Positions 1-40,805 of a DNA stretch of 40,805 nt are shown in pieces (position 1 is the first letter of the stretch; the number at the start of each line of letters is the position of its first letter). Where the stretch lies: contig JAURPH010000014.1 in the NCBI GenBank assembly GCA_030835345.1, forward strand, positions 1 to 40,805, given 5' to 3'. Both the position numbers and the translations under genes were made by a program. The notes below the pieces were generated by a model. That model was not told where the DNA came from. It made no database searches and saw only the letters and a program-made list of their open reading frames with translations. Origin of the DNA: Thermodesulfobacteriota bacterium (lineage in GTDB: Bacteria > Desulfobacterota_D > UBA1144).

Positions 1-190
1 AATAAAAAATAGAGCTAAGATTAGTTAATGCATAATTATTATCAAATATATAGTATGCAACATCATCTAATAAGGTTGCGACAATAATAATAATTAGTGC
101 TTTTTGAGAAGATATATAATTTTTATTTAGACTGATTGCTTCATAAAACTTATTTGATAGAAAAAAAGTTGATAATAAATTTATAAACAT
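1..190 (-). CDS. N-terminus of an unrecognised membrane protein (cut by window edge)
   Basis: An open frame of 63 codons runs on the minus strand from an ATG at 190-188 to the window edge without a stop. A Shine-Dalgarno sequence (TGAGGT on the coding strand, 200-195) sits 5 bases upstream of the ATG, which supports it as a real start. The visible part begins MFINLLSTFF and contains a hydrophobic stretch (ALIIIIVATLL) followed by acidic and aromatic residues, so it looks like the first part of an integral membrane protein. The arrangement loosely resembles the start of Yip1-type membrane proteins, but too little is visible to name a family. It is transcribed divergently from the gene at 315. 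I see no other gene in 191-314. Confidence 0.6.
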   Translation of the reverse strand, partial: MFINLLSTFFLSNKFYEAISLNKNYISSQKALIIIIVATLLDDVAYYIFDNNYALTNLSSIFY

Positions 191-314
191 AGTAACCTCA
201 GAGTAATTAATGTAATTATATTACATAAAGGCATGAAATTGCTAGTTTTTTTTAAAATCTTTCTTTTTTAACCCCAATATAGTAAGCTTGAATTCTACTT
301 GGGAGCATTTGATT

Positions 315-1277
315 GTGGAAAATAATAAAAAACCTTTGAAAAAAAAGATAATAGAAATCCTTGGTTGGGTAATAAGTGCAGCTGCACTATATTTCGTTTA
401 TAACAATGTAATTAATATTGATCTTGAAGCAGCAAAACAAAAAATTAGTTATGCTTGGATACCGTATATAATTTTATTTATTGCTATTTATGTAGTTTTA
501 ATGGGGTTTTTAGCAACTGGTTGGAGATATATGCTGGAGCTTCTTCATGGATCTAGTTTGCCTAAATGGCGCATAATTGGAATCTATACTAAAACTCAAA
601 TATACAAGTACATCCCCTCAAATTTAATGCATGTTATAGCAAGAATTTATTTTGCCACTCAGTTAGGTCCCTCAAAAAGCAATGTAGTTCAAAGTTATTT
701 CTTGGAAATAGTTTTCATGGTTTTAATTGGAATTTTAATAGTTTTGTTTTCAACTTTGACTGGTTCATTTTCTTTATCAGAAGAATTAATTAATCAAATA
801 AGGGATTTTTCAGGTGGAAAACTAAAAGGTTTTTCGTTGGGGATATTAATTTTTGGTGCATTAGCCATTATTTTTTATCTTTTTAAAGCTCTTAAAAATT
901 ATAAGTCTTCCGTTAATAAAGGCAATATAATGAGAATAGTTAAATTAATATTGTTATTAATTGGCTTTTTCTACGGTATGGGGCTGGTAGAGTACTTTGT
1001 TTTTCATAGTCTTCTTGGTATGGATATTACTTTCTTATATGTAATTGCACTTTTTACTATTACATGGTTAGGAATGTTTGTAATTCCTGGTGCTCCTGGA
1101 GGTATTGGGATAAGGGAATTTATTGTAATCACTCTGTTGTCTCCGATTTTTGGCCCAGATGATCCAACAATTGGAATAATCATTTTTAGAGTTATAACCG
1201 TTTTAGGGGATGCCTTATTGCTTCCATTGGGCAGTATTTTTCTCCCTGAAGATATATCTGAAGCCAAAGAAATATAG
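315..1277 (+). CDS. Flippase-like / lysylphosphatidylglycerol synthase-type transmembrane protein
   Basis: This is an integral inner-membrane protein of about 320 residues with six to eight hydrophobic helices. Near residues 258-269 it carries PGAPGGIGIREF, the hallmark of the LPG_synthase_TM (UPF0104/AglD-like) family. The catalytic aminoacyl-transferase domain of full-length MprF is absent, so this is only the flippase-like membrane part. Such stand-alone proteins are usually linked to moving or modifying lipid-linked molecules; the substrate here cannot be told. The longest frame opens at a TTG (288), but I prefer the in-frame GTG at 315 because GGGAG at 301-305 lies 9 bases before it. A structured RNA or terminator (1312-1390) follows, then the convergent APS reductase gene. 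Family assignment is firm; function is not. Confidence 0.8.
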   Translation: MENNKKPLKKKIIEILGWVISAAALYFVYNNVINIDLEAAKQKISYAWIPYIILFIAIYVVLMGFLATGWRYMLELLHGSSLPKWRIIGIYTKTQIYKYIPSNLMHVIARIYFATQLGPSKSNVVQSYFLEIVFMVLIGILIVLFSTLTGSFSLSEELINQIRDFSGGKLKGFSLGILIFGALAIIFYLFKALKNYKSSVNKGNIMRIVKLILLLIGFFYGMGLVEYFVFHSLLGMDITFLYVIALFTITWLGMFVIPGAPGGIGIREFIVITLLSPIFGPDDPTIGIIIFRVITVLGDALLLPLGSIFLPEDISEAKEI

Positions 1278-1311
1278 TATTTGTTTTATTTTTTTTAGTT
1301 ATAATCAATAT

Positions 1312-1390
1312 ATAAGGTTGAGTTAGAGATAATACTGATTGTCTCACGAAGAAAGCTAAGGGATTAGCACTAAAACTCACCTTTTTTTTT
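1312..1390 (+). ncRNA. Candidate three-helix small RNA ending in a T9 terminator
   Basis: A perfect -10 box TATAAT lies at 1300-1305, so a transcript would start near 1312. The RNA can fold into a three-way junction. P1 joins 1316-1325 with 1371-1381 (GGT/ACC, GAG/CTC, TT/AA and an A-T pair, with small bulges). P2 is an 8-bp hairpin, 1326-1333 with 1338-1345, one G-U pair and loop ACTG. P3 is GCTAA/TTAGC, 1355-1359 with 1364-1368, closed by the GNRA loop GGGA. A purine-rich 9-base linker (1346-1354) joins P2 and P3. P1 ends directly at nine T residues (1382-1390), as in an intrinsic terminator. No clear -35 box is visible. I do not recognise an Rfam family; it is not a tRNA, SRP or TPP/SAM-type element. 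It could simply be an elaborate terminator for the upstream gene. Confidence 0.5.
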
Positions 1391-1393
1391 CGC

Positions 1394-2116
1394 CTATTTT
1401 ATGTGTAAGCCGCATTCAGTGTTTCCATTTTTCTCCCAAAACCACCTTCCACTTCTAAAATCTTCACCTTTTTTAATTGCTCTAGTACATGGTTCACATC
1501 CTATAGATGGATAACCTTCATCGTGTAATTTATTATAAGGAACTTTGTGTTTACTTATATAATTGAACACTTGTTCATAACTCCAATTAACTAGTGGATT
1601 GTATTTAATTAAATTATTTTCCCAGTTTTCATCTAATTCAACTTTTTTAAATTCAGACCTGTTTTGATTTTGATCACTTCTTACACCAGTTATCCATCCA
1701 CTTAAAGAATTCAATTTCTTTTTTAACGGAGCAACTTTTCTCACACCACAACATTCTTTTCTGTTTTCTACAGAATCATAAAAAAGATTGACCCCTTTAG
1801 CATCTACCATTTTTCTAACTGATGACTCATTCGGAGATAGTATTTCAATTTTTAAATTATATTTTTGTTTTATTTCTTTTATTAAATCATAGGTTTCTTT
1901 ATTAAGTCTTTTTGTATCAATTGTAAAAATTCCAATATCGATTTTTAGCTTAGAAACCATATCTATTAATACAACATCTTCAGCCCCAAAACTTACTGCA
2001 ATTTCTACATTTTTGTTAAAAAACTTAAATGCTTCATGTAATATTTCTTCCGCTTTTAATGATTGACAATATTTAATATGTTGATATATTTTATCGTTTT
2101 TCATTTTAATTTTCAC
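1394..2116 (-). CDS. cysH: Assimilatory adenylylsulfate (APS) reductase
   Basis: Reduces adenylylsulfate (APS) to sulfite with thioredoxin or glutaredoxin as donor, in the cytoplasm, the second step of sulfate assimilation. The 240-residue protein has the PAPS-reductase fold: a PP-loop-like start (VSFGAEDVVLIDM, about 41-53) and the catalytic C-terminal ECGLH with Cys235. It also has a Cys122-Cys123 pair and Cys207/Cys210 (GCEPC), the four ligands of the [4Fe-4S] cluster that mark APS-specific enzymes; PAPS-specific CysH of enteric bacteria lacks them. The GTG start overlaps the upstream permease stop as GTGA, and GCAGGG lies 8 bases before it; an in-frame ATG at 2104 has no such site. Absence of an APS kinase nearby agrees with APS use. 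Confidence 0.93.
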   Translation of the reverse strand: MKIKMKNDKIYQHIKYCQSLKAEEILHEAFKFFNKNVEIAVSFGAEDVVLIDMVSKLKIDIGIFTIDTKRLNKETYDLIKEIKQKYNLKIEILSPNESSVRKMVDAKGVNLFYDSVENRKECCGVRKVAPLKKKLNSLSGWITGVRSDQNQNRSEFKKVELDENWENNLIKYNPLVNWSYEQVFNYISKHKVPYNKLHDEGYPSIGCEPCTRAIKKGEDFRSGRWFWEKNGNTECGLHIK

Positions 2117-3078
2117 TTAATAAACCCTGCTAAAAAATATGAAATAAGCACACATAGAATTGGTGTTATAGTCCAAAGCTTTATCATTTTTGAAACATTT
2201 GTATTTTTGATTGTTCTTGAAAACCCAGAATTAGCACAAGAAAAACCAATTATCCCTGAAGTAATTATCTCTGCTAATGATATAGGGACTCCAAATATTG
2301 AAGCTATACATAGAAAAATACCTGAAGTTGATTGGACCGAAATTGCTCTAATTATGCATATATCAGTAATTCCTTTGGCAACAGTCTCTATTATTCTTCC
2401 ACCAAACATTAAAGCGCCTAAAGCCATAAAAAATCCAACTATTAAAGCTGCATCTTTTGCATTTATTAAATCCAATGATACTAGGGTGGCAGATGCATTA
2501 GCAGAATTATTTGCTCCAGCAAAAAAAGCTAAAAAACATCCGGATGAAATTAATGCCATTTTCAAAACAAGATCAACTTTTTTTTCTTCGTAGTTAGTGG
2601 CCAAATAGTTAATAATTTTGAAATATAAATATTTCCCAATCCCATAATTAATTATCCATATCGCTAATGGTGAGATTATCCACCAAGCTATAATTTTAAT
2701 AATATTACTCTCAAAAATATTCTCATTTGCAAGGCCAATTCCTATAATCGTACAAACTACCACATGGGTTGTTGCAATTGGCATTCTAAGGATATTCGCC
2801 ACAAAAATCGCTGCCAAGGGCAGGACTACAATTAAAAAAGAATATAAGATATTATCTATTAATATAGTATTTGGTATTAATTCTTTACCCACAGTCTGTA
2901 CAACATTTTCACCTCCGATTGTAGAACCTAAAAAAACAAAAATAAAGATTAATGAAACACTTCCAAGTTTTGAAATTGAATTTGAACCATAAGCAGTTGC
3001 CATCGAAGCCGCGGCATTATTAGCACCAATATTAAAAGATAATATTAGAGCCAAGATTGATAAAAAAATTAGTTCCAT
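2113..3078 (-). CDS. cysP: PiT-family permease, probably sulfate permease CysP
   Basis: An inner-membrane ion-coupled anion transporter of the PiT family (PF01384), 321 residues with about ten hydrophobic helices. Both family signature repeats are present: GANNAAASMATAY (18-30) and GANNSANASATLV (188-200). The usual phosphate transporter motif is GAND; here both copies read GANN. The gene overlaps the APS reductase gene by 4 bases and is divergent from cysI-cysD-cysN, the same company kept by Bacillus subtilis CysP, a PiT-family sulfate permease. From this context I infer that it imports sulfate rather than phosphate. No PhoU-like gene is next to it. Start ATG at 3078 has AGAGG about 7 bases upstream. 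Confidence 0.85.
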   Translation of the reverse strand: MELIFLSILALILSFNIGANNAAASMATAYGSNSISKLGSVSLIFIFVFLGSTIGGENVVQTVGKELIPNTILIDNILYSFLIVVLPLAAIFVANILRMPIATTHVVVCTIIGIGLANENIFESNIIKIIAWWIISPLAIWIINYGIGKYLYFKIINYLATNYEEKKVDLVLKMALISSGCFLAFFAGANNSANASATLVSLDLINAKDAALIVGFFMALGALMFGGRIIETVAKGITDICIIRAISVQSTSGIFLCIASIFGVPISLAEIITSGIIGFSCANSGFSRTIKNTNVSKMIKLWTITPILCVLISYFLAGFIK

Positions 3079-3109
3079 TTTTTCCTCTGATTAAGTCAAG
3101 AAATATACA

Positions 3110-3127
3110 TCAGAATTTATGTTCTGA
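3110..3127. promoter_or_regulatory. Inverted repeat TCAGAA-N6-TTCTGA upstream of cysP
   Basis: A perfect 6-bp inverted repeat with a 6-base spacer lies 32 bases upstream of the permease ATG and touches the first copy of the tandem repeats. It may be an operator for the minus-strand cysP-cysH transcript, or a hairpin in its leader. No known operator consensus is matched, so the role is inferred from position only. Confidence 0.35.
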
Positions 3128-3200
3128 AATCCACTTACTTTTTAGAAACCCGTTTATTTTTTGAAACCTAGTTACTTTCCAGAAACCCGTTGAAAATGAA
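3126..3200. repeat. Four tandem ~19-bp repeats (two 37-bp units) in the divergent cys promoter
   Basis: GAAA starts recur at 3126, 3145, 3163 and 3182, a period of 19, 18 and 19 bases. The consensus is about GAAAYCYRSTTAYTTT. Copies 1 and 3 are most alike, as are 2 and 4 (both AGAAACCCGTT), so the block is really two copies of a 37-bp unit (3126-3162 and 3163-3199) that match at 24 of the first 29 positions. It fills the space between the divergent cysP-cysH and cysI-cysD-cysN transcripts. It is most likely a cooperative binding array for a sulfur regulator; a weak -10 (TATAGT, 3206-3211) lies just downstream on the plus strand. It is not a CRISPR, because there is no spacer. Confidence 0.75.
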
Positions 3201-3255
3201 TTTAATATAGTGTTTTCTTATATTTTTATTTTAAATATTTTTATGTGGGTGAAGA

Positions 3256-4953
3256 ATGTCAGAGGTTAAAAAAGTAAAGAATGAATCAATAAAAGAGTCT
3301 TCAAATGGTCTTCGTGGAACCATTGCTGAGGAATTAAATGATGAAAGTTCAATAAAATTTTCTGAGGATAATTTGCAGGTATTGAAGTTTCATGGAATTT
3401 ATCAACAAGACGATAGAGATAAAAGAAAAGCCTTAATCAAGGAGAAAAAAGAAAGAGATTATAGTTTTATGATTAGAACAAAAAACCCGGGAGGAGGAAA
3501 TATATCTTCCGATCAATGGAATATTTTGAATGGTTTGAGTGACAAATGGGCCAATGGGACTTTAAGAATAACAACAAGGGAATGTTTTCAGTTTCATGGA
3601 ATTGGAAAAAAGAATTTATGGAACCTTGTAAATGAAATGAATAAAAATCTTATTTCTTCATATGGTGCATGTGGGGATATAAATAGGAATACAGTTGCAT
3701 CTCCTTTGTCAGATATTAGAAATGATTACAATTATGATTCTCAAAGGTTAGCACACGATATTGATAGGGCCACATTAGCAAAATCAACTGGCTATTATCA
3801 AATATGGGTAGATGGCGAGAAAGTTACAACTCAAGAGAATTTAGATAAGGTTGAAGAGGATAGTTTGTACGGCAAATCTTACTTACCAAGGAAATTTAAA
3901 ATAGGAGTAGGTCATCAGCTCGACAATTCTATTGATGTGTATACACAAGATATTGGTATAATTCCAATTCACAAAGCTCCTAATGATTCAATTATAGGAT
4001 TCAATATATTAGTCGGTGGTGGTTTAGGCAGTCATCATAGACAAAGTCAAACCTTTCCCAGATTAGCAGACGAATTAGGCATGTGTGCTGAAGACCAAGT
4101 TGTTGAAGTTGTGAAAACAATTTTAAAGATTCAAAGGGACAATGGATGTAGGACTAACAGAAAAAGAGCAAGGATGAAATATCTTTTAGAAGAGTGGGGT
4201 GTTAAAAAGTTTAGGCAGGAACTTGAATCAAGATTAGGATACAAGTTGAAAGAATACTATGCATCAGCCCCAAACGAGATTGATGATTATTATGGTTGGC
4301 ATCCTCAAATACAAGCTAATAAATATTTTTGTGGTATCTATGTAGAAAATGGAAGAATCAAAGATAGTGATGATGTTAAATTGAAAACGGGACTTAATGA
4401 AATTATAAAAAAATTTAAAATAGAGTCACGGTTAACCGCTACACAGGATGTAATTCTTATCAATATAGATGCTAGCGATATTGATGAAATTAAAAAGATG
4501 CTTTCCTCATATAATATTGATACACATAAAAATTATAGTCCTTTGAGAAAGTTCTCCTTAGCATGTCCCGCATTACCAACTTGTGGTCTGGCAATGGCAG
4601 AAGCTGAAAGATATTTACCAAAATTGATGACAGAGCTTGAAATCTTAGGTTATGGAGATGAAAAAATAAAAATTAGAATGTCTGGATGTCCTAACTCATG
4701 CTCAAGACCTCCTGTTTCTGAGATTGGATTAATCGGTTCTACATTAAACAAATACAATATTTATTTGGGTGGTGATCATCTAGGGAAAAGGCTTAATAGA
4801 TTATTTTTAGAATTAGTTGATGATTCAAAACTTTCCCTAATAATTTCAAAATTAATTGAGCATTGGAAAGTTAATAGAGAAACTAATGAGGAATCTTTTG
4901 GAGATTTTTATAATGACCAAGATTTTGAAAAAATTAAGCAATTGGTCCAATAG
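3256..4953 (+). CDS. cysI: Assimilatory sulfite reductase hemoprotein
   Basis: Catalyses six-electron reduction of sulfite to sulfide using siroheme coupled to a [4Fe-4S] cluster. The 565-residue length and the N-terminal landmarks [12 protein letters not shown] and YQQDDRD match CysI. The siroheme-contact stretch [12 protein letters not shown] is present, and the cluster ligands are C437, C443, C478 and C482 (CPALPTC and GCPNSC), the classic C-X5-C-Xn-C-X3-C pattern. It leads a three-gene unit with cysD (2-base gap) and cysN. The usual flavoprotein partner CysJ is not in the window, so electrons may come from ferredoxin, for instance the one encoded at 9487. The start has only a weak GGTGAAG ribosome site. 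The tandem repeats at 3126-3200 probably regulate it. Confidence 0.95.
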
Positions 4954-4955
4954 TT

Positions 4956-5846
4956 ATGAGCAAGTCTAAATACTTAGAAGAATTAGAAAATGAAGCTATT
5001 TTTATTTTAAGAGAAGTTGTAGCTGAATTTGAAAATCCTGTGATGCTTTATTCAGTTGGTAAAGATTCAAGTGTAATGCTACATCTGGCCCAAAAAGCAT
5101 TTTTCCCTGCAAAAATTCCTTTTCCTCTTTTGCATGTAGATACAGGTTATAAGTTTAAAGAAATGTATGAATTTAGAGATTCGTTAGTAAATTCAATTGG
5201 TGCAGAGCTCATAGTTCATAGGAATGAAGAAGCTATTGCTAATGGAGCACATCCATCAAAATTAGGAGTAGCGAAATGTTGCGGTGCTCTTAAAACTCAA
5301 GCACTTTTAGATGCATTGGAATTGAATAAGTTTGACGCAGCGATTGGTGGTGCAAGAAGAGATGAAGAAAAATCTAGAGCCAAAGAAAGGGTTTTTTCAT
5401 TTAGAGATTCTTTTGGTCAATGGGATCCTAAAGCGCAAAGACCAGAGCTTTGGAATATTTATAATGGTTCTATAGATGAAGGTGAATCTGTGAGAGTCTT
5501 TCCATTATCAAGCTGGACTGAGGGTGATATATGGAATTATATAAAAGAGGAAGATATTCAAATCGTTCCCTTATACTTTGCAAAAAAAAGAAAAATTATA
5601 AAAAAAGATAAAAATCTAATTCCATTAGATTATTCAACTAATTCAGAGGGTAATGTAGAAGAACTTCTATGTAGATTTAGAACACTTGGCTGTGCTCCAT
5701 GCACAGGAGCAGTAGAATCTTCAGCTATAACTATTGATTCAATTGTTGATGAGGCTATTACTGCTACTAGAAGTGAGAGAGAAACAAGAATTATAGACCA
5801 CGGTTCAAATAGTATGGAAGACAAAAAGAAAGAAGGATACTTTTAA
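4956..5846 (+). CDS. cysD: Sulfate adenylyltransferase subunit 2
   Basis: Catalytic small subunit of ATP sulfurylase, which makes APS from sulfate and ATP with GTP hydrolysis by CysN. The 296-residue protein belongs to the PP-loop ATP pyrophosphatase family: the loop is SVGKDSS at residues 33-39, followed by the strongly conserved [15 protein letters not shown] and a basic C-terminus. It begins 2 bases after cysI stops and its TAA shares one base with the cysN ATG, so translation of the pair is probably coupled. All expected family landmarks are seen and the length is close to normal (about 300). Confidence 0.96.
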
Positions 5847-7099
5847 TGAAAAGTGAAGTTGATATTCTACGGTTTGCTACAGCTGGAAGTGTTGATGATG
5901 GGAAATCTACTTTAATTGGAAGGCTATTGTATGATGCACAAGGAGTTTTTATTGACCAATTAGAGTCTTTAAAGGGAACATCTGATAAGAAAGAGAACAG
6001 TGGGATAGATTTTGCATTAATTACAGATGGTTTAAAAGCTGAAAGAGAACAAGGAATCACAATTGATGTTGCATACAGATATTTTTCAACTCCTAGAAGA
6101 AAATTTATTATTGCAGATACACCAGGACATGTCCAATATACTCGTAATATGTTTACTGGTGCTAGTAATTCTGATTTAGCAATTATTCTCATTGATGCCA
6201 GAAAAGGAGTTCTTCAGCAGTCTAAAAGACACCTTTATATAAGTTGGCTTTTAGGAATCAAGCAAATAATAGTTGCAATAAACAAAATGGATCTAGTAAA
6301 TTATGAAGAGAAGACTTTTGACTTTATAAAAAAGGATTTTTTGAGCATTTCTCAAAATCTAAAATTACCCAAAATTGATGTAATACCTATTTCGGCTCTA
6401 AATGGAGACAATATAATTTCTAAATCTAATAATATGAAATGGTATAAGAACCAAACACTAATTGAGTTGTTAGAGAGGGCAGAACCGATGAACAACAAAG
6501 AAACTTCTGGTATGAGGTTTCCCGTCCAGCTGGTAAATAGAGTCGATAATGAAAATACTAAAGATTATAGGGGATTTTTAGGAACACTTGTTGGTGATGA
6601 GTTTTCTATTGGAACTGAGATAAATGTTCTTCCATCAAATTTTAATGCAAAAATTACTAAGATTATAAAGTCAGGTTTAGAAGTAGATATAGCAAAAATT
6701 GGTGATTCAGTAAGCATCTGTTTGGATAAAGAAATTGATATATCACGTGGTGATATGATAGTAAAACATGGTGATCTTCCACAAATTTCAAATAAAATTA
6801 TTGCTAATGTTTGTTGGATGGATAGTGAGCCAATGAATATAAAAAAGAAATATCTATTTAAACATTGTAATAAAATTACTAAATGTATAGTAAAGGACTT
6901 AGTTTATAAAATTGATATGGAAACATTAGAACAGCAAAAAGATGTATCATGTATTGAAATGAATGATGTTTGCCAAGTTTCTTTAACACTTTTAAAAAGT
7001 ATTGCTTATGACACTTATTCAAAAAATCAAACCACTGGTGCTTTTATTTTAATTGATTCTGATACAAACAATACTGTCGCAGCTGGTACAATTTCTTAA
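5846..7099 (+). CDS. cysN: Sulfate adenylyltransferase subunit 1 (GTPase)
   Basis: GTPase subunit that drives APS formation by CysD. It is an EF-Tu-like translational-type GTPase: P-loop GSVDDGKST (14-22), switch region EREQGITIDVAY, DTPGH (91-95) and NKMD (146-149), followed by beta-barrel domains 2 and 3. At 417 residues it stops where stand-alone CysN normally ends, so there is no fused APS kinase (CysC) domain as in NodQ-type proteins. That agrees with the neighbouring reductase being APS-specific. Last gene of the cysI-cysD-cysN run; trhO begins 2 bases after its stop and may be co-transcribed. Confidence 0.96.
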   Translation: MKSEVDILRFATAGSVDDGKSTLIGRLLYDAQGVFIDQLESLKGTSDKKENSGIDFALITDGLKAEREQGITIDVAYRYFSTPRRKFIIADTPGHVQYTRNMFTGASNSDLAIILIDARKGVLQQSKRHLYISWLLGIKQIIVAINKMDLVNYEEKTFDFIKKDFLSISQNLKLPKIDVIPISALNGDNIISKSNNMKWYKNQTLIELLERAEPMNNKETSGMRFPVQLVNRVDNENTKDYRGFLGTLVGDEFSIGTEINVLPSNFNAKITKIIKSGLEVDIAKIGDSVSICLDKEIDISRGDMIVKHGDLPQISNKIIANVCWMDSEPMNIKKKYLFKHCNKITKCIVKDLVYKIDMETLEQQKDVSCIEMNDVCQVSLTLLKSIAYDTYSKNQTTGAFILIDSDTNNTVAAGTIS

Positions 7100-7101
7100 G
7101 T

Positions 7102-8007
7102 ATGAACAAATATAAAGTTATAGGTTTCTATAAATTTATACCGTTAAGTGATGTGAATAAGCTTAAACTAGAATATATAAATTTAATGAAACCAAATAAA
7201 ATACTTGGAACATTAATTCTAGCCAATGAGGGACTCAACGGGATGTTGGCTGGTGAAGATTCTAAAATAGATTTAATAATTAAAGAATTAAAAAAAATTG
7301 GTATTAATAATGATGATATTAAAATTTCATATTCAGAAGTTAAGCCATTTAACAGATTGAGACTAAAAGTGAAAGAAGAAATAATTAGTTTAGGTTACCC
7401 TGAATTGTCAAATCCAAACAATAAGGTTGGGACATACCTTGATTCTGAGCAATGGAATAAGCTTTTAGATGATGATGAATTAATTCTTTTAGATACAAGA
7501 AATTACTATGAAACTTCTATAGGAACTTTTGAAAATGCCATTGTCCCAGACACTAATACTTTCAAGGATTTTCCAAGTTTTGTTGAGTCTTTAGAAAAAT
7601 ACAAAAATAAGAAAGTTGCGATGTTTTGTACTGGAGGAATAAGGTGCGAAAAAGCTAGCTCTTACTTGCTTGAGCTAGGCTTCAAAGATGTCTTTCATCT
7701 TAAAGGTGGAATATTAAAATATTTAGAGGAAATACCTCAGGAAGAATCAAAATGGGAAGGTGAGTGTTTTGTCTTTGATAACAGAGTAGCTGTTGAACAT
7801 AACTTAGATAAAGGAACATATATTATGTGTAATGCTTGCGGTGAACCTGTAAGTCATGAGGAATCTAAATCGTCTAACTTTAAAAAAGGTATACATTGCC
7901 CTAAATGTGTAAATAGATTATCTGATAAGCAAATTAACAAAGCAACTGAAAGGCAAAAGCAAATAGATTTAGCAAAGAAAAAGGGTAAGATACATATTGG
8001 TGAATAG
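7102..8007 (+). CDS. trhO: tRNA uridine(34) hydroxylase (rhodanese-type)
   Basis: Homologue of E. coli TrhO (YceA), which makes 5-hydroxyuridine at the wobble position 34 of some tRNAs in an oxygen-dependent reaction. The N-terminal half has the acylphosphatase-like YceA domain; the centre is a rhodanese domain with KVGTYLDSEQWN, DTRNYYETSIGTFENA and the active loop FCTGGIRCEKAS (Cys176 and Cys182). The C-terminus has a cysteine set, CNACGEPVSH and CPKC, that looks zinc-binding, as in many family members. Length 301 is normal. It starts 2 bases after cysN, so it may be the fourth gene of the cys transcript, and its last codons overlap the start of the next gene. Confidence 0.92.
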   Translation: MNKYKVIGFYKFIPLSDVNKLKLEYINLMKPNKILGTLILANEGLNGMLAGEDSKIDLIIKELKKIGINNDDIKISYSEVKPFNRLRLKVKEEIISLGYPELSNPNNKVGTYLDSEQWNKLLDDDELILLDTRNYYETSIGTFENAIVPDTNTFKDFPSFVESLEKYKNKKVAMFCTGGIRCEKASSYLLELGFKDVFHLKGGILKYLEEIPQEESKWEGECFVFDNRVAVEHNLDKGTYIMCNACGEPVSHEESKSSNFKKGIHCPKCVNRLSDKQINKATERQKQIDLAKKKGKIHIGE

Positions 8008-8506
8008 GAAAACATATTTAATAATTTTTTTAAGTTTGTTCATATTTTCATGCCAGTCTAATAATGCAGTATATGAAGCTTCTGGTGATTTTATTACTAG
8101 CAACAAGGAAGTGGTTGGTTCAATAGAGATAATGGAGCAAGGTCCAGGTTCAAACCTGAGAATCAATCTTACTAAGTTTATCCCAGGGGTGCATTATTTA
8201 AGAATAAACAATTCTGGTGAATGCATTCCCCCCAATTTCCAAGGAAGAGGAAATTTCATCAGCATTAATTCAGATATAGATTATATTTATAAATTTTATT
8301 TGAAAAATGAAATAAGTCGTTATACCGGTGAACTTAAGGTTTTTAATAAAATTATATTTGTAAATGATATTTTTTTGAATCCAGATAATCCCACAAGCTT
8401 GATAGATAATGATATGTCTACCATAATGATTTTTAATGAAAAAAGTGAAGTATATGCATGTGCTGAACTAAATTATAGTAATTCTTCTAGCTTTCCCTCA
8501 CTGTAA
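8000..8506 (+). CDS. SodC-like lipoprotein lacking the copper ligands
   Basis: A predicted lipoprotein: a short hydrophobic signal ends in IFSC with the lipidated Cys at about residue 18. The remainder aligns by eye with Cu/Zn superoxide dismutase. PGVHYLRINNSGEC fits PG-H-GFHxHE-x-GxC, and the end, EVYACAEL, fits RIACGVI, so the two disulfide cysteines are kept. However, the copper-binding histidines of HxH are replaced by Arg and Asn, and the later zinc loop AGGHF reads GRGNF. It should therefore have the SOD fold without dismutase activity. A TTG at 7997 gives the longest frame; the GTG at 8000 is equally possible, and neither has a good ribosome site. It overlaps trhO at its start and the convergent glutaredoxin gene by 34 bases at its end. 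Confidence 0.6.
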   Translation: MNRKTYLIIFLSLFIFSCQSNNAVYEASGDFITSNKEVVGSIEIMEQGPGSNLRINLTKFIPGVHYLRINNSGECIPPNFQGRGNFISINSDIDYIYKFYLKNEISRYTGELKVFNKIIFVNDIFLNPDNPTSLIDNDMSTIMIFNEKSEVYACAELNYSNSSSFPSL

Positions 8507-8718
8507 AGATTGTTAAGTTCATCAAAACCACCAATGAAATTATCATTGATAATTATCATGGGTACAGTTCTCCAATTGTATTTGGTAGAAATTTCAAGTC
8601 GTTTTTCAATATCACTTGTTAAATCAATTTCTTCAAGTGGAATACTTAGCGACTCCAAAAGATTTTTTGCAGCAATACAAAAAGGACAATTTTTAGTTGA
8701 ATATATAACTACCGACAA
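8473..8718 (-). CDS. grxC: Glutaredoxin (Grx3-type)
   Basis: Small cytoplasmic dithiol oxidoreductase of 81 residues with the glutaredoxin fold. It has the CPFC active site (Cys11, Cys14), TVP at 51-53 with the conserved cis-proline, and the GGFDEL glutathione-binding turn at 63-68. It can reduce mixed disulfides and could serve the APS reductase nearby, which accepts glutaredoxin or thioredoxin. The start is a TTG at 8718-8716, chosen because AGGAG lies 6 bases upstream and the protein begins exactly where the family does (SVVIYSTKNCPFC). It follows the membrane protein gene at 8720 without a gap and overlaps the SodC-like gene tail to tail. Confidence 0.9.
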   Translation of the reverse strand: MSVVIYSTKNCPFCIAAKNLLESLSIPLEEIDLTSDIEKRLEISTKYNWRTVPMIIINDNFIGGFDELNNLYSEGKLEELL

Positions 8719-8719
8719 T

Positions 8720-9160
8720 TTAAACTCCTATCTTTTTCTTTTTATATACAATCGATAGAACTATGTAGTAAATATTTAGTCCTATAAAATCTTGAATTAA
8801 ATAAATTTTAGTATTTTTTATCTGATTCAAATCTGTAAGAAGAAAAGTTATTGAAAAATATAACAGAAAAATTATTCCTGCAGAAATTAATCCATTTAAA
8901 ATTCTTACTAAATTATTTTTCTTAGAAACTATTAGATATACAATCCCTAAGCAAAATAATGAAATCAAATAAGTTAAAACATTGAAAAAAAGTTCATTAG
9001 AGAAAAAAAAATTAAATCCTGAAAAATAGTAAAGAATATTATACGACTCAAACGGGTAGGGAGAGTGAAGGTAAAAAAGATAAGTACAATAAGCACTTAA
9101 GATAATGCTAAAAATATAATATATAGAAAAGGATAAAAAATTTAGAATTGTTTTGAACAT
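8720..9160 (-). CDS. Unrecognised four-helix membrane protein
   Basis: I do not recognise this 146-residue protein. It has four strongly hydrophobic segments (roughly residues 8-30, 44-72, 86-108 and 120-140), is rich in Phe, Ile, Leu and Tyr, and ends in a basic tail (YKKKKIGV), so it is an integral membrane protein with a positive cytoplasmic end. There are no charged catalytic motifs. It lies head to tail with the glutaredoxin gene, whose ribosome site falls inside the end of this frame, so the two are probably one transcript. No clear ribosome binding site precedes its ATG, which begins right after the terminator of the 66-residue gene. Confidence 0.55.
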   Translation of the reverse strand: MFKTILNFLSFSIYYIFSIILSAYCTYLFYLHSPYPFESYNILYYFSGFNFFFSNELFFNVLTYLISLFCLGIVYLIVSKKNNLVRILNGLISAGIIFLLYFSITFLLTDLNQIKNTKIYLIQDFIGLNIYYIVLSIVYKKKKIGV

Positions 9161-9204
9161 AAAAATAAAAAAAAGGTCAAACTATTTAGAGTTGGACCTT
9201 TTTT
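9161..9204. terminator. Rho-independent terminator of the 66-residue gene (bidirectional layout)
   Basis: The stem pairs 9175-9182 (GGTCAAAC) with 9191-9198 (GTTGGACC) with one mismatch and an 8-base loop. On the minus strand it is followed by a long T run (the A run 9165-9174), giving a good terminator 20 bases after the stop of the 66-residue gene. On the plus strand it is followed by T residues at 9199-9204. Confidence 0.75.
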
Positions 9205-9223
9205 AATTAAAACTGATAAAAAC

Positions 9224-9424
9224 TTATTGGTTAACAGCTCTTCTGTGCTTAGATTGGTTTTCTGGTCTCCCAAAATCTAAACCAACTTTAGCTGCCCAGT
9301 TTTGATGTCCTGCAACATGGCCTGCATATCCAAGAGCTTTTTGTGGATCATGAGCAGATTGAGCAAAATCTTTGCTAACTTGCCTGGCCCAGTTACGCTG
9401 TGGTGAATTGTGATTATCTGGCAT
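9224..9424 (-). CDS. Small basic 66-residue protein with an internal repeat, unknown function
   Basis: I know no family for this protein. It is hydrophilic and rich in Gln, Asn, His, Ala and basic residues, with no signal peptide or membrane segment. Two segments 31 residues apart resemble each other: RNWARQVSKDF (10-20) and QNWAAKVGLDF (41-51), sharing NWA, V and DF, so it may be a duplicated helical motif. It has all the marks of strong expression: a near-consensus promoter (TTGAAT, 17 bases, TACAAT), a perfect ribosome site AGGAGGTG 6 bases before the ATG, and its own terminator. Its codons look less A+T-driven than its neighbours. A structural or nucleic-acid-binding role is conceivable but unproven. 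Confidence 0.8.
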   Translation of the reverse strand: MPDNHNSPQRNWARQVSKDFAQSAHDPQKALGYAGHVAGHQNWAAKVGLDFGRPENQSKHRRAVNQ

Positions 9425-9445
9425 AGTGCACCTCCTGATATATAA

Positions 9446-9474
9446 ATTGTATCAAAAGGTCTTTTTAAATTCAA
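9446..9474 (-). promoter_or_regulatory. Strong sigma-70-type promoter of the 66-residue gene
   Basis: On the minus strand TTGAAT (9474-9469) and TACAAT (9451-9446) are separated by exactly 17 bases. Transcription would start near 9439, giving a 5' leader of about 15 bases that holds the AGGAGGTG ribosome site. The element lies between the end of the ferredoxin gene and the 66-residue gene. Confidence 0.65.
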
Positions 9475-9486
9475 CAAATAAGAAAA

Positions 9487-9765
9487 TTAATCATTTTCTA
9501 GTATTTCTATATCTGATTTTGGTGTTGCAATGCAGAGAAGTATCTTGTTTTCTTGAATATCTTCTTGAGTTAATGTATCTGGATCTGGATCTTCAATATA
9601 TTCAATTTCTCCACTTAATAGTGTTGCAATACATGTAGTGCACATACCCTGCATGCAGCTAAATGGAATATTAATACCATTCTCATTAGCTTTGCTAACA
9701 ATAGATTCACCATTTTCTATTTCAACTGTTTTTGACACATTTTTGAATGTAACTTTATATTTCAT
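9487..9765 (-). CDS. Plant-type [2Fe-2S] ferredoxin
   Basis: A 92-residue soluble electron carrier with the beta-grasp ferredoxin fold. The cluster ligands are Cys37, Cys42, Cys45 and Cys78 in the pattern C-X4-C-X2-C-Xn-C (CMQGMCTTC and LLC), which is that of plant/cyanobacterial-type ferredoxins rather than adrenodoxin types. The acidic stretch YIEDPDPDTLTQEDIQE is typical of the partner-docking face. Since the window has a sulfite reductase hemoprotein without CysJ, this ferredoxin is a candidate donor, although the genes are 4.5 kb apart. ATG at 9765 with AAGGA about 10 bases upstream. Divergent from lysA. Confidence 0.9.
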   Translation of the reverse strand: MKYKVTFKNVSKTVEIENGESIVSKANENGINIPFSCMQGMCTTCIATLLSGEIEYIEDPDPDTLTQEDIQENKILLCIATPKSDIEILEND

Positions 9766-9807
9766 TTTTAATTAGGTCCTTGGGATATTATAATCTTAAA
9801 CCAAGTA

Positions 9808-9822
9808 TATAATATATTTGTA
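9808..9822 (+). promoter_or_regulatory. -10 box positioned for a leaderless lysA mRNA
   Basis: A perfect TATAAT at 9808-9813 ends 8 bases before the lysA ATG (9822), so the transcript should begin at or next to the A of the start codon. No ribosome binding site is present. No clear -35 box is seen at the right distance; a second TATAAT at 9789-9794 could start a longer transcript. Confidence 0.45.
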
Positions 9823-11066
9823 TGTTAGAAAGAATCAACAATAAAGTTCATTTAGATAAAGTTTCTTTAGAAGAAGTCGCAAAAAAATTTGGGACACCAT
9901 GTTATGTCTACAGTAAGAGTTCAATAGTAAGAGAATTTATAGATTATAAGGAAGCATTTTCTGAATGCACCGATGTCAAAATTTGCTACTCTGTAAAAGC
10001 AAACTCTAATATTAATATATTAAAAACTTTTAAAGAACTAGGTGCAGGTTTTGACATTGTTTCATTGGGTGAGCTTGAGAGATTAAAATTAATAAATGCA
10101 GATCCAAAAAAAATAGTTTTTTCTGGAGTTGCAAAATCAGATGAAGAAATACTCGAATCTTTAAAATATGGAATTTTATTTTTTAATGTTGAGTCTCAAG
10201 ATGAGCTAGAAAATATTAATTTATTAGCTGCCAAGATTAATAAAGTGGCAAATATTTCTTTAAGAGTTAATCCAGATATTGATCCTAAAACCCATCCATA
10301 TATCTCTACTGGTTTAAAGTCAAGCAAGTTTGGCATAGCTGTTGACCAGGCTTTAGAAATCTATAAAGTTTCAAAAAATTTAAAAAATGTAAATCCAATT
10401 GGCATTGATGCACATATTGGTTCACAAATATTAGATTTCCAACCTTTTAGTGATTCACTTGATAGGCTTGAGGAGCTGTTCAACAAATTAAGAGAATTGA
10501 GTATAAATATAGAATATATAGATATTGGTGGCGGTTTAGGAATTAAATATTCAGATGATGATATAATTCCATCTAAAAAAGATTTTGCAAAAAGAATCGT
10601 GACTAAAATAAACAAACTTAAATGTGGACTAGTTTTAGAACCTGGGCGATCGCTTGTCGGTAATTCTGGAGTACTTCTTACATCGGTTGTTTATGAGAAG
10701 AATAATTATGGTAAAGATTTTTTGATTGTGGATGCTGGAATGAATGATATTTTAAGACCTTCGCTGTATGATGCTTATCACAAAATCGAGAAGGTGTCTG
10801 ATTGCACAGAGAACAAAAAGACATTTGATATTGTAGGTCCGATTTGTGAAACAGGTGATGTTCTTGGACGTGATGTCCAAATAAATAATCCAAAGAAGGG
10901 TGATGTTCTAGTTATTAACTCTGCTGGAGCATATGGACATGTTATGTCTTCAAATTATAATTCTAAGCCCAAAGCACCTGAAGTTCTTATAGATGATGGA
11001 AAGGCTAAACTAATTAAAAAAAGAGAGACTATTACACAAATTTTGGAGAATGAGATAATTTTATGA
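9822..11066 (+). CDS. lysA: Diaminopimelate decarboxylase
   Basis: Last step of lysine biosynthesis: PLP-dependent decarboxylation of meso-diaminopimelate. It has the fold-type III (alanine racemase-like) barrel with the PLP lysine in CYSVKANSN (Lys59), the phosphate-binding GGGLG, EPGRSLVGNSG, and the substrate/active-site motif CETGDVLGRD near the C-terminus. Length 414 is normal. The family-specific start FGTPCYVYS is seen at residues 24-32. No ribosome site precedes the ATG (see the -10 box at 9808). Its TGA overlaps the exbB ATG as ATGA, so lysA and exbB-exbD are likely one transcript, an unusual pairing. Confidence 0.96.
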   Translation: MLERINNKVHLDKVSLEEVAKKFGTPCYVYSKSSIVREFIDYKEAFSECTDVKICYSVKANSNINILKTFKELGAGFDIVSLGELERLKLINADPKKIVFSGVAKSDEEILESLKYGILFFNVESQDELENINLLAAKINKVANISLRVNPDIDPKTHPYISTGLKSSKFGIAVDQALEIYKVSKNLKNVNPIGIDAHIGSQILDFQPFSDSLDRLEELFNKLRELSINIEYIDIGGGLGIKYSDDDIIPSKKDFAKRIVTKINKLKCGLVLEPGRSLVGNSGVLLTSVVYEKNNYGKDFLIVDAGMNDILRPSLYDAYHKIEKVSDCTENKKTFDIVGPICETGDVLGRDVQINNPKKGDVLVINSAGAYGHVMSSNYNSKPKAPEVLIDDGKAKLIKKRETITQILENEIIL

Positions 11067-11677
11067 AAGAGTCTTTATTAGTGTCAATTTTTACCAAAGG
11101 TGGTTTTTTTGTATATCCGATACTTTTTTGTTCTGTTATGGCACTTAGTATTTTTTTAAAAAGATTTTATCTGTCACGCATTGATAAAATTATTACAAAA
11201 TCCTTCCTCCTAAAGCTAGAAACATATCTTGATTCAGGAAATTATGACAATGCACTAGCATTTTGTGAAAAAGATAAAACAGTATTTTCGCGGATCGTAG
11301 AACTTATAATTATTAATAGGGGTAAAGATAAGAGATATATTGAATCTGTTGTGGAGCAAGAAGCTAAAAAACAACTTTATAGAATATCAAAATCGAATGA
11401 AATACTAGGATCTCTTAGCAATATAAGCACTTTGCTTGGCTTGTTGGGGACAATATCTGGAATGATTACAGTCTTTAAAGTTATTTCTACTCAAACCGTG
11501 GTTGATCCTCCAAGTCTTGCTGGAGGAATATCCGAAGCTCTTTATACAACTGCTTTCGGTCTTTTAGTAGCAATACCTTCATTTATTGGATATAAGTTTC
11601 TTAACTCTCGTGTTAACGATATTGCAGTAGAACTTGAAGATAATTCCAAAAAAATCCTAGATAGAATTAAGGATTAA
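11063..11677 (+). CDS. exbB: MotA/TolQ/ExbB-family proton channel protein
   Basis: Inner-membrane subunit of an ExbB/ExbD (TolQ/TolR) energy-transducing complex that passes proton-motive force to an outer-membrane or envelope partner. The 204 residues contain three membrane segments: about 11-33, a long one around 112-140 (ISTLLGLLGTISGMITVF, the typical glycine-rich helix) and about 155-180 (EALYTTAFGLLVAIPSFIG). It starts inside the lysA stop codon and is followed 6 bases later by the ExbD-like gene. Whether the pair powers TonB or a Tol system cannot be told, because neither a TonB/TolA nor a receptor gene is in the window. Confidence 0.88.
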   Translation: MKESLLVSIFTKGGFFVYPILFCSVMALSIFLKRFYLSRIDKIITKSFLLKLETYLDSGNYDNALAFCEKDKTVFSRIVELIIINRGKDKRYIESVVEQEAKKQLYRISKSNEILGSLSNISTLLGLLGTISGMITVFKVISTQTVVDPPSLAGGISEALYTTAFGLLVAIPSFIGYKFLNSRVNDIAVELEDNSKKILDRIKD

Positions 11678-11683
11678 TTTGAA

Positions 11684-12082
11684 ATGAATTTTAGAAAAAA
11701 TTTATCAAATCAAGAAACTAGTCTGGATTTAACTCCTATTGTAGATGTGGTATTTAATTTATTGATATTTTTTGCATTGTCGTTGAATTTTAGCGATTTA
11801 ACTTCAAGCCTAAATATTAAGTTACCTAAAGCTAAGAGTTCCGAAACTTTAACAGATTTACAAATCATTGTTAGTATTGAGAAGGGGAATAAGATTTATA
11901 TTGATGATAAATTGTTCTTCTATGACCAAGTTAAAAATTATTTAATCAAACAGGATAAGAGTAAAACTGTTGTGTTGAAAGCTGATGAAGTTATTGATCA
12001 TGGATTTGTAGTTAAAGTTATGGATCTAATCAAATCATCAGGGTTTGAAAAACTTGGAATAGCAGTAAAAAAATCTGAGTAG
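11684..12082 (+). CDS. exbD: ExbD/TolR-family biopolymer transport protein
   Basis: Partner of the ExbB-like protein, 132 residues: a short cytoplasmic N-terminus, one membrane helix and a periplasmic domain. The helix carries the essential aspartate in LDLTPIVDVVFNLLIFFAL, where the D of PIVD is the proton-binding residue of ExbD/TolR. The periplasmic part ends in the usual pattern VVLKADEVIDHGFVVKVMD. The gene is 6 bases after exbB and clearly co-transcribed. Assignment between ExbD and TolR is not possible from sequence alone. Confidence 0.88.
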   Translation: MNFRKNLSNQETSLDLTPIVDVVFNLLIFFALSLNFSDLTSSLNIKLPKAKSSETLTDLQIIVSIEKGNKIYIDDKLFFYDQVKNYLIKQDKSKTVVLKADEVIDHGFVVKVMDLIKSSGFEKLGIAVKKSE

Positions 12083-12105
12083 TCTTTAATAAGGGTATTA
12101 ATAAA

Positions 12106-12993
12106 GTGAATAATAAATTTCTTGGATATATTTTTATAATCGGAACTGCATTTTTTACAGCATTTTCATATATTTTTGGAAAAAAAGTTTCAGAGACACT
12201 TTTTCCTGAGGTAGTGGCTTTTTATTGGTTCTTAGGTGCTTTTATTGTGGCAGTTTTTAAAAGGGTAATATTTACTGCTATCGGTACAAATTTTAGAGTT
12301 CCACTAAACGATTTAGGAAAGTATAAAAAAATTATGATTATATCCTCAATAGTTACTGTTTTTGGTGCGGCAAGTTGGGTTATAGCTCTGAGATTGATAG
12401 GTCCACCAGCCACATCTTTCTTAATGAAATTTCAAGTTTTGTTTTCTGTTGTATTAGGAGTTTTATTCCTTGGTGAACGATTGGGAAGAATGGAAACAGC
12501 AGGCATTATTTTAACTATATTTGGTGGGGCACTAATTACTTATGACTCTTCAGTCTTGGAAATCAAAGGTTCTATTTTTGCTATTTCTGCAGCATTTTTT
12601 TACTCCATATTATTTATTTTGGTTAAGAAAATTGGAAAAGATTTAAATATGATGATGGTTGCAACTTTAAGATCGATGGGCGTTGTTATAATTGGTTTTC
12701 TTTATTTATTTTTTTCAGGTAAATTCCAAATTCCTACTTTTTATGACTTTTCAATGATGCTACTTGGTGGTACTTGCGGAGCCTATATAGGTAAAGCATT
12801 TCAGTTCCAAGCAATTAAACTTGTTGATGTTTCTAGAACCACAGCAATTACACCATTAGAAGCAGTTTTTGTAGTTTATTTATCTTATATTTTTTTTGAA
12901 ACAATACCTGAGCCGATTAAATTAGTTGGTGGTTTACTAATTATTTTAGGTGTCTTCGTTTTACTTATTTTCAGAAAAGAGACAATAGATTAA
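12106..12993 (+). CDS. EamA-family (DMT superfamily) membrane transporter
   Basis: A 295-residue inner-membrane protein with about ten hydrophobic helices in two similar halves, the pattern of the drug/metabolite transporter superfamily. Typical EamA pieces are seen: FQVLFSVVLGVLFLGERL at the end of the first half and ITPLEAVFVVYLSYIFFETI in the second, followed by GGLLIILGVFVLL. The substrate is unknown; relatives export amino acids, purines or other metabolites. GTG start at 12106 with AAGGG about 11 bases upstream. It follows exbD by 23 bases and may share its transcript, and its stop overlaps the convergent ddl by 4 bases. Confidence 0.85.
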   Translation: MNNKFLGYIFIIGTAFFTAFSYIFGKKVSETLFPEVVAFYWFLGAFIVAVFKRVIFTAIGTNFRVPLNDLGKYKKIMIISSIVTVFGAASWVIALRLIGPPATSFLMKFQVLFSVVLGVLFLGERLGRMETAGIILTIFGGALITYDSSVLEIKGSIFAISAAFFYSILFILVKKIGKDLNMMMVATLRSMGVVIIGFLYLFFSGKFQIPTFYDFSMMLLGGTCGAYIGKAFQFQAIKLVDVSRTTAITPLEAVFVVYLSYIFFETIPEPIKLVGGLLIILGVFVLLIFRKETID

Positions 12994-14087
12994 CTATAAG
13001 TTTTTTTTAACTTTTTATCTTTATTGAATATTTCGAATCCTAAATCAATAAGTCGAGTGATAATTTTTTGATACTTAATTTTATCGTAATTCAAAAGTTT
13101 GGGAAACATGCTAATTTCAGTAAATCCAGGTATTGAATTTATTTCACTGAAATATACCTTTCTAGTTTTATCTTTTTTCTTTTTCCCATAAAGAAAATCT
13201 ATTCTTGCCATTCCTTTACATCCTAGAGCTTGATATGCAATTTCTGAGAAATGTTTTATTTCATTTAGTAACTTTTTATTTTTCTTAATTATTTTAGAAG
13301 GCACATTTAGTTCAGATTTTCCATCTATGTATTTAGCATTGTAGTCATAGAACTCAGATGACGGTAAAACATCTCCAGGAGTGGAAATATGAATCTTATC
13401 ATTTCCTAAAATACTAACCTCAACCTCTATGCAATCATTAATAGCTTCTTCTACAAAAATCTTGTGAGAAAATTGAAAGCATTTATTTATAGTTCTTTTA
13501 AGTTGAGATTTTTCTTTTACTTTGAATACCCCTATACTAGAGCCAAGATTAGCAGCTTTTATAAAACAGGGGAAACCTATATCTTTAATTTTTTTTACAA
13601 TATTTTCTTTATCTTCTTTTTTAATTTCAATAAAATTGGCAGTTCTAACTCCATGAGATATTAGGATTGTTTTAGTAATGATTTTATCCATTGTCATAGC
13701 AGAGCTTAAAACATCGCATCCAACAAATGGGACATCTAAAGTCTTAAGAAAACCTTGAATTGATCCATCTTCTCCACCAGTTCCATGAATAATTGGAAAA
13801 AATATATCAATCTTCATTGCATTTCTTTTTTTATTTACTTCTATTACAACGTTATTTTTTTTATTCAAACTAAAAAAAACTTTAGATTTAATAGGTTTAA
13901 AAAAAAACTTTGAATTTTTTTCTTTTATATCACATATTTGAAAATCACCATTTTTATTAAGATACAGACCTTGGATATGAAAGGTTTTTCTATCAATATT
14001 GTTCAAAATAGAATTGGCAGAAATTATAGATATTTCGTGTTCTACTGATACACCGCCAAAGATAATACATATTTTTTTCTTAATCAT
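12990..14087 (-). CDS. ddl: D-alanine--D-alanine ligase
   Basis: Makes the D-Ala-D-Ala dipeptide for peptidoglycan in the cytoplasm. It is an ATP-grasp enzyme of 365 residues: the N-terminal IIFGGVSVEHEISIISA, the HGTGGEDGSIQGFLKTLDVP loop, ATP-grasp IKAANLGSSIGV, the metal-binding ARIDFLYG and EINSIPGFTEISMFP are all in order. It is slightly longer than E. coli DdlB because of Lys-rich insertions, in keeping with the A+T bias. It stands alone, not beside murC/ftsQ, and is divergent from the thiolase gene. Confidence 0.95.
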   Translation of the reverse strand: MIKKKICIIFGGVSVEHEISIISANSILNNIDRKTFHIQGLYLNKNGDFQICDIKEKNSKFFFKPIKSKVFFSLNKKNNVVIEVNKKRNAMKIDIFFPIIHGTGGEDGSIQGFLKTLDVPFVGCDVLSSAMTMDKIITKTILISHGVRTANFIEIKKEDKENIVKKIKDIGFPCFIKAANLGSSIGVFKVKEKSQLKRTINKCFQFSHKIFVEEAINDCIEVEVSILGNDKIHISTPGDVLPSSEFYDYNAKYIDGKSELNVPSKIIKKNKKLLNEIKHFSEIAYQALGCKGMARIDFLYGKKKKDKTRKVYFSEINSIPGFTEISMFPKLLNYDKIKYQKIITRLIDLGFEIFNKDKKLKKTYS

Positions 14088-14160
14088 TAATTCAATAATA
14101 CTATTAAATTAATAAAATGTTTATTCTTTGCTTTATTTTTGGTACAATTTATGAAGTTTT

Positions 14161-14188
14161 TTGCTTATAAAGAAAACCAGTCTATATG
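14161..14188 (+). promoter_or_regulatory. Possible promoter of the thiolase gene
   Basis: TTGCTT (14161-14166) and TATATG (14183-14188) are separated by 16 bases, and would start transcription about 10 bases before the strong ribosome site AGGGGG of the thiolase gene. TACAAT at 14143-14148 is an alternative -10 box further upstream. Both are imperfect. Confidence 0.35.
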
Positions 14189-14205
14189 ACATAGGGGGAT
14201 AAACA

Positions 14206-15387
14206 ATGTCTACAAAAGTAGTAATTAGTGAACCTTTACGTACGGCGATTGGAACTTTTGGAGGAGCTCTTCAAGATGTTTCAGCTGTAAAGTTAGGTGT
14301 AACTGTAGTAAAAGAAATTTTAAAAAGAACCGGGATTGAGCCTACACAAATTGATGAGTGTATTATGGGTAATATTCTTGGTGCAGGTCAAGGTCAAAAC
14401 CCTGCAAGACAAGTAGCCTTAGGAGCTGGCTTAGATTACGATACACCATCATATTCTCTCAACAGGGTTTGTGCATCTGGTGTTCAATCTGTTGCTAATG
14501 CTGCTATGGCAATCAAAGCAGGAGATGCTGAATGTGTCCTTGCTGGTGGTATAGAAAATATGAATCTAGCTCCATTTATTTTACCCAAAGCTAGATATGG
14601 TTACAGAATGGCTCTGGAAGCTAGTGATCAAGTTCTTGATGGCATGGTTTATGATGGACTTTGGGACATATTTAATAATTATCATATGGGAATGACAGCT
14701 GAGAACTTAGCTGAAAAATATAATATATCTAGAGAAGAGCAAGATAAATTTGCTATTGAGAGTCAAGGTAAGGCTAAAAAAGCAATGAGACAAGGAGTGT
14801 TTAAACCAGAGATTGTTCCTGTTGAACTTGCAAAAGGTGTTTTTGATACTGATGAGCATCCTCGTGAGGTTTCAATGGCCGCTCTTAGTAGATTAAAGCC
14901 GGTATTTACCGATGAAGGCTCAGTTACAGCTGGTAATGCTTCAGGCATTAATGATGGTGCCGCTGCAATGATAGTTTCTTCAGAAGAAAAAGCTAAAGAG
15001 TTAGGTTTGAAACCTGTTGGTGAGGTTATATCTTATGCAGTTTCAGGAGTTGAACCTTCAGTTATGGGAATTGGTCCAGTGCCAGCTATGAACAAAGCTT
15101 TGGCAAAAGCAGGGTTAACAATTGACGATATTGATTTAGTTGAATTGAATGAGGCATTTGCTGTTCAATCTCTTGCTGTCTTAAGTGATTTCCCAATACC
15201 TGCCGAGAAATTAAATGTAAATGGTGGTGCTGTTGCACTAGGTCATCCAATTGGTGCTTCAGGTTCAATTTTGATTGTAAAACTTTTACACGAGATGCAA
15301 AGAAGAAAAGTTAAAAGAGGCTTAGTTTCTTTATGTGTTGGTGGTGGACAAGGAATTGCAATGGTAATTGAAAATCCAAATGCATAA
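14206..15387 (+). CDS. atoB: Acetyl-CoA C-acetyltransferase (thiolase)
   Basis: Thiolase of 393 residues, the length of degradative/biosynthetic acetoacetyl-CoA thiolases. The nucleophile is Cys89 in NRVCASGVQSV, and His347 (ALGHPIGASG) and Cys377 (SLCVGGGQG) complete the active site; NEAFAVQ is also present. It joins two acetyl-CoA to acetoacetyl-CoA or does the reverse. The gene stands alone with a strong ribosome site AGGGGG 7 bases before the ATG, its own upstream region and a perfect terminator, so it is a single-gene transcript. Whether it serves fatty acid, isoprenoid or polyhydroxyalkanoate metabolism cannot be told from here; the symbol is a best match only. Confidence 0.92.
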   Translation: MSTKVVISEPLRTAIGTFGGALQDVSAVKLGVTVVKEILKRTGIEPTQIDECIMGNILGAGQGQNPARQVALGAGLDYDTPSYSLNRVCASGVQSVANAAMAIKAGDAECVLAGGIENMNLAPFILPKARYGYRMALEASDQVLDGMVYDGLWDIFNNYHMGMTAENLAEKYNISREEQDKFAIESQGKAKKAMRQGVFKPEIVPVELAKGVFDTDEHPREVSMAALSRLKPVFTDEGSVTAGNASGINDGAAAMIVSSEEKAKELGLKPVGEVISYAVSGVEPSVMGIGPVPAMNKALAKAGLTIDDIDLVELNEAFAVQSLAVLSDFPIPAEKLNVNGGAVALGHPIGASGSILIVKLLHEMQRRKVKRGLVSLCVGGGQGIAMVIENPNA

Positions 15388-15404
15388 TCTTTAATTTTTA
15401 AATT

Positions 15405-15439
15405 ATCTGTAGTTGGTAAATTTCTTACCAACTACAGAT
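15405..15439. terminator. Perfect 15-bp stem terminator between thiolase and ygfZ
   Basis: A 15-base perfect inverted repeat, 15405-15419 with 15425-15439, with a 5-base loop, lies between two convergent genes, 17 bases after the thiolase stop and 3 bases before the ygfZ stop. It is followed by a T-rich tract on the plus strand (TTCTTA) and a mixed A/T-rich tract on the other, so it can stop transcription from both sides. Confidence 0.85.
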
Positions 15440-15442
15440 TTC

Positions 15443-16297
15443 TTATAGTTCTACAATTTTTTCATTAATTTTTTTAAAGATATTTTCACTTATTAGGTAT
15501 TTTTGATTCTCAATTTCTACTTCTTCATCAACTCTATTATATTCTCGATTAATTAATCCAAGAGATATAAACTTCTCGTTAAAAGAAAAGCTCGAGGTAA
15601 TTTCCCCAACTATTTTATCCTTGATTAATATTGTGGCATTAGTATTAATAACTTTTTCTGAATGAATAACAGCAAGATTTCTTTTAACATTACCTTTATA
15701 CCTGATTCTGGCAATAATTTCTTGGCCTATATAGCAACCTTTTGTAAAATTTAGTGGAAACCATAAGTTAAGTTCTATTGGAATCCGATTAGAATTTATT
15801 TCATTTGGGTAACTTGGTATTCCATTTGATGCCTTCCAAAAATTATATTTAACTATATCGTTCTCATCTTCTTTATATCCATTCTTAAGAATATTAATTA
15901 TTAGATCCTCTTCACCAATATTTGGGGAATTAAATGAAAAAACAGATTTTCCATTCCGCGTTTTACTAAGAACACAATTTTCTTTTAGTTTTTTTATTTC
16001 AACTCTATATGATAATTTGTATTTATTTATATAATCAACTAGCTCATCTGCTTCATTATCAGCTACTAAAATTAATGATGTTTCTTGTTCAAATCTATAA
16101 AAAATGATATCAAATAATATTTTTCCTTTATTGTTTAAAATTAAATTTCTATTACTTTCATTAATATTTCCATGTGAATTAGTTGATATTCCATTTAAAA
16201 ATTTCAAATGGTCCTTTCCTGATATCATTAATATCTTTTTATTTAAACTGATACAAAAATCTTTACCGATAAAGTCATTAAATGATTCGATTTTCAT
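15443..16297 (-). CDS. ygfZ: YgfZ/GcvT-family folate-binding protein
   Basis: A folate-dependent protein that helps build or repair iron-sulfur clusters in enzymes such as radical-SAM proteins. The family signature KGCYIGQE is at residues 186-193 with the conserved Cys188. The protein is 284 residues, with a GcvT-like start (MISGKDHLKFLNGISTN) and no glycine-cleavage catalytic domain, which separates it from GcvT. The window has several Fe-S enzymes that could profit from it (BioB, MqnC, CysI, APS reductase, Nth). It is divergent from trxB and convergent with the thiolase gene. Confidence 0.88.
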   Translation of the reverse strand: MKIESFNDFIGKDFCISLNKKILMISGKDHLKFLNGISTNSHGNINESNRNLILNNKGKILFDIIFYRFEQETSLILVADNEADELVDYINKYKLSYRVEIKKLKENCVLSKTRNGKSVFSFNSPNIGEEDLIINILKNGYKEDENDIVKYNFWKASNGIPSYPNEINSNRIPIELNLWFPLNFTKGCYIGQEIIARIRYKGNVKRNLAVIHSEKVINTNATILIKDKIVGEITSSFSFNEKFISLGLINREYNRVDEEVEIENQKYLISENIFKKINEKIVEL

Positions 16298-16326
16298 GTT
16301 ATCATCTTATCTGGTTTTAAGAATCA

Positions 16327-16344
16327 TTCCATCAAATAATGGAA
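16327..16344. promoter_or_regulatory. Inverted repeat TTCCAT-N6-ATGGAA between ygfZ and trxB
   Basis: A perfect 6-bp inverted repeat with a 6-base spacer lies in the short divergent region between ygfZ and trxB, 30 bases before the first and 41 bases before the second. Possibly an operator, or chance in A+T-rich DNA. Confidence 0.3.
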
Positions 16345-16384
16345 ATTTTAGGTTAATCTTATAAATATAATAAATGGTGTATTA

Positions 16385-17320
16385 GTGGAAACAAAAAAGA
16401 AAGTGATTATAATTGGCTCGGGCCCTGCTGGATTAACTGCAGCAATTTATTGTGCTAGGGCAAATTTAAAACCGATAGTATTTGAAGGTTTTCAAGCTGG
16501 TGGTCAATTAACAATGACGACTGATGTAGAAAATTTTCCTGGTTTTCCAGATGGAGTCATGGGTCCTGATTTAATGGATATGTTAAGAGCTCAAGCTATA
16601 AAATTTGGTGCCGAGTGTGTTCAAAAAAATGTTGATTCCATAGATATATCTAGTTACCCATATAAAGTATTAGTAAATAAAGACTCTTTTGATACCGATT
16701 CAATCATTATAGCAACGGGCGCTTCCGCAAAACTTTTAGATATAAAAGGGGAAGAACTTCTGATGGGTAGGGGTTTGTCGACTTGTGCTACATGTGATGG
16801 TTTTTTCTATAAAGATAAAAATATACATGTGATTGGTGGCGGTGATAGTGCAATGGAAGAAGCTATTTATCTGACCAAATTTGCAAATAAGGTAACTGTT
16901 ATTCATCGAAGAGATCAGCTTAGAGCTTCAAAAATAATGTCAGAAAGAGCTTTATCTAACAAAAAAATTGATTTTCTATTTAACACTTACCCAACTGAAT
17001 TTATTGGAGATGAAAATGGAAACTTATCCGGAATAAAAATTGTTAGTTCAATTAATTCTGAGACCTCTGAAATTGACTCAGATGGTGTATTTATTGCTAT
17101 AGGACATAATCCTAATACCTCACTATTTACTGGAGTTCTCGACATGGATGAAAATGGATATATTAAGACTATAGGAAAGTCATCCAAAACAAATCTTAAG
17201 GCAATTTTTGCCTGTGGTGATGTTCAAGATAGTATCTACAGACAAGCTATTACAGCTGCAGGATCTGGGTGCATGGCTGCAATAGATGCTGAAAGATACC
17301 TTGAGGAGAATAATTTATAA
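16385..17320 (+). CDS. trxB: Thioredoxin reductase
   Basis: Flavoprotein that passes electrons from NADPH to thioredoxin. The 311-residue protein has the FAD-binding GSGPAGLTAAIYCARA (11-26), the redox-active CATC (Cys134, Cys137), the NADPH-binding GGGDSAMEEA and the second FAD motif IFACGDVQD near the end. Length is normal for the low-molecular-weight type. GTG start at 16385 with weak GGTG upstream. The TAA shares a base with the ATG of the following aldo/keto reductase. Reduced thioredoxin is a likely donor for the APS reductase at the other end of the window. Confidence 0.95.
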   Translation: METKKKVIIIGSGPAGLTAAIYCARANLKPIVFEGFQAGGQLTMTTDVENFPGFPDGVMGPDLMDMLRAQAIKFGAECVQKNVDSIDISSYPYKVLVNKDSFDTDSIIIATGASAKLLDIKGEELLMGRGLSTCATCDGFFYKDKNIHVIGGGDSAMEEAIYLTKFANKVTVIHRRDQLRASKIMSERALSNKKIDFLFNTYPTEFIGDENGNLSGIKIVSSINSETSEIDSDGVFIAIGHNPNTSLFTGVLDMDENGYIKTIGKSSKTNLKAIFACGDVQDSIYRQAITAAGSGCMAAIDAERYLEENNL

Positions 17321-18339
17321 TGAAATATAGAAGCTTCCCAAATAATAATGACTTAAAAGTATCTGAAGTAGGGTTCGGTGTTTGGTCAGTTGCTACAAAA
17401 TGGTGGGGAGTTGATGATGAAGAACTAGCAATAAAATTATTACGATATTCTGTGGATAAAGGTATCAATTTTTTTGATACAGCTGATGTTTATGGGAATG
17501 GGTATGGAGAGGAATTGCTATATAAAGCATTTGAAAAGGATAGAAAAGATTTAATTATTGCTACAAAATTTGGTTACGATATTTATAGTAATAGTGGAGA
17601 AAGAAAGGGCCATAAAGAATTACCTCAGAAATTTTCAAAAGAAAATATAAGATTTTCATGTGAGCAAAGTTTAAAGCGATTAAAAACTGATTACATAGAC
17701 ATTTATCAAATGCATAACCCTCGATTTGACTTTATAAACAATGAGGAAGTTATTGACACGCTTAATGAACTCCAGAAAGAAGGGAAAATAAGATCTTGGG
17801 GTATGGCTTTAGGGCCTGATATTGGATGGCTGGATGAGGGAATTGCTTCTATTGCTCAAAACCCTGGGGCTATTCAAATTATATACAATTTGCTCGAACA
17901 AGAACCATCTAAAACTTTGTTAAAAGAGCCAAACAAAAATATTGGATTTATTGCACGAGTCCCCCATGCCTCAGGAATTCTTGATGGGTCTTTTACTGAA
18001 GAGAAAGTTTATGATAAAGATGATCATAGAAGCCACAGAAAGCACCAATGGATGCAAAATGGCTTGAAAGCTAAAGATGATTTGGAATTTTTATTTAATG
18101 ATAAAGATAGGACAATTGGACAGACTGCAATTTTATTCTCTCTCTCAGAGGAAAAAATATGTACTGTTCTACCAAATTTTACTAGTCATTCAGAAATTGA
18201 CGAATATTCTGCATGTAGTTCCTTAGAGCCATTAAGCTCAGAAGAAGTAAAAACTATTCATGAATTATGGGACGAGTCACATTGCAAATTATTAGATCAG
18301 CCTTTTTCTAACTCTAATACTAAACCGACACCTAAGTAA
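17320..18339 (+). CDS. Aldo/keto reductase
   Basis: NAD(P)H-dependent oxidoreductase of the aldo/keto reductase superfamily, 339 residues with an (alpha/beta)8 barrel. The catalytic tetrad is complete: Asp53 and Tyr58 in FDTADVYGNGYGEELL, Lys83 in ATKFGYD and His132 in YQMHNP. The overlap with trxB (one shared base) suggests one transcript. The physiological substrate is unknown; members of this size reduce aldehydes or act on sugars. Its 3' end overlaps the convergent flippase gene by 8 bases. Confidence 0.88.
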   Translation: MKYRSFPNNNDLKVSEVGFGVWSVATKWWGVDDEELAIKLLRYSVDKGINFFDTADVYGNGYGEELLYKAFEKDRKDLIIATKFGYDIYSNSGERKGHKELPQKFSKENIRFSCEQSLKRLKTDYIDIYQMHNPRFDFINNEEVIDTLNELQKEGKIRSWGMALGPDIGWLDEGIASIAQNPGAIQIIYNLLEQEPSKTLLKEPNKNIGFIARVPHASGILDGSFTEEKVYDKDDHRSHRKHQWMQNGLKAKDDLEFLFNDKDRTIGQTAILFSLSEEKICTVLPNFTSHSEIDEYSACSSLEPLSSEEVKTIHELWDESHCKLLDQPFSNSNTKPTPK

Positions 18340-19621
18340 TTTTCTTTTTTAGTGCTATCCTGAATAGGATAATTCCTACTAAAAATACAGAGAATGCTCT
18401 TAATAAACCTGAAAGGGCCGCTCCATCATGATTAAAGTTTATTACTAAGGGATATAGAGTAGCTATATATATAACAGAAACAAAAGAACTAATTATCAAT
18501 AAGTATCTAGGCTTCCCAAGTGCTAGGATGGCTGGAGTTATCCAATACGAGATATTATTGATTAAAGATGCAATGACTAGAAGACTTAAGGCAGTGTGTG
18601 CAGCTATATATTTTACTCCAAAAAATAATGTAATTATTTCTTCAGATAGAACAAATAAAACTGCTCCTACAGCTAAGGATATCAATCCTAAAATTTTTGT
18701 AGATTTACCGATTAGTCTTATTAAATCATTTAATCTCCCCTCGTTGACCAAGCTAACAAATTCAGGAAATGCAATATCAAGCAATGGATCCATTATTCTG
18801 CGAATAATCTTGACGATGCTCCTTGCTGCTTTAAAAAGACCTGCATAGAAAGGACCAACAATATATCCAACCAAAAGTACCCCTAGGTTTTTTTCATTAG
18901 CTAGATTTATTATATTTGAAAAGTGCGTTGAAAATACATATGTCATAAATGTTGATGGGTAGTTTTTGTTTATAAAATTTATAGGCATATTCGAATTTTG
19001 CATAAATCTCAATAATGACCAAGTTTTAATGAAAAAGCTTATTAAGATTGATAATCCTAATGCACTTACTATTGTTATTAAATCATCACTTAATGATAAA
19101 GCTATGAAAACTAATATTAATCTTAAAAAGTTAGATGTAACATTGTTGAATAGTATTCTTTTGTAGCTATTAAAAGTTCTTAAGCTGCTATCAATCACTT
19201 CATTTGCTGTAAATACAACATAAAATAATGAATAAATTATGATAATTTTTGTAATATCAATTTGATAATTAAAAATTAAACTTGAATAATTATATGAAAA
19301 GAAACAAATAATAAGACATGCAAAGGCTGAGGATTTTATAGCTAAAGTAATGCTATTTATAATAAGGTTTGAACTTGATTCCTTATTTTCTTTAATATCA
19401 CCTAAAAATTTTGTTGTAGCTTCCCAAATACGGAGGCTTAAAATTATATTTAAAACCTCTACAAATGCTATTGAAATTGAAAGTATTCCAAATTTTTCGA
19501 CACCTAATTTTCTAGCTAATAAAAAAATGGTTAATGCAGATGCTATTCCTGATAAAACCTTGGTTAATCCAAGAATCTTGAAATTTTTAATAATTCTATT
19601 TTGTATCTCTAATATTCCCAT
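18332..19621 (-). CDS. Polysaccharide/oligosaccharide flippase (MATE/MVF superfamily)
   Basis: A 429-residue integral membrane protein with about twelve hydrophobic helices, of the MOP/Wzx flippase type that moves lipid-linked oligosaccharides across the inner membrane. The start IIKNFKILGLTKVLSGIASALTIFLLARKLG-like region (broken here: ARKLGVEKFGILSIS) is the typical N-terminal pattern of Wzx/RfbX proteins, and AAHTALSLLVIASLINN lies in the second half. The neighbouring sugar epimerase and aldolase genes support a role in surface carbohydrate export. It is transcribed away from these genes, with a divergent A+T-rich gap of 87 bases. Confidence 0.82.
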   Translation of the reverse strand: MGILEIQNRIIKNFKILGLTKVLSGIASALTIFLLARKLGVEKFGILSISIAFVEVLNIILSLRIWEATTKFLGDIKENKESSSNLIINSITLAIKSSAFACLIICFFSYNYSSLIFNYQIDITKIIIIYSLFYVVFTANEVIDSSLRTFNSYKRILFNNVTSNFLRLILVFIALSLSDDLITIVSALGLSILISFFIKTWSLLRFMQNSNMPINFINKNYPSTFMTYVFSTHFSNIINLANEKNLGVLLVGYIVGPFYAGLFKAARSIVKIIRRIMDPLLDIAFPEFVSLVNEGRLNDLIRLIGKSTKILGLISLAVGAVLFVLSEEIITLFFGVKYIAAHTALSLLVIASLINNISYWITPAILALGKPRYLLIISSFVSVIYIATLYPLVINFNHDGAALSGLLRAFSVFLVGIILFRIALKKKIT

Positions 19622-19708
19622 ATGTTTATTCTTTATTTTATATTAGAATTTAATATATAACTCTAATTTTTTAATATAAGTAATGTAGGTTATATTTAAG
19701 CTTCAATT

Positions 19709-20692
19709 ATGAAAAAGATTATTATTACTGGTGCAGCAGGTTTTATTGGCTTTCATACTACAAAACTATATCTAGAAAAAGGCTATTTTGTTTTAGGAAT
19801 TGATAATTTAAATGATAGTTATGACACAGAAATTAAGAAGTTTAGAATAAAAGAGCTTAAAAATTTTGAAAGTTTCACTTTCAAGAAATTAGATATTTCT
19901 AATAAAGACAAATTAGATAAAGAATTTGCTGCTTTTTCAAAAAATAGTAAACCTGAAGCGATTATTAACCTTGCAGCAAGAACAGGTGTTCGAAAATCTA
20001 CAGAGAATCCAACTGTTTATTATATGACAAATGTGATTGGCGCTCTAAATATTGCTGAGCTTGCTGTTAGATATAAAATTAAAAGCTTGATTCATGCATC
20101 AACATCAAGTGTTTACGGAGATTCTAAAGCAAGAAAATTTAGTTTAGATGCAGAGACTAGTATGCCCATTTCTAATTATGCAGCTTCAAAAAAATCATCA
20201 GAAGTACTCCTTTATGCTTTTTCAAAATTGAGCAATATTAATGTAACAGTTTTGAGATTCTTTACAGTTTATGGTCCATTAGGCAGACCTGATATGAGTC
20301 CTTTTATTTTTATTGAATCTAATATAAGACGAAAAAGAATTAGTCTTTTCGGGAATGGCCTTCAAAAAAGAGATTTTACATATGTTGACGATATCGTTTC
20401 TGGAATATTCAAATCAACTAAGCTAAAGGGGTTTAATATTTTGAATTTAGGAAATAATAATCCTGTTTCAATTAAATATTTATTGTCTTTAGTTGAAAAG
20501 ATTACAAAAACGAAAAATATAATAAAAGAATTACCACCCCTTCCTGAAGATGTTTTTTATACATCAGCTGATATTTCAAAAACCAAAAAACTCCTAAATT
20601 GGGTTCCAACTACAAATATTTCAGAAGGTATTAAAAAAACTTATAATTGGCATATTGAGAATATAAAATGGATAAAAAATATAAAAATTTAG
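19709..20692 (+). CDS. NAD-dependent sugar-nucleotide epimerase/dehydratase (UDP-glucuronate 4-epimerase-like)
   Basis: Extended short-chain dehydrogenase of 327 residues. The NAD site is TGAAGFIGFHTTKLYLEKG, the catalytic Ser-Tyr-Lys set is in STSSVYGDS and YAASKKSSE (Tyr157, Lys161), and RFFTVYGPLGRPDMSPFIF is shared with UDP-glucuronate 4-epimerases and related enzymes. It probably changes a UDP-sugar used for a surface polysaccharide. The exact substrate cannot be read from sequence. It overlaps the next gene by 25 bases and is divergent from the flippase. Confidence 0.85.
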   Translation: MKKIIITGAAGFIGFHTTKLYLEKGYFVLGIDNLNDSYDTEIKKFRIKELKNFESFTFKKLDISNKDKLDKEFAAFSKNSKPEAIINLAARTGVRKSTENPTVYYMTNVIGALNIAELAVRYKIKSLIHASTSSVYGDSKARKFSLDAETSMPISNYAASKKSSEVLLYAFSKLSNINVTVLRFFTVYGPLGRPDMSPFIFIESNIRRKRISLFGNGLQKRDFTYVDDIVSGIFKSTKLKGFNILNLGNNNPVSIKYLLSLVEKITKTKNIIKELPPLPEDVFYTSADISKTKKLLNWVPTTNISEGIKKTYNWHIENIKWIKNIKI

Positions 20693-21774
20693 CAATTGAG
20701 CTTTCAGAAATCTCAAATTATTTTGGTCAACGATATGATCTAATTCAAGCTGCGGGGGGCAATTCATCAATAAAGCTTGGAAATACTATGTTAATCAAAT
20801 CTAGCGGGTATTCTATGGCTGAATTAAGTCAAAACAATGGATATTCATTAGTTGATAATTCAAAATTAATAAACTATCTGCTTGATATTGGCAAGAATAA
20901 GATTACAAAAACAGACGAGAATAATTCATTTAAGAAGTTAAAGCTCTCTCTAATAGAGGGAGGCAGTCCATCAATTGAAACTTTTGCTCATTCCCTCCTG
21001 AATGAGTATTGTATCCATTTGCATCCAATTGGTTCTAATATGCTAACTGTACAAAAAAATTCTAAATTAGTGATTAACAAGTTGTTTAAAGATGAAATTA
21101 ATAGTAAACAAGTATATTACATTGAATATAAAACACCTGGAGTTTCACTTGCTCAAGCAATACTAAAATGTATTAAGGGTGAATATCCTATTCAAAATGA
21201 TTGCACTTTTATTCTTGAAAATCATGGGATTATTTCAACATCTGATGATATATCTAAATTGATTGAAATGACCGAGAGAGTTGCTAATAAGATAGAAAAA
21301 TATTTAAAGTTAGATTTTTCTCGTTATAAAAATACTACCCTGATATATAATGATTTGTGCTCAATTGGATATAGCGGACTATCTGTTTTACTTTGTGAGG
21401 ATCAAACTATATATAAATTGTTGAAAAAATTTAAGAATAAAATACCTAATAGGCCATTGAATCCCGATAATTTATTATATTGTGGTGTTTCTCCCTTGAG
21501 CATTAACAGGAATCTAAAAGTAGGTTTAAAAAACTATATAAACAAATTTAAAGAGTACCCAAGGGTAATCCAATTAGGTGATAAAGTATACTTTGTGGCT
21601 CCAAATATTTTAAAAGCTAAAGAAGTTGAGGATGTTTTTAAATCTCACTTATATTTATATTCTAACAATGAAAAGAAAAGGCCACTTTCTGAAAAAGATA
21701 TTAAAAGATTAGAATCTTATAATCCACAAAAAAATAGATTAAGATTCTGGTTTGACTATGAAGGAAAAAAATAA
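20668..21774 (+). CDS. Class II aldolase/adducin-family protein
   Basis: A 368-residue zinc-dependent aldolase-fold protein. The N-terminal half has the family pattern: GGNSS (31-34 region, phosphate loop), Glu104 and His108, HLH at 117-119 and the third zinc histidine His186 in LENHG. The C-terminal about 150 residues are extra compared with simple fuculose/ribulose phosphate aldolases (about 220), a two-part arrangement also known in bifunctional or dehydrogenase-linked relatives, but here without a recognisable Rossmann motif. It starts inside the epimerase gene (25-base overlap), so both are likely translated together. A role in sugar precursor metabolism is inferred. Confidence 0.78.
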   Translation: MDKKYKNLAIELSEISNYFGQRYDLIQAAGGNSSIKLGNTMLIKSSGYSMAELSQNNGYSLVDNSKLINYLLDIGKNKITKTDENNSFKKLKLSLIEGGSPSIETFAHSLLNEYCIHLHPIGSNMLTVQKNSKLVINKLFKDEINSKQVYYIEYKTPGVSLAQAILKCIKGEYPIQNDCTFILENHGIISTSDDISKLIEMTERVANKIEKYLKLDFSRYKNTTLIYNDLCSIGYSGLSVLLCEDQTIYKLLKKFKNKIPNRPLNPDNLLYCGVSPLSINRNLKVGLKNYINKFKEYPRVIQLGDKVYFVAPNILKAKEVEDVFKSHLYLYSNNEKKRPLSEKDIKRLESYNPQKNRLRFWFDYEGKK

Positions 21775-22052
21775 GAAATTATCTTTCTACTCTTGGAAAT
21801 TAAAAAGTAAATAATATTTTGAGATAGTTTTGGAAGAGAAACAATTATATTTAATAAAATATTTCTTTCATCTCCAAGATTAATTGCCTTTTGTATTGCT
21901 TCAAATTTTTTATATGTTTTCCCCTTATATTCTAGTTTGATAAACTCTTCTTCATTCTGATAATTGAGAATTTCTAAGTTTGGTTCGTAACTTTTTATCT
22001 TTTCTCCAAAGTTCTTACACAATTTACATTCTTTATCTATGTATAATCTCAT
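21756..22052 (-). CDS. DUF393 (DCC-family) thiol-disulfide-like protein
   Basis: A short protein of 98 residues beginning RLYIDKECKLCKNFGEKI. The D-x2-C-x2-C start is the mark of the DUF393/DCC family, thought to be thioredoxin-fold disulfide oxidoreductases; the later YKGKTYKKFEAIQKAI fits the conserved G-x-A segment only weakly. It is shorter than most members (about 120-130), ending in a hydrophobic and basic tail (KSRKIISYFFPS). It lies 9 bases after enzyme I on the minus strand, so it is the last gene of that operon, and it overlaps the convergent aldolase gene by 19 bases. Confidence 0.6.
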   Translation of the reverse strand: MRLYIDKECKLCKNFGEKIKSYEPNLEILNYQNEEEFIKLEYKGKTYKKFEAIQKAINLGDERNILLNIIVSLPKLSQNIIYFLISKSRKIISYFFPS

Positions 22053-22061
22053 AACCTTAAA

Positions 22062-23807
22062 TTAAATTTCATATTTCATTAAATTTTTTGCTTTTAAAAT
22101 TTTGTCATTAATGAATTTTCTAAGTATTTCTTCTATTTCAACAGCTTTTTTACAATCTAAGCAAGTATTAACTATTTCTTTACATTCACTAGAGGATAAT
22201 TCGTTCATAGCACTTTTTATAATTGGTATTGAATGTGAATTCATACTTAGTTCATTAAATCCTAATCCTATAAATAAAGGTAAACTTAAAATATCACTTG
22301 CCATTTCACCACATATGGAAATATATTTTTGATTGCCCACATTATCTTTTATTTGTTTGATTATTTTAATAACAGACGGTTGATAGTAACTCATTAAGTT
22401 ACTAAGGTTTTCGTTAGTTCTATCAGCTGCAAGGATATATTGAAGTAAATCATTAGTTCCAATGCTAATGAAGTCAACATGGTTACTTATTTCATCAGCA
22501 AGAATAGCGGCCGAAGGTGTCTCAATTACGACACCTATTGTATAAAAATCACTCACCATAAAGTCTTTATTTGTTTGATCAATTATTTCATTGGCCTTGA
22601 TGACTTCATCTATATTAGATATCATCGGGAGCAATATTCTTATTTTTTTTTCCTCTTCAGCACAAACCCTAAAAATTGCTCTTAGTTGTCTTTCAAATAT
22701 ATCAATATTTGCAAGGGAATATCTTATTCCTCTTAATCCTAGGGCAGGGTTAGATTCTTCAATGTTAAGGTTTTTTATTTTATCACCACCAATATCTAAA
22801 GTTCTAATAGTTGCTTCATCAAAGTGATTGGTATTTAAAAGTTTTTTGTAGTCTTCAAATTGTTCATCTTCAGTTGGAAATCTGTCTTTACTTGTAAAAA
22901 GGAATTCTGTTCTATACATCCCAATACCTTCAGCACCATATCTAATAGCTGAATTTAATTCAGATGTAATTTCGATATTTGCTTTGACTGATACAAGAGC
23001 ACCATCATTTGTTTGTCCGGTTAGCTTCGAAAATTCCAACAAATTCTCTTCTAATAGTAAATATTCTTCTCTCAAAGATTCCATTTGAATTTTTTCCTCT
23101 TTATTTGTTTTCCAAGTTACAATTCCTTTGTATCCATCAACATATGCTCTTTGCCCAGGCTTTAATGTATGACTAATATTGTGCAACGACATAATAGCAG
23201 GGATGCTTAATGATCTTGCAATAATGGCAGTATGAGAAGTGGCACCTCCTAAATCTGTGAGAATTCCTTTAACTTTTTCATTTTGACAATATTTTAAAGT
23301 ATCAATTGGTGAAAGATCATGTGCAACCAAAATTGAGTTATTTTTAATTTCAAATGAGTGATCATTGGCACCCCTCAAATTCTTTACTATTCTTTCACCA
23401 ATATAATAAAAATCTGCTAATCTTTCTTGCATATAAATATCTTTTATATTTGCAAAATTTTTACTTTTATTTGTAAGCACATCGTTTAGTGCCCATTCTG
23501 CATTAATTAAATCATTTTTAATTTTTTGAATAACTTCTGAAGCAAGAATCTCGTCTTCTAAGATTAGGATGTTAAAATCCAAAATATCAATGTGCTCACT
23601 TTTAAGACCATAGTCGGAATTAATTTTTAAATCACTAACTTCATCAATAGATTTTTCAACTGCGACTTGTAGTCTATTGATTTCATTAAATATTTCATTC
23701 TTCTTTATTTTTCTTTTTTCAACAATTGTTCTAGCTTTATTCAATAATACTATTGAGCCATAACAAAACCCATGAGAAACAGCTATGCCCTTTTTTTCTA
23801 TACTCAC
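22062..23807 (-). CDS. ptsI: PTS enzyme I (phosphoenolpyruvate-protein phosphotransferase)
   Basis: Takes phosphate from phosphoenolpyruvate and gives it to HPr. The 581-residue protein has the enzyme I N-domain with the phosphorylated His192 in GGATSHTAIIARS, and a PEP-binding barrel with GIGMYRTEFLF, ISIGTNDLLQY and the catalytic Cys in CGEMASD. There is no GAF domain, so it is the sugar-type rather than the PtsP (nitrogen) type. GTG start overlapping the HPr stop as GTGA. No EIIA or sugar permease is in the window; in many Gram-negative bacteria such a pair phosphorylates a regulatory EIIA instead of transporting sugar. Confidence 0.95.
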   Translation of the reverse strand: MSIEKKGIAVSHGFCYGSIVLLNKARTIVEKRKIKKNEIFNEINRLQVAVEKSIDEVSDLKINSDYGLKSEHIDILDFNILILEDEILASEVIQKIKNDLINAEWALNDVLTNKSKNFANIKDIYMQERLADFYYIGERIVKNLRGANDHSFEIKNNSILVAHDLSPIDTLKYCQNEKVKGILTDLGGATSHTAIIARSLSIPAIMSLHNISHTLKPGQRAYVDGYKGIVTWKTNKEEKIQMESLREEYLLLEENLLEFSKLTGQTNDGALVSVKANIEITSELNSAIRYGAEGIGMYRTEFLFTSKDRFPTEDEQFEDYKKLLNTNHFDEATIRTLDIGGDKIKNLNIEESNPALGLRGIRYSLANIDIFERQLRAIFRVCAEEEKKIRILLPMISNIDEVIKANEIIDQTNKDFMVSDFYTIGVVIETPSAAILADEISNHVDFISIGTNDLLQYILAADRTNENLSNLMSYYQPSVIKIIKQIKDNVGNQKYISICGEMASDILSLPLFIGLGFNELSMNSHSIPIIKSAMNELSSSECKEIVNTCLDCKKAVEIEEILRKFINDKILKAKNLMKYEI

Positions 23808-24070
23808 TCTTTTTCACCAAATTTATCTTCTATAACTTTCTTTATTGAATTTATTGCTTCTTTACAATCTGATCCGATAGCTTCAACTTCAATCGTGGTC
23901 CCACAACTGGCTGCTAAAGATAAAATACCAAGAATGCTTTTTGCATTAGCTCTTATTCCGTTACAGTTGATGAATATTTCAGATTCAAATTTATTGGTGA
24001 CTTGTACCAGCTTTGAAGAAGCTCTTGCATGTAGACCAAGCTTATTTATTATTTTGCATTTTTCAATCAT
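23804..24070 (-). CDS. ptsH: PTS phosphocarrier protein HPr
   Basis: Small phosphocarrier of 88 residues that receives phosphate from enzyme I at His14 (GLHARAS) and hands it to EIIA-type proteins. The Ser45 site (NAKSILGIL), equivalent to the serine phosphorylated by HPr kinase in many bacteria, is also present, so regulation by an HprK-like kinase is possible but no kinase gene is in view. The stop overlaps the enzyme I start by 4 bases (GTGA), and the preceding LolA-like gene stops immediately before its ATG, so all are one minus-strand transcript. Confidence 0.95.
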   Translation of the reverse strand: MIEKCKIINKLGLHARASSKLVQVTNKFESEIFINCNGIRANAKSILGILSLAASCGTTIEVEAIGSDCKEAINSIKKVIEDKFGEKE

Positions 24071-24751
24071 TTACTTTTTAATTATAGCACTGCGAACTTT
24101 TATATTCATTTGAAATTTATCGGTTTCTACATTTATTTCAAACGGAATAGCTTGGTTACCTAACTTTCTGTAATCTGAATACGATATAATAGCAGACCTT
24201 TTTCCACTCATAATAACTTTAACTAAATGCATATTACTGTTTAATTGTGAAACTATATTTGAGTCAATTAGGTTTATTCCATTTTGTTCATTTTTTTCAA
24301 TTTTTATCAATTGCATACTATTGAAAGGTATTCCTCTTAAAATATTCGTTAATTCTGATGTTCTAATTGGCAAATCTAATCTTTTGGTAAATATTTTTAA
24401 ATTAAGATTATCCTCTGTTCTTTTTTTATCGTCTTTGAATAATCTTTTTAATTTGGCATTTTGTCCGTCTGAAAAAAATTCTGCTAATTTAATTCTTAAT
24501 TTGTATATTTTTATTTTAATTTGATTCTCGTTGAATATTTTAAATTCTTGTTCGAACTCATAATTTTTTCCATCTGAGAAGTTATATGTCACATCAGTCT
24601 TGAGCTCCAAGTTATTTAGTGAAATTTGTTTATCTATGAAAAAAGATGACAATTCACTTTTCAGAAGTGTTCTTGGGTTTAAGAATTTTTTGAATTCAGA
24701 AGCAATACTAGTTGATGTTAAGATTAAAAATATTAAGAAAATTTTTCTCAT
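24071..24751 (-). CDS. Putative LolA/LolB-fold periplasmic protein
   Basis: A 226-residue secreted protein: a clear signal peptide (FLIFLILTSTSIAS, cleaved near residue 18) and a mature part made of amphipathic beta-strand-like segments. The pattern, with TSELTNILRGIPFN followed by QLIKIEKNEQNG and a long alternating C-terminus ending FEINVETDKFQMNIK, resembles LolA/LolB or DUF4292 lipoprotein-sorting folds, but no diagnostic motif is seen, so this is a structural guess. There is no lipobox Cys. It stops directly before HPr and probably leads the LolA-like/HPr/enzyme I/DUF393 operon. No clear ribosome site. Divergent from mqnC. Confidence 0.5.
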   Translation of the reverse strand: MRKIFLIFLILTSTSIASEFKKFLNPRTLLKSELSSFFIDKQISLNNLELKTDVTYNFSDGKNYEFEQEFKIFNENQIKIKIYKLRIKLAEFFSDGQNAKLKRLFKDDKKRTEDNLNLKIFTKRLDLPIRTSELTNILRGIPFNSMQLIKIEKNEQNGINLIDSNIVSQLNSNMHLVKVIMSGKRSAIISYSDYRKLGNQAIPFEINVETDKFQMNIKVRSAIIKK

Positions 24752-24787
24752 GCTTAATTTAAATTTTATACTATAAAATAAAAAAAT

Positions 24788-24823
24788 TTGAATCTTATGT
24801 TAATTTTGTTTTAATACAATAGA
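24788..24823 (+). promoter_or_regulatory. Possible leaderless promoter of mqnC
   Basis: TTGAAT (24788-24793) and TTAATA (24811-24816) are separated by 17 bases and would start transcription at or near the ATG at 24823. TACAAT at 24815-24820 is a better -10 sequence but lies too close to the ATG. No ribosome site precedes the ATG. Confidence 0.3.
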
Positions 24824-25893
24824 TGGAAAAATTATTAAATAAGCTCGGAACAGATGAAAGGATTACTGCCAAAGAAGCAAAATACATTCTTAATAATTTA
24901 ACAACTCTAGAAATAGGACGTTTTGCTACATTTAGGAAAAATATAGTTGATTCTTCCGGGCATGTTTCATTTGTAGTAGATACTAATCCAAATTATACGA
25001 ATGTCTGTGAAACTGAATGCCTTTTTTGTGCTTTTTGGAGAAAAGAGGGTATAAATGATTCATATACATTAGAAATTGATAAGATTATAGAGATTTTAAA
25101 AACTTCATATCATAATGGTGCTACAACTGTTTTACTGCAAGGTGGTCATAATCCCAAGTTAAATATAGATTATTATGTAGAAATTATTCATAGGGCTATT
25201 AAGGAAGTTCCAGGAATACATCTGCATGCTTTTTCGGCACCTGAAATTGCCTCAGTAGCTAAGTATTCAAAACTTTCCACACTTGATGTTCTTAAGACTT
25301 TTTGGGAGGCTGGATTAAGAACTATCCCAGGTGGAGGTGCAGAAGTATTATCGAACAGAGTAAGAAAGAAGATTAGTGCATTAAAAATTGATGCAGACGA
25401 ATGGTTAAAGATTACAAAAGAAGCTCATCTTATAGGTTTTAAAACCACAGCCACTATGATGTTTGGTCATGCAGAGGAAGATGATGATATAATAGAGCAT
25501 CTTGAAAAAATTCGTGATCTTCAAGATTTAACTGGAAATTTTCTCTCATTTATTCCTTGGACATTTAAGCCTGAGAATACCTTTATGGAAAAAACAATAT
25601 CATCTGAAATTGGAGGGGATAGATATTTGAGGGTCCTTGGATTGTCCAGAATTTTTTTAGATAATTTTAAATATATCCAAGGGTCATGGTTTACACAAGG
25701 ATTCAAAGTTGGAGGACTTTCACTTCATTTTGGTGCAAATGATGTAGGTGGAACTTTATTGCAAGAAAATGTATTAAAATCTGCAAATAACCCTTATAAA
25801 GCTGGTATTGATGAAATTGTTCATATTATAAAATCCGAAGGTTTCACTCCTATACAACGCAGCACTTTTTATAAAGAAATAAAGAAATATTAA
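24823..25893 (+). CDS. mqnC: Cyclic dehypoxanthinyl futalosine synthase (MqnC)
   Basis: Radical S-adenosylmethionine enzyme of the futalosine pathway to menaquinone: it cyclises dehypoxanthine futalosine. The 356-residue protein has the radical SAM triad C62-X3-C66-X2-C69 (TNVCETECLFCAFWR), LLQGGHNPKLN, LRTIPGGGAEVLSNRVR and TATMMFGHAEE, all shared by MqnC. CofH and MqnE are relatives; the combination LSLHFGANDVGGT and the overall match favour MqnC. The rest of the pathway (MqnA, B, D, E) is not in the window. It shares a transcript with nothing obvious, and its end overlaps the convergent unknown gene by 4 bases. Confidence 0.88.
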   Translation: MEKLLNKLGTDERITAKEAKYILNNLTTLEIGRFATFRKNIVDSSGHVSFVVDTNPNYTNVCETECLFCAFWRKEGINDSYTLEIDKIIEILKTSYHNGATTVLLQGGHNPKLNIDYYVEIIHRAIKEVPGIHLHAFSAPEIASVAKYSKLSTLDVLKTFWEAGLRTIPGGGAEVLSNRVRKKISALKIDADEWLKITKEAHLIGFKTTATMMFGHAEEDDDIIEHLEKIRDLQDLTGNFLSFIPWTFKPENTFMEKTISSEIGGDRYLRVLGLSRIFLDNFKYIQGSWFTQGFKVGGLSLHFGANDVGGTLLQENVLKSANNPYKAGIDEIVHIIKSEGFTPIQRSTFYKEIKKY

Positions 25894-26417
25894 TCATTAG
25901 CATTTGCATTTGATAAGAATTCACTAAGTTCTGTCTTATGGGCAGATTTATCTTTACTCCAGTGGCTAATTTTAGAAAACATTTGATAAACGAAGTCTCT
26001 TATTTTTTCATTTTTTAAATTTAGGTCTTCATCAATTGAAAATTTATTAATAAAATTATGGAAGAAGTAGGCTTCCTCAAGCTGATTAGATATGCTTTCG
26101 GAGCTTTTGTATTTTATACAACAGAATGAGTCGCTCAATTTTTTAGAAAAAATTTCTCCTAGATTTAAGCGTAATCCCATAGAAGAAAGGATTGAATTGT
26201 ATATTAATCGCTCTATTTCTATATTTTTAAGATTTTGCGAAAGATATTTAACTATTATTGCATCAGGTAAAACAACTTTATTTTCATAAAAAACTCTAGG
26301 AATATCTTTATTTAGAAAAAATTCATCACTAAATTGTACTATTTTAACTCTATTATCAAAGATAATGGATAGTTCATCCCATATTCTTTTTTTCAAAGCC
26401 TCTATATTATTATCCAT
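25890..26417 (-). CDS. Unrecognised 175-residue cytoplasmic protein
   Basis: I know no family for this protein. It is hydrophilic, mostly alpha-helical in appearance, with no signal peptide and no membrane segment, and rich in Lys, Glu, Ser and Asn. Notable are two cysteines in the middle (SFCCIKY) and a stretch YFFHNFINKFSIDEDLNLK. It begins MDNNIEALKKRIWDELSIIF, with an AGG about 7 bases before the ATG. It lies between mqnC (convergent, 4-base overlap) and bioB (divergent), so it has its own promoter. Conservation among relatives would tell whether it is a real gene; length and start site support it. Confidence 0.6.
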   Translation of the reverse strand: MDNNIEALKKRIWDELSIIFDNRVKIVQFSDEFFLNKDIPRVFYENKVVLPDAIIVKYLSQNLKNIEIERLIYNSILSSMGLRLNLGEIFSKKLSDSFCCIKYKSSESISNQLEEAYFFHNFINKFSIDEDLNLKNEKIRDFVYQMFSKISHWSKDKSAHKTELSEFLSNANAND

Positions 26418-26493
26418 TTTAGAACCTATATTGTTTGAATTAAGAATACATTATATGTAAAATAGTTAGAGTTTTTTTAAGGATGTATTAAAT

Positions 26494-27477
26494 ATGGATT
26501 TTGTAAAACTAGAGAAAAAATTATTAGAAGATGGTCAAGGTATTACTTTTGATGAAGCACTTGAACTTACTGAGATTCCAAAAGAAAAACTTCTTGAATT
26601 AACAAGTTTGGCTAGGAAAGTAACTGTTAAGTATAAAGGCGATGGAGTTTTCTTAAGATCTATAATATCTGCTAAGACAGGAGATTGTTCTGAAGATTGC
26701 TCATTTTGTTCACAATCTGTTCATTTTTCTTCTCCGATATCTAAGCATTCCTTATTAGACCCTGAAGAAGTATTGCAGGCTGCTATACAGTCAGAGAAGC
26801 TTGGAGCTTTTGATTTTTGTATTGTTATTGCAGTTAAAGGCCCTAACAAGAGCCAGTTTAAAAAAGTAATAGAATCAATTGACTTAATCAAAGAGAATAC
26901 TAAGCTTGAAATAGGCTGCTCCCTTGGGAGTTTGACAAGAGATCAAGCATTTGCATTAGCAGAAGCGGGAGTTTGGAGATACAATCACAACCTTGAAGCT
27001 TGTAGAGAGTATTTTCATAAAGTCTGTACAACTCATACATATGATGATAGATTAGAAACCGCAAAATTAGTTAAAGAATCTGGTATGGAACTGTGCTGTG
27101 GTGGAATAATGGGTCTTGGAGAATCTCCAGTGCAAAGATTACAGTTAGCATATGAGATTAAAGAGCTAGATCCTCATACTGTTCCAATGAACTTCTTGAA
27201 TCCAAGGCCTGGAACTCCTTTGGGACATTTAAAGCCACTTCCAAGCCTGGAAGCTATAAAAACAATTGCAATTTTTAGATTAATAATGCCAGACAAGGTT
27301 TTAATGTCAGGCGGAGGAAGAGAAGTTACTTTAAGAGATTTACAGTCAATGGGAATAATGGCTGGCTCTAATGGAATGATTATTGGTAATTATTTGACCA
27401 CAGTTGGTAGACCTCCTGAGGATGATATCAAAATGATAGAAGATCTTCAGATGCCAATAAGAGATAGGTATAAATAA
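26494..27477 (+). CDS. bioB: Biotin synthase
   Basis: Radical SAM enzyme that inserts sulfur into dethiobiotin to form biotin. The 327-residue protein has the C65-X3-C69-X2-C72 cluster triad (CSEDCSFC, followed by SQSVHFSSP), RYNHNLEACREYF, HTYDDRLETAKLV, and GGGREVTLRDLQSMG with the conserved Arg. AAGGA lies about 10 bases before the ATG. It leads bioB-bioA-bioF on the plus strand, 8 bases between bioB and bioA. I see no BirA (BioB operator) palindrome in the upstream region. Confidence 0.96.
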   Translation: MDFVKLEKKLLEDGQGITFDEALELTEIPKEKLLELTSLARKVTVKYKGDGVFLRSIISAKTGDCSEDCSFCSQSVHFSSPISKHSLLDPEEVLQAAIQSEKLGAFDFCIVIAVKGPNKSQFKKVIESIDLIKENTKLEIGCSLGSLTRDQAFALAEAGVWRYNHNLEACREYFHKVCTTHTYDDRLETAKLVKESGMELCCGGIMGLGESPVQRLQLAYEIKELDPHTVPMNFLNPRPGTPLGHLKPLPSLEAIKTIAIFRLIMPDKVLMSGGGREVTLRDLQSMGIMAGSNGMIIGNYLTTVGRPPEDDIKMIEDLQMPIRDRYK

Positions 27478-27485
27478 AATAATAA

Positions 27486-28808
27486 ATGTCTTCAAATTCT
27501 AAAATAAAAGAGTATGACCTAGAATACATTTGGCATCCGTTTACTCAGATGAAAGAGTATAAAGAAGAGGAGCCAATAGTAATAGAGGATTCCGATGGTG
27601 TGTATTTAATTGATTCCGAGGGGAATAAATACATAGATGGTATTTCTTCATTATGGGTTAATATTCATGGCCACAAAGCAGAAAAAATAAACAATGCTAT
27701 AAAGAAACAAGTAGACAAAATTGCACATTCAACACTTCTTGGTGTAACTAACCCAGCGGCATCAATTTTGGCAAAAAAATTAATTGATCTTTCACCAGCT
27801 GGTTTAAAAAAAGTTTTTTATTCTGGTGATGGAGCAAGTGCTGTTGAGGTTGGCTTAAAGATGGCATTTCAATATTGGTTATTAAAAGGGAAGCCTAATA
27901 AAAATAAATTTGTGTGTTTAAAAGATGGTTATCATGGTGATACATTAGGAGCTGTATCAGTTGGAGGCATTGATCTTTTTCATTCAACATTTAAACCTCT
28001 TTTATTTGAAAGCTTCAAAATCAATTCTTATGATTCTACAGAAAAAATGATTAATGAATTGGAAATTGTTTTAAAAGATAATCACGAAAAAATAGCAGGT
28101 TTCATTTTAGAGCCATATGTTCAGGCCGCAGGGGGAATGAAAGTAGCTGATGATGGTTATTTGTCGAGAGTTAGAAGCCTTTGCGATAAGTATGATGTTC
28201 TATTAATACTAGATGAGGTTGCCACAGGCTTTGGAAGAACTGGAAAAATGTTTGCTTGTGAACATGATGCAATTACTCCCGATATGTTGATTCTAGGGAA
28301 AGGTTTAACAGGAGGATACTTACCCTTATCTGCAACAATAACAACAAATGAAATTTTTGAAACTTTTCTAGGTGATTATGAGGAGTTAAAAGCATTCTTC
28401 CATGGTCACAGCTATTCTGGGAATCCATTATCTTGTGCTGCTGCGATTGCTAATATAGAAATCTTTGAAGAAGAAAAAACTTTAGAAGGTCTTAAAGAAA
28501 AAATTGCAACCTTTGAAGACGAACTTAAGGAGTTCAAAGGGCTCTCTAATGTAGCGTCAATAAGAAACAAAGGCTTAATGGCAGGTATAGATTTAAAACT
28601 TAATGTTGATGAGGATATTTCATATTCAATTAAAGAGAGAATTGGAAAAAAAGTTTGTGAAAACGCTATGAAAGATGGTGTACTCATAAGACCCTTAGGT
28701 GATACAATTGTTTTAATGCCACCAATTTCTATTAAGACAGACGAATTAAAAAAACTTACTAGAACAGTTTATAAATCAATTAAAGAAATAACAGAGAAAG
28801 ATGATTAA
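27486..28808 (+). CDS. bioA: Adenosylmethionine--8-amino-7-oxononanoate aminotransferase
   Basis: PLP-dependent transaminase of biotin synthesis, making 7,8-diaminopelargonate with S-adenosylmethionine as amino donor. The BioA-specific start IWHPFTQM is seen at residues 16-23, with SLWVNIHGH, and the PLP lysine is Lys272 in LGKGLTGGYLPLSATIT. GDGASAVEVGLKMAFQYW and DEVATGFGRTG are further aminotransferase class-III landmarks. Length 440 is normal. It is 8 bases after bioB and overlaps bioF by 8 bases. No bioD is in the window. Confidence 0.95.
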   Translation: MSSNSKIKEYDLEYIWHPFTQMKEYKEEEPIVIEDSDGVYLIDSEGNKYIDGISSLWVNIHGHKAEKINNAIKKQVDKIAHSTLLGVTNPAASILAKKLIDLSPAGLKKVFYSGDGASAVEVGLKMAFQYWLLKGKPNKNKFVCLKDGYHGDTLGAVSVGGIDLFHSTFKPLLFESFKINSYDSTEKMINELEIVLKDNHEKIAGFILEPYVQAAGGMKVADDGYLSRVRSLCDKYDVLLILDEVATGFGRTGKMFACEHDAITPDMLILGKGLTGGYLPLSATITTNEIFETFLGDYEELKAFFHGHSYSGNPLSCAAAIANIEIFEEEKTLEGLKEKIATFEDELKEFKGLSNVASIRNKGLMAGIDLKLNVDEDISYSIKERIGKKVCENAMKDGVLIRPLGDTIVLMPPISIKTDELKKLTRTVYKSIKEITEKDD

Positions 28809-29979
28809 TAATTTTCAAAATTGGATTGCAGGTGAGATCAAAGCCATAAAATCTAAAAATCAACATAGGGTATTAACTCAAATCGATTCTGGGATGGGCC
28901 CGGAAATAATTATAGATGGAAAGAGATTTATTCAGTTCGCATCAAATAATTATCTTGGTCTAACAATGAATAAAAAAATAATAAATTCTTCAAAAAAAAT
29001 TCTTGAAAGTTATGGAACAGGAACAGGTGGCTCAAGGCTTGTAACGGGAACCTCGAATTTACATTATGAATTAGAAAAAAAAATAGCTGATTTCAAGAGC
29101 ACTAAATCATCTCTTGTTTTTAGTTCAGGCTATTTGGCTAACATCGGTACTATTTCAGCCATTATGAGTCCGAAAGATATAATATTTAGTGATGAACTTA
29201 ATCATGCTTCATTAATTGATGGAGCTAGGATATCAAAAGCGAAAATTGTTATATATAAACATTGTGATATGAAAGATTTGGAAAAAAAATTAAAATTAGT
29301 ATCTATTAGAAAAAATATAAGAAAAATGATTCTTACGGATAGCATTTTTAGTATGGATGGCGATATTGCTCCATTGGACGAAATAGTCTTTTTATCTAAA
29401 AAATATAATTGTATCACAATGATTGATGAAGCTCATGCAACAGGTGTGTTAGGGAAAAAAGGAAGTGGAGCATCTGAAATGTTTGGAGTTGAAAAAAAGG
29501 TAGATATTTGCATGGGAACCTTATCTAAAGCTGTTGGATCAGTAGGAGGGTATATTGCAGGTTCGAAAAAATTAATTGACTTCTTAAAGAATAAGGCGAG
29601 AACATTTATATTTGATACTTCCCTACCGGCTCCTACTTTAAAAGCTTCAATCGATGCTATAGATATTATACAAAATGAAAATGGTCCTAGAAAAAATTTA
29701 CATAAAAACATATTAAACTTAACCAAGTTTCTTACAGAGGAGAAATTTGATTTTTATAAAAATGACACTCCGATTATTCCAATAATATTTGGTAGTGAGA
29801 TAAAAACTTTGAAATTTTCAAAATTGATTAAAGAAAGTGGCATTTATATACCTGCAGTTAGGCCTCCTTCAGTCCCCAAAGGATTGTCTAGAATTAGAAT
29901 AACTTTGATGGCTAATCACACAGAGAAACATATAGAAAAATTAAAAAAAGTTCTTAAAAAAATAAAGAAATTTAATTAG
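28801..29979 (+). CDS. bioF: 8-amino-7-oxononanoate synthase
   Basis: PLP enzyme (alpha-oxoamine synthase) that joins pimeloyl-thioester and alanine in the first ring-building step of biotin synthesis. FASNNYLGLTMNKKI, GTGTGGSRLVTGTSNLHYELE, DEAHATGVLGKKGSG and the PLP lysine Lys243 in GTLSKAVGSVGGYIAG are seen in order, and length 392 fits. Relatives KBL and HemA share the fold, but the neighbouring bioB and bioA decide for BioF. It overlaps bioA by 8 bases. Lys-rich C-terminus (KKVLKKIKKFN) matches the A+T bias. Confidence 0.92.
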   Translation: MINNFQNWIAGEIKAIKSKNQHRVLTQIDSGMGPEIIIDGKRFIQFASNNYLGLTMNKKIINSSKKILESYGTGTGGSRLVTGTSNLHYELEKKIADFKSTKSSLVFSSGYLANIGTISAIMSPKDIIFSDELNHASLIDGARISKAKIVIYKHCDMKDLEKKLKLVSIRKNIRKMILTDSIFSMDGDIAPLDEIVFLSKKYNCITMIDEAHATGVLGKKGSGASEMFGVEKKVDICMGTLSKAVGSVGGYIAGSKKLIDFLKNKARTFIFDTSLPAPTLKASIDAIDIIQNENGPRKNLHKNILNLTKFLTEEKFDFYKNDTPIIPIIFGSEIKTLKFSKLIKESGIYIPAVRPPSVPKGLSRIRITLMANHTEKHIEKLKKVLKKIKKFN

Positions 29980-30041
29980 TTTCGTTATTAGTAAATAATT
30001 TTTTGAAGGGTAAAATTTTAAATATTATAAGTGAAGTTGAG

Positions 30042-30347
30042 ATGAGTAAGGAAGAAAACTTTGAAATTTTTTGGAAACTCTTACTAGGTAGAAGAGTAAA
30101 TAAAAAAAAAGCAAAAGAAGTCTACTTAAAGGTTAAAACAGATCTTTCTCCTGCGACACTTGCAGAAAGGTTCAATAAGCTTTATTTATTAACTAATGAG
30201 GAAAAATATGTTCCTCATCCCGAAAGGTGGCTTAGAAATGAAAGATGGAACGATGAACTTGATGTATCAAAAATTGAAAAAAAAATATACCGAGATAAAG
30301 ACGGGTTTATCATATCAGAAGAAGAATGGAAAAAGCAAAATCAATAA
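30042..30347 (+). CDS. Small protein with a DnaT/phage-gpO-type C-terminal domain
   Basis: A 101-residue cytoplasmic protein. Its pattern FEIFWKLLLGRRVNKKKAKEVY followed by KYVPHPERWLRNERWNDEL (the fragments split here at VNKKKAKEVY) recalls the C-terminal domain of phage replication proteins (lambda O-like and related), where Trp-rich PxPxxWL and RW motifs recur. Here it is the whole protein, without the DNA-binding N-terminal part. A frame opens at TTG 30003, but I prefer the ATG at 30042 because the domain starts there and no ribosome site favours the TTG. It follows bioF and precedes the phosphodiesterase gene by 18 bases. Function unknown. Confidence 0.6.
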   Translation: MSKEENFEIFWKLLLGRRVNKKKAKEVYLKVKTDLSPATLAERFNKLYLLTNEEKYVPHPERWLRNERWNDELDVSKIEKKIYRDKDGFIISEEEWKKQNQ

Positions 30348-30365
30348 TTTTCTTGGGTATAAAAA

Positions 30366-31769
30366 TTGAAAAAAGTAATCTTTCTTCTTCTCGATGGTGC
30401 TCGTTGTGATATTTTAAATACTTTATTGAATAAAGAAGAACTTCCAAATCTTAAGAATTTAATTCATGATGGATCATATATCGAAGCAACTTCTGTTTTC
30501 CCATCTACTACTGGACCCGCATATTCTCCATTCTTAATTGGAAGGTTTCCAGGCCATGTTAATCTACCAGGGATAAGATGGTTCAACAAAAGTTCTTACT
30601 CTCGTAATAGATTTACATCAGAAAGCCATAGAAGTTATGTTGGTCTAGAAAGTAGGTTTTTTAATCAAGATTTAAAGAAAGCTTATAAAACTATATTTGA
30701 GTTAATACCAAACTCTGTCTCAATCTTTAATGAAATGACTAGAGGATTAGATTCTACTAGAGACCTCACAAAATACTCTAAAATTTTCTATAAGCTATCA
30801 TCTCATTTTATGGGTTCCTCATCTATAGATAAAGTAGCATTTACTAAATTAGAAAATAGTTTAAATGAAAATAATTTATTTCACTTTTGTTGTCTTTATG
30901 GAATTGATTCTAAATCACACCTTATTGGATCGGATTCAGTTGAAGTTGTTAAGCTTTATAAGGAATTTGACACTTCACTAGGCAAATTAATAAATAAATT
31001 AAAATTAAGTAAGAGTTATAATGACACATTAATATTGATTTCAAGTGATCATGGCCATAGCAATACATCTCAACATTTTGATTTAGTTGATTTTATTCAG
31101 AGCAAAGGAAAGAGTGTATTCTATTACCCCCTAATTCATCAAAAAATTTACAAAGATTTTGATGCATCAGTAATGGTGTCTGGAAATTCAATGGCACATA
31201 TATACTTGAAAAACGGAGATTCTTGGAGCCAACCATATATTCAGAATGACCATAGTGACATAATAGATAGCTTGCTACTCCACGATGCAATTGACATAAT
31301 TTTATCTAAGAATCTGAAAGGAGGTATAAACATAATAAGTAAAAATGGTAAAGCCATTGTAAGAGATGAAGAGAGCTCTATTTATTATCAACCACTAGAA
31401 AATGATCCTTTTAAATATTCACTCCCCGAAGGATATTACACTTATAATGAAATTTTAGAAAAAACTTTTAATACTAATTATCCAGATTCATTAACGCAAA
31501 TATTACAATTATTTAATTCTAGCCGTTGCGGAGATATCGTAGTAAGTGCTTCTCCTGGATGGGACTTAAGAGATAAGTTTGAATATCCAGAGCATAAATC
31601 CTCTCATGGCTCATTAGTTGCTCAACATATGAAAGTTCCTTTAATTTCTAATAAAAAAATAGGTTCAAAAGCTCTAGCAAGAACAGTGGATATATTCCCA
31701 ACAGTTTTAGATTATTTAAATATTTCCTCTACTAATAAAATTGATGGCCAATCTTTAAACATTTATTGA
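30366..31769 (+). CDS. Type I phosphodiesterase/nucleotide pyrophosphatase-family hydrolase (alkaline phosphatase superfamily)
   Basis: A 467-residue metal-dependent phosphoesterase of the alkaline phosphatase superfamily. Metal and catalytic groups are visible: Asp10 in LLLDGARCD, the nucleophile Thr49 in FPSTTGP, the SSDHGHSN pair of ligands near residue 225, GIDSKSH, and the last ligand in SSHGSLVAQHMKVPL. It lacks a signal peptide, so it probably acts in the cytoplasm. Natural substrates of the family range from nucleotides to phospholipids and are not predictable here. TTG start at 30366 with TGGG about 10 bases upstream, in the pattern KKVIFLLLDGA typical of the family start. Its end overlaps convergent carD by 15 bases. 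Confidence 0.82.
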   Translation: MKKVIFLLLDGARCDILNTLLNKEELPNLKNLIHDGSYIEATSVFPSTTGPAYSPFLIGRFPGHVNLPGIRWFNKSSYSRNRFTSESHRSYVGLESRFFNQDLKKAYKTIFELIPNSVSIFNEMTRGLDSTRDLTKYSKIFYKLSSHFMGSSSIDKVAFTKLENSLNENNLFHFCCLYGIDSKSHLIGSDSVEVVKLYKEFDTSLGKLINKLKLSKSYNDTLILISSDHGHSNTSQHFDLVDFIQSKGKSVFYYPLIHQKIYKDFDASVMVSGNSMAHIYLKNGDSWSQPYIQNDHSDIIDSLLLHDAIDIILSKNLKGGINIISKNGKAIVRDEESSIYYQPLENDPFKYSLPEGYYTYNEILEKTFNTNYPDSLTQILQLFNSSRCGDIVVSASPGWDLRDKFEYPEHKSSHGSLVAQHMKVPLISNKKIGSKALARTVDIFPTVLDYLNISSTNKIDGQSLNIY

Positions 31770-32279
31770 GTCTTGTTTTTTTAAAAGTTTCTTGATATCT
31801 ACATAAACTTCATCTTCTTTTGCTTTTAAAGCTGCACTTATTTCTTTAACTATCCTATTAAATGCAGTTTCGAGAATTTTTTGTTCTCCAAATGATAAAT
31901 CTTTGTTTAATGATATATCGTTTATTTCCCTAAAAACTTCACCTGCCATAATTATATTTCCGCTTTTTAATTTCTCTGTATAATTTCTATATCTCTTATT
32001 CCAGCTCAAATTATCTTCTGTTTTAAACTTTGTTTTTCCTCTAATTAGTGACCACAAAGTTTTTAGTTCATTCTTTTTTGCTATTGGCCTTAAACCTCTA
32101 GCTTGGACAGATCCTTCAGGGATCATTACTGTTATATCACTATCAACAACTTGCAAGATTAAGAGCTTAAGTGTTTGTTCTCCAATATTTTTTTCTTCAA
32201 TTGAGACTACTTTTACTAGACCATGAGAGGGGTAGACTGCATTATCACCAACTTTAAACACTATATTATTATCACACAT
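31755..32279 (-). CDS. carD: CarD-family transcriptional regulator
   Basis: RNA polymerase-binding regulator of 174 residues. The N-terminal RNAP-interacting domain (Tudor-like, shared with TRCF) begins FKVGDNAVYPSHGLVKV and includes IPEGSVQARGLRPI; the C-terminal helical DNA-contact domain has WNKRYRNYTEKLKSGN and LSFGEQKILETAFNRIVKEIS. Such proteins stabilise the open promoter complex at rRNA and other promoters. CarD is found in actinobacteria, many delta- and alphaproteobacteria, spirochaetes and others, so it hints at, but does not fix, the lineage. It is divergent from the xer gene (62-base gap). Confidence 0.93.
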   Translation of the reverse strand: MCDNNIVFKVGDNAVYPSHGLVKVVSIEEKNIGEQTLKLLILQVVDSDITVMIPEGSVQARGLRPIAKKNELKTLWSLIRGKTKFKTEDNLSWNKRYRNYTEKLKSGNIIMAGEVFREINDISLNKDLSFGEQKILETAFNRIVKEISAALKAKEDEVYVDIKKLLKKQDSINV

Positions 32280-32305
32280 TGTATAATTGAATCAATTACT
32301 TTGAA

Positions 32306-32342
32306 TTGACTTGAAGATAATTTATGTTTTATATTCAATAAA
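32306..32342 (+). promoter_or_regulatory. Promoter of the xer gene, placed for a leaderless mRNA
   Basis: TTGACT (32306-32311) and TATATT (32330-32335) are separated by 18 bases. The -10 box ends 6 bases before the ATG at 32342, so the first transcribed base should be at or next to the A of the start codon. No ribosome site is present. Confidence 0.5.
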
Positions 32343-33301
32343 TGACTGTTGAAAACTTGTTGATAAAGTTTAATGAATCAATGAAGATAGAGGGTCTATC
32401 CTCAACTACAATACAGTCTTATCTCTCAGACATTAAAAAATATTTTGTTGATAACGAAATAACCAAATCACAAATCAAAATAGGTTTTAGTGAGGATTCT
32501 ATAATTAATTATTTTGAAGATTTAATGTTCAAACAAGACTCGAATAACAACATGATGTATAAGAAAACTTATTTAAATAAAAAGTTTTCCTCTATCTCAA
32601 AATTTCTGCTTTATCTTACTGACCAAAAAATTATTTCTTCTAATTTTTTAGAAAAATATGATAGGAAAATCTTATTTGGACCTTTAAATAATAATAATAA
32701 GAAAATGAAATATTTAGATCAAAAAATTTTATTTAAATTTACTGATTCACTAGTTAAACATTTTGATGATAACAGGCCCAATTTATATGAAGTTAAAAAA
32801 TCTATTATGATTCTTATTTTAATCTTTACTGGATTAAGGGTGTCTGAACTTATAAACATTAAAGTAGAATCAATAGATTTAGGAAGCCTCGTAATTAAAG
32901 ATATTAAAAGAAAAGGAGGAAATATTAGTGATATTGTTCCTATAGATAGAGAATTTCTCCAGGGTTATTTAAACGAATATCTTTCCATATTAAATTCGCA
33001 AAATACTGATTCCGTATGGCTTTTTCCAATAAAAAATGGAAATAAGACTTCTAGCCAATTATTTTATAATTATATAATAGACTTATCACAAAAAGCTCTG
33101 GGATTTAAGGTGCATCCCCATATGATCCGTCACTCTTTTGCAACTGCATTACTCTCAAATGGGGCTTCAACCGCTGAGGTTAGAGATATGCTAGGGCATA
33201 AAACAATTCTTTCAACCGAAAGGTATGAGCATATTAATAAGATAAAAAGGAAGTATAATTTGATTAAAGGTTTTTATTCTGAAAAGAATAATGTAATTTG
33301 A
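32342..33301 (+). CDS. xerC: Tyrosine recombinase XerC/XerD-like
   Basis: Site-specific tyrosine recombinase of 319 residues, most likely the chromosome-dimer resolvase. The N-terminal SAM-like domain (MTVENLLIKFNESMKIEGL) is followed by a full catalytic set: Arg166 (TGLRVSEL), His260 and Arg263 (HPHMIRHSFAT), His286 (LGHKTI) and the nucleophile Tyr295 (STERYEHI). A complete set and lack of any phage or transposon neighbours argue for a housekeeping Xer protein rather than an integrase of a mobile element. XerC and XerD cannot be told apart here. No dif-like site is seen nearby. Confidence 0.88.
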   Translation: MTVENLLIKFNESMKIEGLSSTTIQSYLSDIKKYFVDNEITKSQIKIGFSEDSIINYFEDLMFKQDSNNNMMYKKTYLNKKFSSISKFLLYLTDQKIISSNFLEKYDRKILFGPLNNNNKKMKYLDQKILFKFTDSLVKHFDDNRPNLYEVKKSIMILILIFTGLRVSELINIKVESIDLGSLVIKDIKRKGGNISDIVPIDREFLQGYLNEYLSILNSQNTDSVWLFPIKNGNKTSSQLFYNYIIDLSQKALGFKVHPHMIRHSFATALLSNGASTAEVRDMLGHKTILSTERYEHINKIKRKYNLIKGFYSEKNNVI

Positions 33302-33306
33302 TTTTT

Positions 33307-33336
33307 TTGGAATTTTTGTTTTTTTTACTATATAAT
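33307..33336 (+). promoter_or_regulatory. Promoter of argB-argD-argF
   Basis: TTGGAA (33307-33312) and a perfect TATAAT (33331-33336) are 18 bases apart. Transcription would start near 33343, leaving a leader of about 10 bases before the argB ATG at 33353, with no recognisable ribosome site. No ARG box (ArgR operator) palindrome is evident. Confidence 0.5.
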
Positions 33337-33352
33337 TCCAATCTTTAACATT

Positions 33353-34204
33353 ATGGAAAAGTTTGTACAAAGAGCAAAGACTTTAATAGAGGCTTTGCCA
33401 TATATAAAAAAATTCAACTCTAAGACCATAGTTTTTAAATATGGTGGCAGTATAGGCTCAAAAGATTTTTCAAATTTTGCCAGAGATATTGTATTGATGA
33501 AATTGGTTGGAATAAACCCAGTTATTGTTCATGGAGGCGGTGCTGAAATTTCTAAAGTTTTAAAGTCATTGAAGGTAGAATCTAATTTTATTGATGGGTT
33601 AAGAGTTACATGTCCTAAAACAATGGAAGTTGTTGAAATGGTTCTTGGGGGAAAGGTTAATAAAGAGATAGTTTCAAAGATTATTATGAACGGCGGTAAG
33701 TCTGTGGGTATTTCAGGAAAAGATGGTGATCTTTTGAAAGTTAAGAAACTTAAAGCTCCAAAAAGAGGTCAGGATTTAGGAAGAGTAGGGCAGATTACCA
33801 AGGTTGATATCAAATTAATAACAGAGCTCCAGGATAATGGATATATACCTGTAGTGGCTCCTATAGGCTCCGACAACAAAGGTGTTTCTTATAATATTAA
33901 TGCTGATCATGCCGCTTCAAAGATTGCATCCTCCCTGAAAGCTGAAAAATTAATCATCTTAACAGATGTGCCTGGGATTCAAGATGAAAAAAGAAAGTTA
34001 ATTTCATCAATAACAAAAAAATCAGCTAATTCCCTTATAAGGAAAGGGGTTATTGCTAAGGGTATGGTCCCAAAGGTTAAATGCTTGGTCCAAGCACTTA
34101 TGGATGGAGTAAATAAGGCTCATATTATAGATGGCAGAATACCACATGCAGTAATACTGGAAACTTTCACTGATTCAGGAATTGGAACCGAGATTTTGCT
34201 TTGA
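33353..34204 (+). CDS. argB: Acetylglutamate kinase
   Basis: Phosphorylates N-acetylglutamate, the second step of arginine/ornithine synthesis. The 283-residue amino-acid-kinase fold has KYGGSIG, VHGGGAEIS, MVLGGKVNKEIV, GKDGDLL, VVAPIGSD and LTDVPGI as expected. It has a long N-terminal segment (EKFVQRAKTLIEALPYIKKF) before the first strand; this region is typical of arginine-feedback-inhibited, PII-regulated NAGKs, and a PII protein (GlnB) is encoded in this window, so PII control is plausible but inferred. It leads argB-argD-argF (8-base gap to argD). Confidence 0.95.
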   Translation: MEKFVQRAKTLIEALPYIKKFNSKTIVFKYGGSIGSKDFSNFARDIVLMKLVGINPVIVHGGGAEISKVLKSLKVESNFIDGLRVTCPKTMEVVEMVLGGKVNKEIVSKIIMNGGKSVGISGKDGDLLKVKKLKAPKRGQDLGRVGQITKVDIKLITELQDNGYIPVVAPIGSDNKGVSYNINADHAASKIASSLKAEKLIILTDVPGIQDEKRKLISSITKKSANSLIRKGVIAKGMVPKVKCLVQALMDGVNKAHIIDGRIPHAVILETFTDSGIGTEILL

Positions 34205-34211
34205 GGTTTAA

Positions 34212-35405
34212 GTGAAAAAGAAAATATTAAAAGATAATTCAAAGTATATAATTGGTAATTATTCAAGATATCCAATTTCAATAGTAAGTGGTGATGGATC
34301 ATATGTTTACGATTCCGAATCTAAAAAATATTTAGATTTTATTTCTGGAATAGCAGTAAATAATTTGGGTCATAATAATAAAAAGGTAAATAATGCTATT
34401 AACAAACAGTTGAAAAACTTAGTACATATTTCAAATTTATTTGTAATACCCAATCAGGTGAATTTTGCCAAAGAAATTGTTAAAAACAAACCAGGTCATA
34501 AAGTTTTTTTCTGCAATAGTGGAACAGAAGCTAATGAGGCAGCATTTAAGATTTCAAGAAAATGGGGAATTTTTAATAATAAAAAAACTATTGTTTCATT
34601 TACAGGTGGTTTTCATGGTAGAACCTTTGGTTCATTAACTGCAACATGGCCAAAAAAATATAAGGAAGGGTTTTATCCTCTGGTGCCAGGTTTTAAAACC
34701 GCAGAATTTAATGATATTGAAAGCTTTGAAAAAATTATTAAAAAAGATAAAAAGATATTAGCTGTAATTGTCGAGCCTATTCAAGGCGAAGCAGGAGTTA
34801 TTTTAGGATTAAAGAATTATCTGAAAAAATTAGAAAAAATTTGTAAAGAAAATAACATTCTATTAATTTTTGATGAGGTACAAGTAGGTATAGGTAGAAC
34901 TGGCAAAATATATTGCCATGAACATTTTAATATAAAACCAGATATTTTTACTCTTGCTAAAGCAATAGGTGGAGGATTACCTGTAGGAGCAGTTGTTGCT
35001 TCACCTAAGGTTGCAGATTTTTTAACACCAGGTTCCCATGGAACAACAATGGGAGGAAATCCGCTCGCAATGGCTGCAGGTATGGCCTCTTTTAAACAAA
35101 TTAATACAAAATCTTTTTTAAGTAGCGTTAAAGATAAAGGAAATTATTTTCTTCAGGAATTAAAAAAGTTGAGCAGAAATACTAATATCAAGGAAGTAAG
35201 AGGATTAGGTCTAATATTAGCTATTGAATTCTTTTCATCAGAATCTGCTAAGAAATTTGCTAATTTATGCTTAAAGAAAGGATTGTTAATATTATTAACT
35301 GAGAAGGTAAACATAAGAATATTGCCTCCATTAAATGTAAAAAAGTTAGAAATCGATAAAGCTATCAAAATATTTAAAAATTCACTGGAGGATTTAAATG
35401 CCTAA
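34212..35405 (+). CDS. argD: Acetylornithine aminotransferase
   Basis: PLP-dependent transaminase for the fourth step of ornithine synthesis (acetylglutamate semialdehyde to acetylornithine). The 397-residue class-III enzyme has NSGTEANEAAFKISRKW, DEVQVGIGRTG and the PLP lysine Lys250 in LAKAIGGGLPVGAVVAS. The start RYPISIVSGDGSYVYDSESK matches ArgD. GTG start at 34212, with GAGG at 34203-34206 that overlaps the argB stop and lies 5 bases upstream. It overlaps argF by 8 bases, so the three arg genes are translated as one block. Confidence 0.94.
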   Translation: MKKKILKDNSKYIIGNYSRYPISIVSGDGSYVYDSESKKYLDFISGIAVNNLGHNNKKVNNAINKQLKNLVHISNLFVIPNQVNFAKEIVKNKPGHKVFFCNSGTEANEAAFKISRKWGIFNNKKTIVSFTGGFHGRTFGSLTATWPKKYKEGFYPLVPGFKTAEFNDIESFEKIIKKDKKILAVIVEPIQGEAGVILGLKNYLKKLEKICKENNILLIFDEVQVGIGRTGKIYCHEHFNIKPDIFTLAKAIGGGLPVGAVVASPKVADFLTPGSHGTTMGGNPLAMAAGMASFKQINTKSFLSSVKDKGNYFLQELKKLSRNTNIKEVRGLGLILAIEFFSSESAKKFANLCLKKGLLILLTEKVNIRILPPLNVKKLEIDKAIKIFKNSLEDLNA

Positions 35406-36291
35406 GTCTTTAATAAGTATTGATGATTTAACTGAAAAAGAAATACTTAAAATATTAGCTAAGATTTCCTATTTTAAGAAGAAAAAGAAAGTTGTAAAAC
35501 ATAAAGGTAAATCTGTTGGTCTTTTGTTCGAAAAATTTTCAACTAGAACAAGATTGTCTTTTGAGTCAGCAATTGCAAAATTAGGGGCTAATCCAATATT
35601 TATTAATAAGCAAGATACTCAGTTATCAAGAGGGGAATCCATAGTAGAGACTGCTAGAATGTTCTCTTTTTATCTGGATGCATTAGTTTATAGAACAGAT
35701 TCAGATTCTAAAATTAACGATTTTAATAAAGCATCTGATATTCCTATTATTAATGCATTATCTGATCTAGAGCATCCTACCCAAATAATTTCTGACATTT
35801 TTACTATTAAAGAGACCTTTAATAAAAAAAATATCAGGAAAATTAATATTTCTTATATTGGAGATGCAAATAATATAGCAATATCCTTTGCAAAGATAGC
35901 TAGAATTTTAAAATTAAAATTCACTTTTTGTTGTCCTAAAAAATATAGTATGCCTTTAGCAAAAATAATAAATGATAAAACTGGATTATCTTTAACGGCA
36001 GATACTAATGAAGCATTTTATAATGCTGATGTTATTTATACCGATGTTTGGACTAGCATGGGAATGGAAAAAGAAAATGCCATTAGATTGAAAGATTTTA
36101 AAAAATATCAAGTAACCAAAATCCTTATGGAAAAAACAAGTAATAAGTCAGTATTTATGCATTGTCTTCCAGCACATATTGGTGAAGAAGTGACTTCTGA
36201 TGTAATAAATTCTGATAAATCTATCGTATACCAACAAGCAGAGAATAAGCTTTATTCTGCTATGGCCATTATTGATTTCTTCTTAAGTTAA
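35398..36291 (+). CDS. argF: Ornithine carbamoyltransferase
   Basis: Transfers carbamoyl phosphate to ornithine to give citrulline. The 297-residue protein has the carbamoyl-phosphate site STRTR (48-52), the ornithine-binding Cys loop HCLP (255-258), and LEHPTQIISD. The residue after HCLPAH is Ile where Arg is usual (HRGEEV), a small departure in a conserved loop. Last gene of the arg block; it starts 8 bases before argD ends. Its end overlaps convergent uvrC by 23 bases. argC, argJ, argG and argH are not in the window. Confidence 0.95.
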   Translation: MPKSLISIDDLTEKEILKILAKISYFKKKKKVVKHKGKSVGLLFEKFSTRTRLSFESAIAKLGANPIFINKQDTQLSRGESIVETARMFSFYLDALVYRTDSDSKINDFNKASDIPIINALSDLEHPTQIISDIFTIKETFNKKNIRKINISYIGDANNIAISFAKIARILKLKFTFCCPKKYSMPLAKIINDKTGLSLTADTNEAFYNADVIYTDVWTSMGMEKENAIRLKDFKKYQVTKILMEKTSNKSVFMHCLPAHIGEEVTSDVINSDKSIVYQQAENKLYSAMAIIDFFLS

Positions 36292-38068
36292 GAAGGATTT
36301 TTTGAATTATATTCTTATTGATTCCTAGTTCTTTCAACTCAGAATCTGTTGCAGATGCTATACCATTGATATCTCTAAACTTTCTTATTAATTTATTAAT
36401 TGTTTGTTTATTGATCTTAAGGGATGTAAATATTGAAGAATTAATCATTTCCTTCCCTCTTTTTGATTTATGGAAATTAATTGCAAATCTATGTGCTTCA
36501 TTCCTTAAATTGATTAGGATATTTAGCTCATCATTTAAATCGTCAAAATTAATTGCAGATTTTATATTTGGAAGATAAATTTTATCGATTTTCTCACTTT
36601 TCCTTGGTTTTGCGATTGATGCTAATCCAATATTTTCTGGTATTAATTTTTTAATTTTATTTAAATGTCCCTTCCCACCATCTAAAAGGATAAGGTCAGG
36701 CCTTTCCCAGCCATTTTGACCAATTCTATTAATTCTCCTGTTGATTGCCTCCTTCATCATTCCATAGTCATCTGGACCATTTGTTTTAATATTAAATTTT
36801 CTATAAGATGCTTTATCTGGCTTACAATTTTTAAAGGTAACCATAGAAGCTACTGCATTTGTTCCTTGGGTGTTAGAAATATCAAAGCATTCTATTCGCT
36901 GTGGAAGCTGTTTTAAACCTAAAGCTTCTTTTAAATTTTTAAGATTTTTTCCTAATTGCTGATCTTCATCAAAATTTACTTCAAATTGCATTTTTGCATT
37001 CTTTTCGGCTAACTCTACAAGCTTTAATTTTTTTCCTTTTTGAATTACATCAATTTTTAATTCCTTTATACCAAGGTTAGTTAAGTCTGATAAAAGTTCT
37101 TTTTGGAAATCAAAATTACTAGGTAAAAAGATTTTTTTTGGTACAGATGACCTCATTGAATAAAACTGTTTAATTATTTCATAACTTTCTAGTTTAATAT
37201 TTTTAGTTTTTGAATGAAAAAACAGATCTGCTTTATCTATAATAAAGCCACCTCTAAAAAATAATATTGCTATTTGAATTGAATTACCAACTGAATGGAT
37301 TCCAATGATATCAGTATTCTTAAGATTCTCTGCACTTACTGCATCAAAATAGTTATTATTATTGAAGATTTCTAATTCATCCCTTAAGAAAGATGCTTGC
37401 TCAAACATTTCTTTCTCAGCCAGCTCATTCATTTTTTTTTCAATATTTTTCTTTAATTCTCCTATCTTACCTTTAAAAATACTATTTATTTTCTCAACAT
37501 TTATGTCGTATTCTGACTTAATTTCATTATCATCACATGGACCAAGGCACATCCCAATATCCTTATAAAGACAAGCTCTAGATTTATGCATATTAAATTT
37601 GTTATTAGAACAATCTCTTAAACCAAAAGTTTTTTGAAAGAATCTTTTAGTTTTCCTTACACTTTCGGATGATTTAAAAGGACCTAAATAAATTGAATCT
37701 TTATCTGAACATTTTCTTACAATTGAAATTCTTGGAAATTCTTCATTTAACTCAACTCTAATAGATGAATAATTTTTATCATCTTTTAGCAGAACATTAT
37801 ATTTAGGTTGTCTTAGTTTTATTAATTTGTTTTCAAGTAACAAAGCTTCTTCTTCATTTTGAGTTGTTATAAAGTCTAAATCAGCTGCCTCTAACATTAG
37901 AAAGCTAACATTAAGTCTTTTATCTTTTGATTTAGAGAAATATGATTTTACTCTATTTCTTAGGTTCTTTGCTTTTCCTATATAAAGGCTTTCATCATTC
38001 TCACCTTTAAAAATATACACACCAGGCTCTAATGGTAGATTCTTGGTATCTAGCTGATTTATATCCAC
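36269..38068 (-). CDS. uvrC: UvrABC excision nuclease subunit C
   Basis: Makes the two incisions around a DNA lesion in nucleotide excision repair. The 599-residue protein has the full layout: N-terminal GIY-YIG nuclease (PGVYIFKGENDESLYIGKAK, about 17-36), a central UVR helical pair (KKMNELAEKEMFEQASFLRDE), the RNase H-like endonuclease domain (CFDISNTQGTNAVASMV; LILLDGGKGHLNKI) and C-terminal tandem helix-hairpin-helix segments. The start is a GTG at 38068 (VDINQLDTKNLP) without a ribosome site. It is divergent from nth, another DNA-repair gene. Confidence 0.95.
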   Translation of the reverse strand: MDINQLDTKNLPLEPGVYIFKGENDESLYIGKAKNLRNRVKSYFSKSKDKRLNVSFLMLEAADLDFITTQNEEEALLLENKLIKLRQPKYNVLLKDDKNYSSIRVELNEEFPRISIVRKCSDKDSIYLGPFKSSESVRKTKRFFQKTFGLRDCSNNKFNMHKSRACLYKDIGMCLGPCDDNEIKSEYDINVEKINSIFKGKIGELKKNIEKKMNELAEKEMFEQASFLRDELEIFNNNNYFDAVSAENLKNTDIIGIHSVGNSIQIAILFFRGGFIIDKADLFFHSKTKNIKLESYEIIKQFYSMRSSVPKKIFLPSNFDFQKELLSDLTNLGIKELKIDVIQKGKKLKLVELAEKNAKMQFEVNFDEDQQLGKNLKNLKEALGLKQLPQRIECFDISNTQGTNAVASMVTFKNCKPDKASYRKFNIKTNGPDDYGMMKEAINRRINRIGQNGWERPDLILLDGGKGHLNKIKKLIPENIGLASIAKPRKSEKIDKIYLPNIKSAINFDDLNDELNILINLRNEAHRFAINFHKSKRGKEMINSSIFTSLKINKQTINKLIRKFRDINGIASATDSELKELGINKNIIQKILLNLRRNQ

Positions 38069-38128
38069 ACTTTAAGGTTAGCTGATTTATTTTATTAAAA
38101 AACGCAACTATTTTGTTAATATAAGTAA

Positions 38129-38782
38129 ATGGATATTGAAAAAATTGTTAAAATCATGGAAAAAGAGAGAAAGGTATCGGAACCGACTGCTGTTGAAAGC
38201 TTTATAGATCTTAATAAATCCCGAAATCCCTTTAAAGTTTTAATATCAACCATAATTAGTTTGAGGACCAAAGATGAAGTCACGGCAGTATCCTCAAAGA
38301 CATTGTTTAATTTAGCAGATACACCAAAAATGATGTCAAAGATGACTACGAGGAAAATTGAGAAGGCAATTTACCCTTGTGGTTTTTTTAGAAATAAAGC
38401 AAAAACAATTCGTGAAATATCAAAGAAAATAGTAGAAGATTATGCAGGTGAAGTTCCTGATTCTATTGAAGAGCTAGTTAAATTTAAAGGAGTTGGAAGA
38501 AAGACTGCAAATTTAGTTTTAACATTAGGATTTGATAAGCCTGCGATATGTGTCGATATACATGTGCATAGGATATTTAATAGACTTGGGTATGTGAAAA
38601 CTAAAAACCCAGATGAAACTGAAATGAAGTTGAGAGAGAAGCTACCATTAAAGCTATGGAAAAGAATAAATTCCTTGCTAGTTTTTTATGGTCAAAAAGT
38701 TTGCAGGCCAGTTTCTCCATTCTGTACTGAGTGTAGGCTTACAGAACTATGCAAAAAAAATAATGTTTTAAGCTATAGATAA
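38129..38782 (+). CDS. nth: Endonuclease III
   Basis: DNA glycosylase/AP-lyase that removes oxidised pyrimidines. The 217-residue protein has the helix-hairpin-helix with catalytic Lys125 (GVGRKTAN) and Asp143 (CVDIHVHR), and the C-terminal [4Fe-4S] loop with Cys192, Cys199, Cys202 and Cys208 in C-X6-C-X2-C-X5-C spacing, exactly that of Nth. The ATG at 38129 has no ribosome site and lies just after TAATAT/TATAAG sequences that could serve as a -10 box. Its terminator is shared with glnA. Confidence 0.95.
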   Translation: MDIEKIVKIMEKERKVSEPTAVESFIDLNKSRNPFKVLISTIISLRTKDEVTAVSSKTLFNLADTPKMMSKMTTRKIEKAIYPCGFFRNKAKTIREISKKIVEDYAGEVPDSIEELVKFKGVGRKTANLVLTLGFDKPAICVDIHVHRIFNRLGYVKTKNPDETEMKLREKLPLKLWKRINSLLVFYGQKVCRPVSPFCTECRLTELCKKNNVLSYR

Positions 38783-38785
38783 AGA

Positions 38786-38815
38786 GGGTGAGTCTGATAA
38801 AACCCACCCATAATT
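38786..38815. terminator. Terminator between nth and glnA
   Basis: GGGTGAG (38786-38792) pairs with CCCACCC (38803-38809) apart from one mismatch; read on the minus strand that mismatch becomes a G-U pair. A T-rich tract follows on the plus strand. It lies between two convergent genes, 4 bases after the nth stop. Confidence 0.5.
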
Positions 38816-38826
38816 TTTAATTTATT

Positions 38827-40245
38827 TTAAACACTGTAATACATAACAAATTCCATTGGATTTGGTCTTGTTCTCCAAGGGGTAACTTCATTATCCATTT
38901 TATAGTTTATGTATCCTTCAATAAATTCTTTAGTAAATACATCACCTTCAAGAAGGAACTTGTGGTCTTTTTGAAGTTCAGCAAGTGACTCGGCTAAAGA
39001 TGCAGGAACAGATGGATATTTAGACAATTCCTTTTCTGATAATTCATAAATATCTTGTTCCAGTTCTTTGGTAGGGGTAATTTTATTTTTAATACCATCT
39101 AGACCAGCCATTAATAATGCAGAGAATATTAGATAACAATTGCCAGCAGGATCTGGGAATCTTGTTTCTATTCTTTTAGCTTTAGGGCTTTGTGAATACA
39201 TCGGTATTCTGATTGCTGCACTTCTATTTCTTGCCGAATGGGCTAGGACTATTGGTGCCTCATATCCGGGAACAAGTCTTTTGTAAGAATTTATCGTTGA
39301 ATTTGTAAATGCACATATAGCTCTTGCGTGTTTTAAAACACCACCAATGTAATATAGTGCCATATCACTTAATCCAGCATATTTATTACCTGCAAAAAGT
39401 GGCTTAGATCCTTTCCATATAGATTGATGAACATGCATCCCAGAACCGTTATCTGCATAAACAGGTTTAGGCATAAATGTTGCTGATTTTCCATGATTTT
39501 TAGCTACATTTTTAACGATATATTTATACCAAAGTGTATGATCAGCCATTTGTTTTAATGGAGCAAATCTAAGATCAATTTCTGATTGTCCAGGACCACC
39601 AACTTCATGATGATGACATTCTACATGAAGTCCACATTCTTGCATCACTTTTACCATATCTGATCTTATATCTTGATATGTATCAAGTGGTGAAAGTGGA
39701 AAATAACCTTCTTTGTATCTAATTTTATGTCCAGTATTTGGAACTTCATCCTCACCGGAATTCCACTCTGCTTCTTCTGAATCCACTTGATAAAAAGACG
39801 AATTAGGTGTTGATTGATATCTAACATCATCAAATACAAAAAATTCTAACTCAGGACCAAAGAAACAAGTGTCACCAATTTTAGTTTTAGCCAAATGTTG
39901 TTCAGCCTTAGTTGCAACATATCTTGGATCAAGATCATATCTTTTCTTTGTAAGTGGGTCAGCAACATCACAAATCATTGCCAGGGTAGGGTGAGCCATA
40001 AAAGGATCAATTACCGCAGTTGAGGGATCTGGGAGGATTATCATATCACTATTATTAATAGCTTGCCATCCTCTGATACTAGATCCATCAAAACCCATTC
40101 CATCTTTGAAAGTGCCAGCATCTATTTCAGATGCTGGAAAACTTGTATGTTGCCATTGGCCCAAAATATCACAGAACCTTAGATCAACAAATTCAATTTT
40201 TTTTGACTTAATTAATTTAAGTACATCATTAGCTGTTTTACCCAT
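38827..40245 (-). CDS. glnA: Glutamine synthetase type I
   Basis: Makes glutamine from glutamate and ammonia, the main entry of ammonium. The 472-residue protein has the GS signatures (DGSSIRGW, FGPELEFFVF, GGPGQSEIDLRF, NGSGMHVHQS, KRLVPGYEAPI) and the Tyr that GlnE adenylylates, Tyr400 in DIYELSEKEL, so it is of the GSI-beta type under covalent control. ATG with a very strong ribosome site AAGGAGG. It follows glnB by 27 bases, with a hairpin between, and is probably expressed from the sigma-54 promoter upstream of glnB. Confidence 0.97.
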   Translation of the reverse strand: MGKTANDVLKLIKSKKIEFVDLRFCDILGQWQHTSFPASEIDAGTFKDGMGFDGSSIRGWQAINNSDMIILPDPSTAVIDPFMAHPTLAMICDVADPLTKKRYDLDPRYVATKAEQHLAKTKIGDTCFFGPELEFFVFDDVRYQSTPNSSFYQVDSEEAEWNSGEDEVPNTGHKIRYKEGYFPLSPLDTYQDIRSDMVKVMQECGLHVECHHHEVGGPGQSEIDLRFAPLKQMADHTLWYKYIVKNVAKNHGKSATFMPKPVYADNGSGMHVHQSIWKGSKPLFAGNKYAGLSDMALYYIGGVLKHARAICAFTNSTINSYKRLVPGYEAPIVLAHSARNRSAAIRIPMYSQSPKAKRIETRFPDPAGNCYLIFSALLMAGLDGIKNKITPTKELEQDIYELSEKELSKYPSVPASLAESLAELQKDHKFLLEGDVFTKEFIEGYINYKMDNEVTPWRTRPNPMEFVMYYSV

Positions 40246-40260
40246 ACTATTCCTCCTTTT

Positions 40261-40285
40261 TTCTGCAGAAAATTAAACTGCAGAA
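40261..40285 (-). promoter_or_regulatory. Intercistronic hairpin between glnB and glnA
   Basis: A perfect 8-bp stem, TTCTGCAG (40261-40268) with CTGCAGAA (40278-40285), with a 9-base loop spans the glnB stop codon and ends 5 to 10 bases before the glnA ribosome site. There is no T run, so it is not a simple terminator. It may adjust the amounts of GlnB and GlnA through mRNA processing or translation. Confidence 0.4.
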
Positions 40286-40611
40286 TCTCCAGTTTCTCCA
40301 GTTCTAATTCTTATAGCTTGTTCAACTGAAAAAACAAAAATCTTACCATCACCTATTTTATTAGTATTTGCTGAAGATTGTATTGCTTTAACTACATCAT
40401 CAACTTTATCATCAGATACAGCAATATCTAATTGAATTTTAGGAATAAACTCAATCTCATATTCTGCACCTCTGTAGACTTCGGTATGCCCTTTTTGCCT
40501 ACCAAAACCTTTAACTTCAGATACTGTCATACCTGTTACACCTACTGACTTTAAAGCCTCTTTCACGTCATCTAGTTTGAAAGGCTTAATAATAGCCTGA
40601 ATCATTTTCAT
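40273..40611 (-). CDS. glnB: Nitrogen regulatory protein P-II
   Basis: Trimeric PII signal protein of 112 residues that senses 2-oxoglutarate, ATP and uridylylation state. The T-loop contains [12 protein letters not shown] with Tyr51, the residue uridylylated by GlnD in proteobacteria. The B- and C-loop landmarks ([21 protein letters not shown]) are complete. Adjacent glnA suggests control of ammonium assimilation. Its upstream region has a sigma-54 promoter, and the ATG is preceded by GGGAGGG 6 bases upstream. PII may also control the ArgB in this window. Confidence 0.96.
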
Positions 40612-40638
40612 TTTAAATCCCTCCCACAGGATAAATTA

Positions 40639-40660
40639 TGTCATTAAATATATTATGACA
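40639..40660. promoter_or_regulatory. Inverted repeat TGTCAT-N10-ATGACA in the glnB leader
   Basis: A perfect 6-bp inverted repeat with a 10-base spacer lies between the sigma-54 promoter and the glnB start, inside the expected 5' leader. It does not match the NtrC or NtcA consensus. It may be a repressor operator or a leader hairpin. Confidence 0.4.
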
Positions 40661-40704
40661 CATATTAAAGAAATGCGTTAAAAAGCATTATCTTTACTGA
40701 ATTA

Positions 40705-40722
40705 CGGCAATTAATGTGCCAA
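40705..40722 (-). promoter_or_regulatory. Sigma-54 (-24/-12) promoter of glnB-glnA
   Basis: Reading the minus strand, the sequence is TTGGCACATTAATTGCCG (40722-40705). It matches the sigma-54 consensus TGGCAC-N5-TTGC: the -24 GG (40720-40719) and the -12 GC (40708-40707) are separated by exactly 10 bases. Transcription would begin near 40695, about 84 bases before glnB. An NtrC-type enhancer would lie further upstream, partly outside the window. This is the typical nitrogen-responsive control of glnA operons. Confidence 0.8.
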
Positions 40723-40805
40723 GTAAAATCTATTTGTCTTCTATCTATATCTTAAAAAATATTATATTTAAATCTTTTTAGAATAAAAAATTATAGGTGG
40801 CATAT

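Follow-up and report, generated by a model that had tools for sequence, protein, structure and literature searches.

The window analysed here, a stretch of 40,805 nucleotides, is contig C10 of a 0.97-Mb genome with 31% GC (G000). Its minus strand carries an open reading frame at 9224..9424 (stop included) that, translated from 9424 to 9224, gives a 66-residue protein, MPDNHNSPQRNWARQVSKDFAQSAHDPQKALGYAGHVAGHQNWAAKVGLDFGRPENQSKHRRAVNQ. The frame is supported by its translation, by conservation in the family and by the pattern of substitutions over codon positions. Upstream, on the same strand, a −35 hexamer TTGAAT (9474-9469) lies inside a conserved block GTTGAATTTAAAA (9463-9475) and is separated by 17 bases from a −10 hexamer TACAAT (9451-9446), which is preceded by TGA within the extended −10 element TGATACAAT (TG-N-TACAAT, 9446-9454). 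The earlier note had pointed to a promoter with this spacing. It is present, but promoter matches at 9 of 12 positions are not above chance in this AT-rich window (37 observed against 38.0 ± 6.3 expected), and it is noteworthy because it is conserved in relatives, the match by itself being unremarkable. TG-N-TACAAT is kept in 14/14 relatives, and column identity in an alignment of 14 genomes anchored on the −10 element reaches 93% in the GTTGAATTTAAAA block and 96% in the extended −10 block, compared with 74% in the spacer and 57% further upstream.

A Shine-Dalgarno sequence, AGGAGGTG (9429-9436, minus strand), ends 4 nt before the ATG and is exact, as had been claimed for it; relatives carry AGGAGGTG, TGGAGGTG or AGGAGGG. 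It is one of only 8 eight-base matches among 1006 predicted ORFs, while 383 of the 1006 have three or fewer matching bases, which makes it fair to say that many genes here lack a ribosome site. Judging by eye, the ORFs with seven- or eight-base matches include what we take to be GroEL, HU, acyl carrier protein, ribosomal and glutamine synthetase genes. Downstream, an intrinsic terminator with a 10-plus-4-pair stem-loop runs into a stretch of U's (9204-9169, minus strand), just beyond the interval 9224-9474 that the earlier note had assigned to the cassette and its private terminator. Hairpin and U-run occur in 13/14 relatives, and the form is kept while the sequence is largely replaced between genera. 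The description of a self-contained cassette with its own promoter, ribosome site and terminator thus stands, and extends across the family.

The earlier note also took this design to signal an abundant protein. The Shine-Dalgarno match is comparable to those of the presumed GroEL, HU, acyl carrier and ribosomal genes, and from the predicted strength of promoter and ribosome site the protein is likely to be abundant. Codon usage lends no support (rank 369/1013 for codon adaptation; p 0.49 against synonymous resampling), but the bias is weak, with ribosomal genes ranging only from 0.64 to 0.77 compared with a median of 0.66, and the test has little power because ribosomal genes barely differ from the median. 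The literature consulted yielded no metatranscriptome evidence.

Distribution, conservation and selection

The gene is present in single copy, and at the same locus, in 14/14 genomes of its family, the marine pelagic Candidatus Dadabacteria. The named relatives are marine metagenome-assembled genomes and a single-cell genome, several of them labelled Candidatus Dadabacteria bacterium UBA1144. The protein is absent from all 44 genomes of other families in the class and was not found in about 330 further sampled bacteria, where eight weak matches looked like unrelated or interrupted frames. As candidate homologues, the weak matches L015, L016 and L043-L050 were rejected as unrelated or broken frames. 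Phage records and IMG/VR did not contain the protein. Searches of Pfam, NCBIfam, PHROGs, PADLOC and the PDB yielded no usable match, and a Pfam scan returned no family up to an E-value of 10, in agreement with the earlier remark that no family was known. Within the databases and genomes covered, it is well supported that the protein forms a lineage-restricted orphan family. Far from being an isolated oddity, the gene marks the whole family of marine pelagic Dadabacteria.

Selection on the gene is strongly purifying. Substitutions summed over all pairs of relatives number 628, 580 and 1849 at codon positions 1, 2 and 3, respectively. Among relatives dN ranges from 0.013 to 0.25; the closer pairs, with dS of 0.46-0.97, give dN/dS of about 0.015-0.13, and in the other pairs dS is saturated. 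The protein is usually the most conserved of its neighbourhood: it is 97, 94 and 91% identical in L018, L021 and L023, against 39-80% for the neighbours, and 82-86% identical in L024-L027, against 30-75%. Only in L028 (74%) and L030 (71%), which are more divergent, does one neighbour exceed it (77% and 80%, respectively). Taken together, the cassette is a vertically inherited, single-gene transcription unit of marine pelagic Dadabacteria, and we regard it as near certain that the gene is real.

A shared promoter and a candidate small RNA

A 24-position consensus, built from the cassette promoter alone, was used to scan the genome. Only one other site lay within three mismatches, at C3:20503, and the reversed pattern gave none that close. 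This site precedes no ORF; it lies before a candidate small RNA of about 70 nt with two hairpins and an intrinsic terminator (G000:C3:20473-20584, plus strand; L077:473-584). The small RNA is conserved in 12/14 family genomes, with a GNRA-type hairpin loop in several members, and was not found outside the family. It matches no Rfam family at gathering score, and indels among family members disrupt any reading frame in it.

When the promoter pattern was searched family-wide, 32 sites were obtained: 14 before the 66-residue gene, 12 before the small RNA, four (all from one genus) before the same membrane-protein gene, and two in continuous coding frames. The reversed control gave two. A matrix built from the two groups scores 35.5 and 33.8 bits at both sites and at most 17.0 bits elsewhere, a contrast that is partly circular. 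The composite promoter is conserved family-wide at just two sites, those of the 66-residue gene and the small RNA. The common promoter may reflect a dedicated regulator or just a strong promoter design that both share. Of the targets predicted for the small RNA by duplex energy, the one with the lowest value (−30.8) falls within the 16S rRNA region; the others are barely beyond shuffled controls (best −27.0 to −27.5).

Two further elements were observed. In genus g4 only (L140, L154 and L129 near position 1500; G004:C5:81109), a similar promoter, TTGATA..TGTTATAAT, is located ahead of the gene for a small, presumably DoxX-like membrane protein. At L077:898-1015, on the plus strand, there is a 20-codon ORF, MDLGGRWDYLADSHVNGLPP, with ends able to form a hairpin together; a terminator-like stem and a T-run follow it, and this element may be another small RNA or a tiny gene.

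The encoded protein and its possible roles

The protein is small, soluble and basic (7.4 kDa, pI 10.2, net charge about +4), lacks Cys and Ile, and is among the four most hydrophilic predicted proteins of the genome (GRAVY −1.27). It is built from two copies of the motif [RQ]NWA[RA]xV[SG]xD: repeat unit 1, RNWARQVSKDFAQS, spans residues 10-23 (9356-9397, minus strand) and repeat unit 2, QNWAAKVGLDFGRP, residues 41-54 (9263-9304, minus strand). The internal duplication at 31-residue spacing proposed earlier was borne out, since the best ungapped self-match, which scores 41 where shuffles average 18.7 (p = 0.0004), lies at offset 31, and this offset was best in 12/12 family members tested. An HMM of the 14-residue motif recovered both copies and no others in the six-frame translated genome. 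Structure prediction of the two-repeat unit, suggested in the earlier note, was run with AlphaFold on the 66-residue protein (12 sequences); the resulting model (pLDDT 52) was too poor to use and gave no Foldseek match. Tryptic peptides of the protein would include ALGYAGHVAGHQNWAAK and DFAQSAHDPQK.

Side-chain nitrogen, at 0.67 per residue, ranks third among 1013 predicted proteins (median 0.32), and the other proteins that top this list are, by inspection, presumably for the most part (small) ribosomal ones. The high value is notable because, in marine pelagic Dadabacteria, the C/N ratio of the proteome is raised (PMC8115339).

We tentatively favour, at somewhat less than an even chance, the reading of the protein as a lineage-specific RNA- or ribosome-binding protein. 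The two-motif protein would be made in quantity, each NWA unit would contact RNA, most plausibly on the ribosome, and the whole would be a factor associated with the ribosome or RNA in stoichiometric amounts. Pointing this way are its family-wide presence at a fixed locus, the purifying selection and its conservation above nearly all neighbours; its high side-chain nitrogen and hydrophilicity, in what looks by inspection to be largely ribosomal company; and the small RNA driven by the twin of its promoter. Counting against it, the protein has no homology to RNA-binding or ribosomal families, its charge would be modest among ribosomal proteins, with N, Q and H in place of K as the enriched residues, its codon usage is ordinary, and its poor AlphaFold model matches no fold.

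The RNA- or ribosome-binding reading also draws on the distribution of the hibernation factor HPF/RaiA (PF02482), which silences the ribosomes it binds during starvation. HPF is absent from 14/14 carriers of the 66-residue protein, including G000, where a PF02482 search found nothing, and every one of the 44 non-carriers in the class has it, even one with a genome of 1.2 Mb. Ten of the 14 family genomes without HPF have a completeness of 90% or more and a contamination of 5% or less. HU, by comparison, is kept in all 58 genomes of the class. Hibernation factors are known to vary widely and to show little conservation from one lineage to the next (PMC10901736). HPF is likewise a small soluble factor, found across the sister families, and its presence in the class is exactly complementary to that of the 66-residue protein, which suggests replacement; the latter has no S30AE domain and no sequence relation to HPF, and a shared role is something we only infer. 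The weight of this complementarity is limited because on the tree it amounts to one event, within a lineage from which many genes disappeared, and streamlining confounds it. The specific version that we favour, in which the protein came to protect ribosomes once HPF/RaiA had been lost from the lineage, is possible but doubtful in itself. Very doubtful is the further step by which the protein and the small RNA would be a co-regulated pair, perhaps one ribonucleoprotein, replacing HPF in ribosome dormancy upon genome streamlining.

The E. coli ribosome modulation factor RMF offers another point of comparison, being of similar size (55 amino acids), basic and lineage-restricted, and a short GY.AG-like stretch can be seen by eye in the 66-residue protein. 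Kinship was rejected: hhalign aligned four columns with a score of 9.6, and shuffled-column controls averaged 9.3 with a maximum of 17.6 (one RMF sequence was used).

Among other explanations, the protein could depend on a partner, as an adaptor or a metal-binding subunit within an enzyme or membrane complex peculiar to the lineage; the 2Fe-2S ferredoxin or the glutaredoxin encoded nearby would be an example of such a partner. From lysA through ferredoxin, cassette and membrane protein to glutaredoxin, the gene order is conserved family-wide, and residues H25 and H36 are invariant. The cassette, however, has its own promoter and terminator, and the protein has no Cys. The cassette is also not tied to the ferredoxin, because L021 and L027 retain it while the interval between lysA and the cassette contains no 2Fe-2S ferredoxin match in either. 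A link to proteorhodopsin was rejected, since a rhodopsin occurs in just 6/14 carriers. We consider an adaptor role possible but on the whole improbable.

A further candidate role is that of an architectural protein on the nucleoid or DNA, working together with HU. Such a role would suit a small, basic, abundant-looking protein encoded in a conserved single transcription unit. Each family genome, however, already has two to three HU-type genes elsewhere, and the protein matches no DNA-binding family, including the Bac_DNA_binding domain of HU/IHF (PF00216). We regard this role as unlikely.

It is quite unlikely that the protein is a hydrophilin against stress or desiccation, mostly unfolded and protective like those of the KGG/Con-10 group (YciG; PF10685). 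Such proteins are small and hydrophilic with internal repeats, as is the 66-residue protein, whose GRAVY and low AlphaFold confidence would fit, and its DPQKA..AG..G.Q stretch recalls YciG by eye. PF10685 nevertheless matches the protein in no genome; the matches to this family in the class miss the locus and none pass the cut-off, and the hhalign score with YciG (11.8) falls within column-shuffled controls (maximum 16.3). Half of the residues (33/66), both Trp included, are invariant, unlike in low-complexity hydrophilins. A regulatory RNA with an incidental ORF, to which the short transcript between a strong promoter and a terminator and the solely sub-threshold Rfam matches of the cassette might point, is extremely improbable and already contradicted by codon-level evidence, as third-position substitutions dominate, dN is far below dS, the frame is intact in 14/14 genomes and the ribosome site is conserved.

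Marine pelagic Dadabacteria have a cosmopolitan distribution in the ocean (PMC8115339). In a lineage pressed to save nitrogen, a nitrogen-costly protein that is among the slowest to evolve in its neighbourhood and unmatched in the libraries searched must earn its keep. Together, its gene and a conserved small RNA with the same promoter offer a two-gene regulon open to testing, in a lineage without detected Hfq, whose Sm fold (PF17209) was matched in none of the 58 class genomes, G000 included. If the RNA- or ribosome-binding reading holds and the protein is ribosome-bound, it would add one more to the lineage-specific solutions for ribosome dormancy.
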